From: a virus
Length of the DNA stretch: 50,203 nt
Virus record (IMG/VR): IMGVR_UViG_3300046170_000009
Coordinates: 1-50,203 of that record
Reading direction: 5' to 3' (one strand)
The notes beneath the pieces are model-generated. The model saw nothing but the letters and a program-made list of their open reading frames with translations, made no database searches and was not told the DNA's origin. A program made the translations under genes and the position numbers. Positions 1 through 50,203 of the stretch are shown here, in pieces (positions within the stretch are counted from its first letter, which is position 1; each line of letters starts with the position of its first letter).

Positions 1-317
1 TTGTTTTTGCAGAGGCCGCAGGGTGTCTGGATCTGGTACGCACTATCGTGGCTGAGTGTGGCGTGTCTTGGTCAGCAGTCTTTGATCAGCTACCTAGACT
101 CAATAGCTCGCTGACCTACCTTGCGAATGCTTGGAATCAGTACTCAGATAAGATGGGTAAGAATCAATGGGCTGTCTACAATACGCTAACGGATTGGTCT
201 ACTCATGCCCCAGCGGCTACTCAAAAGACTCAGGCTAACATCGCCTCAGTGAATCACAAGCGCCAAGATATTGTACGCAACGTGTGTAACTCTGATGTCT
301 TCCGCATCGCGGCCTGA
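1..317 (+). CDS. C-terminal part of DUF932-type phage/plasmid protein (continues from the right end of the window)
   Basis: This is the open 3' part of a gene whose start lies at 49573. Reading from base 3 there is no start before the stop at 315-317, and the frame continues without a break across the 50203/1 junction. The segment ends with the pattern usual for DUF932 proteins: a 'YNTLTDWSTHAP' stretch, then an Arg-rich helix and a short end. DUF932 proteins are common in plasmids and phages; their biochemical role is not established. The GTG at 48 is an internal codon, not a start. The full protein would be 315 aa, a normal length for the family. Family call from memory of the motif, not a search. 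Confidence 0.85.
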   Translation, partial: VFAEAAGCLDLVRTIVAECGVSWSAVFDQLPRLNSSLTYLANAWNQYSDKMGKNQWAVYNTLTDWSTHAPAATQKTQANIASVNHKRQDIVRNVCNSDVFRIAA

Positions 318-468
318 GCGTATTGATATTGAATCTCTGGTTCAGTTATATATTTATCTCAAATCTAATCCAGATTACAGTGGACTAGCACATGAGTTAA
401 AAGAGTTACACTTTTCTGAATCAGAGATCTTCAATGTCCTTCACAAAGTTCGTGAAGGTTATTACTAA
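295..468 (+). CDS. hypothetical small protein, 57 aa
   Basis: I do not recognise this gene. It overlaps the last 23 nt of the DUF932 gene in another frame and is followed at once by a strong terminator, so it would be the last gene of that transcript. The product is acidic to neutral and looks helical, with alternating Leu/Ile and charged residues. The chosen ATG (295) has no clear ribosome binding site, so translation would depend on coupling to DUF932. An ATG at 271 in the same frame is possible but overlaps more. Confidence 0.55.
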   Translation: MSSASRPERIDIESLVQLYIYLKSNPDYSGLAHELKELHFSESEIFNVLHKVREGYY

Positions 469-470
469 TC

Positions 471-492
471 AAAGCCCTTCGGGGCTTTTTTC
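471..492 (+). terminator. rho-independent terminator (GCCC-TTCG-GGGC, U tract)
   Basis: A GCCC stem closed by a TTCG tetraloop and GGGC, flanked by AAA on the left and a run of six T on the right, lies 3 nt after the preceding stop codon. It should end the DUF932 transcript and overlaps the first base of the palindrome that follows. Confidence 0.85.
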
Positions 493-508
493 TTATAGAA
501 TCTATAAG
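492..508 (+). promoter_or_regulatory. 17-bp GANTC-centred palindrome, copy 1
   Basis: CTTATAGAATCTATAAG is a perfect inverted repeat around a central A. It lies between a terminator and the next gene, and its right arm runs straight into the AAGGAG ribosome binding site of the gene at 518. One of eight near-identical copies in the window, all in the early region. Its role (operator, promoter element, RNA hairpin) is unknown. Confidence 0.9.
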
Positions 509-517
509 GAGTTATTA

Positions 518-724
518 GTGCCAAAGGAAAAAGAAAAAATATTAAATGTTCAAAGACTAATCAGATCAGCAATGAACGATGAAGACTACTGTTCTTTTAT
601 TCTTGATTGTTTACATGAAGAACAAAGTAAGTTTTCTTTAGAAAGATTAAATAAATTCTGGGACGATGCCGCTAAATCTAGTGACACCGTTGAAGAATGG
701 ATAACCAACAACAGAGGAAAGTAA
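518..724 (+). CDS. hypothetical small protein, 68 aa
   Basis: Not recognised. The start is GTG at 518 because AAGGAG sits 6 nt upstream; the in-frame ATG at 434 would place the terminator and palindrome inside the gene and is rejected. The product is charged and helical, with a Lys/Glu-rich N-terminus. It is followed 1 nt later by the gene at 726, so both are probably translated from one message that begins after the palindrome. Confidence 0.75.
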   Translation: MPKEKEKILNVQRLIRSAMNDEDYCSFILDCLHEEQSKFSLERLNKFWDDAAKSSDTVEEWITNNRGK

Positions 725-725
725 T

Positions 726-947
726 ATGTATTATATAACACCCCGAAACCAGCGCGGCATTGGTGACATGATTATTTGGCGACAAGTTAAAAGACTAAAA
801 GACTTTAAAGCTGAAGATGGTTTTGAATATATTGTTGCTAGAAATGAAAGAGAAAGACGTATTGAAAGGGGTACTTCATTGCCAATCTATATTGGTTTGA
901 ATGGTAAACTAAAGAAGTGTAGTAGCTATGCACTCTATTTATTTTAG
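726..947 (+). CDS. hypothetical small basic protein, 73 aa
   Basis: Not recognised. The ATG at 726 follows a GAGGA site at normal distance. The product is rich in Arg and Lys, with an 'RNERERRIERG' stretch, which would suit nucleic-acid binding but shows no known fold. Compactly packed between neighbours in the early operon. Confidence 0.75.
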   Translation: MYYITPRNQRGIGDMIIWRQVKRLKDFKAEDGFEYIVARNERERRIERGTSLPIYIGLNGKLKKCSSYALYLF

Positions 948-955
948 GAGCTTGT

Positions 956-1348
956 ATGTTATTTAAAAACGAATGTAATCATCCAGAAGAAAACTATTTA
1001 TTTTCTATGGAGATTGACGGCGAGCAGTGTGATGTTTGGGTAGTAGAAGATTCTTGTAAATTAAAATGCGATAGAGATCACCATGAGTTTTGTTTGCGCT
1101 ATGGCAACGAAGACCACGAGTATAAAAGTAGTTGGGATTGTAGTTTAATTGAAAGAATTATTTGTCGCCGCACCCAATATTTAGAAGACGTAAATGAACG
1201 ACGAGATATTGACCAACTAATAAAACTAAAAGCAAGACTACAAGAAGCGGGGTACTGGGACATTGAATGGAATTTAGACTTAGAAATCATAGAGCTACAG
1301 GCACAAGTTAAAGAGTATAATGACATGCCACGTTTCAAATCTGTGTAG
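956..1348 (+). CDS. hypothetical acidic protein, 130 aa
   Basis: Not recognised. Good ribosome binding site (TAGGAG, 6 nt spacing). The protein has Cys and His residues scattered through its N-terminal half (CNH, CDV, CKLKCDRDHHEFC, CSL, CRR), which hints at metal binding but forms no standard zinc finger. The C-terminal half is helical. The stop codon is followed directly by palindrome copy 2. Confidence 0.75.
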   Translation: MLFKNECNHPEENYLFSMEIDGEQCDVWVVEDSCKLKCDRDHHEFCLRYGNEDHEYKSSWDCSLIERIICRRTQYLEDVNERRDIDQLIKLKARLQEAGYWDIEWNLDLEIIELQAQVKEYNDMPRFKSV

Positions 1349-1365
1349 CTTATAGAATCTATAAG
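1349..1365 (+). promoter_or_regulatory. 17-bp GANTC-centred palindrome, copy 2
   Basis: CTTATAGAATCTATAAG, identical to copy 1, starts right after the stop codon of the upstream gene. As in copy 1, its right arm merges with the AAGGAG site of the next gene (ATG at 1375). This is the last copy in the rightward direction. Confidence 0.9.
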
Positions 1366-1374
1366 GAGTTTATT

Positions 1375-1989
1375 ATGTATAAAATTCATGCAAAAGCTGT
1401 GCAAGATTACTCTAGATTATCTAGTGACAATCTTTCTGATGTGATCCTGATGGTGGTACTGAGTATACAACAGCCTTGGTATGCGGTGGGTGATCAGCTA
1501 AAAGATGTAAAGAAACTTGGGCGTGACTCTAGATTTATTTGGGGTAACAAGATCAAAACCTTTGACTCGTTGAAGTCCAAGAAAGATTTTATTTATTCAC
1601 AGTATCTGGCAGTGCTCAACTCATCCAAGTCTGATGACGAACGGGCGCTGTCTTTGATGAATGTTTTCTTACAGATCGACGGGCTTGGTCTAGCTAAAGC
1701 TGGGTTCATGTGTCAGTTAACTGCGGGGCTGGTCGGGTGTATAGACGTACACAATATTCGGATGTACAATATTCCTAAGAAGGACTTGTCATTCTCTAAG
1801 TCTATCAAGTCTAAGGCATTGAAGGATAAGAAGATTTCTAATTATGTGTCGGTCTGCCATGACATCGGCACAGAAAATTTATGGGATACTTGGTGCAGTT
1901 TTCTAGCAACCAAGTCTAAGAAATTTGAAGATGGTTTTCATGTATCAAAAGTACATTATGACTTTCTTCAAAGTGCAGTAAATATTTAA
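1375..1989 (+). CDS. conserved phage protein with a helix-hairpin-helix-like core, 204 aa
   Basis: No firm family. The stretch 'IDGLGLAKAGFMCQL' followed by 'GCIDVHNIRMY' resembles the helix-hairpin-helix plus conserved Asp of HhH-GPD DNA glycosylases (GLG.AKA...D.HN.R), so DNA binding or base excision is possible. The rest of the protein does not show the usual glycosylase lysine clearly. Ribosome binding site AAGGAG overlaps palindrome copy 2, so expression is probably governed by that element. Function is inference; the reading frame itself is secure. Confidence 0.75.
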   Translation: MYKIHAKAVQDYSRLSSDNLSDVILMVVLSIQQPWYAVGDQLKDVKKLGRDSRFIWGNKIKTFDSLKSKKDFIYSQYLAVLNSSKSDDERALSLMNVFLQIDGLGLAKAGFMCQLTAGLVGCIDVHNIRMYNIPKKDLSFSKSIKSKALKDKKISNYVSVCHDIGTENLWDTWCSFLATKSKKFEDGFHVSKVHYDFLQSAVNI

Positions 1990-2010
1990 TTAACTTATGG
2001 AGATATTCTC

Positions 2011-2361
2011 ATGCCTTTTATATCAGGTTATGCCAGTGTAAATGTAGATGTTAGTGACTTTAGTGACGAAGTAGAAATAAATTTTTATAATCTTGCTGAT
2101 GTCATTAGTGCCGCCGAAGATAATAATTATACTCTTGAAGAAATTGTTGATTATTGTTTTGAGCATGGCCTAAATATTTCAGATTATTTAATGTATACTT
2201 TAAGTCATGAGCAGTTTACAACAATTTATAAAAGGGCTGTCATTAATTATATGGATGAGCTTGAGCTTAAAATTTCTAATCAGGAAGACACCATCGCTGA
2301 ACTTAGTAAGAAACTAAAAGACTTGGAAGATGCGGAGGCTTTAAAGGATGTCGCATACTAG
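2011..2361 (+). CDS. hypothetical acidic protein with C-terminal coiled coil, 116 aa
   Basis: Not recognised. Start ATG 2011 is preceded by a GGAGAT site. The N-terminal half is acidic and aromatic; residues from about 85 to 112 form a Leu/Ile-rich, charged helix that looks like a short coiled coil. The 3' end overlaps the next gene by 14 nt, which points to coupled translation. Confidence 0.75.
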   Translation: MPFISGYASVNVDVSDFSDEVEINFYNLADVISAAEDNNYTLEEIVDYCFEHGLNISDYLMYTLSHEQFTTIYKRAVINYMDELELKISNQEDTIAELSKKLKDLEDAEALKDVAY

Positions 2362-2554
2362 ATTCATCTGTTGTTTAACTGACGATCATCCAAAGGTTGT
2401 GGAGTTACCCACATCCCTTGAGGAGCTTGATGATTGGCAGAAAGGACGCAAGGATCTTGGGGTAGCAATGCCCCAACTTTCTCCTGCGGAAATGGACTTT
2501 GTATTACACGGTATTTTTTCTAGTGGACTGAAGGAGATTAAAGATGGAGAATGA
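2348..2554 (+). CDS. hypothetical protein, 68 aa
   Basis: Not recognised. It starts inside the end of the upstream gene with GGAGG about 9 nt before the ATG, and overlaps the next gene at 2544. The small acidic product shows no membrane segment or known motif. Packing and ribosome site support a real gene. Confidence 0.7.
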   Translation: MSHTRFICCLTDDHPKVVELPTSLEELDDWQKGRKDLGVAMPQLSPAEMDFVLHGIFSSGLKEIKDGE

Positions 2555-2717
2555 GTCGCTGGTTATTTGGGTATTGGAATACTTTGATACTGTCGCAGGA
2601 GATAGTTCTATTGACCTGTATAAAACTGAAAAGATGGCAAGAGATGATGCAAAAAAGTTATCGGCTGATGGCATTATTGAATCATATATTGTTTATCAAC
2701 GGAGGGTTTGGGAATGA
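2544..2717 (+). CDS. hypothetical protein, 57 aa
   Basis: Not recognised. The ATG at 2544 has AAGGAG at ideal spacing, and the gene overlaps both neighbours by a few bases. It holds a helical Lys/Asp-rich middle and ends in a basic-aromatic stretch (YQRRVWE). The N-terminus 'VIWVLEYFDT' followed by a predicted helix resembles small phage proteins with a beta-alpha-beta layout, but no function can be given. Confidence 0.7.
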   Translation: MENESLVIWVLEYFDTVAGDSSIDLYKTEKMARDDAKKLSADGIIESYIVYQRRVWE

Positions 2718-2956
2718 GTACATCTAGTATGTATGGTTATCAAGTAATGGATGCAGAGTTAGACTGCGAGTGGATGTCTATCTATGTAACTATTGAGTAT
2801 CTTGTGCATGGTGATGAGGAGAATCTAGTTGAAATTGTATCAGTTAAAACACGCGGAGTTGACATCACTAGCTGGGTCAATAGTAATTATATATATGATC
2901 TTATTGCTGATGAGATAAGTAACGCTGACTATCATTGGAGTGATCACGGAGATTGA
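2714..2956 (+). CDS. hypothetical acidic protein, 80 aa
   Basis: Not recognised. ATG 2714 overlaps the previous stop (ATGA) and follows GGAGGG. A TTG at 2708 would add two residues. The product is acidic, rich in Asp/Glu and aromatic residues, with no Lys-rich or membrane region. It ends 1 nt before the next start. Confidence 0.7.
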   Translation: MSTSSMYGYQVMDAELDCEWMSIYVTIEYLVHGDEENLVEIVSVKTRGVDITSWVNSNYIYDLIADEISNADYHWSDHGD

Positions 2957-2957
2957 T

Positions 2958-3488
2958 ATGAATATCTTTTATCTTGATGACTGTCCACGTAGGGCCGCTG
3001 AAGAGCAATGTGATCAGCATATTGTTAAGATGCCCCTTGAAACTGCACAGATTTTGTCCACGGCTCATCGTGTTCTTGATGGCACAATGGTGATCGGACA
3101 ATCTTCTTCAGGCCGTAAAGCTAAACGCTGGGTGCTAGATAAATATGATGACAAGTTTTATCTTGCGGCCCATGTCAATCATCCCAGCACTGTCTGGGCT
3201 AGGCAAAGTAAACAACATTATCAATGGTTGTATGAACACTTTGAAGCCCTTAGTATGGAGTTTCAAAGCCGCTTCAAACACAGTCATAAAAGCTGGAACA
3301 AGTTAAAGTTCTTTACGAGCAAAGCTCCACAAAACATTGAAGTCTCTGGTTTTGTTGAGCCGCCTCAGTGTATGCCTGATGAGTACAAAGATACTGATAC
3401 TATCAAAGCGTACAAAAAATATTATGACTTTAAGTTCCATGATTGGATAGAAAAGGGGAGGCCCATGCGATGGACAAAGAGCGCGTAA
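2958..3488 (+). CDS. conserved phage protein, 'MNIFYLDDCP' family, 176 aa
   Basis: The N-terminus (MNIFYLD, then CDQHIVKM and ETAQILSTAHRVLDG) and the middle 'HPSTVWARQSKQHYQWLY' match a conserved hypothetical family found in many marine and T4-like phages; I recall it from such genomes, sometimes annotated as a DNA-repair protein without proof. Conserved His and Lys residues in 'QHIVKM' could be catalytic. The start at 2958 is chosen because homologs begin at MNIF and a CGGAGAT site lies upstream; an ATG at 2940 is in frame but lacks a site. Confidence 0.75.
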   Translation: MNIFYLDDCPRRAAEEQCDQHIVKMPLETAQILSTAHRVLDGTMVIGQSSSGRKAKRWVLDKYDDKFYLAAHVNHPSTVWARQSKQHYQWLYEHFEALSMEFQSRFKHSHKSWNKLKFFTSKAPQNIEVSGFVEPPQCMPDEYKDTDTIKAYKKYYDFKFHDWIEKGRPMRWTKSA

Positions 3489-3598
3489 AACATTTTATTG
3501 CTACGATGCCTGAGTACTGGTATGCGTTAGCCATAATTGTTTTTTTTAGTATTGGTTTTATGATAGGTGATTACATTAAATATGGAGGTACGTCGTGA
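3470..3598 (+). CDS. small single-pass membrane protein, 42 aa
   Basis: A short gene read directly: ATG at 3470 behind GGGGAGG, stop TGA 3596-3598 overlapping the next GTG start. One hydrophobic segment (about residues 18-33, WYALAIIVFFSIGFMI) predicts a single membrane span with a short charged N-terminus. Function unknown; small early membrane proteins in phages often act on host envelope or exclusion. Confidence 0.65.
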   Translation: MDKERVKHFIATMPEYWYALAIIVFFSIGFMIGDYIKYGGTS

Positions 3599-3903
3599 GT
3601 ATTGATGATATAACACCAGAAGAATGGGACAATATTTTTAAACCAAAAACAACTTGTGGAAAACTTTTTCATCCTCAAGATAATCATACCGCTAATCCTG
3701 TAACAAAGCCTGAGCATTATAATAAAGGTGGTGTCGAGGCTATTGATTATATTAAACAACAATTGGGTGATGGCTTTGGTGACTACTGTGCTGGGAATGT
3801 CCATAAATATCTTCATAGGTTTCGTTACAAGAATGGGGTAGAGGATCTACGAAAGGCCCGTGTCTATCTTGATTGGTTAATTGAGGACATAGTAAATGAA
3901 TAA
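3595..3903 (+). CDS. DUF3310 protein (T7 gp1.7-like domain)
   Basis: The C-terminal 60 residues contain the DUF3310 signature: 'KPEHYNKGGVEAIDYIKQQ', 'GNVHKYLHRFRYKNG' and 'DLRKARVYLDWLIE'. In T7, the gp1.7 protein carrying this domain is a nucleotide kinase acting on dTMP/dGMP; other members are uncharacterised. The GTG start at 3595 follows TATGGAGG. It sits with a MazG-like protein and, further on, a ribonucleotide reductase, which fits nucleotide metabolism. The N-terminal 40 residues are a non-conserved extension. Confidence 0.85.
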   Translation: MSIDDITPEEWDNIFKPKTTCGKLFHPQDNHTANPVTKPEHYNKGGVEAIDYIKQQLGDGFGDYCAGNVHKYLHRFRYKNGVEDLRKARVYLDWLIEDIVNE

Positions 3904-4228
3904 TGATACCATTGTATCGGATGAAGGTAAAGAATATTCTATTGAAGAAATCAAACACAGTAATAGAATATTAAAAAGCGCAACACCTAAAGGAACTTTA
4001 GATTGGCATCTTAAATGGATTGCTAGTGCATGGTTATTGGTTGCAATATCTTTAAGAAGCACTGGGGTTCCAGAGCTACAAGTCTATGATATGCTTTTAA
4101 GTTTTGCAGGTACATCCCTCTGGGCTGTTGTAGGATTTATGTGGCGTGATCGTGCTATAATAATGATTAATACTATAGCGGCAGTACTTTTGTTGGGTGG
4201 TTTAATCGGAAAAATATTTGGAGTTTAG
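3896..4228 (+). CDS. small multi-pass membrane protein, 110 aa
   Basis: Three hydrophobic segments (about residues 42-58, 66-82 and 87-106) follow a charged cytoplasmic N-terminus. The gene overlaps DUF3310 by 8 nt. No family recognised. A holin role is unlikely because the gene lies in the early module, away from the lysis genes at 28-29 kb; effects on the host membrane are more plausible but unproven. Confidence 0.75.
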   Translation: MNNDTIVSDEGKEYSIEEIKHSNRILKSATPKGTLDWHLKWIASAWLLVAISLRSTGVPELQVYDMLLSFAGTSLWAVVGFMWRDRAIIMINTIAAVLLLGGLIGKIFGV

Positions 4229-4229
4229 T

Positions 4230-4541
4230 ATGACCTTTGATGAGTATCAGACTAGGGCATCTGTAACGGCCCTATACGAAGATAATTTTTATCCTATTGC
4301 ATCTTTAATGGTAGAGTCTGCTGAGTTATCAGACCTGTTTATCAAGCCTCGTTTGAGGGGCGATGACAAACAAATAGACAGGCATGATATAGTGTCTGAG
4401 GCGGGTGATGTTTTGTGGAATCTTGCCATGTTATTACGTGATAATGGTATTGACTTCTCAGAAGTTGCCAATTATAATCTATCTAAACTTCAGAGTCGTG
4501 TAGACCGTGGAGTTATTAAAGGCTCTGGAGGTAATCGTTGA
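4230..4541 (+). CDS. MazG-like nucleotide pyrophosphohydrolase
   Basis: The pattern 'MVESAELSDLFIKP' (ExxE region), later 'IVSEAGDVLWNLAMLL' (ExxD), fits the all-alpha NTP pyrophosphohydrolase (MazG-type) fold, where the two acidic pairs bind Mg2+. Such phage enzymes may hydrolyse damaged dNTPs or lower the host alarmone ppGpp. Length (103 aa from ATG 4230) is typical of single-domain members. GGAG lies 8 nt upstream of 4230; a TTG at 4218 would add four residues. Confidence 0.75.
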   Translation: MTFDEYQTRASVTALYEDNFYPIASLMVESAELSDLFIKPRLRGDDKQIDRHDIVSEAGDVLWNLAMLLRDNGIDFSEVANYNLSKLQSRVDRGVIKGSGGNR

Positions 4542-4774
4542 AGATTATACAAGGTAATTTTAGTAAAGATAAGAAAAAAACTTTAAACGAAAAAGTCTCT
4601 GAAGGTCTTTCAAAACTAGAAGAATCTTCAGAAGAAGAAATATTAAGGTATCCTTTTATTTTGATTGTTGATACTGGTGAAGATTTAAAAGTAGTTTCTG
4701 ATGTTGAAATGGAAAAGTTTAATTTGCTTTTAGATCTTGTTAAGATGACTGTCCTTACCGGAAGTTATGAATAG
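4538..4774 (+). CDS. hypothetical protein, 78 aa
   Basis: Not recognised. Starts with TTG at 4538, overlapping the previous TGA, behind a strong GGAGG. The N-terminal 35 residues are Lys/Glu/Ser rich and helical; the C-terminal half alternates hydrophobic strands and helices (YPFILIVDTGEDLKVVSD). No known motif. Confidence 0.65.
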   Translation: MKIIQGNFSKDKKKTLNEKVSEGLSKLEESSEEEILRYPFILIVDTGEDLKVVSDVEMEKFNLLLDLVKMTVLTGSYE

Positions 4775-4782
4775 GAGAAAGT

Positions 4783-4989
4783 ATGGAGGAAGATGAGTTT
4801 AATATTGAAGATGCTGTGTGTCGGGCATTTATTTTGTCGTTAGGTACTAGCCTACCGTCCCCCAACACAGTCCAGAATATGATTAGTTGGATAAAAATTC
4901 AGGCTCGTAAAGAGCAAGAACAATTATCTACTGATTATGTGTATAGTTGTATCCCTCGTTATATTAACTTTATGTTTAACAAATCTTAG
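4783..4989 (+). CDS. hypothetical protein, 68 aa
   Basis: Not recognised. ATG 4783 follows AGGAGA. Helical protein with two Cys; immediately upstream of the single-strand-binding protein, so likely in the replication operon. No membrane segment. Confidence 0.65.
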   Translation: MEEDEFNIEDAVCRAFILSLGTSLPSPNTVQNMISWIKIQARKEQEQLSTDYVYSCIPRYINFMFNKS

Positions 4990-5001
4990 GAGATTTTTAT
5001 T

Positions 5002-5427
5002 ATGGCACTTGTTGAAGGCGTAGCAATGTGGGCTTCTATTACCACACCTAACACTACTTATACTCCAGCATATCAAGTAAATCTTGTTGTTTCTGAGGAC
5101 GTTGCAAACGATTTCAGATCACGAGGCTTTACGGTTAAGGATATGGAGGAGGGGCCAGCACTTATGATTAAGCGAAAAGTTGATGGGCCTAACGGCATGG
5201 TTCGTACAGCACCTAAACTTTTAGATAGGAATAAAAATCCTATGAACGTCGCAGTTGGTAATGGCTCAAAGGTTAAGGTGCAGTACAAAGAGTGGGAGTC
5301 TACTTGGAACGGCACATTGTACAAAGGTCTAGACTTGCAAGCTATGCAAGTTATAGAGCTTGTTGAGTATGCCAGCCCCGATGGTTCTGAATTTGATATT
5401 GAAGATGATGATGGAGATGAGTTGTAA
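5002..5427 (+). CDS. single-stranded DNA-binding protein (phage type)
   Basis: The 141-aa product has the pattern of marine phage SSBs: an N-terminal 'GVAMWASITTPNTTYTPAYQ' strand pair, 'ALMIKRKVDGPNGM', 'VGNGSKVKVQYKEW', and a strongly acidic tail ending in DDDGDEL. In T7-like systems (gp2.5) the acidic tail docks the polymerase and primase-helicase and competes with DNA. Position directly before primase-helicase and polymerase supports the role. GGAG 9 nt upstream of ATG 5002. Assigned by pattern and context, not by search. Confidence 0.8.
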   Translation: MALVEGVAMWASITTPNTTYTPAYQVNLVVSEDVANDFRSRGFTVKDMEEGPALMIKRKVDGPNGMVRTAPKLLDRNKNPMNVAVGNGSKVKVQYKEWESTWNGTLYKGLDLQAMQVIELVEYASPDGSEFDIEDDDGDEL

Positions 5428-5645
5428 TGTGGCAATATAAACACGACGATAAGGTCTATGACGTTGAGAAAACTTCAGCAGAAGGGCAGGCTACTTTTAT
5501 GTTACTAGCTGAAGTTCAAAGCCGCCTTGAAAAGATGGAAACAGAAGTAACCATTAATCAAGCGGCGTCTGTTGCACTACACCAAAAGATGCAAGAGTTT
5601 CTTTCTGATGATGCAATAGTTGAGGATGATGAAACGGAGGAGTAA
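5427..5645 (+). CDS. hypothetical coiled-coil protein, 72 aa
   Basis: Overlaps the SSB stop codon (TAATG) and ends just before the primase-helicase. A Gln/Glu-rich helix (about residues 24-58) looks coiled-coil, and the C-terminus is acidic (DDAIVEDDETEE). Its place between SSB and primase-helicase suggests a replication accessory protein; this is inference only. Confidence 0.7.
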   Translation: MWQYKHDDKVYDVEKTSAEGQATFMLLAEVQSRLEKMETEVTINQAASVALHQKMQEFLSDDAIVEDDETEE

Positions 5646-5648
5646 ATC

Positions 5649-7304
5649 ATGGGCGAATTTGTGGAGTATCACAAGCCTTGTCCAAGTTGTGGAGGCAGTG
5701 ATCCTGTCTCCATAAACTCAGATGGTTCTGCAAAATGTTTTAGTTGTGGAACCTTTTTTAAAGATTACGAATCTGCGATGGGAGGAAACGTGGCAGACTT
5801 TAATAGCTTTAAAAGATCAAACGATAATACTTCATTCACCAACAGCGTGTATCACGCACTCACCGATAGATCTATTTCTCTTGAGACTGCAAAGAAGTTT
5901 GGTGTTCGTTCAGTCAAAGATGAGAAAGGTAATATTATTCAGCATCACTATCCGGTATACATAAACAATGAAGAAGTCGCTACAAAAGTTCGCAATCCTA
6001 ATAAAGCATTTACTTGGTCAGGCTCACCTAAAGGAACTGGGCTTTTTGGTCAGCAAGTGGCACAGTCGGGCGGCAAATACATTACGATCACTGAAGGTGA
6101 ATGTGATGCTATGGCGGCATACGAACTGCTTGGTAGTAAGTGGCCCGTCGTATCTGTTAAGAATGGAGCACAAGGCGCGGCAAAGGACGTTCAAGAAAAT
6201 CTTGAGTTCCTTGAATCGTTTGATACGGTGGTCATTTCATTCGACAACGACAAGCCGGGACGAGAAGCCGCAAAGAAAGTGGCGCGTATTATCAAGCCCG
6301 GAAAAGCTAAGATACTCACACTACCTACTGAGTTCAAAGACCCTAACGAAATGCTCAAGTTGGGTCATCACAAGGCTTACGTTACTGCATGGTGGGCTTC
6401 AAAACTTTACACGCCGTCTGGGATTCTAAACGTCAGTGAAGAGCGTGAGAACTACAAGAAGCGTGAGCGTAAAGAGTCTATCCCCTATCCTTGGAGCGGT
6501 CTTAATACAAAGCTTGATGGATTGAGGCAAGGAGAATTAATCACACTGACAGGCGGTACAGGCTTAGGTAAGTCTAGCGTTACTCGTGAGCTTGAACACT
6601 GGCTTATCACCAACACCAACGACAAGGTAGGTGTCATAGCTCTTGAAGAAGATTGGCGTCGAACTGTAGATGGTATTCTTTCTATTGAAGCTAATGCCAA
6701 ACTACATATTGATAGTGTTCGTACTGAGTTCACTGAAGAAGAAATAGATAATTTCTTTAATGTTCTGTACGACGGTCAAAATAAGAACCGTGTATTTGTT
6801 CATGCTCACCTTGGAATGAATGATGTCGATAGTGTATTTTCTAAACTACGCTTTATGGCAATGGGGCTTGAATGTAAGTGGATAGTATTTGATCACTTGC
6901 ATATGTTATTGTCGATGACAACAGACGGTGATGAACGTCGCAATATAGATTCTATAATGCACAACTTCAGAACACTTGTTGAAGAGACAGGCGTAGGTTT
7001 AATTCTTGTGTCACACCTTAGAAGAGTTGATGGTAATCGCGGTCATGAAAATGGTATTGAAACAGGACTCAATCATCTACGCGGCTCACAAAGTATTGCT
7101 CAGTTATCTGATTGTGTTATATCTTTAGAGCGTAACCAACAATCAGAAGATCCTATTGAGGCCAGTACAACAAAGGTAAGGGTCTTGAAGTCTAGGTACA
7201 CAGGAGATGTCGGCTTGGCTACCCATTTGTTTTATGACAAAGACAGTGGTAGACTCAGCGAGATCGCTATGGAAATAGAAGAACAGGATGAGCTTGAGTT
7301 ATGA
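5649..7304 (+). CDS. bifunctional DNA primase-helicase (T7 gp4-like)
   Basis: The enzyme makes RNA primers and unwinds DNA at the fork. Domains in order: zinc-binding motif with Cys11, Cys14, Cys30, Cys33; a TOPRIM domain with 'ITEGECDAM' (Glu149) and 'SFDNDKPGREAA' (acidic residues at about 199-201); then a RecA-like DnaB-type helicase with Walker A 'GGTGLGKSS' (302-310), 'IALEEDWRR' and a Walker B-like 'WIVFDHLHML'. At 551 aa it is close to T7 gp4 (566 aa). GGAGG precedes ATG 5649. It overlaps the polymerase start by 4 nt (ATGA), so the two are co-translated. Confidence 0.95.
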   Translation: MGEFVEYHKPCPSCGGSDPVSINSDGSAKCFSCGTFFKDYESAMGGNVADFNSFKRSNDNTSFTNSVYHALTDRSISLETAKKFGVRSVKDEKGNIIQHHYPVYINNEEVATKVRNPNKAFTWSGSPKGTGLFGQQVAQSGGKYITITEGECDAMAAYELLGSKWPVVSVKNGAQGAAKDVQENLEFLESFDTVVISFDNDKPGREAAKKVARIIKPGKAKILTLPTEFKDPNEMLKLGHHKAYVTAWWASKLYTPSGILNVSEERENYKKRERKESIPYPWSGLNTKLDGLRQGELITLTGGTGLGKSSVTRELEHWLITNTNDKVGVIALEEDWRRTVDGILSIEANAKLHIDSVRTEFTEEEIDNFFNVLYDGQNKNRVFVHAHLGMNDVDSVFSKLRFMAMGLECKWIVFDHLHMLLSMTTDGDERRNIDSIMHNFRTLVEETGVGLILVSHLRRVDGNRGHENGIETGLNHLRGSQSIAQLSDCVISLERNQQSEDPIEASTTKVRVLKSRYTGDVGLATHLFYDKDSGRLSEIAMEIEEQDELEL

Positions 7305-9055
7305 AGAGCATAGTATTTGATATTGAGGCAGACAGTTTAGAGCCTACAAAGATTTGGTGTATTGCCGCAGTCGATCCTGACTCTGGTGAAACCAAAACCT
7401 TTGGGCCTACTGAGATTGTTAATGGCCTTGCGTTTCTTACGACTGCTGAGAAGCTGATAGGCCATAACATTATTGGCTATGATCTTCCTGCCATCAAGAA
7501 AATACACAACGTAGATCTAACAGAAGGGCGAGCAATTGTTGATACCCTTGTCTTGTCCCGTTTGTTTAATCCTACAAGAGAGGGTGGTCATAGCCTAGAG
7601 TCTTGGGGTTATCGCATTGGCCTACAGAAAATAGATCATACAGAGTTTGGAGAATACTCTCCAGAAATGTTGAACTATTGTAGGAATGATGCAGTTCTCA
7701 ACGCTAAGATGTTTAACAATCTTAAAACAGAGTCTCGTGGCTTTAGTCGGCAGTCTGTTGTTCTTGAACATGAGGCACTAAAGATTATTGCAGATCAAAG
7801 AGAACGTGGCTTTCTACTTGATGTCAGGTCTGCAACTTTACTTGAGGCTGAATTGACTGACCGCCTAAAAGAAGTAGAGCGTGAGGTTCAAAAATCTTTT
7901 AGGCCCAAGCAACTAAAGACTATCTTGTTGCCGCACTTCACCAAGACAGGTGCGCTTTCTAAGATGGGGCAGATAGAAGGCTCGCCAAAGAAAAGCAGGC
8001 TAACGCAAGAAGAGTATGAAGACATAGCCACTAAGCGTAAAGCTATTCGCATTGAAGAAGTACCCTTCAACTTGGGGTCACGAAAACAAATAGGCGAGTA
8101 TCTTATCGACTTTGGTTGGAAGCCAAAAAGATTTACGCCTACAGGTCAGCCTATTGTAGATGAGTCAACACTCAGCAAGATTAAAAATATTCCTGAAGCT
8201 ACACTGATTGCTGAGTATCTTCTACTTCAGAAACGAATAGCACAGGTTAAATCTTGGTTGAAGGCAACGCATGAAGATGATCGTGTGAGAGGCTTTGTAA
8301 ATCCTAATGGTACTATCACAGGACGTATGACACATAACAGCCCTAACATGGCACAGGTTCCAAATCTTTCTGCCCCTTACGGTAAAGAATGTAGATCCTG
8401 TTGGACAGTACCAGAAGGCTATAAGCTAGTAGGTATTGATGCCAGCGGTCTAGAGTTACGAATGCTTGCACACTATATGAAGGATGAGGACTTCAAAAAT
8501 GAAATACTCCACGGAGACATACACTCAGCTAACCAAAAGCTTGCAGGACTTGAATCAAGAAATCAGGCGAAAACATTTATCTATGCACTCTTGTACGGAG
8601 CAGGAGATGAGAAACTTGGTAGTGTGGTCGGAGGAAATAAGCGTGATGGTGCGAAACTTAGAAAGCGTTTCTTCGATAATCTCCCTGCATTTAAACATCT
8701 TAAAGACAGGGTTGGACGAGCGGCTTCAAAAGGTTTCCTCAAAGGACTAGATGGGCGTAAGTTATATGTTCGTTCTGAACACGCCGCACTGAACACACTG
8801 CTTCAAAGCGCAGGAGCTATCGTCATGAAGCAGGCGATGGTAAATCTTAATCAGCTAATCAGGCTCAATACATTAGACGCACACTTTGTCTGCAACGTAC
8901 ACGACGAATGGCAGTTAGAAGTAAAAGAATCTGTGGCTGATTCAACAGGACAACTGGGGGTTGATGCAATAAAGCAAGCGGGTGTAGGACTAGAATTATT
9001 TTGTCCTCTTGATGGTGAATACAAGCTAGGAGATAACTGGAGTGAAACACACTGA
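7301..9055 (+). CDS. polA: DNA polymerase, family A, with 3'-5' exonuclease
   Basis: Replicative polymerase. The exonuclease domain shows Asp7/Glu9 in 'VFDIEAD', 'HNIIGYDLPA' (Asp61) and 'YCRNDAVLN' (Asp130). The polymerase domain shows motif A 'DASGLELRMLAHYM' (380-393), motif B 'RNQAKTFIYALLYG' (420-433) and motif C 'HDEW' (534-537). In motif B, aligning with E. coli Pol I puts Tyr428 at position 762; Tyr or Phe there is associated with virulent phages. At 584 aa it is shorter than T7 polymerase (704 aa) and I see no obvious thioredoxin-binding insertion. Starts in an ATGA overlap. Confidence 0.95.
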   Translation: MKSIVFDIEADSLEPTKIWCIAAVDPDSGETKTFGPTEIVNGLAFLTTAEKLIGHNIIGYDLPAIKKIHNVDLTEGRAIVDTLVLSRLFNPTREGGHSLESWGYRIGLQKIDHTEFGEYSPEMLNYCRNDAVLNAKMFNNLKTESRGFSRQSVVLEHEALKIIADQRERGFLLDVRSATLLEAELTDRLKEVEREVQKSFRPKQLKTILLPHFTKTGALSKMGQIEGSPKKSRLTQEEYEDIATKRKAIRIEEVPFNLGSRKQIGEYLIDFGWKPKRFTPTGQPIVDESTLSKIKNIPEATLIAEYLLLQKRIAQVKSWLKATHEDDRVRGFVNPNGTITGRMTHNSPNMAQVPNLSAPYGKECRSCWTVPEGYKLVGIDASGLELRMLAHYMKDEDFKNEILHGDIHSANQKLAGLESRNQAKTFIYALLYGAGDEKLGSVVGGNKRDGAKLRKRFFDNLPAFKHLKDRVGRAASKGFLKGLDGRKLYVRSEHAALNTLLQSAGAIVMKQAMVNLNQLIRLNTLDAHFVCNVHDEWQLEVKESVADSTGQLGVDAIKQAGVGLELFCPLDGEYKLGDNWSETH

Positions 9056-9374
9056 TATGAAACAGCTTAATATTTTTGATGATCTAAGCCCACACAAACT
9101 GCATAGAAAAAATGATCCAAACACAAGTAAGGAAGCCGCTTATTCAACACCCTTAGCAAAAACTAGGGCGTTTGTTCTAGACCTAATTGAAGAGGCAGGA
9201 GCGCGGGGGATTACAATAAGAGATATGACAAAAAGGTTTCCTGAGATATCTCCTAGCTCTATAACATCTAGACCTAATGAGTTGGCAAAACTAGGACTTA
9301 TCTTTTATGCTGGGGATAAACGAGATGGGTCGAGAGTTATAAGACACCATAAATACAAGGAAAATAAAAAATGA
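9042..9374 (+). CDS. winged-helix DNA-binding protein, 110 aa
   Basis: The middle of the protein ('RAFVLDLIEEAGARGITIRD' onwards, then 'SSITSRPNELAKLGLI' and a beta wing with 'RDGSRVIRHHKY') has the layout of a winged helix: helix, recognition helix with SRxxEL, hairpin. Similar small proteins occur in phage replication modules. GTG 9042 is chosen because AGGAG sits at 9029-9033; the ATG at 9057 lacks a site at proper distance. Overlaps the polymerase end by 14 nt. Target unknown. Confidence 0.7.
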   Translation: MKHTDMKQLNIFDDLSPHKLHRKNDPNTSKEAAYSTPLAKTRAFVLDLIEEAGARGITIRDMTKRFPEISPSSITSRPNELAKLGLIFYAGDKRDGSRVIRHHKYKENKK

Positions 9375-9655
9375 AAGTACAGCACGAACCAAATAGGATC
9401 GGTGACTTAGCAGAACACTATGCCGTTACATGGTTATGGGACAATGGTTATCATGTATTTAAAAACTGTGGATGCACAGGGCCAGTGGATATTGTTGCTC
9501 TAAACCCAGAGGGTAAGGTCACTTTGATAGATGTTAAGTCTTATAAAGACGGCAGGCTCTCTGCAAAAACTCCACTTCAAAAAGAACTTGGTGTGCAGTA
9601 CCTACACTACAATTCAAAGACACGTAAGTGTCGATTCGTAAGGCATAGAAAATGA
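9371..9655 (+). CDS. PD-(D/E)XK nuclease / archaeal Hjc-like resolvase fold, 94 aa
   Basis: 'NRIGDLAEHYAVTWLWDNGY' supplies the N-terminal acidic residue, then 'GPVDIVAL' (Asp) and 'TLIDVKSYK' (D-x-K) form the catalytic core of the PD-(D/E)XK superfamily. The small size fits Holliday junction resolvase-like or restriction-like nucleases. It overlaps both neighbours by 4 nt, in a run of nucleases following the polymerase, so a role in recombination or host DNA breakdown is likely. Exact substrate cannot be told. Confidence 0.75.
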   Translation: MKVQHEPNRIGDLAEHYAVTWLWDNGYHVFKNCGCTGPVDIVALNPEGKVTLIDVKSYKDGRLSAKTPLQKELGVQYLHYNSKTRKCRFVRHRK

Positions 9656-10524
9656 AACTTGACACATTAGTTGACGATATATATGGACAGCTTGGTAAGT
9701 TATTTGAAGGCAAAGCATTTAATTTATCAGATGAAGATCTGGACATGACCGCATCACGTATCAAAGATTCCCTTCTGGCTTGGGCTAGACCATCAGAAAG
9801 AAACTCAGAGTTCTCTCTGCGTATGTCTAATGTTGGTCGGCCTGCCAGACAGCTTTGGTATGAGCAGAATATACCCACAGAAAGCACAACGCCTCATCCA
9901 TCTTTACAGATAAAGTTTCTTTATGGTCACATCCTAGAAGAAATTCTTTTGATGCTTGTTCGTGCCGCAGGACACAATGTCACTGACGAGCAAAAAGAAA
10001 TTACAGTCAAAGGTATTAAAGGCCACATTGATTGTAAGATTGATGGTGAAGTGGTTGATGTAAAGACTGCATCTAAGTTTGCATTCAATAAATTCCGTGA
10101 GGGTCGCCTAGCTGAAGACGATCCTTTCGGATACATGTCACAGCTTGCAGGCTATGAGGAGGCTGAGAAGTCTTCTGAGGGAGGCTTCCTTGTTATTAAC
10201 AAAGAGAGTGGGGAGCTATGTCTTTATCGCCCAGAAGAGCTTGACAAGCCTGCTATTGACCAACAAATACAAACTGTAAAGAAAGCCTTGAAGTTGGCTA
10301 CGCCTCCACCACGGTGCTATGAGTCTGTGCCAGAAGGCAAGAAAGGTAATATGAAAATACATCGCAACTGTAATTACTGTGCTTATAAGTTTGAATGCTA
10401 CAAAGATGCTAACAATGGTACAGGGCTTAGAGTTTTTAAATATTCTAATGGGCCGACGTACCTGACCCACGTAGAAGTTGCGCCAAGAGTTGAGGAGGTG
10501 TTTAATGAATCGACGCCTTTCTAA
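9652..10524 (+). CDS. RecB-family PD-(D/E)XK exonuclease with Cys cluster, 290 aa
   Basis: 'YGHILEEILLML' gives the N-terminal His/Glu, 'GHIDCKIDGEVVDVKTASKF' provides the D and the D-x-K catalytic motif, and 'GYMSQLAGYEEA' is the conserved QLxxY helix. C-terminal Cys residues ('CNYCAYKFECYKD', with Cys315-like position upstream) resemble the Fe-S cluster of AddB/Cas4-type nucleases. Probable dsDNA exonuclease in recombination-dependent replication or degradation of host DNA. Secure frame; function by motif. Confidence 0.85.
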   Translation: MKLDTLVDDIYGQLGKLFEGKAFNLSDEDLDMTASRIKDSLLAWARPSERNSEFSLRMSNVGRPARQLWYEQNIPTESTTPHPSLQIKFLYGHILEEILLMLVRAAGHNVTDEQKEITVKGIKGHIDCKIDGEVVDVKTASKFAFNKFREGRLAEDDPFGYMSQLAGYEEAEKSSEGGFLVINKESGELCLYRPEELDKPAIDQQIQTVKKALKLATPPPRCYESVPEGKKGNMKIHRNCNYCAYKFECYKDANNGTGLRVFKYSNGPTYLTHVEVAPRVEEVFNESTPF

Positions 10525-10774
10525 AAAAATAAATCAAAAAACAATTGACATCTTTCTTGAATGGCTCAGTAGTGTTATATCGGAAGAGCAAGCCTCTCAG
10601 ATTGTACGCAAGAACTACAAAGAATATGTTCCTGAGAATGCTTATTACTGGAGCAAACACACCATTTTAAATTCTGTGTTTTCGCCACGTTGGGTTAAGC
10701 GTAAATTAAAAAGAAAGCTTAGACAAAACCCACAGAAAAAGCTAGACAGTTACTGCATGAATGACTTAAAATGA
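10505..10774 (+). CDS. hypothetical basic protein, 89 aa
   Basis: Not recognised. ATG 10505 follows GAGGAGGTG, so this start is preferred over the in-frame ATG at 10478 inside the nuclease gene. The C-terminal third is very rich in Lys/Arg (WVKRKLKRKLRQNPQKK), suggesting nucleic-acid binding. Overlaps both neighbours slightly. Confidence 0.7.
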   Translation: MNRRLSKKINQKTIDIFLEWLSSVISEEQASQIVRKNYKEYVPENAYYWSKHTILNSVFSPRWVKRKLKRKLRQNPQKKLDSYCMNDLK

Positions 10775-10911
10775 AAGTACTAACAATAGAGGCGTTAATT
10801 TTTTTCTGCGCCAAGCAGTTAGCAGACGAAGAAACAATAGATGATGATCTCTTGTTTGAGTTGTATACTGTATTACATTTACATTTTGAAGGGATACCAA
10901 CATTACATTGA
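10771..10911 (+). CDS. hypothetical protein, 46 aa
   Basis: A short gene read directly from the sequence: ATGA overlap with the upstream stop at 10771 and TTGA overlap with the endonuclease start at 10908. Helical, acidic in the middle (DEETIDDD). It fills the only gap in the nuclease cluster, which supports it; no known function. Confidence 0.6.
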   Translation: MKVLTIEALIFFCAKQLADEETIDDDLLFELYTVLHLHFEGIPTLH

Positions 10912-11387
10912 AACCAAAAATAAAAAAAGGGTATAGGAAGGCGCGTGTCAAACGGCCTGTCGATAAAGCACCTGTTCGTGGATATGATTCTAATTGGGAG
11001 TATGAGCTACACTCAGGCATCCTCAATGATTGGAAGATTCATTCTGAAAAGGCAGAATATATTGTCGAGCATACCTATCATCCAGACTTCATCCGCATAG
11101 TAGATGGCAAGAAAATATATCTTGAAGCTAAAGGTCGATTCTGGGATCATCAAGAATATAATAAGTATGTGTGGATCGCTAAAGCTTTACCAGAAGATAT
11201 AGAGCTAGTGTTTTTATTTGCAGATCCCAATGCTCCTATGCCACAAGCAAAGCGCCGTAAGGATGGCACAAGACGTAACCATTCTGAGTGGGCTTCTTCT
11301 AAAGGTTTTAGATGGTTTTCTGAAGATAGTATTCCAGAAAGCTGGATAGATGTTTCAAAGAGGGAGATCATGGGTGATGATGAATGA
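10908..11387 (+). CDS. endonuclease I-like Holliday junction resolvase (T7 gp3 family)
   Basis: The core 'YDSNWEYELHSGILNDW' supplies a catalytic Glu, and 'YHPDFIRIVDGKKIYLEAKG' the D and E-x-K of the T7 endonuclease I active site. In T7 this enzyme resolves branched DNA before packaging and helps digest host DNA. Length 159 aa matches the family (149 aa in T7). It starts with TTG at 10908 in an overlap with the upstream stop; no better in-frame start exists upstream of the conserved region. Confidence 0.88.
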   Translation: MKPKIKKGYRKARVKRPVDKAPVRGYDSNWEYELHSGILNDWKIHSEKAEYIVEHTYHPDFIRIVDGKKIYLEAKGRFWDHQEYNKYVWIAKALPEDIELVFLFADPNAPMPQAKRRKDGTRRNHSEWASSKGFRWFSEDSIPESWIDVSKREIMGDDE

Positions 11388-11535
11388 TCGAAAGCAAGAG
11401 CGCCTAGAAAAATTTAGTCGTCACAAAAGAAAAAAATACGAAGAAAAAGTAGACGGCAAATATAAACCAATAAAGAAAAGAAATAAATATAAACTAAATG
11501 TAAATGACTTGAATGATGTGCAAGAGTTAGAATGA
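11377..11535 (+). CDS. hypothetical Lys-rich protein, about 52 aa
   Basis: Not recognised. Overlaps the endonuclease end; possible starts are GTG 11374, ATG 11377 or ATG 11380, all behind a GGGAGA site. The product is strongly basic (RKQERLEKFSRHKRKKYEEK), likely nucleic-acid binding or a helical adaptor. It ends in an overlap with the DUF1289 gene. Confidence 0.6.
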   Translation: MMNDRKQERLEKFSRHKRKKYEEKVDGKYKPIKKRNKYKLNVNDLNDVQELE

Positions 11536-11711
11536 AATCGCCTTGCACAAAAGTATGTACACTTAGGGATGGGGTGTGCATTGGATGTGGAAGGAGCCTA
11601 AACGAAATAACAAACTGGTCAAAATATACCACCAAAGAAAGGAGTAATATCATTGGACGCCTATCAAGAATACATACACAAAAGTCGTTACGCACGATAC
11701 CTTCCAAGTGA
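11532..11711 (+). CDS. DUF1289 small zinc-binding-like protein, 59 aa
   Basis: Read directly; the gene overlaps its neighbours on both sides. 'SPCTKVCTLRDGVCIGCGRS' followed by 'LNEITNWSKYTTKERSNII' is the DUF1289 signature: four Cys, then E..W..m...er. DUF1289 proteins are common in bacteria, usually 50-80 aa, function unknown. The final 59 nt lie inside the ribonucleotide reductase gene in another frame, so its tail past about residue 41 may be non-conserved. ATG 11532 overlaps the previous stop codon. Confidence 0.8.
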   Translation: MKSPCTKVCTLRDGVCIGCGRSLNEITNWSKYTTKERSNIIGRLSRIHTQKSLRTIPSK

Positions 11712-13512
11712 GGAGCGTAGAGAAACATGGAAAGAAACAATAACGCGCTACATTAAATATTGGGGAGATAAACTCAATGATGATGAGCGTGTAGAAATAT
11801 TTAAAGCTATCCACGATCTTGAGGTCATGCCGTCTATGAGGGCTTTGATGACCGCTGGTGAAGCATTAGATCGTGATAACATGGCAGGATTTAATTGTAG
11901 TTATCTTGCTATCGACAGCCCGCGTTGCTTTGATGAAATGATGTATGTTCTTATGTGCGGTACAGGTGTTGGTTATAGCGTAGAAGAACAATACGTTTCT
12001 AAACTTCCAGAGATCGCAGAGGATTTTCATGCAACAGATACAGTCATACACGTACCGGATTCAAAAGTTGGATGGGCGAAATCGTTTAGGGAATTGGTAT
12101 CGTTGTTATATTCAGGTCAAATACCAGAATGGGACACAACTAGAGTTCGACCTGCGGGTTCCTCGCTCAAAACTTTTGGAGGTAGAGCAAGCGGCCCAGA
12201 ACCTCTTATCGACCTCTTCAAATTTACAGTTAGATTATTTACGGGAGCGGCTGGACGAAAGCTTACGTCCCTTGAATGCCACGATCTTTGCTGTAAGATT
12301 GCTCAAATCGTCGTCGTCGGAGGAGTCAGACGATCAGCTTTAATTAGTTTATCTGATTTATCAGACGATGCACTACGACAAGCAAAGCATGGAGCATGGT
12401 ATAATACTGAGGCACAGCGTGGCCTTGCAAATAACAGTGCTTGTTATAATAGCAAGCCTTCTTTTGAATTATTTTTAGATGAATGGAGAAGTCTTTATGA
12501 ATCAAAAAGTGGAGAACGAGGAATCTTCAGTAGAGCCGCAAGTCAAAAACAAGCTTCAAGAAATGGTAGAAGAGATAGTGAAAGAGATTTCGGTACGAAT
12601 CCCTGTTCCGAAATTATATTACGAAAATCCCAAACTTGCAACCTTTCAGAAGTTGTCGTCAGACCGGAAGATACGGCTAGATCTCTTGGGAGAAAAGTAC
12701 GTCTTGCAACTATCTTGGGTACTCTCCAAGCTACCCTCACGGACTTCCGATACCTCAGAGGAATCTGGAAAGCCAACACCCAAGAAGAGGCGCTCTTAGG
12801 AGTAAGCCTTACAGGTATTCTTGACAATCCTTTGCTTACTCTTGAGAACAAAGATCTTGATGGACTGCTTGAAAACTTACGTGACATAGCTATTGAAACA
12901 AATAAAGAGTGGGCAGAACGCTTAGGTATTTCTCAGAGTACAGCCATTACCTGTGTTAAGCCCAGCGGCACAGTCTCTCAGTTAGTTGATTCTGCATCAG
13001 GCATCCACGGACGCTATGCACCATATTATATTCGTCGTGTTAGAGCAGACATGCGTGACCCCCTGTGTGCTGTCTTAGAAGACGCTGGAGTGCCTTGTGA
13101 GAAGGATAGTTTTTCACCCAGTACTAAGGTATTCTCCTTCCCTAAGAAGGCTCCAGAGAGCGCTGTGTTTGCCTCAGAGCAGACAGGGATGGAACAGTTA
13201 GAGTTGTGGGCTAAGTACCAGAAGCATTGGTGTGAACACAAGCCTAGCATCACTGTATATTATCGTGACTCAGAGTTTTTGGAGATCGGTAATTGGGTAT
13301 ACAACAACTTTGATGATATATCAGGTATATCTTTTTTACCGTATGACGAACACAGCTATGCTCAAGCACCATATGAGCAAATAACAGAAGAGCAATACAA
13401 TGAAATGGTTGAAGGATTTCCAACAGAGTTTGATTGGAATCTTAATGAGGCTGATGATTTTACTGAAGGAGCCCAAACACTAGCCTGTGTTGGTGGGGCT
13501 TGCGAACTCTGA
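11653..13512 (+). CDS. nrdJ: ribonucleoside-triphosphate reductase, class II (adenosylcobalamin-dependent), monomeric type
   Basis: Makes deoxynucleotides for phage replication using a B12-generated thiyl radical. Visible residues: Cys82 in 'GFNCSYLAI', 'NPCSEI' with Asn316-Cys318-Glu320, 'KPSGTVSQLVDSASGIHGRY', and the C-terminal redox pair Cys612/Cys617 in 'CVGGACEL'. No N-terminal ATP cone and no second subunit nearby. At 619 aa it is shorter than the Lactobacillus enzyme (739 aa), as in other marine phage forms. TTG start at 11653 follows AAAGGAG; homology begins at once with 'YQEYIHKSRYARYLP', so little can be missing. Confidence 0.95.
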   Translation: MDAYQEYIHKSRYARYLPSEERRETWKETITRYIKYWGDKLNDDERVEIFKAIHDLEVMPSMRALMTAGEALDRDNMAGFNCSYLAIDSPRCFDEMMYVLMCGTGVGYSVEEQYVSKLPEIAEDFHATDTVIHVPDSKVGWAKSFRELVSLLYSGQIPEWDTTRVRPAGSSLKTFGGRASGPEPLIDLFKFTVRLFTGAAGRKLTSLECHDLCCKIAQIVVVGGVRRSALISLSDLSDDALRQAKHGAWYNTEAQRGLANNSACYNSKPSFELFLDEWRSLYESKSGERGIFSRAASQKQASRNGRRDSERDFGTNPCSEIILRKSQTCNLSEVVVRPEDTARSLGRKVRLATILGTLQATLTDFRYLRGIWKANTQEEALLGVSLTGILDNPLLTLENKDLDGLLENLRDIAIETNKEWAERLGISQSTAITCVKPSGTVSQLVDSASGIHGRYAPYYIRRVRADMRDPLCAVLEDAGVPCEKDSFSPSTKVFSFPKKAPESAVFASEQTGMEQLELWAKYQKHWCEHKPSITVYYRDSEFLEIGNWVYNNFDDISGISFLPYDEHSYAQAPYEQITEEQYNEMVEGFPTEFDWNLNEADDFTEGAQTLACVGGACEL

Positions 13513-13739
13513 TGCCGTTAAAAGATGCAACAATAATAGGCTTCCGTGTACTAGTAGATTCAGAAGGCTTGATAATGACTGAGCAAACTGAATTACCGGA
13601 TGAACATATACCAAAAGCCTTCAAGGAAGAAGAAGCTCAAGTATTAATTCGTGCGGCTATTAGATCCTTTAAAGAAATTACGGGGGATATACACGTTAAA
13701 TTAGAGTCAGAGCTAGATGCTATTAACAGGGTTTGCTGA
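13512..13739 (+). CDS. hypothetical protein, 75 aa, last gene of the rightward unit
   Basis: ATG 13512 overlaps the reductase stop (TGATG). Not recognised; mixed strands and helices with a central acidic stretch. It is the final plus-strand gene before the convergent late operon, and its last 17 nt overlap the end of the opposite gene. No terminator is visible after it. Confidence 0.7.
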   Translation: MPLKDATIIGFRVLVDSEGLIMTEQTELPDEHIPKAFKEEEAQVLIRAAIRSFKEITGDIHVKLESELDAINRVC

Positions 13740-14019
13740 CATCCATTGCAGATGTAATTAAACCGCCTGTATTAGCCCTGTGGCGAGCAGTTTTCTTTGC
13801 AATCTTTTTAGGTTGCTTTGAAAATTGCTTGCCTTTTTTTGTGTCTTCTCTTTTCTTTGCGGAAGTAGCCGCATACTCCGCTGAAGATAAAGAATCTCTA
13901 GCACTCTTAGGAAGATAGCGTTCTCCTGTAGCCTTTGACCCCTGTGTTGAAGGCTTACCAGACTTAGTACCCCAATCTTCTTTTGTCCAATCAGCTAAAG
14001 ACTTTTGAGATTTTTTCAT
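13723..14019 (-). CDS. DUF5872-like small basic protein, 98 aa
   Basis: The motif 'WTKEDWGTKSGKPSTQG' followed by 'KATGERYLPKSARDSLSS' and 'EYAATSAKKR' is a frequent signature in marine phages and some bacteria, which I recall as DUF5872. The product is Lys/Ser-rich, probably nucleic-acid binding; no function is established. Last gene of the long leftward late unit; overlaps the upstream gene by 4 nt and the convergent plus-strand gene by 17 nt. Confidence 0.75.
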   Translation of the reverse strand: MKKSQKSLADWTKEDWGTKSGKPSTQGSKATGERYLPKSARDSLSSAEYAATSAKKREDTKKGKQFSKQPKKIAKKTARHRANTGGLITSAMDVSKPC

Positions 14020-14243
14020 TTATAACCGCCGCCTTTTTCTTTGTATTGTTTAGCAAGCATCTGTGCTTTACGTGCAGACCACTGCCCCGGCTTACCCCCT
14101 TTGCTACCCGCTTTAATCTTTTCAAATAAGCGTTTACGCATTGTCGGCTTAGTGTAGTTACCTGCTTCGTTAACTTTACTTTTCTTTTTTGCTTTGCCGC
14201 CCTTTTTAAAAGGGTCACGATCTAAATCAAAAATACTTTGCAT
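14016..14243 (-). CDS. DUF6321-like small basic protein, 75 aa
   Basis: 'VNEAGNYTKPTMRKRLFEKI' and 'GKPGQWSARKAQMLAKQYK' are the usual DUF6321 pattern, seen in many marine phages. Highly basic with Gly-rich ends. ATG at 14243 overlaps the upstream stop (TAATG). The same class of motif recurs at the end of the LysM virion protein nearby, so both may share a DNA- or capsid-associated role; that is inference. Confidence 0.78.
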   Translation of the reverse strand: MQSIFDLDRDPFKKGGKAKKKSKVNEAGNYTKPTMRKRLFEKIKAGSKGGKPGQWSARKAQMLAKQYKEKGGGYK

Positions 14244-14620
14244 TAGCCATGTTCCATATCTGATATAGACTTATAAGAAACTTTACCACCTTTAGCTCTA
14301 GCTGTACGATCAAAGTCTCCGCGAGAGAGGTTAGGATTAGCTGACGAAAGCCTTTCTAGATCTTGGACAGCCGCACCCCTTATCATTTTTTGTTCTGCTA
14401 AAGCTGGATTACTTTGCCCTTTGTTTGAGTTAGGGTTGGGCGGTTGATTAGCCGCGTTCTGTGCGGCAGTAACAGCGTGTTGTGGTATTGTTTTTCCTGT
14501 AATAGCCTTGGTTGCTACATTAGCGGCTCCATAAACCATGCCTGCTGGAGAGCGTTGTATAGCCGCTCCAATAAGCCCAGACATTGGGTTAGTAAATATA
14601 TTTACAAGTTGCTTACTCAT
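14243..14620 (-). CDS. hypothetical protein, 125 aa
   Basis: Not recognised. GGGAG lies 7 nt before the ATG at 14620. The N-terminal half has a weakly hydrophobic Ala/Gly stretch; a Pro/Asn/Gln-rich linker lies near residue 60; the C-terminus carries 'ARAKGGKVSYKS', a Gly-Gly-Lys motif found in several late proteins of this phage. Located among virion-associated genes, so possibly a minor virion protein. Confidence 0.65.
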   Translation of the reverse strand: MSKQLVNIFTNPMSGLIGAAIQRSPAGMVYGAANVATKAITGKTIPQHAVTAAQNAANQPPNPNSNKGQSNPALAEQKMIRGAAVQDLERLSSANPNLSRGDFDRTARAKGGKVSYKSISDMEHG

Positions 14621-14621
14621 T

Positions 14622-14888
14622 TTAATCTCCCGGTGGAAAGCCTAACATCTTCTCATTTGAAATTATCCAAGCCTTTGGGATTGCCAGTTCTGCATCACCC
14701 TGTACAGGCTTACCATCTTCTAAAAGCATATGAGGACATATAATTATTATGTCATCGTCTTCGTGTATTACTATTCCGCATGAAACTGCTATGGCGGTTG
14801 TGATTTGTTTTAGTTCGCTAATGTCTCTCCAGCCTGTGTTAGCACCTCCAGAGGCATCGTGCCATACAACTTTGTGTATCGTTACCAC
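14622..14888 (-). CDS. hypothetical protein, 88 aa
   Basis: Not recognised by family, though the pattern ('VVWHDASGGANTGWRDI', 'GIVIHEDDDIIIICPHML') looks like small phage proteins found beside structural genes. Starts with GTG at 14888, just inside the restored end of the LysM protein (see that entry). Short beta-rich protein. 1 nt gap to the next gene. Confidence 0.65.
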   Translation of the reverse strand: MVTIHKVVWHDASGGANTGWRDISELKQITTAIAVSCGIVIHEDDDIIIICPHMLLEDGKPVQGDAELAIPKAWIISNEKMLGFPPGD

Positions 14889-14955
14889 TTGACCTTATCA
14901 GCCCAGTAAGCCGCTGACATATTGCCACGCTTGATGTTCTTTCTGTGACGGGCCT
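14882..14955 (-). other. out-of-frame true C-terminus of the LysM virion protein
   Basis: Read one base out of frame, this stretch encodes 'ARHRKNIKRG' followed by 'NMSAAYWADKVKW' and TAA. That ending, preceded by 'KRKSFK', is a recurrent signature of marine phage proteins, so the genuine gene probably ended here. A single extra G in the GG at 14954-14955 explains the difference. Confidence 0.7.
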
Positions 14956-17039
14956 TTGAAGCTCTTGCGCTTGGCTTTCATACGCTTAGATTCACCAGCC
15001 TTTGGCTTGCCAGCAGTCTTAGCACCTTGCTCACCAAAACGGATTATCTTTTCTTTACCGTCTTTGCAGGCTTTGACAACGTGAGACTTTTTAGGGTGGC
15101 TGGCTGTGCGCTTAGGCTTGTTACAGGCCATCTTCTTCTTGTCGATCTTGCCGCCCTTTGCCATACGCTGTTTTATTCGGCCCTCATAACGATCACTGTA
15201 TTCGGCTAGAGTAGGTAAATTATCAAACTGCTCACGAGTTATTCCCAAATCTTTTGCGCTTCCTAAGCCAATTCTAAATGACGGGCCGCTCGCAGGAGGG
15301 TTAAAGACTTCTCCAACAGAGTGCGCTAGACCATATGCAGAAATATCATCCGAAAAATATTGACCTGTTCTATCTGCCAAGAACTTAATTTTATCTACTA
15401 AAGATTTTTCTGAAATATTTTCAGGGCTATTAAAATCAAATTCATCAGCAACAACAACACGATCACCATCCCTAACTATTTCTGCTTTACCTAAAGTAAA
15501 TTTCAAAGCTTGAAAAGGATCAGTTACAATATCTGTGGGTGTTTCCATACTGTATCCAAGCTTAGAGCCAGCGTCCCTGTTATAGTCTTTATAAGAAAGC
15601 CCTGTACGACCACGATCTATAGCGCCTTTAGCAAGACCTTTTAAAGTATTGTGTTCATCAACCCTTAAAAAATCTTCTTTTAAAACAGGACTAGAAAATA
15701 AACCTGCCACAAAAGTTTTAATAGGGGTGGAGGTTAATAAACTAGCAGGCGCTTCTGTGCGCTCTCTAGTAGGCCGCTGACGGCTTCTTGTCATAAGACT
15801 TCGGCTTTCTGTAGGCGCGGCTTTTGTACTTCTAGCCGCCGCCGCTCTTATACCAACGCGCTCTGGCTCTTCTCTCTGTACAGGCTTTCTTACTTCACGC
15901 CTAGCAGGTTGAGCTTGAGGTCTAGCTTCTGCTCCTAAAACTAATGTATCACCAGCGCGAATAAAGTCTGGGTTTTCTATGTTGTTTAGTTTAACAAGAT
16001 CAGAAACACTCACTCCCGTTTCTTTAGAGATTTTAGAAAGCGTATCACCGCTTTTAATTTTTCTAGTGACTGCCCCGCCTTCGGCACTAGCTGTGCGTTT
16101 TGGGGCGATGCTTTCCGTAAAAAGATTTTCATAATCTTCATCTGCCAGCATACCGGCTGTAGAAGCCCCTATCAAACCATAGACTTCAATTTTGTCATAG
16201 ACAGGATGTTTCTTGCCGCGAACAGATATCTCACCTACCTTATTACCTAGATGTACGTTACCCTTTTTTGTTGGCCTTAGTCTTGGTTCAGACTTAGACT
16301 TTTCATATCTCGTAAGCTCAACGCCTTCAGGGAATTCTGCCTGAAGAGTGTAGTAATGTTGCTTACCGTCCTCAACAGAAACAAGCGGGAAACTGGAGGG
16401 CGGTTCAGGATTAAACCCGTTAGGAACCTGTGTCCATCTCCAGCCTGCTTTCTTTTTAAACAAATTGGTCTTAATCTTTCTACCATCTGTGCGTGTTTCG
16501 CCCTCCAACAAAGCCTTAGAGACTTGCATGACCGGCTTGCCTTCTGGTGTAACGCCAATCAAAGCTCTTTGAGGAAACTCTCCTGTGATATCTTTTGGGC
16601 CTTCCCCACCCATTTCAAGATATCTGCCTCCGGGTTGCTCTCCCATATCACCTAAGAACGGCTTGAAGGCTTTGTCTTCTGGGTCAAAAAATCTTTGAGG
16701 TGCAGGCATCACATTTCTGCTTGGTAACTTAGCGTTGTTTATTTTTGCGGCATGATAAGCATCACGCATATCTGGATTACCAGAAAAGAGTTTGTTTTCT
16801 ACCTCCAAGTACATCCCAAGGTTGGGGTCTAAGTTTACATCAGCCTTAAAGTTAGGATCATCAGTGACCATAGCCTTTGTCATTCTAAGCAAATAGTCCT
16901 GACCGTCTTTACTTTCTAAACCTTTAGTGGTTACAACCTCATCTACTTGAGCACTGATAGCCTTTTGTATGTCAGTATCTTTAAACATATCACCAGTAGC
17001 CTTTACAACTTGTTTTGCAATCATACTAGCTAGGCTCAT
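14898..17039 (-). CDS. LysM-containing virion-associated protein (3' end frameshifted)
   Basis: A 713-aa product as read. A LysM peptidoglycan-binding domain lies at about residues 326-369 ('KIKSGDTLSKISKETGVSVS', then 'IRAGDTLVLG'), followed by a basic, Arg/Pro-rich linker. LysM in a virion protein suggests cell-wall contact during DNA entry. The C-terminus is Lys-rich with Cys. The frame seems to shift by one base at about 14951-14955 (AAAGGCCC): the next frame gives the common marine-phage ending 'SAAYWADKVKW' and a stop at 14882-14884, whereas the present frame stops early. Neighbour of the big internal proteins; overlaps the next gene upstream (TAATG). Confidence 0.75.
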   Translation of the reverse strand: MSLASMIAKQVVKATGDMFKDTDIQKAISAQVDEVVTTKGLESKDGQDYLLRMTKAMVTDDPNFKADVNLDPNLGMYLEVENKLFSGNPDMRDAYHAAKINNAKLPSRNVMPAPQRFFDPEDKAFKPFLGDMGEQPGGRYLEMGGEGPKDITGEFPQRALIGVTPEGKPVMQVSKALLEGETRTDGRKIKTNLFKKKAGWRWTQVPNGFNPEPPSSFPLVSVEDGKQHYYTLQAEFPEGVELTRYEKSKSEPRLRPTKKGNVHLGNKVGEISVRGKKHPVYDKIEVYGLIGASTAGMLADEDYENLFTESIAPKRTASAEGGAVTRKIKSGDTLSKISKETGVSVSDLVKLNNIENPDFIRAGDTLVLGAEARPQAQPARREVRKPVQREEPERVGIRAAAARSTKAAPTESRSLMTRSRQRPTRERTEAPASLLTSTPIKTFVAGLFSSPVLKEDFLRVDEHNTLKGLAKGAIDRGRTGLSYKDYNRDAGSKLGYSMETPTDIVTDPFQALKFTLGKAEIVRDGDRVVVADEFDFNSPENISEKSLVDKIKFLADRTGQYFSDDISAYGLAHSVGEVFNPPASGPSFRIGLGSAKDLGITREQFDNLPTLAEYSDRYEGRIKQRMAKGGKIDKKKMACNKPKRTASHPKKSHVVKACKDGKEKIIRFGEQGAKTAGKPKAGESKRMKAKRKSFKGPSQKEHQAWQYVSGLLG

Positions 17040-20000
17040 TACTTAACTCTCCCCAATAGACTACGCTCTTCAACGTCTACAAAAGCCTCTCCAGCTTGCT
17101 CATCGTAAGGCAACCCTGTCATCTTATCTATTCGCTGGTCAGGCTCTTCTGGAGCATTAGGAACATCTAAAACTTCACCGCCCTTTTTAAAGTTTCTTGT
17201 TTCCTTCTCAGGTTTTATGGCATCTACAAAATCTCTATCCATTTTTCCGAGCGCGCTTTTATAATCTTTCATAGTCTCTTCACCAAGGATAGGCCTACCA
17301 AGTCCATAAAACGGAACTTTAGTACCTAGCGTCCTGATTGGAGATCTAAAGGCAGTCGCGCTTGCTAAATCGTTGAATGTCGGCCCCACAAAGCCTAAAG
17401 GTATTCCCATTGCGCCCATGTATTCTGTATTCTTTCTTGCTCTGTTGACTTGATCTAACAAGATACCGCTACCACCCCAACGGATTAAAGCGTCAAAGCC
17501 TACTTCCATAGGTTCTTTATCCTTAAATCCTTCACCCCTTGTTCGCATATAGTTAGTGGCTCCTGCAACCGCTGTCATAGCCAGTGCAGTAGGTACAAGT
17601 TTTTCAGCCGCAATGTCTTTATCACGAATCAACCTCTTAGCACCACGCTTTAAAATGTTGTTGGAAAAAGCAGTAGGGTATCCCATCAATTGAAATATAA
17701 GACTGCCAGTGGGCGTTGTGTGCGCTCTAGGCTTTAGTCCAGACATCCGCGTAGGCTGAAGAATAAGTTGGTTTGTGTACCTTGCCGCACCCTTAGTAAT
17801 TTGCTGATAGAAAGGATCTTCAATATTCCTACCACCATCAACCCATGCCTTAGCATCTTTAATATCCACACCAAACTCTGCAAGATCATCAAGCTTACTT
17901 TGCATCCTTCTAGTTATCTTTGCATCGCCGTGCTTTACAACATCATCAACAAGATTAGAAATATGTCGCTTGCCTGTTTGAAAGGACACGTTCTGTACAA
18001 ACTTTGTCCACTGGTCTAGAAGCGTAACCCTAAAAAACTTATTGCTGGCTTGTTGCATACCAGAACTAGATACCATATCTCCTGCCAAGCGATCAGCCAT
18101 AGACTCTAGTTGTTGCTCCATCACAAGACCAAACTCTTGCATCTCGTGCCAAGCTTCTTCAGGCGTCAAACCAAAATCATCAATCAACTTCTTATGTGCA
18201 TCTTCAGTCATTGTCTTCATGCCGGTATTATGAGCATTTAAAAAGTCATCAATATCGGCTTTGTTCTTTGCACCTGACATCTTCCAAGCGGCCTTGAAAC
18301 CATCTATTGTCGCGCCTCCTGCAACACCAAAGTTCAACATAATCTCTGTAAAACTTGACAGTGTGGCAAGAGGTAGTAAAGCGAATCTCTGGACAAGCTG
18401 AGTAAACTGATTAACATCTCCTGCTGATTCAGCGCCTTCTCCCGTAATTGTTTTATAGAGATCAGCCAAGCGCCTTGCATCTGCTCCAGAGTCAGCCCAA
18501 GTACCACCACCATCAACTACTTCTTGGCGTATGGGCGTAATCCACTTATCTTCAAACTCTGATAAATTCTTTATACCAAAAACCCTACGCTTTGCGAGTC
18601 CCATACCAGCCTGAGTCATATAGTTAAAAAATGTTTGCTGTACATCTGTATTTAAAAACTTTTCAAACTTAGAATCATCTGTTATCTTATTGAATGTTCT
18701 GTGCGTACTAAAAAAGAAACCGCTGGAACCAGAAGAAAGCTGATTATTTTTGTTTAACATTTCAGAGACAATACGTCTTGCATCCTTCATGTTCTCTGCT
18801 TCACCAGCATTTATAAGTAGTTGACCAAACCCATCCCTGTCGGCTTCAATAGCAGATCTTCTCCATTGTCGAGGTATATAATTATCTACAACATTGTCAA
18901 TGAGCCCTTCTCTATGTAGCTGTTCACCGGCAACCCTGTAAATATTTTTAATACTCAGAGCAGATTTGTTTATTGCCTCATCATCAGAAGCCATTCCTCG
19001 CATAGCCAGAGATAGCTGGTCGTTGACTTGCTCTATGTTGACATCAAATTTCTTAGACGATAGTGGTAATACAGCCCGTATATATTCTCTAAAGAAAGAG
19101 CCTGTGATATCTCTTTGGGCTTCTGCAAAGTCCTCTTGAATTAATTTTTGCCCTTGTTGACCAAATATGCCTTTAGTTGGATCTGTTCCTAAAGCAAACT
19201 CATTACTAACTTTCTCTTGTAATAGCTTTGCAGTCGGAGAGATTTTAGAATAGGGTGTAAGAAAACCAGCGGCTTTTCCAAAAAGATAATAAGAAGTAAA
19301 CCGGGACAGTCCTTTTTCTAGGCTATAAAGAAGATCACTTTTTACCGTTTGCTCATCAGCACCCCGTGACGCCGCCGCAATAGCATCATCAACAAGCTTT
19401 TCGTATGTCGCATCTCCACCACCTAGATTTTCTACAAGGCTTCGTAGCTCTGGTATGTCAGCAACCTCATCACCTTTTGTTTGCTGAACATTTTTTATTG
19501 TGGCAGATAATATATTTTCAAAGTTGATAGCGGCTTTACTAGCACCAGACTGCTCTTTCAAGACACCATTAATAGCATCTTCTAAGTTTTGAAGTGTTTG
19601 ATTTCTAACAACCTCAGACTCAAGCAGTTCTTTTATTTTCTGTGACGGGTCGGGTTCTCCTAAAGCCTTTTGTATTGCAAGCCTAAAGTTCTTAGGAGCA
19701 TCCACCCTTGACTGTACTAGGTTGGCTACGCTCTGCCTAAAGTTCTCTCCGGGGGTATCTACAAGCTCCCTTAGAGAGTTTGCAAATAGCTGTGCTGGTA
19801 TAGATGCCTTCTCCTCAACTGGTAGGAATTTTGCGCCTACTTTAGCCAAACCATAACCACCCGCCGCGCTAAGTCCTGTTGCTAAAGCAGTTTGTATTGG
19901 GCTATATTCTTCCCTTAAACCAGTAGTTGTTTCTAAACTTTGTGTAGCTATATCTGAACCCGCTCCAAAAGCTCCTGTATATGCCGCCACTGCTCCCGGC

Positions 20001-20617
20001 TTTTGTAATGTCTGGGGCAAACGACTAACCTTTGTTGCAAGCTTCAGAGCCTGTCCAGCCGCCTTACCTGCACCTATTCTAGATAGGTATGCGGCTACAG
20101 TGCCAGCACCTCCAGAAGCCGCGCCACCTAAAATACCAGCACCTATATATGCGGCATTCTCGTAGTTAAAGATAGCATCAGTGCCATAGTCAGCAATTCG
20201 GTTCAACTGCTCTTTCATGCCATAGACTTCAGATTCGTCAAACTTTGTTCTTAGGTTTGCATAAGCCCGCTTAACTTCATCGGGCGCATCAGATAATGCT
20301 ATAGCCTTAGATGCCGCAGAAGAAATTCTAAAGACATCATCACGCAAAAACTCTACGGGATCATCATCATTTCTAGATGTGGCTGGATCAAGCGCACTCA
20401 TAAAGCTGGGATTATTAGATAAATAATCCATAACAACCTCAAAGTTTTGTAGGGTTGCTGGATCTTCTCTAAAGTCTGTAACAGTATAAGATGGTCTTTC
20501 ATTAGACATCCTAAACTTACCAAAGTCTAAGAAGTATTGAGAGTAGTCTTCTTGTTTTTCTTTTGGCTTTTCTACAGACTCAGCAATATAATCGTCTAGT
20601 GTGGTGGGTTTATACAT
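17039..20617 (-). CDS. very large putative internal virion / DNA-ejection protein, 1192 aa
   Basis: Largest gene of the window. Mostly helical, with a Gly/Ala-rich hydrophobic patch near residue 155-185 ('AAYIGAGILGGAASGGAG') and others later that could insert into membranes. I recognise no enzymatic motif. Size, position between fibre/lysis genes and the end of the late unit, and neighbours that are Lys-rich or LysM proteins fit internal core proteins that form a conduit for DNA, as T7 gp16 does. The assignment rests on context. Start ATG 20617 has a modest AAGAG site. Confidence 0.6.
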   Translation of the reverse strand: MYKPTTLDDYIAESVEKPKEKQEDYSQYFLDFGKFRMSNERPSYTVTDFREDPATLQNFEVVMDYLSNNPSFMSALDPATSRNDDDPVEFLRDDVFRISSAASKAIALSDAPDEVKRAYANLRTKFDESEVYGMKEQLNRIADYGTDAIFNYENAAYIGAGILGGAASGGAGTVAAYLSRIGAGKAAGQALKLATKVSRLPQTLQKPGAVAAYTGAFGAGSDIATQSLETTTGLREEYSPIQTALATGLSAAGGYGLAKVGAKFLPVEEKASIPAQLFANSLRELVDTPGENFRQSVANLVQSRVDAPKNFRLAIQKALGEPDPSQKIKELLESEVVRNQTLQNLEDAINGVLKEQSGASKAAINFENILSATIKNVQQTKGDEVADIPELRSLVENLGGGDATYEKLVDDAIAAASRGADEQTVKSDLLYSLEKGLSRFTSYYLFGKAAGFLTPYSKISPTAKLLQEKVSNEFALGTDPTKGIFGQQGQKLIQEDFAEAQRDITGSFFREYIRAVLPLSSKKFDVNIEQVNDQLSLAMRGMASDDEAINKSALSIKNIYRVAGEQLHREGLIDNVVDNYIPRQWRRSAIEADRDGFGQLLINAGEAENMKDARRIVSEMLNKNNQLSSGSSGFFFSTHRTFNKITDDSKFEKFLNTDVQQTFFNYMTQAGMGLAKRRVFGIKNLSEFEDKWITPIRQEVVDGGGTWADSGADARRLADLYKTITGEGAESAGDVNQFTQLVQRFALLPLATLSSFTEIMLNFGVAGGATIDGFKAAWKMSGAKNKADIDDFLNAHNTGMKTMTEDAHKKLIDDFGLTPEEAWHEMQEFGLVMEQQLESMADRLAGDMVSSSGMQQASNKFFRVTLLDQWTKFVQNVSFQTGKRHISNLVDDVVKHGDAKITRRMQSKLDDLAEFGVDIKDAKAWVDGGRNIEDPFYQQITKGAARYTNQLILQPTRMSGLKPRAHTTPTGSLIFQLMGYPTAFSNNILKRGAKRLIRDKDIAAEKLVPTALAMTAVAGATNYMRTRGEGFKDKEPMEVGFDALIRWGGSGILLDQVNRARKNTEYMGAMGIPLGFVGPTFNDLASATAFRSPIRTLGTKVPFYGLGRPILGEETMKDYKSALGKMDRDFVDAIKPEKETRNFKKGGEVLDVPNAPEEPDQRIDKMTGLPYDEQAGEAFVDVEERSLLGRVK

Positions 20618-20628
20618 TTAAAATACTC

Positions 20629-22332
20629 TTAGTAGGGGCCGCGCATCAGCGTTTTATTTGTGGGGGCGGCATCAATAAAGAACTGCCTTTCTTTCTCCCT
20701 TTCAGTTTTTCTGATATTAGCATTCATTTCTGCTAGAGCCTCTGCATTGTTTTGCAGATATTCGTTGAAAGACATCTTTTCAGGAATTTCTCCTATAGCC
20801 TGCTTGTTTTTAAATGCTAGTCTAGATTCAGCCTGCGCTCTTGCTATTTCTAGGGCTTCTAGGATTGGCGTTTTTCCAACCCTAGCATCGGCAATATCCG
20901 TTTTTTGTACAAAATCAATAGTCTCTTCTATACGTGCAGGACTTGTAGCCGCAGGCAGTTGTTGTTCCAGAAAGACCTGCATACGTTCATCTATTTGAAC
21001 TCTAAACTCTTCTGGAATATTTTCTACACCGTCATATTCTTCGGTAGCCGCCATAAGAGTCAGTATAGGATTATCAGTTGTAAACCGCTGTATTGCGTTG
21101 CTTTTAGATAATCTAAATCTATTATCATTATTTTCTACATCAATTAAAATAGCCCTTGCCGCAATAGACTTTATCCGCTCATCAGTTATGACGGAAGTAT
21201 CAGAATAAGAATTACGCAGGCCCGTTTCAAACTGGTTCATGGTACTTGCTAACTCATCCGTAAAAGCATTATTAATTTTTGTGTTACCCTCAACTTGTCT
21301 GCCCTCTATAAAAGTACTTAATTTTTTTCGGGTATCATCATCAACAACGCCCTGCGCCTGAGCAACATAAGTAGCCGCCTCATCTCCCCTCAAACCAGTG
21401 CCACCAAAAGGTTGTGCAGTTTCAGGAGACATAAAATCTGTAAGATCTGTAATCGGCCTTATCTTTACAGCACTACCATCAGGACTTTGTTCGACAATAG
21501 CAGTTACGGTAGTACCGTTAGGTAGTTTAAAATCTTTAAATTCGCTTTTTAACGTAAGCTTCCTTAACTTTGCTTTATTCTCTGGATCAGTTTCCCATTC
21601 TGTTACTTTGTCTGCTACTAAAGCACTTCCTGTTTGTGTATAATATTTATCAAAAGTTTCTTTAAATTCTTGAGAAGCCTTATAAATTTGTGACGATGTA
21701 ACACTACGGTAAACAGCCCCGTCTGTATTACGATCATCTTCGTCTAAAAAATAAGATGTTAGTTTTCTTAAACCTCTACCCATTACACCTGCATCAACAC
21801 CAGAAGCCTCTCTAAGAGACTTAGCGTATGCTAGACGATCTCCACCTGTAGTGCTAAGTACATTCTGGGATGCCTCTAATTGGCTATCAAAGGCGTTTAT
21901 ATATTCACCAATAGACTCAGACGCCATTTTCTTAGCTAAACTATCTACATCGGCTTGATTATAATTTTGACCATCCTTACCTAAATTGGTATCTAACTTA
22001 GCTTTATAAAGTTGAAAAAGCTCTTCACGAAAAAAAGCTTCTTTGCCGCCAGTATAACTTGCCGCTGTTCTAGCCCGTTCTGCAACCCTTTGTGCGTTAT
22101 CAACAGCAGAGCGTACAATAGCTCTTTCGTCCAAAACACTTTTTTGGTTCATAAACTTATTATATTTTTCTACTTGTCGCCCCTGTAAAACATTACCAAT
22201 AACTTGACCAGTAAGATTTAAAAGCATATTTTTATCGGCGGTTTTCTCTCTCCCCCTACGGTTTTGTCGAGCGTCTGCTAACAAAGCTGGAGCATTAACT
22301 AGTGGGCTTTTAGTTAAATCAAATTCTGCCAT
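20629..22332 (-). CDS. putative internal virion protein, 567 aa
   Basis: Helical, charged, no membrane span and no recognised domain. Begins 'MAEFDLTKSPLVNAPALLAD' and is rich in Ala, Glu, Arg and Gln throughout. Overlaps the upstream gene at 22332 (stop/start) and sits directly before the 1192-aa protein, so both are likely parts of the same virion core. Probably structural; no function shown. Confidence 0.6.
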   Translation of the reverse strand: MAEFDLTKSPLVNAPALLADARQNRRGREKTADKNMLLNLTGQVIGNVLQGRQVEKYNKFMNQKSVLDERAIVRSAVDNAQRVAERARTAASYTGGKEAFFREELFQLYKAKLDTNLGKDGQNYNQADVDSLAKKMASESIGEYINAFDSQLEASQNVLSTTGGDRLAYAKSLREASGVDAGVMGRGLRKLTSYFLDEDDRNTDGAVYRSVTSSQIYKASQEFKETFDKYYTQTGSALVADKVTEWETDPENKAKLRKLTLKSEFKDFKLPNGTTVTAIVEQSPDGSAVKIRPITDLTDFMSPETAQPFGGTGLRGDEAATYVAQAQGVVDDDTRKKLSTFIEGRQVEGNTKINNAFTDELASTMNQFETGLRNSYSDTSVITDERIKSIAARAILIDVENNDNRFRLSKSNAIQRFTTDNPILTLMAATEEYDGVENIPEEFRVQIDERMQVFLEQQLPAATSPARIEETIDFVQKTDIADARVGKTPILEALEIARAQAESRLAFKNKQAIGEIPEKMSFNEYLQNNAEALAEMNANIRKTEREKERQFFIDAAPTNKTLMRGPY

Positions 22333-22922
22333 TATTGTTCACCTTGATTACTTGGGGGCGGTGGAGGTGCTTGCTCTCCTGCCGGTTGTGATAATAAACT
22401 ATTTATTTGTTCTTGCGGAATAGCTTCTAACTTTGCCTGCATTTGTTTATCTAATGAAGGCATAGCTGTTTTAGCTTGTTCCATATCTGTCTGAACTTGT
22501 CGGCCTTTTACTTCTGCAAAAGATGAGCCTATAGTTTCTTCTTCATCTAGATCATCTTCCATATCATCCCTAAAGAATGTGGGGTCTATGTCAGCCCTTT
22601 CACAAAAAGCTAAAAAGATATATGCTGTAGGCTCAATAAGAAGTTGCATTAAGGAAAAATTCCACTTGCCTTCGTAGAAGCCACTAAACAAAACAGTCTG
22701 AACAACTTCCATAAGTGGAAAACCATCAGCCATCAACTTAATAAACTGAGAATAGTTTTCTTCTTGAATAGCATTTTCAAAAATATAATTCAAAGCTTTA
22801 TGAAGGTTTGAAAACTGTGGTGGCCTATCGTGTGGCGCAGGGTTTTCTGGATCTGTAGTCAGACTAATCCCCGGAATAGGGAACTTCCGTTGTAAGTTGA
22901 TGTCTAGAATATCTTGGTTCAT
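22332..22922 (-). CDS. hypothetical virion-module protein, 196 aa
   Basis: Not recognised. Acidic; ends in a Gln/Pro-rich tail (PPPPPSNQGEQ). The middle has helices with aromatic residues ('YSQFIKLMADGFPLMEVV'). Overlaps its neighbours on both sides by a few bases, so part of one translational block of internal proteins. Confidence 0.65.
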   Translation of the reverse strand: MNQDILDINLQRKFPIPGISLTTDPENPAPHDRPPQFSNLHKALNYIFENAIQEENYSQFIKLMADGFPLMEVVQTVLFSGFYEGKWNFSLMQLLIEPTAYIFLAFCERADIDPTFFRDDMEDDLDEEETIGSSFAEVKGRQVQTDMEQAKTAMPSLDKQMQAKLEAIPQEQINSLLSQPAGEQAPPPPPSNQGEQ

Positions 22923-24319
22923 GCCGCCAGTTCCTCATATGCTTGGGCAAGCCCGGCCTGTAGTCCAGCCGAACCATAATATCCTTGAGCATATATATTG
23001 CTGTAGTTTGAATTTAAAATATCATCTTGGATTTGAGCAAAGTAATCAAAGCCTGCCATTGGCGTTAAGTTTGAAGTAGAAAGACCGGGAGAACTTTGAA
23101 TAGGTGATGTTTGCATAGCACTATAATCAATAAAAGGTTGAGAAGAATTTTGTAGACTATCATAATAATCCTGTTGTTGTTGTGCTAACGATTTTGCATC
23201 TACATACTCTTGAGCTAAAGAAAGACCGCCTGCTTTAGTTAATTCAATACCTTTTCCTGCTAAAGCGTCTCTAGCTTTAGTGCCTAAAGATTTGGTTGTA
23301 GTGTCTAAGACCATAGAAGTATCTAATTTAGGAGCCTGATAACCACCACTATCAATTATATTTTGTGTGGTTGATTCCATACTAACACCTACATTACTGG
23401 GATCTAGTTGCATAGTTTCAAAAGCAACCGGCCCTGAAGCTGTCGGTGCTGGTGGAGACATTAAAGAAGGAGCTTGGAATGTAGGTCGCACCCCTTCAAC
23501 TGTAAACACGCCCTCGTCTAGTCCCAAAGGCAAATTGCCTGTAGCACTATACATTTTGTCGGGAGTACCTAATCCCATTCGCTCAGTAAGACTAAAGTTA
23601 TCTGGATCTGTAATATCTAGACCTTGTGAAACAAAAGACCGCTGGCCTGTGACCGGATCATAAGTTATTTGCTGTGGCCCTAAAGCTTCGGCCTGCAACA
23701 AAGAGCCATCCTGCGTCGGCCCAGCAATCTCAACTGCGTCTGGGCTAAATGTTTTACCAACGCTCTCTTCTAAATTTGCCTGTATGCCAAACTTATTCAT
23801 ACTAGAATCAATTGTTGATTTAGAAAACAACTGTCCTAAATCAGAGCCTGCTGTGCGCCAAGCGTCTTGAGTTTTTGACCAAGCCGTATCAAAATTCAAT
23901 TCTGTAATATCTATTTTACCGGCTGTAAGGTCTTTCATAAAAGTTCCAAACTGTTGTCCACCCGGAAGACTATTAATTGTAGCGCCTACCATGTTTCCAA
24001 TAGTATCTGTAACAGCAGAAGTAACAGACTTAAAGGCTGTACCAACACGAGTACCTACCTTTACTGCGGCATTAAGAAAGTGTCCAGCGCCTTTAACAAC
24101 AGCGCCCAATGCTCCACCTAATTGTGTTCCCATCATTCCGGTGGCTAGTCCTCCTAGTGCCGGTAGCGCATAGGGCATAATAAGTGCCAGACCTAATTGA
24201 CCTACAATGCCAATCTTGCCCATGAACTTACCGACTTTCTTAAAGGCACTTTTAATACCTTTCCCTATTTTTTTGAAAACTTTCTTAATACCCTTAAAAA
24301 TCTTTTTAAAGAATCCCAT
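22919..24319 (-). CDS. putative membrane-active virion protein, Lys-rich N-terminus, 466 aa
   Basis: The first 36 residues are a Lys/Phe/Gly repeat ('GFFKKIFKGIKKVFKKIGKG') that would form a cationic amphipathic helix, followed by a hydrophobic Gly/Ala/Leu region (about 38-75). Proteins starting like this are known in marine podoviruses among internal or ejection proteins; I recall the pattern but have no named family. Likely inserts into or crosses the host membrane at infection. GGAG-like site upstream; overlaps the next gene by 4 nt. Confidence 0.65.
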   Translation of the reverse strand: MGFFKKIFKGIKKVFKKIGKGIKSAFKKVGKFMGKIGIVGQLGLALIMPYALPALGGLATGMMGTQLGGALGAVVKGAGHFLNAAVKVGTRVGTAFKSVTSAVTDTIGNMVGATINSLPGGQQFGTFMKDLTAGKIDITELNFDTAWSKTQDAWRTAGSDLGQLFSKSTIDSSMNKFGIQANLEESVGKTFSPDAVEIAGPTQDGSLLQAEALGPQQITYDPVTGQRSFVSQGLDITDPDNFSLTERMGLGTPDKMYSATGNLPLGLDEGVFTVEGVRPTFQAPSLMSPPAPTASGPVAFETMQLDPSNVGVSMESTTQNIIDSGGYQAPKLDTSMVLDTTTKSLGTKARDALAGKGIELTKAGGLSLAQEYVDAKSLAQQQQDYYDSLQNSSQPFIDYSAMQTSPIQSSPGLSTSNLTPMAGFDYFAQIQDDILNSNYSNIYAQGYYGSAGLQAGLAQAYEELAA

Positions 24320-24324
24320 TGTGA

Positions 24325-25323
24325 TTAATCTCCTCCACTCATTACACCTGAAACAAGACTCATCAGGTTCGATATTGTAGTACTTGATTCATTACTAGCG
24401 GCTGTCTCATTTCCAATAGCCGCAATGTAAAGCTGTGTGTTTAATGCCTTATCATTTTCAAAAGATGTTCTTAAATATGCCGCCTCATCTCTAGCCGCAA
24501 GAAGGTCTGATTCATAGCTCATTGCTGTTAGCTGAAAGTTTTGCTGGGCATTAAGCTTATTCATTTCATTTTCAGCGGCTGTATTCATCATTGCTGTTTT
24601 ACGATCATACTCAATAGCAGATTGAGAAGCGATAAAGGCATTCTGTGCATTAAACTGTTCACGGTTTGCGGATATCTGAGCATTAGCAATTGATGCCGCA
24701 GAAGACGCCCTAATGTTAGCCGCAGAAATAGTTGCGTCTGCACCTATCTGAGTAGATTGTATTTGAGCGGCAGTCTGCATACCAGTAGTTTGAATTTGCG
24801 TTTGAGACTGTAGCTGTGCAATACCTTTACGTGTTGAAGCATCTAAACTTGCAATATCAAACTGATTAGCCAACTGCTTATCAAGAGAAGTCATAGAATT
24901 AACCTGACCAGCATTAAACTGTGACATTGCATTTAACTGTTGAGAATTAAACTGAGAGATTTGTGCCGCCATAGAAGCATTAAATTGATCTACTTGATTT
25001 TGACTCTGAGCATTAAACTGCTTTGCGGCATTCTGCATAGACTGATCAGATAACAAAGCCTGTTGTTGGTTTTGAGCATTCATAATTGCTGATTGTTGAT
25101 CAGCATTAAAGTTTGCCATATCCATCTGTAAAAAAGCTTGAGCATTCTGAGCCGCTAGTTTTGTACGATTATCAGCATTTGCAAGATCTAAAGATGCTAA
25201 AGCTGTAGCGTTTTGCATAGCCGCTTGCTGTTCTGCATTAAAATCAGTCATCGTCATAGTTTGCATAAACTTACTATTAGCTAATTCAACTTGCTGATCA
25301 GCGTTAAACTTAGCCATGTCCAT
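24325..25323 (-). pseudogene. 3' part of a long Gln/Ala-rich repetitive virion protein (frame-broken)
   Basis: A 332-aa open frame, almost wholly helical, built from repeats around 'FNADQQ', 'MDMANFNADQQSAIMNAQ' and 'AQFNSQQLNAMSQF'. The upstream gene (25444-28002) ends in the same kind of repeat, and the 120 bases between encode more of it in another frame. The ATG at 25323 follows an in-frame stop 3-5 bases upstream and has no ribosome binding site. I therefore read it as the C-terminal third of one about 1225-aa protein broken by two indels. Could instead be a real separate product; less likely. Confidence 0.65.
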
Positions 25324-25443
25324 ACGTTAGACACCATAGCCGCATTTTGAACTGCTCGTTGTTGATCAGCATTAAGCTGTGCAACATTCATTTGAGAAGC
25401 AATCTGTCCCTGCAAAAGATTTGTTTGCATACGACTATTTAAA
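25324..25443 (-). other. out-of-frame middle segment of the repetitive virion protein
   Basis: Between the two open frames, the +1 frame reads from 25451 as 'LANLNSRMQTNLLQGQIASQ', then 'MNVAQLNADQQRAVQNAAMV', which continues the repeat pattern without a stop. Entry needs a +1 shift at about 25445-25452 and exit a -1 shift at about 25323-25330; together they restore the starting frame. Confidence 0.75.
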
Positions 25444-28002
25444 TTAGCAAGTCTGTGTTTGCTGTGCGGCTGACAGGTTTTCTGAAGATGCTTGATTTAG
25501 AGCCGAAAGATTAGCAAGCTCCATCTGTTGTTCATTACTAAGATTAGCTAATTCCATTTGTTGTTTAAAGCCAGCATTCTTAGCTAAAAAGTCAGCGGCT
25601 ACTTGCATAGTTTGCATACGTTGAACATTCTCAGCAGACATATTCTCTTTATTAGTCTGGAACTCAAAACTAAGATTAGCCATTTCTGTTTGCTGTTCAT
25701 TTCCCAGATTAGCAAGATTCATTTGTTGCTCTTGCTGAGATTTTTGAACAGCGGCTTGCTGTTGATTTTGAAGATTCTGCATTCGCATCTGTTGCGATTG
25801 AGCCGCAGAAGTAATCATTGTGTCTTGAGCAAACTGACTTTGCATTGTAGCCATCTGCTGGGCCATCTGAGCCGTTTGAGAGCCCGCTGTTTGGCTATTA
25901 GCGTTGTTTTGTAGTCTTCGTTGTGCATCTAGATTAGCTTGAGCTACATTGGCCTGTTGCTCGTTTGAAAGATTCTGAGCGGCCCTCTGCTGTAGTGCCT
26001 GTGCATTAGACTGTGCGATAGGCATAGCGCTTTGAATAATTGCATTAAACAAAGAATCTCTAGCTACGTTAGAGGCTGTCATACCTCTTGCCGCCATTTT
26101 TTGTTCTACTGCGGCAACAGCGGCTCTAGCCCATACAGGAGTCTCACCATCTTCAAGACCTGCAAGAAGTGTTTCCATTTGAGAAGATACCAAAGCTTCT
26201 GTAGGCATTGCCGCAACAGCCGCTCGGACTTCAACAGGTTGTTCATCTATAGCGGCTTCTACACTTGCAGGATCTTCTACAATAGTTTTAGTTAACTCTG
26301 GAGGAAGTTGACCAACCTCTGCAACCATATCAGCCGCCGCACCTTTAGCGGCAGTTCCTTTGACTGTACGCATCTTTGCGGCTTCATAGCCTACTGTACC
26401 AACAATTTGAGCGGCTTGACCATCTGTAGCAGGAGTTCCTGTAATAGCCTCTCTTTGTTGTGCTTCAGCTTCTGGAGTTTCTGCAACCGTTGCAACCTTA
26501 CCAGTTACAGGATCTACAAAAGCACCATCAGAAATGTTGTAGTCTGTTTCTTCAGCTAATGCGGCTTCCTCCGCTTCTCTATCTCTTTCAGCCGCTTGCG
26601 CTCTTTCAGTAAGCTCTTGATCTTCGATAGTTGCAGTAGCCCCCTCACTGAGTTCACCGTCAACATCTGCTACGTCTTGAACGTCATCAGAAACTGTTAC
26701 AACATCTTCAATAAGGTTTGCGTCCACATCTTCAGGCTGTTGAGCTTCTGTTACTGTTCCTGTTTGAGCGTCTGTAGAAGAAACAGTCCTTTGTGTAGGA
26801 GTATCATCTATTGTTGGCGCAGGCTGATTAACGGCTGTTGGAGGTGTAGGCCCGCTACGTACAGGTTGAGTTTGAACAGGCGCAGAAACAAAATTAGTTG
26901 TTGTGTCCAATACTGCCTCCGCCGGTGGTGTACGAGTTTGTGTTTGTACTGGCGCTTGTTGTGAAGAAGGCGTAGACTGTTTAATTTGTGGTGGTGCAAC
27001 TTTTCTAACGGGGTCAGGCATTTCTTGCGTAGTTAATTCTTGAGCAGTAGGTACATTGATTGGTTGTTGAGGCGCTGGAGGCGCAATGTTAGGCATTGGT
27101 GCATCTTCAACAACTTCTATAGCCTGTTCTACAGGAGCTTGAGGCGCAATGTTTCGTGAAGGCCTAATACCTCCAGTAGTAAATTCTGGCTCTGGAACCC
27201 TCACAGGAATTTTAGTAGGTACTTTTGTCGCCTTTGGTTTGCCCACAGGTCTAGAAGTTTCTACGTTTGTAACTTGTGGCGCTCTACGTCTTCTCCCACC
27301 ACGCCTAGCCGTCACGCGACGATCATCATCATTTTCTTCTACTTCATTATCTGGTTCTGACGGGGGCGGGTCTTTTATAAACACTTTATCTTCGTCTAAA
27401 ATTGCTTCTTCAGGAATAGGTTTAGAGTCAATTGTTTCGTATTCAATATGCGGAGTTTTTTCAATAACTGGTTTCACGGGCTTTTTAGTAGTAAAGCCTG
27501 CTGACGGATCATAACCAATAGATCCTCTTTCTGTAGAAGTAAACTTAGCAGGATCAAAACCCGCCTCACCAGCCCGCTTAGTTTTTTGGGCATCTCTTAA
27601 AGCCGCATACTCTTGATCAGATACAACACCATCTTGATTAATATCATAGCCTCTGTCTAAAGATTGTGTTTGGTTGGCTCGTGCTTCTTCTTCTGTTTGG
27701 CCTCTATCCATCAATTCCGCAAGACGCTCTGCCTCAGTCATAGTGGCATAGTCTTCCGGATTAAAATCATCAAGGCGTGGAACATAACTGCCGCTTGTTT
27801 TGGAGCCTGTAATTGGCTTTGCAGTACCGCCAGAAGTATTTATATAGTTTTTTGATCCGTCTGGATTTAAAATATAAGGTTTGCCTGCATCATCATAAAG
27901 AACATTAGGCATACCCCCAGAATACTTTTGCACACGCCTTGGCTTACGAACGCCTCCAGAAGTATACTTCTTCCTACGATTTTTTGTTTTTTGTCGAGCC
28001 AT
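25444..28002 (-). CDS. 5' part of a long repetitive virion protein, 852 aa as read
   Basis: Begins with a basic Gly/Lys/Arg-rich tail ('MARQKTKNRRKKYTSGG'), then a long Pro/Thr/Val/Glu-rich disordered section (about 170-480) and an Ala/Gln-rich helical part with repeats 'LSNEQQMELANLS'. An EF-hand-like 'DINQDGVVSDQEYAAL' occurs near residue 110. Low-complexity, coiled-coil architecture fits a long, extended virion component; I cannot name it. The frame ends at 25446-25444 by a probable +1 indel (see neighbours). GGAAAT site upstream of ATG 28002. Confidence 0.7.
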   Translation of the reverse strand: MARQKTKNRRKKYTSGGVRKPRRVQKYSGGMPNVLYDDAGKPYILNPDGSKNYINTSGGTAKPITGSKTSGSYVPRLDDFNPEDYATMTEAERLAELMDRGQTEEEARANQTQSLDRGYDINQDGVVSDQEYAALRDAQKTKRAGEAGFDPAKFTSTERGSIGYDPSAGFTTKKPVKPVIEKTPHIEYETIDSKPIPEEAILDEDKVFIKDPPPSEPDNEVEENDDDRRVTARRGGRRRRAPQVTNVETSRPVGKPKATKVPTKIPVRVPEPEFTTGGIRPSRNIAPQAPVEQAIEVVEDAPMPNIAPPAPQQPINVPTAQELTTQEMPDPVRKVAPPQIKQSTPSSQQAPVQTQTRTPPAEAVLDTTTNFVSAPVQTQPVRSGPTPPTAVNQPAPTIDDTPTQRTVSSTDAQTGTVTEAQQPEDVDANLIEDVVTVSDDVQDVADVDGELSEGATATIEDQELTERAQAAERDREAEEAALAEETDYNISDGAFVDPVTGKVATVAETPEAEAQQREAITGTPATDGQAAQIVGTVGYEAAKMRTVKGTAAKGAAADMVAEVGQLPPELTKTIVEDPASVEAAIDEQPVEVRAAVAAMPTEALVSSQMETLLAGLEDGETPVWARAAVAAVEQKMAARGMTASNVARDSLFNAIIQSAMPIAQSNAQALQQRAAQNLSNEQQANVAQANLDAQRRLQNNANSQTAGSQTAQMAQQMATMQSQFAQDTMITSAAQSQQMRMQNLQNQQQAAVQKSQQEQQMNLANLGNEQQTEMANLSFEFQTNKENMSAENVQRMQTMQVAADFLAKNAGFKQQMELANLSNEQQMELANLSALNQASSENLSAAQQTQTC

Positions 28003-28012
28003 TTATATTTCC

Positions 28013-28372
28013 TCAGTACGACCAAATAGCAGGTGAAGAAAACTCATCTTCTGCCATATCCAAATGTATAAAACGTCCTTTGCCTTTCTGATTTATCCCT
28101 ATGCGTTTAACGCCATGCGCTATAGCAACTTCAAGAACCTTTAAAGCTTTATCTCCTCTTACAGCTATATCAACTGCACAGCCTGTTGTATGTGCTCCTA
28201 CGCGACCTTTAGAAGCCTCTATAGGATGTTCAATACATCTATAACCAGAACTAATAACAAAAGGAAAATTACATTCTTGTCTTATGTTATTTAAAACCTT
28301 TAAAAATTCTACATCAAATTTATACGCACCACAGTGCTGACAGCTTAATTCTTCTTCTGTAAAATAATTCAT
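28013..28372 (-). CDS. endolysin, peptidase M15 family (D-Ala-D-Ala carboxypeptidase-like)
   Basis: Cleaves peptidoglycan cross-links at lysis. The zinc ligands fit M15: His61 and Asp68 in 'VGAHTTGCAVDIA' and His103 in 'RFIHLD', with 'SSGYRCIEHP' before them. Length 119 aa is usual for single-domain phage endolysins; two Cys near the N-terminus (Cys11, Cys14) are also common. No signal peptide, so export depends on the adjacent holin. Overlaps the upstream 2-TM protein by 4 nt. Confidence 0.88.
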   Translation of the reverse strand: MNYFTEEELSCQHCGAYKFDVEFLKVLNNIRQECNFPFVISSGYRCIEHPIEASKGRVGAHTTGCAVDIAVRGDKALKVLEVAIAHGVKRIGINQKGKGRFIHLDMAEDEFSSPAIWSY

Positions 28373-28569
28373 TCTTTTCTACCAGTGCCTAAAAATAATC
28401 CAAAGGCTCCTGTTAAGGCTCCCGTCATCACACTGACTAAGCCTGCCTGTTCTAACGTAGGTGTTGGGATTCCCATAAACCACTCAACAACACGATAGGT
28501 CATAACAAGCATAGCCAGCATTAAGAGCCGTGGTACTACTCGCCACTTGTCTAGCTCTTCGGGTGTCAT
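28369..28569 (-). CDS. small two-TM membrane protein, lysis module
   Basis: A 66-aa protein with two hydrophobic helices (about 14-32 and 42-62) separated by a short polar loop. It lies between the endolysin and the 3-TM holin, overlapping each by 4 nt. It could be a second holin, an antiholin or a pinholin. No family named. Confidence 0.7.
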   Translation of the reverse strand: MTPEELDKWRVVPRLLMLAMLVMTYRVVEWFMGIPTPTLEQAGLVSVMTGALTGAFGLFLGTGRKE

Positions 28570-28943
28570 TGCTTTCTTAGCTTCATAAGTTTATCAGCAC
28601 CTTTTATACCAAATGAGCTTGTTACGGCGACAAAAAGGAGGTACTGATACCATTCTGGAAGATTACCCAAGGCATTAAAAGCATCATGCACCCTGTCCAT
28701 AACAGTAAGATCATTAACACCAACACCGTACATAACAGCAACAATAGGAGCCGATAACAAGAGAGCAAACCACTCGTCTTTCCAGCTATTAGCTGACGCA
28801 TCAGCCATCTTAGATTCCCAATCAGCGTCATTCTGAATAACTTGTAGTTTAGCGTGATGCTTTGCTTGAGCTTGCTCATGCTTGTTGTTAAGATAACCAC
28901 CAACCAAATTTGTTATCGGAGATATTAAAGCCTGCCAAGCCAT
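28566..28943 (-). CDS. holin-like protein, GTA_holin_3TM type
   Basis: 'SWKDEWFALLLSAPIVAVMY', then 'LGNLPEWYQYLLFVAVTSSF' followed by 'GIKGADKLMK' fits the pattern of the 3-TM holin family seen in gene transfer agents and many phages: a helix-rich N-terminus, SWKDE before TM1, and PEWY before the last TM. It would permeabilise the membrane to release the M15 endolysin. ATG 28943 (MAWQAL) is chosen because homologs start at this point; it sits 1 nt after the upstream stop with a weak ribosome site. An earlier ATG at 29051 is rejected. Confidence 0.75.
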   Translation of the reverse strand: MAWQALISPITNLVGGYLNNKHEQAQAKHHAKLQVIQNDADWESKMADASANSWKDEWFALLLSAPIVAVMYGVGVNDLTVMDRVHDAFNALGNLPEWYQYLLFVAVTSSFGIKGADKLMKLRKQ

Positions 28944-28944
28944 A

Positions 28945-29340
28945 CTAGTTACAAACGCCAGCGTCTTCTGAGTTATCAAACTGATTGTCACCACAGCCGT
29001 ACTTACCGTCGTTATCGGTGTCACAGAAACGGCCCCAAGCCTGCATATCAAATGTATAACCTTCGCTCCACGGCACGTAAGTCTTACACCACTGATGTGA
29101 TCCTACGGCAAAAGGATCTTGTGGTTGTTCTACGTAGTCACGTTTAGTCCACGGTTTTTGTACACGAAAGAACGTGTCTTTGTTTTTCATTAGCTGTCGC
29201 TTGAATAGAGAGCTACTAGGCGTACTGATGTAGATTTCTTGGTTGTCTTCTAGGGTGTACGTAGATCCATCATCATAATTAATAACAGTAGCTCCAAAAA
29301 CTAAAGCAGGTAACAATAAAAACAAACTTAAATATTTCAT
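28945..29340 (-). CDS. secreted protein with signal peptide and Cys/Asp-rich tail, 131 aa
   Basis: 'MKYLSLFLLLPALVFGA' is a signal peptide with an AxA-like cleavage site. The mature part has at least four Cys and an acidic, calcium-loop-like 'DTDNDGKYGCGDN'. Start at 29340 is supported by AAGGAG 7 nt upstream; the longer frame to 29403 is a fused upstream reading. Position next to lysis genes suggests a periplasmic or outer-membrane role, spanin-like possible but without the lipobox. Not recognised. Confidence 0.7.
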   Translation of the reverse strand: MKYLSLFLLLPALVFGATVINYDDGSTYTLEDNQEIYISTPSSSLFKRQLMKNKDTFFRVQKPWTKRDYVEQPQDPFAVGSHQWCKTYVPWSEGYTFDMQAWGRFCDTDNDGKYGCGDNQFDNSEDAGVCN

Positions 29341-29351
29341 ATAAACTCCTT

Positions 29352-29633
29352 TTATTTTATAAAATAAACAGCCAAAGATGCGCCAGCAGTTACACATAAC
29401 CAAAACATTCTTTCTATATTACTAGATGTTTTAGTATTCAACAAGACAGCGTTATTTAATTCTTTTATATCTTCTTCTTGATCATCTAATCGTTTTTCAT
29501 GTCGATCAAGCCTTTTAAAAACAGAAGACATACGCTCCTCTATACGTGCAAATTGAGATATAGTATCAGCTAATTTATCTAGCTTTTCTTCTATGCGCTG
29601 TAAACGTGGCTCATTCTCTGGTACAACAGCCAT
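29352..29633 (-). CDS. small coiled-coil protein with C-terminal TM, 93 aa
   Basis: From ATG 29633 (MAVVPENEP) the protein has a long charged heptad helix ('RLQRIEEKLDKLADTI' and onward) and a C-terminal hydrophobic segment ('MFWLCVTAGASLAVYF'). The shape resembles phage i-spanin or holin accessory proteins. Start fixed by AAGGAG and by TAATG overlap with the upstream stop. Lies in the lysis module. Function inferred only from shape and place. Confidence 0.7.
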   Translation of the reverse strand: MAVVPENEPRLQRIEEKLDKLADTISQFARIEERMSSVFKRLDRHEKRLDDQEEDIKELNNAVLLNTKTSSNIERMFWLCVTAGASLAVYFIK

Positions 29634-30100
29634 TAAACACTCCTTATGATAATCATTGTGCCGTAAACAATACCGGCTGTTACGACACAAGCTATAGATA
29701 AGAAAAAAGTATCTAATAGCATTCGCTGTCTTTTGCGCTGTTTGTATATTGCTTCTTGTCTAGTTGCTTTAATTTTTCGACGTAACATTATCATTTCTTG
29801 ATAGGTTTCTACGCCATAAGACCAAACAATTAATTCTCTAATTTGTTTTTCTTGTTCCTCTAATTTCTTTTTTGCTATAACACTATTTAAAGCTTGTTGC
29901 TCTACTGTGTTTCCGTCAAAAAGTTTTTTAAATATGCCGGGGTTTTCAGCTTCTTTTTCAGCTTCTTTAATATCAGACGCAAAGCTGTACCACTGCCCTA
30001 ACTTCTGAGCAACGTGCTCAATCTCAGCACCTTTGTTTACAAGCGTCTGTACACCCTTGAAGGTTGTAGACGCCATAGCAATTAAAGAAAGAGGATCCAT
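29633..30100 (-). CDS. hypothetical protein with C-terminal membrane helix, 155 aa
   Basis: Helical, charged body ('IKEAEKEAENPGIFKKLF', 'KLEEQEKQIRELIVWSYG') and a C-terminal hydrophobic segment ('FFLSIACVVTAGIVYGTMI'). The N-terminus 'MDPLSLIAMASTTFKGVQTL' is common in phage lysis or tail-tip proteins. Stop overlaps the next start. No ribosome site of strength. Not assigned to a family. Confidence 0.65.
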   Translation of the reverse strand: MDPLSLIAMASTTFKGVQTLVNKGAEIEHVAQKLGQWYSFASDIKEAEKEAENPGIFKKLFDGNTVEQQALNSVIAKKKLEEQEKQIRELIVWSYGVETYQEMIMLRRKIKATRQEAIYKQRKRQRMLLDTFFLSIACVVTAGIVYGTMIIIRSV

Positions 30101-30108
30101 TCATTAGC

Positions 30109-30420
30109 TTACCAAGAAACACCAGTGCCGGTTGAAGGTGTAGCAAGTTCAGCAATCTGTGCGTCAATAGCGGCTTCAACAGCGGCTACTTGATCGTCAC
30201 CCAAAGCCGCCTTAGCCCAACCAACAGCCGTGTCTTCAGTAACATCAGCCCACTCAACAAATGACTCACCCGGAGCCTCAAGCCCCACAGTGCCATAGGT
30301 TGAGCCAGAGTTATCTCCGTCCTCTTTAGAGCAACGCCAGTGTACGGTGTTGACTACGTTAGTGTGTCCGTCTTGTGAAACGGTGTAATCCATTGCTGAT
30401 ACAGTCCATGTGTGTGCCAT
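30109..30420 (-). CDS. DUF7936-like conserved phage protein, 103 aa
   Basis: 'MAHTWTVSAMDYTVSQDG', 'VNTVHWRCSKEDGD', 'SFVEWADVTEDTAVGWAKAA' and the ending 'TPSTGTGVSW' match a family widespread in cyanophages and other marine phages near tail-fibre genes, which I recall as DUF7936. Function unknown, probably a virion component. AAGGAG 8 nt before ATG 30420. Confidence 0.75.
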   Translation of the reverse strand: MAHTWTVSAMDYTVSQDGHTNVVNTVHWRCSKEDGDNSGSTYGTVGLEAPGESFVEWADVTEDTAVGWAKAALGDDQVAAVEAAIDAQIAELATPSTGTGVSW

Positions 30421-30433
30421 TGTTTATTCTCCT

Positions 30434-31885
30434 TTAAATTGCCGCAATAATAAATGCGAGTAGTTCTGAATAACGTACACCCATGCGGCTACGCTCTTCA
30501 CCAGTTTCTTCGTCCGTCCAAGTGCTGTGGATAAACATTGCGTATCGTCCAGCGTTTAAACCTTCAGCCTCAAATGCGGCCTTGAGGTCTTGTGCAATGA
30601 TGCCAAAGTGAATACGAGCGTCATCGCCTTTTTCTTCTACAGCAGACTTCCAGCGGAACTTACGCAAAAGTCCTTTAGCCGCCACAGCTACGCGAGTCTC
30701 TGCTTCTGACAGGGTTTCAATATCTTGCTTCTCGTTAGCGTCAGAGGTCTGGATAGTTCCGTTGGTGGCGTATACATCATCCCAACGAACACTTGCGTTT
30801 CCTATATCAAGCTCATTATCCCTATCTGCTCCCTCATACCAAGGAATAATTGAACTTGCGGCTCCTCTAAAGCCTGACTTGTTAGTTGAAACTCTTAAAT
30901 TCATACCAAGTACTGCGCCTGAATAAGAGTCAATACTACCCATAATAGTCCCGCCTTTGCGGAATGAAGCAAGAGTACCGTCAGATGAAAGCCTGTTTAA
31001 AAGTAAAGGCCCGCCCCCATCACGAACGCCTACTAGAGTACCGTCTGCGTTAATTTCGCCGCCTGCTGTAGTTGTTGAAGTAGACGACTTACCAACCAGC
31101 AAGTTACCAGAGCTATCAACACGCATACGCTCTGTGCTAGTTGTCCATAACTGCATAGAGTCATCGTTGTGGTTATAACGCAACACTCCTGCATATTCAG
31201 CAGAGGTCGCTGAATTATCTCCAAAGTAAATAGAACCGTTATTAGTAGTCCCGGTTTGAATGGAAATTATTTCAGAGGAAGTGTTGTCGCCAATCTGCAA
31301 ACTTCTGAGAGGACTCGCAGTACCAATACCAACGTTGCCACCACCATCTACTAAGAACATAGTAGTGTTAGAGCTATTTGCAATTAAAAAAGAATCATCG
31401 TTGGAGGTGTTTCCTGCTTTGATTTTAACACCATCACCAGTACTACCGTCGACTTCTAAAGGAAAACTTGGACTCGTAGTACCAATACCAACATTTTCTG
31501 AAGCATCAATCGTAATCGCTACCGCATCTGCATTGTCATCAATGCCTGTAGAACTAAAATTACCTAACGGATAACTCATCTGAGAAGTACCTACAGTCCC
31601 ATCAGAGGGCGTACCAACACTCAGAACATCTCCAAGCACCAGAATATAATCAATAACATCAGAAGACGTTAGTGCTGAACTAAAGGTAATGTTGCTACCA
31701 GAGACTGTAAAAGCTGTTTCAGGTGCTTGAGTTACACCATTCAACGAAACAAGCATATTTCTTGCAGACTCTGGAGAATAAGCAACACTATCTTTAGTCA
31801 AAGCATATGTTGCGGTAGCCGATGTTGTAATAGAATCTAGAAGTACAAAATTACCGGCTACGGGTTCTTTTCCGATGTAAGGCAT
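30434..31885 (-). CDS. tail fibre / spike with S74 chaperone domain, 483 aa
   Basis: Beta-rich repeat region with 'GNVGIGT' motifs, typical of trimeric fibres, then a C-terminal peptidase S74 intramolecular chaperone: 'TSDANEKQDIETL' with Ser and Lys five residues apart (the self-cleavage pair) and 'HFGIIAQDLKAAFE'. S74 domains help trimer folding and then cut themselves off at the Ser. Unlike its two paralogs it lacks the final coiled-coil and ends 'LLAFIIAAI'. Third of three S74 fibre genes in tandem; strong AAGGAG. Confidence 0.85.
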   Translation of the reverse strand: MPYIGKEPVAGNFVLLDSITTSATATYALTKDSVAYSPESARNMLVSLNGVTQAPETAFTVSGSNITFSSALTSSDVIDYILVLGDVLSVGTPSDGTVGTSQMSYPLGNFSSTGIDDNADAVAITIDASENVGIGTTSPSFPLEVDGSTGDGVKIKAGNTSNDDSFLIANSSNTTMFLVDGGGNVGIGTASPLRSLQIGDNTSSEIISIQTGTTNNGSIYFGDNSATSAEYAGVLRYNHNDDSMQLWTTSTERMRVDSSGNLLVGKSSTSTTTAGGEINADGTLVGVRDGGGPLLLNRLSSDGTLASFRKGGTIMGSIDSYSGAVLGMNLRVSTNKSGFRGAASSIIPWYEGADRDNELDIGNASVRWDDVYATNGTIQTSDANEKQDIETLSEAETRVAVAAKGLLRKFRWKSAVEEKGDDARIHFGIIAQDLKAAFEAEGLNAGRYAMFIHSTWTDEETGEERSRMGVRYSELLAFIIAAI

Positions 31886-31886
31886 A

Positions 31887-33497
31887 TTATGCTCCTTTAA
31901 GTGCCGTTACTTCGGCTTCTAGTGTTTCGATTCGTGTTACTGCTTCTTGCAGGGCTTTGATAAGTCTTGTCTCAACAACACCTAAACCCGATACCATTTT
32001 ATATCCATCTTCACCATCAGAAACCAGATCAGACCATGCGGTTTGCTCTAACTCTTGCGCCACAACGCCCTCACCAGAACCCTTCGCCTCATCTTTCCAG
32101 TCCCATACACGAGTCTGGATAGCCATGACGTTATTAAGTTCAGAGCCGTGGTCTTGAATGTTATCTTTGAGTGCCGCATCTGACGCTGATACAAAAGACG
32201 GGGTTCCTCCCGCAGACGAAGCAATTCCTCCCGCCCCGCTGTTTCCTCTGGACAAGGAAATAATGGTAGCTGTTCCTGTCCCGTTTGTGTTGTTTAGAGA
32301 TAAGCACGCACCGTTAACTTCGGTTTGTATCTGTCCGGTACTTAAAATAAAAGCCCCTGCCGTACCGTAGCCATAATTAGTGTTTGTTCTACCAACCATC
32401 AAGTTACCAGAGCCATCAATACGCATACGCTCTGTGTTGTTAGTAAAAAATGTAACAGGGTTTGCTGTGAGGTTAGCCACTCTAAACTGGCTAGAGCTTG
32501 CGTAGAGGTAGCCGTAAGTTGACCCTCCAGCTTTAAGCTCAATCGCGCTATCTGATGTGCCATCTACATCAATAAGCCCCCTACCTGAAGTAGCCAATGC
32601 GCCAGCACTTGTAGAGTTCACCAACAAGTTACCAGAGCTATCAATACGCATGGCCTCTGACGTACCGCTCCCACCACCACCGCCAGTTAAAAAGCGCATT
32701 GCTCCTGTTCCGGATGTTGCTCCATAACTGTGCATTGAGACTAGGTTACTGCTGTACTCAACAACGCCCGCATTGGTTTGGTGACTTGCTAAAGACCCTT
32801 TGAAAATAACACCGCCAGAGCTATCAATACGCATACGCTCTGTGTTGTTAGTGCCAAACAAAACGGTGCTGTTTGCTCTGTTCCATACATAAGCATCGCT
32901 TCCAGAACCCTGACCGTAGAAAGCAGAGGTAGAGCCAACGGTGTTGCCGTTACCTGCAAACTCCACTCCAGCACCTGTACTTGATCCAGCCGCTATATTT
33001 AAAAGCTCTGTGGCTGATGTTGTGCCTATAGATACTCTGCCAGAGCTATTCACCGTAACTAACGAATTAGTTTTGTTTGACGTTGAGTCCTCATGCGAAG
33101 CAGTGGCTTGTCTGTTAATTGCAAACGAATCAGGGGTGTCATAAGGGTTTCCAAAAAACCACTCTGTGTCGTTTACTTGGTTGTGACTAAATATACCTGC
33201 CGCACGACTAGCGCCATTAGAATCTAGTATTATGCGGGAATGGCTGAAACTAGAACCACCATCATTGTTGATAGTAATGGTGCTGTCAGCAGTTACAGTC
33301 CCCGTTACGTCAATGCCTGTATTGCTAACAGTTAGCTTTGTGCTTGTCGCGTTGTCGTCTATGCCTGTTGAGGTAAACGTACTAACAGTCGCAGGAGCCG
33401 TTGAAGTCGCACCAATCGTAGTACCATCAATATTACCACCGTCTATATTGACGTTAGCATCTAAAAATTTTGTTGGAGTTTTTCCTAAGAATGGCAT
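31887..33497 (-). CDS. tail fibre / spike with S74 chaperone domain, 536 aa
   Basis: N-terminus 'MPFLGKTPTKFLD' resembles that of the next protein ('MPYIGKEPVAGNF'), so the two share an attachment head. The body repeats 'NTERMRIDSSG' and 'GNLLVN' units; the C-terminus carries the S74 domain ('SDAALKDNI', Ser-x4-Lys) with 'GVVAQELEQTAW' and a closing coiled coil ending 'LEAEVTALKGA'. Likely host-recognition fibre. Good ribosome site; 1-3 nt spacing to neighbours. Confidence 0.88.
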   Translation of the reverse strand: MPFLGKTPTKFLDANVNIDGGNIDGTTIGATSTAPATVSTFTSTGIDDNATSTKLTVSNTGIDVTGTVTADSTITINNDGGSSFSHSRIILDSNGASRAAGIFSHNQVNDTEWFFGNPYDTPDSFAINRQATASHEDSTSNKTNSLVTVNSSGRVSIGTTSATELLNIAAGSSTGAGVEFAGNGNTVGSTSAFYGQGSGSDAYVWNRANSTVLFGTNNTERMRIDSSGGVIFKGSLASHQTNAGVVEYSSNLVSMHSYGATSGTGAMRFLTGGGGGSGTSEAMRIDSSGNLLVNSTSAGALATSGRGLIDVDGTSDSAIELKAGGSTYGYLYASSSQFRVANLTANPVTFFTNNTERMRIDGSGNLMVGRTNTNYGYGTAGAFILSTGQIQTEVNGACLSLNNTNGTGTATIISLSRGNSGAGGIASSAGGTPSFVSASDAALKDNIQDHGSELNNVMAIQTRVWDWKDEAKGSGEGVVAQELEQTAWSDLVSDGEDGYKMVSGLGVVETRLIKALQEAVTRIETLEAEVTALKGA

Positions 33498-33500
33498 TCT

Positions 33501-34916
33501 TTATGCTCCTTTGAGTGCCGCTACTTCGGCTTTGAGTTCTTGAATAGCTTTAATCATCATTGGGACTAGCTTGCTGTAATCAACAGCCCACATATCGTCT
33601 TCAGTTTCACCTTGTGTTACTGCTTCAGGTGCAACGTCAACGAGTTCTTGTGCAACCATGCCGTAGGTCTGGTGTGATCCGTCAGCCTTCCAATCAAAAG
33701 AACGTACACGGATATCATCAATGTTACCTGCTGGTGCGTCTACAATGTTTTCTTTGAGGCGCTGGTCTGAGGATGTGTTGTAAGTTGTGGTTGTTGTGCC
33801 AACGCTAATGTACCCAGCCAAAGTAGCCCCTGTATGAAATCTAATAGCAGTCCAACCAGTACCGCCGCTATTGTGCATTTCTAATCCAGTGCCTGTGCTT
33901 TGTATACCTATCGCAACTTTTGGAGATGTGCTATATGTAGATGTTGTACCAACCAGCAAGTTACCAGAGCTATCAATACGCATACGCTCTGAGCCGTTGT
34001 AGTTACTGTTTGCTGATTGCGTCCTAAATATAATTTTGTTTTTACTGGCAGTACTGGAGCCTACACAATCAAGATAAAGGCCGTCTACTGCACCAACTGC
34101 GGCTTGTTGAGACTCTGTACCATCAAGAATAAGAGCGTTAGTGTCTGTTCCTCCTATGTTTATAAACTTAGCCCAACCAGAAGAACTTGTAGGAGTCGAC
34201 GTACCAATACCTACGTTACCAGAGCTATCAATACGCATACGCTCTGATGCGTTTGTAGTAAAAGTTAAGTTATTTGTGCTGTGTGCATAACCTATAGCGC
34301 CAACATCATTATTATCTGAATCACCAAATAACAAATAAGAGGTAGCTGTATTAGGTGCTAGTATTGAAATACCGCCATTTGAAGCTGAGTGTTCTACAAC
34401 AAGCTCATCTCCTGCACTACTAGCTGTTCCAGTAGAGTCGCCACTTTTAACGTGCAAAGTTCCTTGCGGAGATGTTTCTCCAATACCAACATTGCCAGAG
34501 CTATCTATACGGACAGCTTCGCTTGTATTAGTGATAAAACGCATTGCGTTAGTATTGTGATCGTAACGGATGTTTCCAATGTTGGCGTCGTTTTCATCGC
34601 CAAAATCAATACGGCACTCCCCAGTTGTGCTCGTAATCATCTCAAAAATAGCATCAGCACCTGAGCCTGTTCCGTTTGTTTTTATTCTAAAAGATACATC
34701 TTCACCTGAAGCCGTAGATGGGTTTTCTACTAAAAAGTTTTTGGTGGTGCTTGTGGCTCCTATAGATACGCGACCAGAGCTATCAATCGTAATAGCCGTT
34801 GAAGTCGCATTGTCATCAATACCCGTCGAACTAAAGTTAGTCAACGGATACGATAGATCAGACTCCACAATAGTGTTGGGAGGGATTGCAAGACTGTTTA
34901 ATTTAGTAATAGCCAT
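33501..34916 (-). CDS. tail fibre / spike with S74 chaperone domain, 471 aa
   Basis: Repeats of 'SERMRIDSSGNVGIG' through the middle, then S74: 'SDQRLKENIVDAPAG' (Ser and Lys five apart), 'RVRSFDWKADGSHQ', 'GMVAQELVDVAPEAV', ending in a heptad coil 'IKAIQELKAEVAALKGA'. N-terminus differs from the other two and starts 'MAITKLNSLAIPPN', so it may attach at another point. Overlaps the upstream 110-aa gene (TAATG). Confidence 0.88.
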   Translation of the reverse strand: MAITKLNSLAIPPNTIVESDLSYPLTNFSSTGIDDNATSTAITIDSSGRVSIGATSTTKNFLVENPSTASGEDVSFRIKTNGTGSGADAIFEMITSTTGECRIDFGDENDANIGNIRYDHNTNAMRFITNTSEAVRIDSSGNVGIGETSPQGTLHVKSGDSTGTASSAGDELVVEHSASNGGISILAPNTATSYLLFGDSDNNDVGAIGYAHSTNNLTFTTNASERMRIDSSGNVGIGTSTPTSSSGWAKFINIGGTDTNALILDGTESQQAAVGAVDGLYLDCVGSSTASKNKIIFRTQSANSNYNGSERMRIDSSGNLLVGTTSTYSTSPKVAIGIQSTGTGLEMHNSGGTGWTAIRFHTGATLAGYISVGTTTTTYNTSSDQRLKENIVDAPAGNIDDIRVRSFDWKADGSHQTYGMVAQELVDVAPEAVTQGETEDDMWAVDYSKLVPMMIKAIQELKAEVAALKGA

Positions 34917-35248
34917 TAGCTAATCTCCATAATACCTGCAACAACATCAAGAGAGCTTGCAGTACTCGCCTGCACTTTTAAAGCATCGGAAGCCTCTAAA
35001 ATATATTTTTGGCCTGATAGCACTTCTAGTGTTGTGTTACCGGGAATTGTTACATCCTCTAGTAGCTGTCGAGTTACTGAACCTGAAGAGTCACTAAATT
35101 GCACCTTAGCAGTAATAGCACTTCCGCTTTTATTAGCCAGTGCTACACCAAGAACAACCGTTGTGGTACTTGAAGGAGTTGTATATAGTGTGCCGTATGA
35201 AGAATTACTTACATCGGCTAATGAAGCATTTTTAAACGTGTTTGCCAT
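34916..35248 (-). CDS. fibre-module beta protein, 110 aa
   Basis: Starts 'MANTFKNASLADVSNSSYGT', a pattern found in small phage proteins adjacent to fibre genes in marine viruses; the body alternates beta strands ('TTVVLGVALANKSGSAITA') and ends in EIS. Probably a virion adaptor or fibre accessory. Overlaps the downstream fibre gene; 3 nt gap upstream. Confidence 0.7.
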   Translation of the reverse strand: MANTFKNASLADVSNSSYGTLYTTPSSTTTVVLGVALANKSGSAITAKVQFSDSSGSVTRQLLEDVTIPGNTTLEVLSGQKYILEASDALKVQASTASSLDVVAGIMEIS

Positions 35249-35251
35249 AAT

Positions 35252-37003
35252 TTACCCCAGTGCAATTGCAAGCGCAGTGGCTGTAGAATCTATATAAGCT
35301 TTTGCGCTCTGTTGAGTGATTAGTTGAGTTGCAGAATTAGAACCCATATCATCTTCGTCAAGTACCGCTGTACCTGAAACGCCGGTATTTAGTACCACAG
35401 ATGTTAAAGTTTTGTTTGTTAATGTATCAGTTGTAGCTCGACCAACTAAAGTGTCAGTAGATGTCGGCAGTGTCAGAGTGCCTGTATTGCTAATAGTAGA
35501 AATAACAGGGGCAGTAAGTGTTTTGTTTGTAAGCGTCTGAGTACCAGTAAGCGTAGCGACAGTAGAGTCGATAGCAACCGTCAGCGTATTAGTCGCGCCA
35601 GTTGTATCAATACCTGTGCCACCAGCAACCGTAAAAGTTTCAGAGTCTAAATCAATACTTAATGCACCGCCAGAGTCACCTTGGAAGTCTAGGTCTTGTG
35701 CGGTTACTTGAGCGTCTACATAAGCCTTCACAGACTGCTGTGTAGGTACAAGCGTTGCACTGTTAGACGACATATCATCTTCATCTACAAAGGCCGTAAC
35801 AGTTATTGTGCCATCAGACAAGCTTCCGTAAGTTATAGTACCTGTGGTTGTAATAGCTGATGAGCCATTATCAATAGCACCAAACCCTGAAGTAATAGAA
35901 CCAGCATTTAAGGCTCCAACAGTTGTTACGTTTGAAAGAGTATCTAGCGCAGACTCAAAATAAGTTTCAAAGTCTGTTAAAGCTACTTGAACCATTGTTC
36001 CTGCATCGTTTACTACAACACGATCAGCATCTGCAAGCGTTGTAGATGTAGCAGTTGTACCACCATCTACAATATTTAATTCAGTAGCCGTAGAGGTAAT
36101 TGCAGTTCCACCAATAGACAGCGTAGAAAAATTACCTGTAGAGGCTGTTGTAGCTCCAATAGCTGTATTATCAACTGTACCTGCATTAATGTCAGCAGTA
36201 TCAGCTACAAGACTATCAATATTGGCTGTACCATCAAGATAAAGATTTCGCCACTCTTTTGTAGAGCTACCAAGATCGTAAGTATCATCAGTATCTGGGG
36301 TAATGTGTGAGGCAACATCTGCTGTAAGCGTAATACTGTCAGTGTCTGCGTCACCAAAAGTAAGATTGCCTGAGATTGTCGCATTGCCCGTAACAGTTAA
36401 ATTACCACCAATACTTAAATCATTAGTTGCTGTCACATTTCCTGTCAGTGTAGAAGTGCCTGTTACAGCCAACGTAGAGCTTAGTGTGGTCGCTCCAGTA
36501 ACACCAAGGGTGCTGGAAAGGGTTGTAGCTCCTGTCACTCCTAAAGTGCTAGAGAGCGTTGTAGCACCCGTTACACCAAAAGTTGTTCCAATTGTAGCGG
36601 CCCCATCAACCGTTAATGTGTCAATGGTTGCTGTTCCGTCTAAATAAAGATCTTTAAACTCTAGTGAGCTAGTACCAAGATCAATATCGTTATCAGTTAC
36701 CGGAACAATAGCGCCATCTTGAATACGAATTTGTTCTACAGCGGCACTTGAAACTTCTACAAAAAAGCCCCAACGATTGTTAGTGCTATCTACAACAATT
36801 TTATTTAAAAAGTCTAAATCACCAATTTGAGGAATATTACCACCGTGACCGGCTGTTCCATCATGTCGGTGTCCAGTAGAAGTTGAACTACTACTAGAAT
36901 AATTAAAAGCATTTTCTAATTGATTATATTCGTCATTAAATAATGCCGCAGTAATTGTATCGCCATCACTAAACGTACTTTGTCGTGTATAATTTTGAGC
37001 CAT
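35252..37003 (-). CDS. tail fibre base / shaft protein, 583 aa
   Basis: N-terminus 'MAQNYTRQSTFSDGDTITAA', with 'GHRHDGTAGHGG' after a Ser run, is characteristic of marine phage fibres; then a shaft of short beta repeats (TLSSTL / GVTGATT, three identical 12-residue units), and a C-terminal region with 'LVGRATTDTLTNKTL' and 'SQQSVKAYVDAQ'-like repeats. No S74 domain. Likely the trimeric shaft that carries the S74-bearing fibres. ATG 37003. Confidence 0.8.
   Translation of the reverse strand: MAQNYTRQSTFSDGDTITAALFNDEYNQLENAFNYSSSSSTSTGHRHDGTAGHGGNIPQIGDLDFLNKIVVDSTNNRWGFFVEVSSAAVEQIRIQDGAIVPVTDNDIDLGTSSLEFKDLYLDGTATIDTLTVDGAATIGTTFGVTGATTLSSTLGVTGATTLSSTLGVTGATTLSSTLAVTGTSTLTGNVTATNDLSIGGNLTVTGNATISGNLTFGDADTDSITLTADVASHITPDTDDTYDLGSSTKEWRNLYLDGTANIDSLVADTADINAGTVDNTAIGATTASTGNFSTLSIGGTAITSTATELNIVDGGTTATSTTLADADRVVVNDAGTMVQVALTDFETYFESALDTLSNVTTVGALNAGSITSGFGAIDNGSSAITTTGTITYGSLSDGTITVTAFVDEDDMSSNSATLVPTQQSVKAYVDAQVTAQDLDFQGDSGGALSIDLDSETFTVAGGTGIDTTGATNTLTVAIDSTVATLTGTQTLTNKTLTAPVISTISNTGTLTLPTSTDTLVGRATTDTLTNKTLTSVVLNTGVSGTAVLDEDDMGSNSATQLITQQSAKAYIDSTATALAIALG
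36461..36580 (-). repeat. tandem 36-bp repeats inside the fibre shaft gene
   Basis: Three consecutive 12-residue units of the type GVTGATTLSSTL, with synonymous differences at the DNA level, followed by a diverged fourth unit. In-frame copy-number change would alter the shaft length. Confidence 0.8.
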
Positions 37004-37005
37004 TA

Positions 37006-38613
37006 TTATCTCCTACCTGATGGCATATAATCGATGTAAAAACCATTAACAGCAAAAGAACTATTTTTATCGTTTGTTCTAAGTCTTAAACTAAGTGTGT
37101 TTGCACTGCCTTCAACTGTTTGACGAATCATTGGATCGTTTGTTCCACCAAATGTAGACGCTCCAAAAATAGATGTTCCAAAGATTGCTGGAATTGGAAT
37201 ACCTGTAATCGGATAATCACTTGGCTGAACAATTTCAGTAGATTTATAATCGTATCTAATTCTTAATGTTGGTGATATTTCACCTTCAGGCGAAAAAGAA
37301 GTTCTTATATATTTAAAAGTTTTTCTTGTGCCAATATCACCGCAGTCTAAATCAGTAGTTTCGTAAGTAGCTAATATATTTTGTTCGGTTCCGTCGTATA
37401 CAAAACTTGTACCAGTATCGTGGTTATAAATGTAACCATCTTTATCGCCATGATAAATTTTTTCAATTCCAGTATAGTCGATTATCGAACTTAAACCAAA
37501 AGCTTGAATACCTTCTACTTCAGACCATTCAAATGCTTGACCAGTAAATGTTCCTATTACACCTTTTCCTGCTCCCGGTGAGTCGGTTGCTTCAGAATAA
37601 AAAAGTCTATACTGTGACTTAGATCTTAAAACTGCGCTATCAATTACATACGATGAAATATTTGTTGCAATTGACGATATAATATTTTGTATTTGTCTTG
37701 AAATAGAGCTTAACTCTGTATCGCCAATTCGTGCTGTACCTGCAACGGTTCGGATACCGTCAGGTGCTAAGAATACTAAATCACCTCCGATTTCTTGAAT
37801 GCTATATCCACTTAAACAACCTACGTTTTCTGCAATAGGATCAATACGAGTATTCGCAGGCGTATTTATTTCTACAAGTTTATGGATGCTATTTTTTCCA
37901 AATACAATTAAATCAGCACGAAAACCTTTTAAACCTTGTATTTGATCTGATATAGTTACTGCACCTGCCCCAGCACCTGTAAAGTTATCTGGATCGTTAT
38001 ATACACTAAAGTATACAGTATTTAAATTATCTTCAACACCTGCCGCACATAAATGATGATCGTGAACTGTAATATATTTTACACCGTTTGTACCATCAAC
38101 AGTAACTTCAAAAGCAAAAAAAGTACGGGTGTTTAAAGCTCCTGTACCTTCCATACGAAAAGAATAAATTTTATTTGCGCCATCTGCAATAAATACTTCG
38201 CCATAATCAAAATTAGCGCCTTCAAAAACTGCAAACTGGCATTGACCTTGATTAGTTCTTGTTAATCCAGAACGTCCTGTAAAGGCTGTATAGTTGTCAC
38301 CACCGCCTGCTACAGAACTGCGATTTATTTGTAACCATGTAGCACCGTCGTTACTAAAAAATATGTCGGTTCCGGAACAAACAATGACACCATCAGCGTA
38401 TGCAAAAGTTCCTAGAACTCTATTAGTAGAATTGGGACGTGCGGTTGAAGCACCACCAAACTCTGTAAAACCACCAATACGACGATAGCCGCCATCTGGG
38501 TCTACTTCAAAGTTAGTAAGTGTCGTTGCAAATCCCGGCTGGCCTAAAAGCTCAAGAGAGTTTAAGTTTGTATTTAATCCACCACGACAAGAGAAACCAA
38601 AAGCTTGAGACAT
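37006..38613 (-). CDS. tail nozzle / stabilisation protein (T7 gp12- or P22 gp10-like), 535 aa
   Basis: N-terminus 'GFSCRGGLNTNLNSLELL', then 'ATTLTNFEVDPDGGYRRIGG', is the classic start of podovirus tail nozzle proteins, which form a ring below the adaptor. The rest is beta-rich with repeated 'YIYNHDTGT'-like blades, consistent with a propeller. Its place just after the adaptor gene (stop/start overlap at 38613) and before the fibres agrees. Family assignment by pattern. Confidence 0.8.
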   Translation of the reverse strand: MSQAFGFSCRGGLNTNLNSLELLGQPGFATTLTNFEVDPDGGYRRIGGFTEFGGASTARPNSTNRVLGTFAYADGVIVCSGTDIFFSNDGATWLQINRSSVAGGGDNYTAFTGRSGLTRTNQGQCQFAVFEGANFDYGEVFIADGANKIYSFRMEGTGALNTRTFFAFEVTVDGTNGVKYITVHDHHLCAAGVEDNLNTVYFSVYNDPDNFTGAGAGAVTISDQIQGLKGFRADLIVFGKNSIHKLVEINTPANTRIDPIAENVGCLSGYSIQEIGGDLVFLAPDGIRTVAGTARIGDTELSSISRQIQNIISSIATNISSYVIDSAVLRSKSQYRLFYSEATDSPGAGKGVIGTFTGQAFEWSEVEGIQAFGLSSIIDYTGIEKIYHGDKDGYIYNHDTGTSFVYDGTEQNILATYETTDLDCGDIGTRKTFKYIRTSFSPEGEISPTLRIRYDYKSTEIVQPSDYPITGIPIPAIFGTSIFGASTFGGTNDPMIRQTVEGSANTLSLRLRTNDKNSSFAVNGFYIDYMPSGRR

Positions 38614-39383
38614 TAAACAAACCTCATGCGATCATCTTTAATGTAAAAAGGCTCAGGAGCCATTAAGTTTGATTTCATTAAACGTAAACCGCGTCTATAT
38701 TCTTCGTTGGCTAATGCCGCTGGTTGTATGGCCTCTTTAAATTGATGCACAAAATATCTGGCCCTTGCTAAAAGCACAGGCTTATAAACATCAGGAAAAA
38801 CAATTTCATCTGAGTAGGCTGATAGCTGTGTTGGTTGACTATACGCATAAAACCAAACGCGATATACTTTATCGGGTATTGGACTTAAACCCAACATGCG
38901 CCCATCAGGACTCCGAATAACTCTTTTAGGCTCACCACCATTTTCATCTTCTGCATCGTCAGCGTTTTCACTAGCCCTAAAATAATCTTTCCATTCTTCG
39001 ATGGTTGTAAACCTTAAATTTTTTGCTGTGTAAGGGGCTGATTCACCCGTTACACCAACTGTTGTTAAATAAAAATTATCCCAATCAATTGACCCATAAT
39101 CATTTAAAATAGAATTACTTGCTGGTTTTAGTTCGTACCAACGAGTATTAGCAACAGTCTCTATATATGTGTTACCATACATAGGATCAGTTGTTCCACT
39201 ATCACCTACAGACAAAAAAGGCCATTGTGGTTCTTCAAGGACAATATCAAGATACGCCCTATTAATACAATCTTGTGCATGAGCCTGCACACCAATTGCA
39301 GAAGAAAAATTACTAGTAGTCAGTGGGACTTCATTCATTTCTCGCAAAAGCTCATTTGTTAGCTGTAAGTAATTAGTTGCCAT
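38613..39383 (-). CDS. head-tail adaptor (tail tubular A / gp4-like), 256 aa
   Basis: 'TNELLREMNEVPLTTSNFSS', 'AQDCINRAYLDIVLEEPQWP' and later 'RVWFYAYSQPTQLSAYSDEI' with 'YKPVLLARARYFVHQF' form the usual helical core of adaptor proteins that bind the portal. Length is at the long end, with a beta extension. It overlaps the nozzle gene and follows the capsid block, as in other podoviruses. Confidence 0.75.
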   Translation of the reverse strand: MATNYLQLTNELLREMNEVPLTTSNFSSAIGVQAHAQDCINRAYLDIVLEEPQWPFLSVGDSGTTDPMYGNTYIETVANTRWYELKPASNSILNDYGSIDWDNFYLTTVGVTGESAPYTAKNLRFTTIEEWKDYFRASENADDAEDENGGEPKRVIRSPDGRMLGLSPIPDKVYRVWFYAYSQPTQLSAYSDEIVFPDVYKPVLLARARYFVHQFKEAIQPAALANEEYRRGLRLMKSNLMAPEPFYIKDDRMRFV

Positions 39384-39529
39384 TATTTTTTATGAACCTT
39401 CTGTATTTCAAAGTTAGCTGATTTACTAGCTCCTTTATGAGACTTAAAGCCATCTTTGGGATCTTTCATTAGCTTATAGCCTTTACCGCTTTTCATCCAG
39501 TGATAGCCTTCGGGTGCTGAAACTTTCAT
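39383..39529 (-). CDS. small basic protein, 'GYHWMKSGKGYKLMK' family, 48 aa
   Basis: Read directly. 'APEGYHWMKSGKGYKLMKD' and 'HKGASKSANFEIQKVHK' resemble a tiny conserved protein found near capsid genes in marine podoviruses. Overlaps both neighbours (ATGA before, TAATG after). Basic, probably virion- or DNA-associated; function unknown. Confidence 0.7.
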   Translation of the reverse strand: MKVSAPEGYHWMKSGKGYKLMKDPKDGFKSHKGASKSANFEIQKVHKK

Positions 39530-39705
39530 TTTTGACGCATGGACTCGTTATAGTCCATCCCCATACAAGCCTTTTCCATATCACGGACAGTGTTGTAGAC
39601 TTTACCGCCTTTAGCTTTTTCCATGCGATAACCGCCTCCCATGTATGAAGAACGGGCTGTACCACCATAGCTGTATGCTTCTTTCTTTTTTTTCCTCATC
39701 ATCAT
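39526..39705 (-). CDS. small basic protein, 59 aa
   Basis: Read directly: AAGGAG 9 nt upstream of ATG 39705. Contains 'MRKKKKEAYSYGGTARSSYM', 'GGGYRMEKAKGGKVYNTVRD' and 'KACMGMDYNESMRQK'. Gly-Gly-Lys/Arg motifs recur in several late proteins of this phage. The three small genes 39383-39851 form a coupled cassette between the capsid terminator and the adaptor. Confidence 0.75.
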   Translation of the reverse strand: MMMRKKKKEAYSYGGTARSSYMGGGYRMEKAKGGKVYNTVRDMEKACMGMDYNESMRQK

Positions 39706-39851
39706 ACTGCTTTCTCCTTCTTACCAAAAATACGGTCATAGTTATCTTCGTATTTTTTGCGGTCTTCGTTTTTTAAATATTGTCCACTTATTTTTATTTT
39801 TTTTGTAGGACTCATCCTAATAGGATTCTTTTCACTTCCAATCTGTGGCAT
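39702..39851 (-). CDS. small basic protein, 49 aa
   Basis: Read directly. ATG 39851 follows TGGAGA; the longer open frame running up into the capsid gene is not real. Product 'MPQIGSEKNPIRMSP', then Lys-rich, then 'YDRIFGKKEKAV'. Four-nucleotide overlap with the next gene. Not recognised. Confidence 0.65.
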   Translation of the reverse strand: MPQIGSEKNPIRMSPTKKIKISGQYLKNEDRKKYEDNYDRIFGKKEKAV

Positions 39852-39865
39852 ACCTATCTCCAGAA

Positions 39866-39893
39866 AAGAAAAGGGGGAGTATTTCATCCCCCT
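39866..39893 (-). terminator. rho-independent terminator after the capsid gene
   Basis: On the minus strand GGGGGA, an 8-nt loop and TCCCCC are followed by TTTTCTTTT. It starts about 8 nt after the capsid stop. It would reduce transcription into the tail genes, giving capsid a higher dose, as in many phages. Confidence 0.85.
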
Positions 39894-39900
39894 ATTGTTT

Positions 39901-40890
39901 TTAGTCGATACCGTAGAAAGCCGAAACGAGGGCTTCTGGACGGAGTACTTTAGCACCATATACATGGAGGCCACGTACAATATCACCAAAACTTGATGGA
40001 TCACGAATCACTTCTGTATTCACGATGGTCTGTGCAGTACAGGTAGATGACATGTGACCAGCAATACACTTACCAGCCGCGTTAGTAGTCGCCGCAATGT
40101 TGTTGGTCTTGTACATATCAAAACCACGCAACTTACCAGAGCTTACCAAACCATTACGGATGGAGCCTTGGCCTGCATTGAAATCAACGCTCAAGAGCTT
40201 AGAGCTACTTTGTACCAGTTGCTCGTAGAACTCAGGGTTAGCAAGGAACCAGCGACCTTCTTCTGGAATGTTCTGCTCATCAAGCAGACGCGCCATGTGT
40301 GAAAGAACGTCAATAGGATCGTGCTCGCCAGAAGCGTAACCGATGTCAAGGTTACCAGTACCGTCAAAAGTACCAGCCGCCAAGTCAGTAGCGCTATCAG
40401 AACCAAGAATATGGTTCGGAGAAGCCGCAGGAACGCCAGCAAACATAGCGGCAATTACACCTTCATCAAAAGCGTCACGCAGTGCGTAAGCGGCTGAAGA
40501 TGATGCAACTTCCTTAAAGTTTACGTGAGACATAGAAGTTTCGATGTCGTCAACGATGAACTTAAATGCGTTTGCCGTATCTACAACAAGGCTGACTTCT
40601 TGATCGGTCAACTTAGTTTGAGTTACGTCTGCACCACGCTCGTACTGATAGACGGTGATTACAGGCTCTTTGATAATACGTACTGTATCGCCAAAGGCAG
40701 TAATTTCGCCAGCATAGTCGGTGTTAGTGATAGCTTCCGCTACTGAAGACTTCCGAAAGAAGTTAAGTACCTTCTTGGAATAGACAGCAGGAAGGAAGAA
40801 CGAATTGGTTTGACCCGCAACAGAGTTTGCAAAGTTTGCATCTGTATCTGTTGACGGCTCAAAGTACTGATCTGATTGGTTATAAGCCAT
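39901..40890 (-). CDS. major capsid protein, 329 aa
   Basis: Location after the scaffold and before a terminator, size, and the pattern 'TNSFFLPAVYSKKVLNFFRK', 'VIRIIKEP'-like beta core ('DTVRIIKEPVITVYQYERGA') and 'FKFIVDDIETSMSHVNF' are characteristic of marine podovirus coat proteins with the HK97 fold. Forms the icosahedral shell. A GGAGAT site precedes ATG 40890. Family assignment by pattern and context. Confidence 0.85.
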   Translation of the reverse strand: MAYNQSDQYFEPSTDTDANFANSVAGQTNSFFLPAVYSKKVLNFFRKSSVAEAITNTDYAGEITAFGDTVRIIKEPVITVYQYERGADVTQTKLTDQEVSLVVDTANAFKFIVDDIETSMSHVNFKEVASSSAAYALRDAFDEGVIAAMFAGVPAASPNHILGSDSATDLAAGTFDGTGNLDIGYASGEHDPIDVLSHMARLLDEQNIPEEGRWFLANPEFYEQLVQSSSKLLSVDFNAGQGSIRNGLVSSGKLRGFDMYKTNNIAATTNAAGKCIAGHMSSTCTAQTIVNTEVIRDPSSFGDIVRGLHVYGAKVLRPEALVSAFYGID

Positions 40891-40917
40891 TGTGAAAATC
40901 TCCTAAAAAGACAAATA

Positions 40918-41733
40918 TTATCTTGCTACCCTTCCTTCTGCAATGGCACGATCTATTTCCTGTTCGTAACGATCATACTCATCAATAGATAGGGCGGCAA
41001 TTTCCCGTTGTGTCCAAATTTTAGCTTCGCGTGGTTCAACGCCGGTAGTCTTTGTTGATACCATGTCAGCCGCATTAGACTTTGAAAGTTGTGACGGGCG
41101 AGAAGATTTCTTAATCTTAATATTATTTTCCATCTTATAAAGATCAATTGCACGACTTGCTAAAGATACATTATCTGGGTTTTTATAAATCCAACGCTGA
41201 ATTTCTTCAGGCTGAACTTTAGCCCATTCATGAAAGTTGTCATCACCCCTGATATCTTCAAAGTCAGGGTGTCTATCTCTGAGAGCTAGTTCAGCATCAC
41301 GCTTAGACATTTCTGCTTCACGCATTTCGATTACTGATAGCTTTTGTTGAAGAGCGTTCATCTGCTCTTCGCTTCTCATATGAGCAACTGTTTCGACAGT
41401 ATCATATAGATCTGGATACTCTGATTTAAAACGCTCAAGATCTTCAGCACTTTTTGGCGGTTGATACTGCGGTTGTGCAGATCGTGCCATAGCCTCTAGT
41501 TCTTGTTCGCGTTGCTTAAACTCAGAGATCTTAGTATCATAATGTTTTTTTAGATCGTCATACCTTTTCTTATAATTGGTACGAGGACGTTGTTCTTGTT
41601 GAGGGGTTCCACTTTGGGAAGTAGCCTCATCTTCCTCAAAAAATAATGAATCTGCACTCTTAGTAGCTTTATCGTCTTCTTCATGCCAAGACTTTCTAGC
41701 ATTGTACGGATTCGCTTGCTCTTCTTCGCTCAT
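40918..41733 (-). CDS. capsid scaffolding protein, 271 aa
   Basis: Highly charged, helical: 'YKKRYDDLKKHYDTKISEFK' and 'QREQELEAMARSAQ' form coiled coils, ending in a Glu/Arg-rich helix. Such acidic-basic helical proteins directly upstream of the coat gene are scaffolds that direct procapsid assembly and then leave. ATG 41733 (MSEEEQ) is chosen because AAAGGAG sits 8 nt upstream; the frame is open 63 nt further but without a site. Confidence 0.82.
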   Translation of the reverse strand: MSEEEQANPYNARKSWHEEDDKATKSADSLFFEEDEATSQSGTPQQEQRPRTNYKKRYDDLKKHYDTKISEFKQREQELEAMARSAQPQYQPPKSAEDLERFKSEYPDLYDTVETVAHMRSEEQMNALQQKLSVIEMREAEMSKRDAELALRDRHPDFEDIRGDDNFHEWAKVQPEEIQRWIYKNPDNVSLASRAIDLYKMENNIKIKKSSRPSQLSKSNAADMVSTKTTGVEPREAKIWTQREIAALSIDEYDRYEQEIDRAIAEGRVAR

Positions 41734-41863
41734 GTCACTTCTCCTTTCTGGGGCTTGTTGTCTCTTCAAGGTGGCTGTGTTATTGCGCTCTAACACAGGG
41801 TCTTGATACTACAAGGTGGCCTCAAGGTTATATAATGATAAGGGGCTAGTGTTCTAGGTAGCC

Positions 41864-42514
41864 TTATCGTTTCATTAGGCTAGGCATTCGGCTTGAATAG
41901 AGCATTTGATTCTCTACTTCTTCCTGTTGATTCTCGTTATCTTGATTGCTATAAAGATCATCGACAGGCATTCCACCTTCTGCTTTAGCCATAAGACCGC
42001 CATCATAAGCACGTTCAGCATCGTCCATCATTGTTTGGAGATTGTCTGCACCTATTTGGTCAGTCGCTTTTTCGGTGATAACAAACTCACCGTCCGATAG
42101 CCTTGCGGGTATCGAATCTGAAATTCCAGTGCCGGGGCCATCAACTTCCCCAGCGCCAGAAAATTCTGTTGAATTAAGAATAATTTTATCTAAGATCCCT
42201 TCTAGTTTTGGATCGTCATCTAGAACCTTAAATAAATATTCTTGCTCTTCGGGTTCTAATACTTCTTCTGCTACATAGTCTACAAACTCTTCTTCCATTT
42301 CATCATCTGGAAGCATATCTTCAGCCTGTTGCATTTCTTCTTCTGGGCTGATATTGTCGTATGTATCGACAGGAGGTTCCTCTTCAGCCATCATCATTTC
42401 TGGAGGAACCATCATAGATTCGCCACCTTCAGCAAAAGCACCACGACCCATCAATACATCTGCTTGTGTTACTTCACCGTCTTTGTTTAAGTCTGGAAAT
42501 GCTTCAGCCATCAT
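41864..42514 (-). CDS. acidic head-module protein with EF-hand-like loop, 216 aa
   Basis: N-terminal 'FPDLNKDGEVTQADVLMG' looks like a calcium loop (DxNxDG). The middle is very acidic (EEEPP, EEEMQQAE). The C-terminal part holds 'GPGTGISDSIPARLSDGEFV', a motif found in several phage structural proteins. AAAGGA precedes ATG 42514, which overlaps the upstream stop. Probably a head-assembly or minor head protein. Confidence 0.7.
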   Translation of the reverse strand: MMAEAFPDLNKDGEVTQADVLMGRGAFAEGGESMMVPPEMMMAEEEPPVDTYDNISPEEEMQQAEDMLPDDEMEEEFVDYVAEEVLEPEEQEYLFKVLDDDPKLEGILDKIILNSTEFSGAGEVDGPGTGISDSIPARLSDGEFVITEKATDQIGADNLQTMMDDAERAYDGGLMAKAEGGMPVDDLYSNQDNENQQEEVENQMLYSSRMPSLMKR

Positions 42515-48987: not shown

Positions 48988-49194
48988 ATGATTGTATTTA
49001 ATTATCCAAGCAAGAAAAATTTAAAAGAGAATGTTGGTCAGCCCTTAAAATATATTGAGACTAGTATGTTTGGGCCAGAATATATTAGGAATGGGCAATT
49101 GACCGGCGCTAATAGACCACATATTACTGGTCAGGGTCGTGAATTTTTTGCGACTGTCACCATGCGCGACGGTAAAATAGCGGGAGTAAAATAA
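48988..49194 (+). CDS. hypothetical protein, 68 aa
   Basis: Not recognised. ATG 48988 preceded by AGGAG. 'MIVFNYPSKKNLKENVGQPL' followed by a beta-rich C-terminus ('GREFFATVTMRDGKIAG'). The longer frame to 48937 would run through the terminator. Overlaps the next gene (TAATG). Confidence 0.7.
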   Translation: MIVFNYPSKKNLKENVGQPLKYIETSMFGPEYIRNGQLTGANRPHITGQGREFFATVTMRDGKIAGVK

Positions 49195-49373
49195 TGATAC
49201 TGACAAAAAAACAAAGAAAAGCCTTGTTTAATGTTTGGAATCGTGGTTCAGGTTTAAGCTATCTGCAATTCCGACGCACAGTAGAGCTTGGTTTTTGTAT
49301 GGATGGTGCAGTCATAGTACCTTGGAATGGAATGTGGTTAGCCATTGAGACTGATGGTTACACTCATTCTTAA
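49194..49373 (+). CDS. hypothetical protein, 59 aa
   Basis: Read directly: ATG 49194 overlaps the previous stop. 'KQRKALFNVWNRGSGLSYLQ' then 'RRTVELGFCMDGAVIVPW', aromatic and basic. Resembles small phage proteins beginning with 'LTKKQRKALF..W', but I cannot name a family. Confidence 0.65.
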   Translation: MILTKKQRKALFNVWNRGSGLSYLQFRRTVELGFCMDGAVIVPWNGMWLAIETDGYTHS

Positions 49374-49377
49374 TTAG

Positions 49378-49394
49378 CTTATAGATTCTATAAG
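49378..49394 (+). promoter_or_regulatory. 17-bp GANTC-centred palindrome, copy 7
   Basis: CTTATAGATTCTATAAG; its right arm leads into AAGGAG, the ribosome site of the 29-codon gene at 49405. Confidence 0.9.
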
Positions 49395-49404
49395 GAGATT
49401 TAAA

Positions 49405-49494
49405 ATGTATGAAGATGAAATAATTTTAGAAGCTGATGATTCTGTCGAGCAGTATGATGATATCGACAGCGAATCACCGCTTGACTTTAATTAA
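49405..49494 (+). CDS. acidic 29-aa peptide
   Basis: Read directly. ATG 49405 with a consensus AAGGAG site fused to a palindrome. 'YEDEIILEADDSVEQYDDID' and a short tail: 12 Asp/Glu, no Lys/Arg. Such acidic phage peptides may mimic DNA to inhibit host proteins; this is inference. Confidence 0.55.
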   Translation: MYEDEIILEADDSVEQYDDIDSESPLDFN

Positions 49495-49516
49495 AAGTAA
49501 ATATAGTATTTCAAGT

Positions 49517-49540
49517 GGCTTATAGATTCTATAAGCCTTT
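49517..49540 (+). terminator. palindrome copy 8 extended into a terminator
   Basis: The 17-bp palindrome (49519-49535) is extended by G at the left and C at the right, making a GC-closed stem, and is followed by five T. It could end transcription of the small genes before the DUF932 gene while still being the same protein-binding site. Confidence 0.75.
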
Positions 49541-49572
49541 TTCGTGTAGTAAAAACCAACTAGGAGACAATC

Positions 49573-50203
49573 ATGTCTAATGTACATTCGATATTCCAAA
49601 GACCCACACCTTCAATCTTTGATGAGGGTTATGGGCCTGCTGATTTTCCTGTGGCAACTCGCCCAATGCTTTTCTTCAATGATGACACCGATCAATGGTA
49701 TGAATCATCAAAGGTTGCAGTAGTCCGTACAGATACCATGCAAGAGCTAGGTGTGCATGGGAAAAACTACAAGCCTGTTGCACCCAAAGAACTTATACAG
49801 GCCCAGCGTGATATCATCATGCGTAGTGACTTGGAAACTGGTGGTATAACTGAGCGTATTGAGACTGCCTATCACGGCGCGGCTACGTTTGTAAAGTATC
49901 GCTTACCTGAGCATACTTATACTACGCCTGACGGTGACACAGCTTGTCTGACCCTGCTGGGTGTAACCTCGTTGAACAGTACATTTTCTTTTCTTATGTC
50001 TGCGGGTGCTCTTCAATCCGCTTGCTTCAACGGGCAAGTATTTGTTGGTGGAGCGGCGGCTTTGTTCAAGGCTCGACACACCAAGAACCTTGATATACAA
50101 GCGGCGGCTAGGTCTATCACAAAATCTCTAGAGGTTTTCCAGACTGAGCAAGAGCTATGGGCTGAGATGTATCGGACTCAGGTTACAGCCAAGCAAGCCA
50201 TGT
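49573..50203 (+). CDS. DUF932-type phage/plasmid protein, N-terminal part (continues at base 1)
   Basis: ATG 49573 follows AGGAG. Motifs: 'ERIETAYHGAATFVKYRLPE' and 'LTLLGVTSLNSTFSFLMSAG', then 'CFNGQVFVGGAAALFKARHT', which fit the DUF932 family (function unknown, widespread on plasmids and phages). The open frame runs off the window end after 'KQAM'; base 50203 plus bases 1-2 form a Phe codon and the frame goes on to the stop at 315-317. Total 315 aa. Preceded by palindrome copy 8. Confidence 0.85.
   Translation, partial: MSNVHSIFQRPTPSIFDEGYGPADFPVATRPMLFFNDDTDQWYESSKVAVVRTDTMQELGVHGKNYKPVAPKELIQAQRDIIMRSDLETGGITERIETAYHGAATFVKYRLPEHTYTTPDGDTACLTLLGVTSLNSTFSFLMSAGALQSACFNGQVFVGGAAALFKARHTKNLDIQAAARSITKSLEVFQTEQELWAEMYRTQVTAKQAM

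Follow-up and report, generated by a model that had tools for sequence, protein, structure and literature searches.

The window analysed here is a viral DNA record of 50,203 nt in IMG/VR (IMGVR_UViG_3300046170_000009). Its packaging, structural and replication genes, and the gene that is divided between its two ends, are as follows.

5649..9055, plus strand: primase/helicase and family A DNA polymerase (replication module)
11653..13512, plus strand: ribonucleotide reductase
39901..40890, minus strand: major capsid protein
42562..44731, minus strand: portal / head-tail adaptor gene, in two overlapping frames in the record
44844..46526, minus strand: terminase large subunit (TerL)
46730..47122, minus strand: terminase small subunit (weak match, phrog_2538, E=1.5e-5)
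49573..50203, plus strand: 5' part of a DUF932 gene (residues 1-210 and the first base of codon 211)
1..317, plus strand: remaining 3' part of the same gene (from the second base of codon 211 through the stop)

Tail, endolysin-type peptidase, exonuclease and endonuclease genes were also found in the window. The first-pass annotation had called the gene set complete; this is correct for the terminases, portal, capsid, tail, endolysin-type and replication genes, with the reservations that the portal gene is split and that no holin was identified among the window genes. The portal gene is broken at 43937-43953 into two frames and forms a single frame in every relative read, so the record, or the phage itself, differs here from all relatives by one base or more. 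Programmed frameshifting of the portal was considered and rejected, since the frame is single in all of these relatives. A possible second break lies near 14950 (14885-15164, minus strand), at the 3' end of the gene for a 713-aa LysM-bearing protein, as judged from one or two relatives. Either break could be a real mutation or an error of sequencing; relatives carry intact copies. Tail-fibre genes at 31090-34850 (minus strand) contain repeated 41-nt units, adjoining a Peptidase_S74 chaperone domain at 30434-31885; these are ordinary tail-fibre repeats.

A DUF932 gene across the window ends

It had been proposed from the sequence of the window that one DUF932-type frame of 315 codons crosses the junction of its ends, with the phase kept by base 50203 and bases 1-2, and both points are borne out. 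Joined, 49573..50203 and 1..317 give 948 nt without an internal stop, encoding 315 aa; codon 211 spans the cut, and at base 1 only this phase stays open, the other two reaching stops within 17-38 codons. An open run of at least 104 codons begins at 4.9% of plus-strand positions in the gene-dense window, so the open frame alone is weak evidence. The joined protein passes the curated cut-off of PF06067 (66 bits vs. 23; E=5e-18), compared with 56.7 bits for the longer half alone, and covers most of the profile (positions 2-218 of 227), while the match of the left part alone ends at 148. Against phrog_1221, the joined protein scores 122.9 bits and the longer half 102.6 bits. A search of the window ends for a terminal repeat, exact or mismatched, gave none.

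Homologs agree with the joined protein, an alignment that had been suggested as a check. A scan of IMG/VR viral contigs yielded 70 loci encoding a DUF932 relative, most of which cover residues 1-315, with up to 94% identity for the best full-length protein. With the window opened elsewhere for the comparison, DNA alignments cross the junction in 66 of the 70 loci. The nearest relatives are 96-97% identical at the DNA level over about 3.4-3.7 kb across the junction; L005 and L006 align in a single piece from -703 to +2953 round the cut (96.3% identity), and L013 from -468 to +2953 (97.0%). Within about 80 aligned bases, L004, L005 and L006 match the window on both sides of the cut, with no base added or lost. 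Among the loci without an alignment over the junction, L070, L071 and L072 are too diverged in DNA (L070 and L072 still encode a full-length protein, 41-47% identical), while the contig of L073 stops within the DUF932 gene. Other contigs start inside the gene at residues 55, 185 and 187 or end inside it at residues 109, 275, 287 and 305, and none does so at the window cut. This evidence on the junction comes from related contigs rather than from source reads of the window genome, whose record keeps no end overlap. In relatives the two ends follow each other base for base, which establishes the circular map and leaves no gap at the cut.

The DUF932 homolog of L012, modelled together with 24 relatives (mean pLDDT 79.8), is predicted to have a beta-strand-rich N-terminal part and a helical C-terminal part, which in the window lie largely on opposite ends. 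The predicted fold matches other phage DUF932/TIGR03299 models only; these proteins share PF06067 and the predicted fold with the window protein, a comparison made between models. Searches of the PDB by sequence and by fold gave nothing convincing. With fold matches confined to DUF932/TIGR03299 phage proteins, no biochemical function can be assigned, and none is supplied by the titles and abstracts of the literature naming DUF932. The protein has no match at 1e-5 among cultured phages; at a lax limit only remote matches appear, including gp08 of HMO-2011, which is a genuine DUF932 protein by Pfam. One scan of bacterial genomes for DUF932 relatives, made in search of a host, returned nothing.

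Palindromes and promoters of the early operon

The sequence signals on either side of the junction are listed below.

47131..47229, both strands: divergent perfect sigma-70-type promoter matches, TTGACA-17-TATAAT (47201-47229, plus; 47159-47131, minus)
48515..49534: palindrome TTATAGAWTCTATAA, six exact copies lying 5' of the junction (starts 48515, 48744, 48763, 48915, 49379, 49520)
493..1364: two exact copies of TTATAGAWTCTATAA on the 3' side (493-507, 1350-1364)

The perfect 15-base palindrome thus occurs in 8 exact copies in the window, on both sides of the junction, and with up to three mismatches there are 21 matches vs. 3.1 expected. Relatives with enough sequence (L004-L014, L028, L033, L035 and others) have 7-11 exact copies each. 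Measured from the DUF932 start, palindromes in the relatives lie at -53 (-51 in L010) and at +1120 to +1134 (nine relatives); those in the window lie at -53 and, only when the ends are joined, at +1123 (the copy at 493). Copies in the early operon often end in a ribosome-binding site (…AAGGAG). This form is found in 34 stretches in IMG/VR, all but one of which match the phage group of the window. Most loci of the sister clade have no TTATAGAWTCTATAA and carry longer hairpins, TTTTAAAACCCC…GGGGTTTTAAAA, instead.

The palindromes might act mainly as RNA hairpins hiding the ribosome site, but five of six copies fold no more than 2 sd better than shuffled sequences; the terminator-like copy at 49520 is the only one of the six to exceed that value, and the array may work as DNA or as RNA. 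Tentatively, the array may be a clade-specific regulatory code, in which the copies would be sites for a DNA- or RNA-binding regulator of the phage, possibly the product of 47999-48469, with sister clades using other hairpins; we regard this as possible rather than probable.

The 156-aa ORF at 47999-48469 (plus strand), of an unassigned family, stands at the head of the early block and is a candidate regulator. Eight loci that bear the palindrome encode it and no palindrome-free locus does; many loci of the set do not extend over this region. The gene at 1375-1989 (plus strand) is downstream of DUF932 in the window clade and immediately precedes it in the sister clade (G003, G004 and others), and this change of gene order goes with the presence or absence of the palindrome.

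The promoter pair at 47131-47229 lies between the late and early blocks and overlaps a small ORF call (47115-47318). Judged by their consensus match, the two are likely the main early promoters, and the pair is a plausible start for a rightward early operon running through the junction.

Kinship with known phages

No close cultured relative of the window phage was found in the phage collection. In its terminase, portal, capsid and tail genes and in their order, the window phage is of the HMO-2011 type, and its nearest TerL proteins (64-66% identity) and DNA polymerases (48%) are those of the Pelagibacter phages HTVC115P, HTVC103P and HTVC104P, which also share the two-block gene order. Structural and packaging genes of the HMO-2011 type have already been described together with an HTVC103P-like polymerase: HTVC103P-type and group IV metagenomic genomes have the same modules (PMC8528129). 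The G+C content of the window (41.2%) is within the range of group IV (31.9-44.4%), a likeness by module type and not genome by genome.

In the cultured phage HTVC115P, the early and late blocks are arranged as in the window, in one linear order; 18 of the 57 window genes are matched, in stretches covering about 35 of 55 kb, and unlike the window these stretches have no DUF932 gene by tblastn. HMO-2011, a Puniceispirillum phage with a circular record, shares coat and amidase-like genes with the window as well as a TerL of 51% identity, and its DUF932 gene (gp08) belongs to the early block and precedes the replication genes. Unlike the window, HMO-2011 has an integrase, and its DNA polymerase carries a DnaJ-type zinc motif. 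Pfam found PF00476 alone, a family A domain, in the window polymerase, and not the partial DnaJ domain that a strict definition of the HMO-2011 type includes.

The genome unit and its packaging

An exact end overlap of a contig is a sign of circular assembly. Two relatives have such an overlap, of 127 bp in each: G002 (49,207 bp), which opens at about 10.1 kb on the window map in a different gene, and G004 (48,585 bp), which opens at a map position other than that of G002. Of the 57 window genes, 47 are matched in G002, collinear round the circle; the window cut falls inside G002 and the G002 cut inside the window, and the size and gene order of the window agree with this independently closed genome. 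The ends of nine long related contigs are scattered over the map without a common stop. Once the window ends are joined, the plus-strand early genes at both ends form one block.

The first-pass annotation had taken the window for a full genome unit opened inside the DUF932 gene, and this is strongly supported by the junction in relatives, the collinearity with G002 and the spacing of the palindromes. From these sequence comparisons, the window very probably represents one complete circular-map genome unit from an uncultured marine phage of podovirus type, opened arbitrarily (probability about 0.95). The circle would have been cut between 50203 and 1, within the early DUF932 gene, by chance: an assembler or curator may have trimmed an overlap and then linearised the circle arbitrarily. 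The cut lends the DUF932 gene no particular significance; it is an ordinary early gene.

The genome had also been described as circularly permuted, which is apt for the map. Genomes whose ends are fixed repeats likewise assemble into circles, so for virion DNA (headful packaging, permuted ends) the description is inferred, from terminase type only. The circular map could be real and the virion DNA linear, with fixed ends elsewhere (short direct terminal repeats or cohesive ends) and the repeat collapsed in assembly. The window shows no sign of packaging mode, and HTVC115P is recorded as linear, with a start close to the gene for the small terminase subunit, although the start of a sequence record is often mere convention. 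Two observations speak against fixed ends: the contig ends of relatives have no common stop, and the phage with the closest TerL for which we found published termini is of the pac/headful type. This is Sinorhizobium phage PhiM6, a terrestrial phage that differs from the window phage in habitat and size (68 kb). The TerL proteins of the two phages share 48% identity over 82% of the length of the window TerL; the PhiM6 termini, as called by PhageTerm, are reported to be pac-type and terminally redundant (PMC6256558). The likeness to PhiM6 TerL and the pac-type ends of that phage make headful packaging the likeliest mode, and by this analogy we consider it probable; fixed ends are unlikely, if still to be reckoned with. 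With headful packaging, headfuls would be taken from a concatemer, and the resulting permuted, terminally redundant virion DNA would assemble as a closed circle.

A circular map would also suit an episome that replicates as a phage-plasmid, or a prophage after excision, as opposed to packaged phage DNA, and an integrase is present in some HMO-2011-type phages (PMC9038755) and in HMO-2011 itself (gp09). The window proteins scanned, however, gave no match to an integrase or partition family, and the single scan of bacterial genomes, which was without a DUF932 relative, also speaks against such an origin, which we consider very improbable. The physical termini of the phage could instead be placed exactly at the window ends, within the DUF932 gene, as the record starts and finishes there; this is scarcely credible, given that no relative contig stops at that base, that contigs starting or ending within the gene have their ends at other residues and that two circularly closed relatives open elsewhere. 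Finally, a linear fragment whose ends share a frame by chance would suit the lack of a terminal repeat and the frequency of open runs this long (4.9% of plus-strand positions), but is refuted by the DNA alignments of relatives over the junction and their base-exact continuity, with full-length homologs and conserved palindrome spacing also against it. An arbitrarily opened, complete circular map remains the preferred reading of the window.

The completeness of the window is ordinary biology and leaves the view of phage biology unchanged. With the record certified as a full genome, its gene absences (no integrase found, no tRNA) and its genome size can be stated, and homologs can prove circular closure where an assembly keeps no end overlap.
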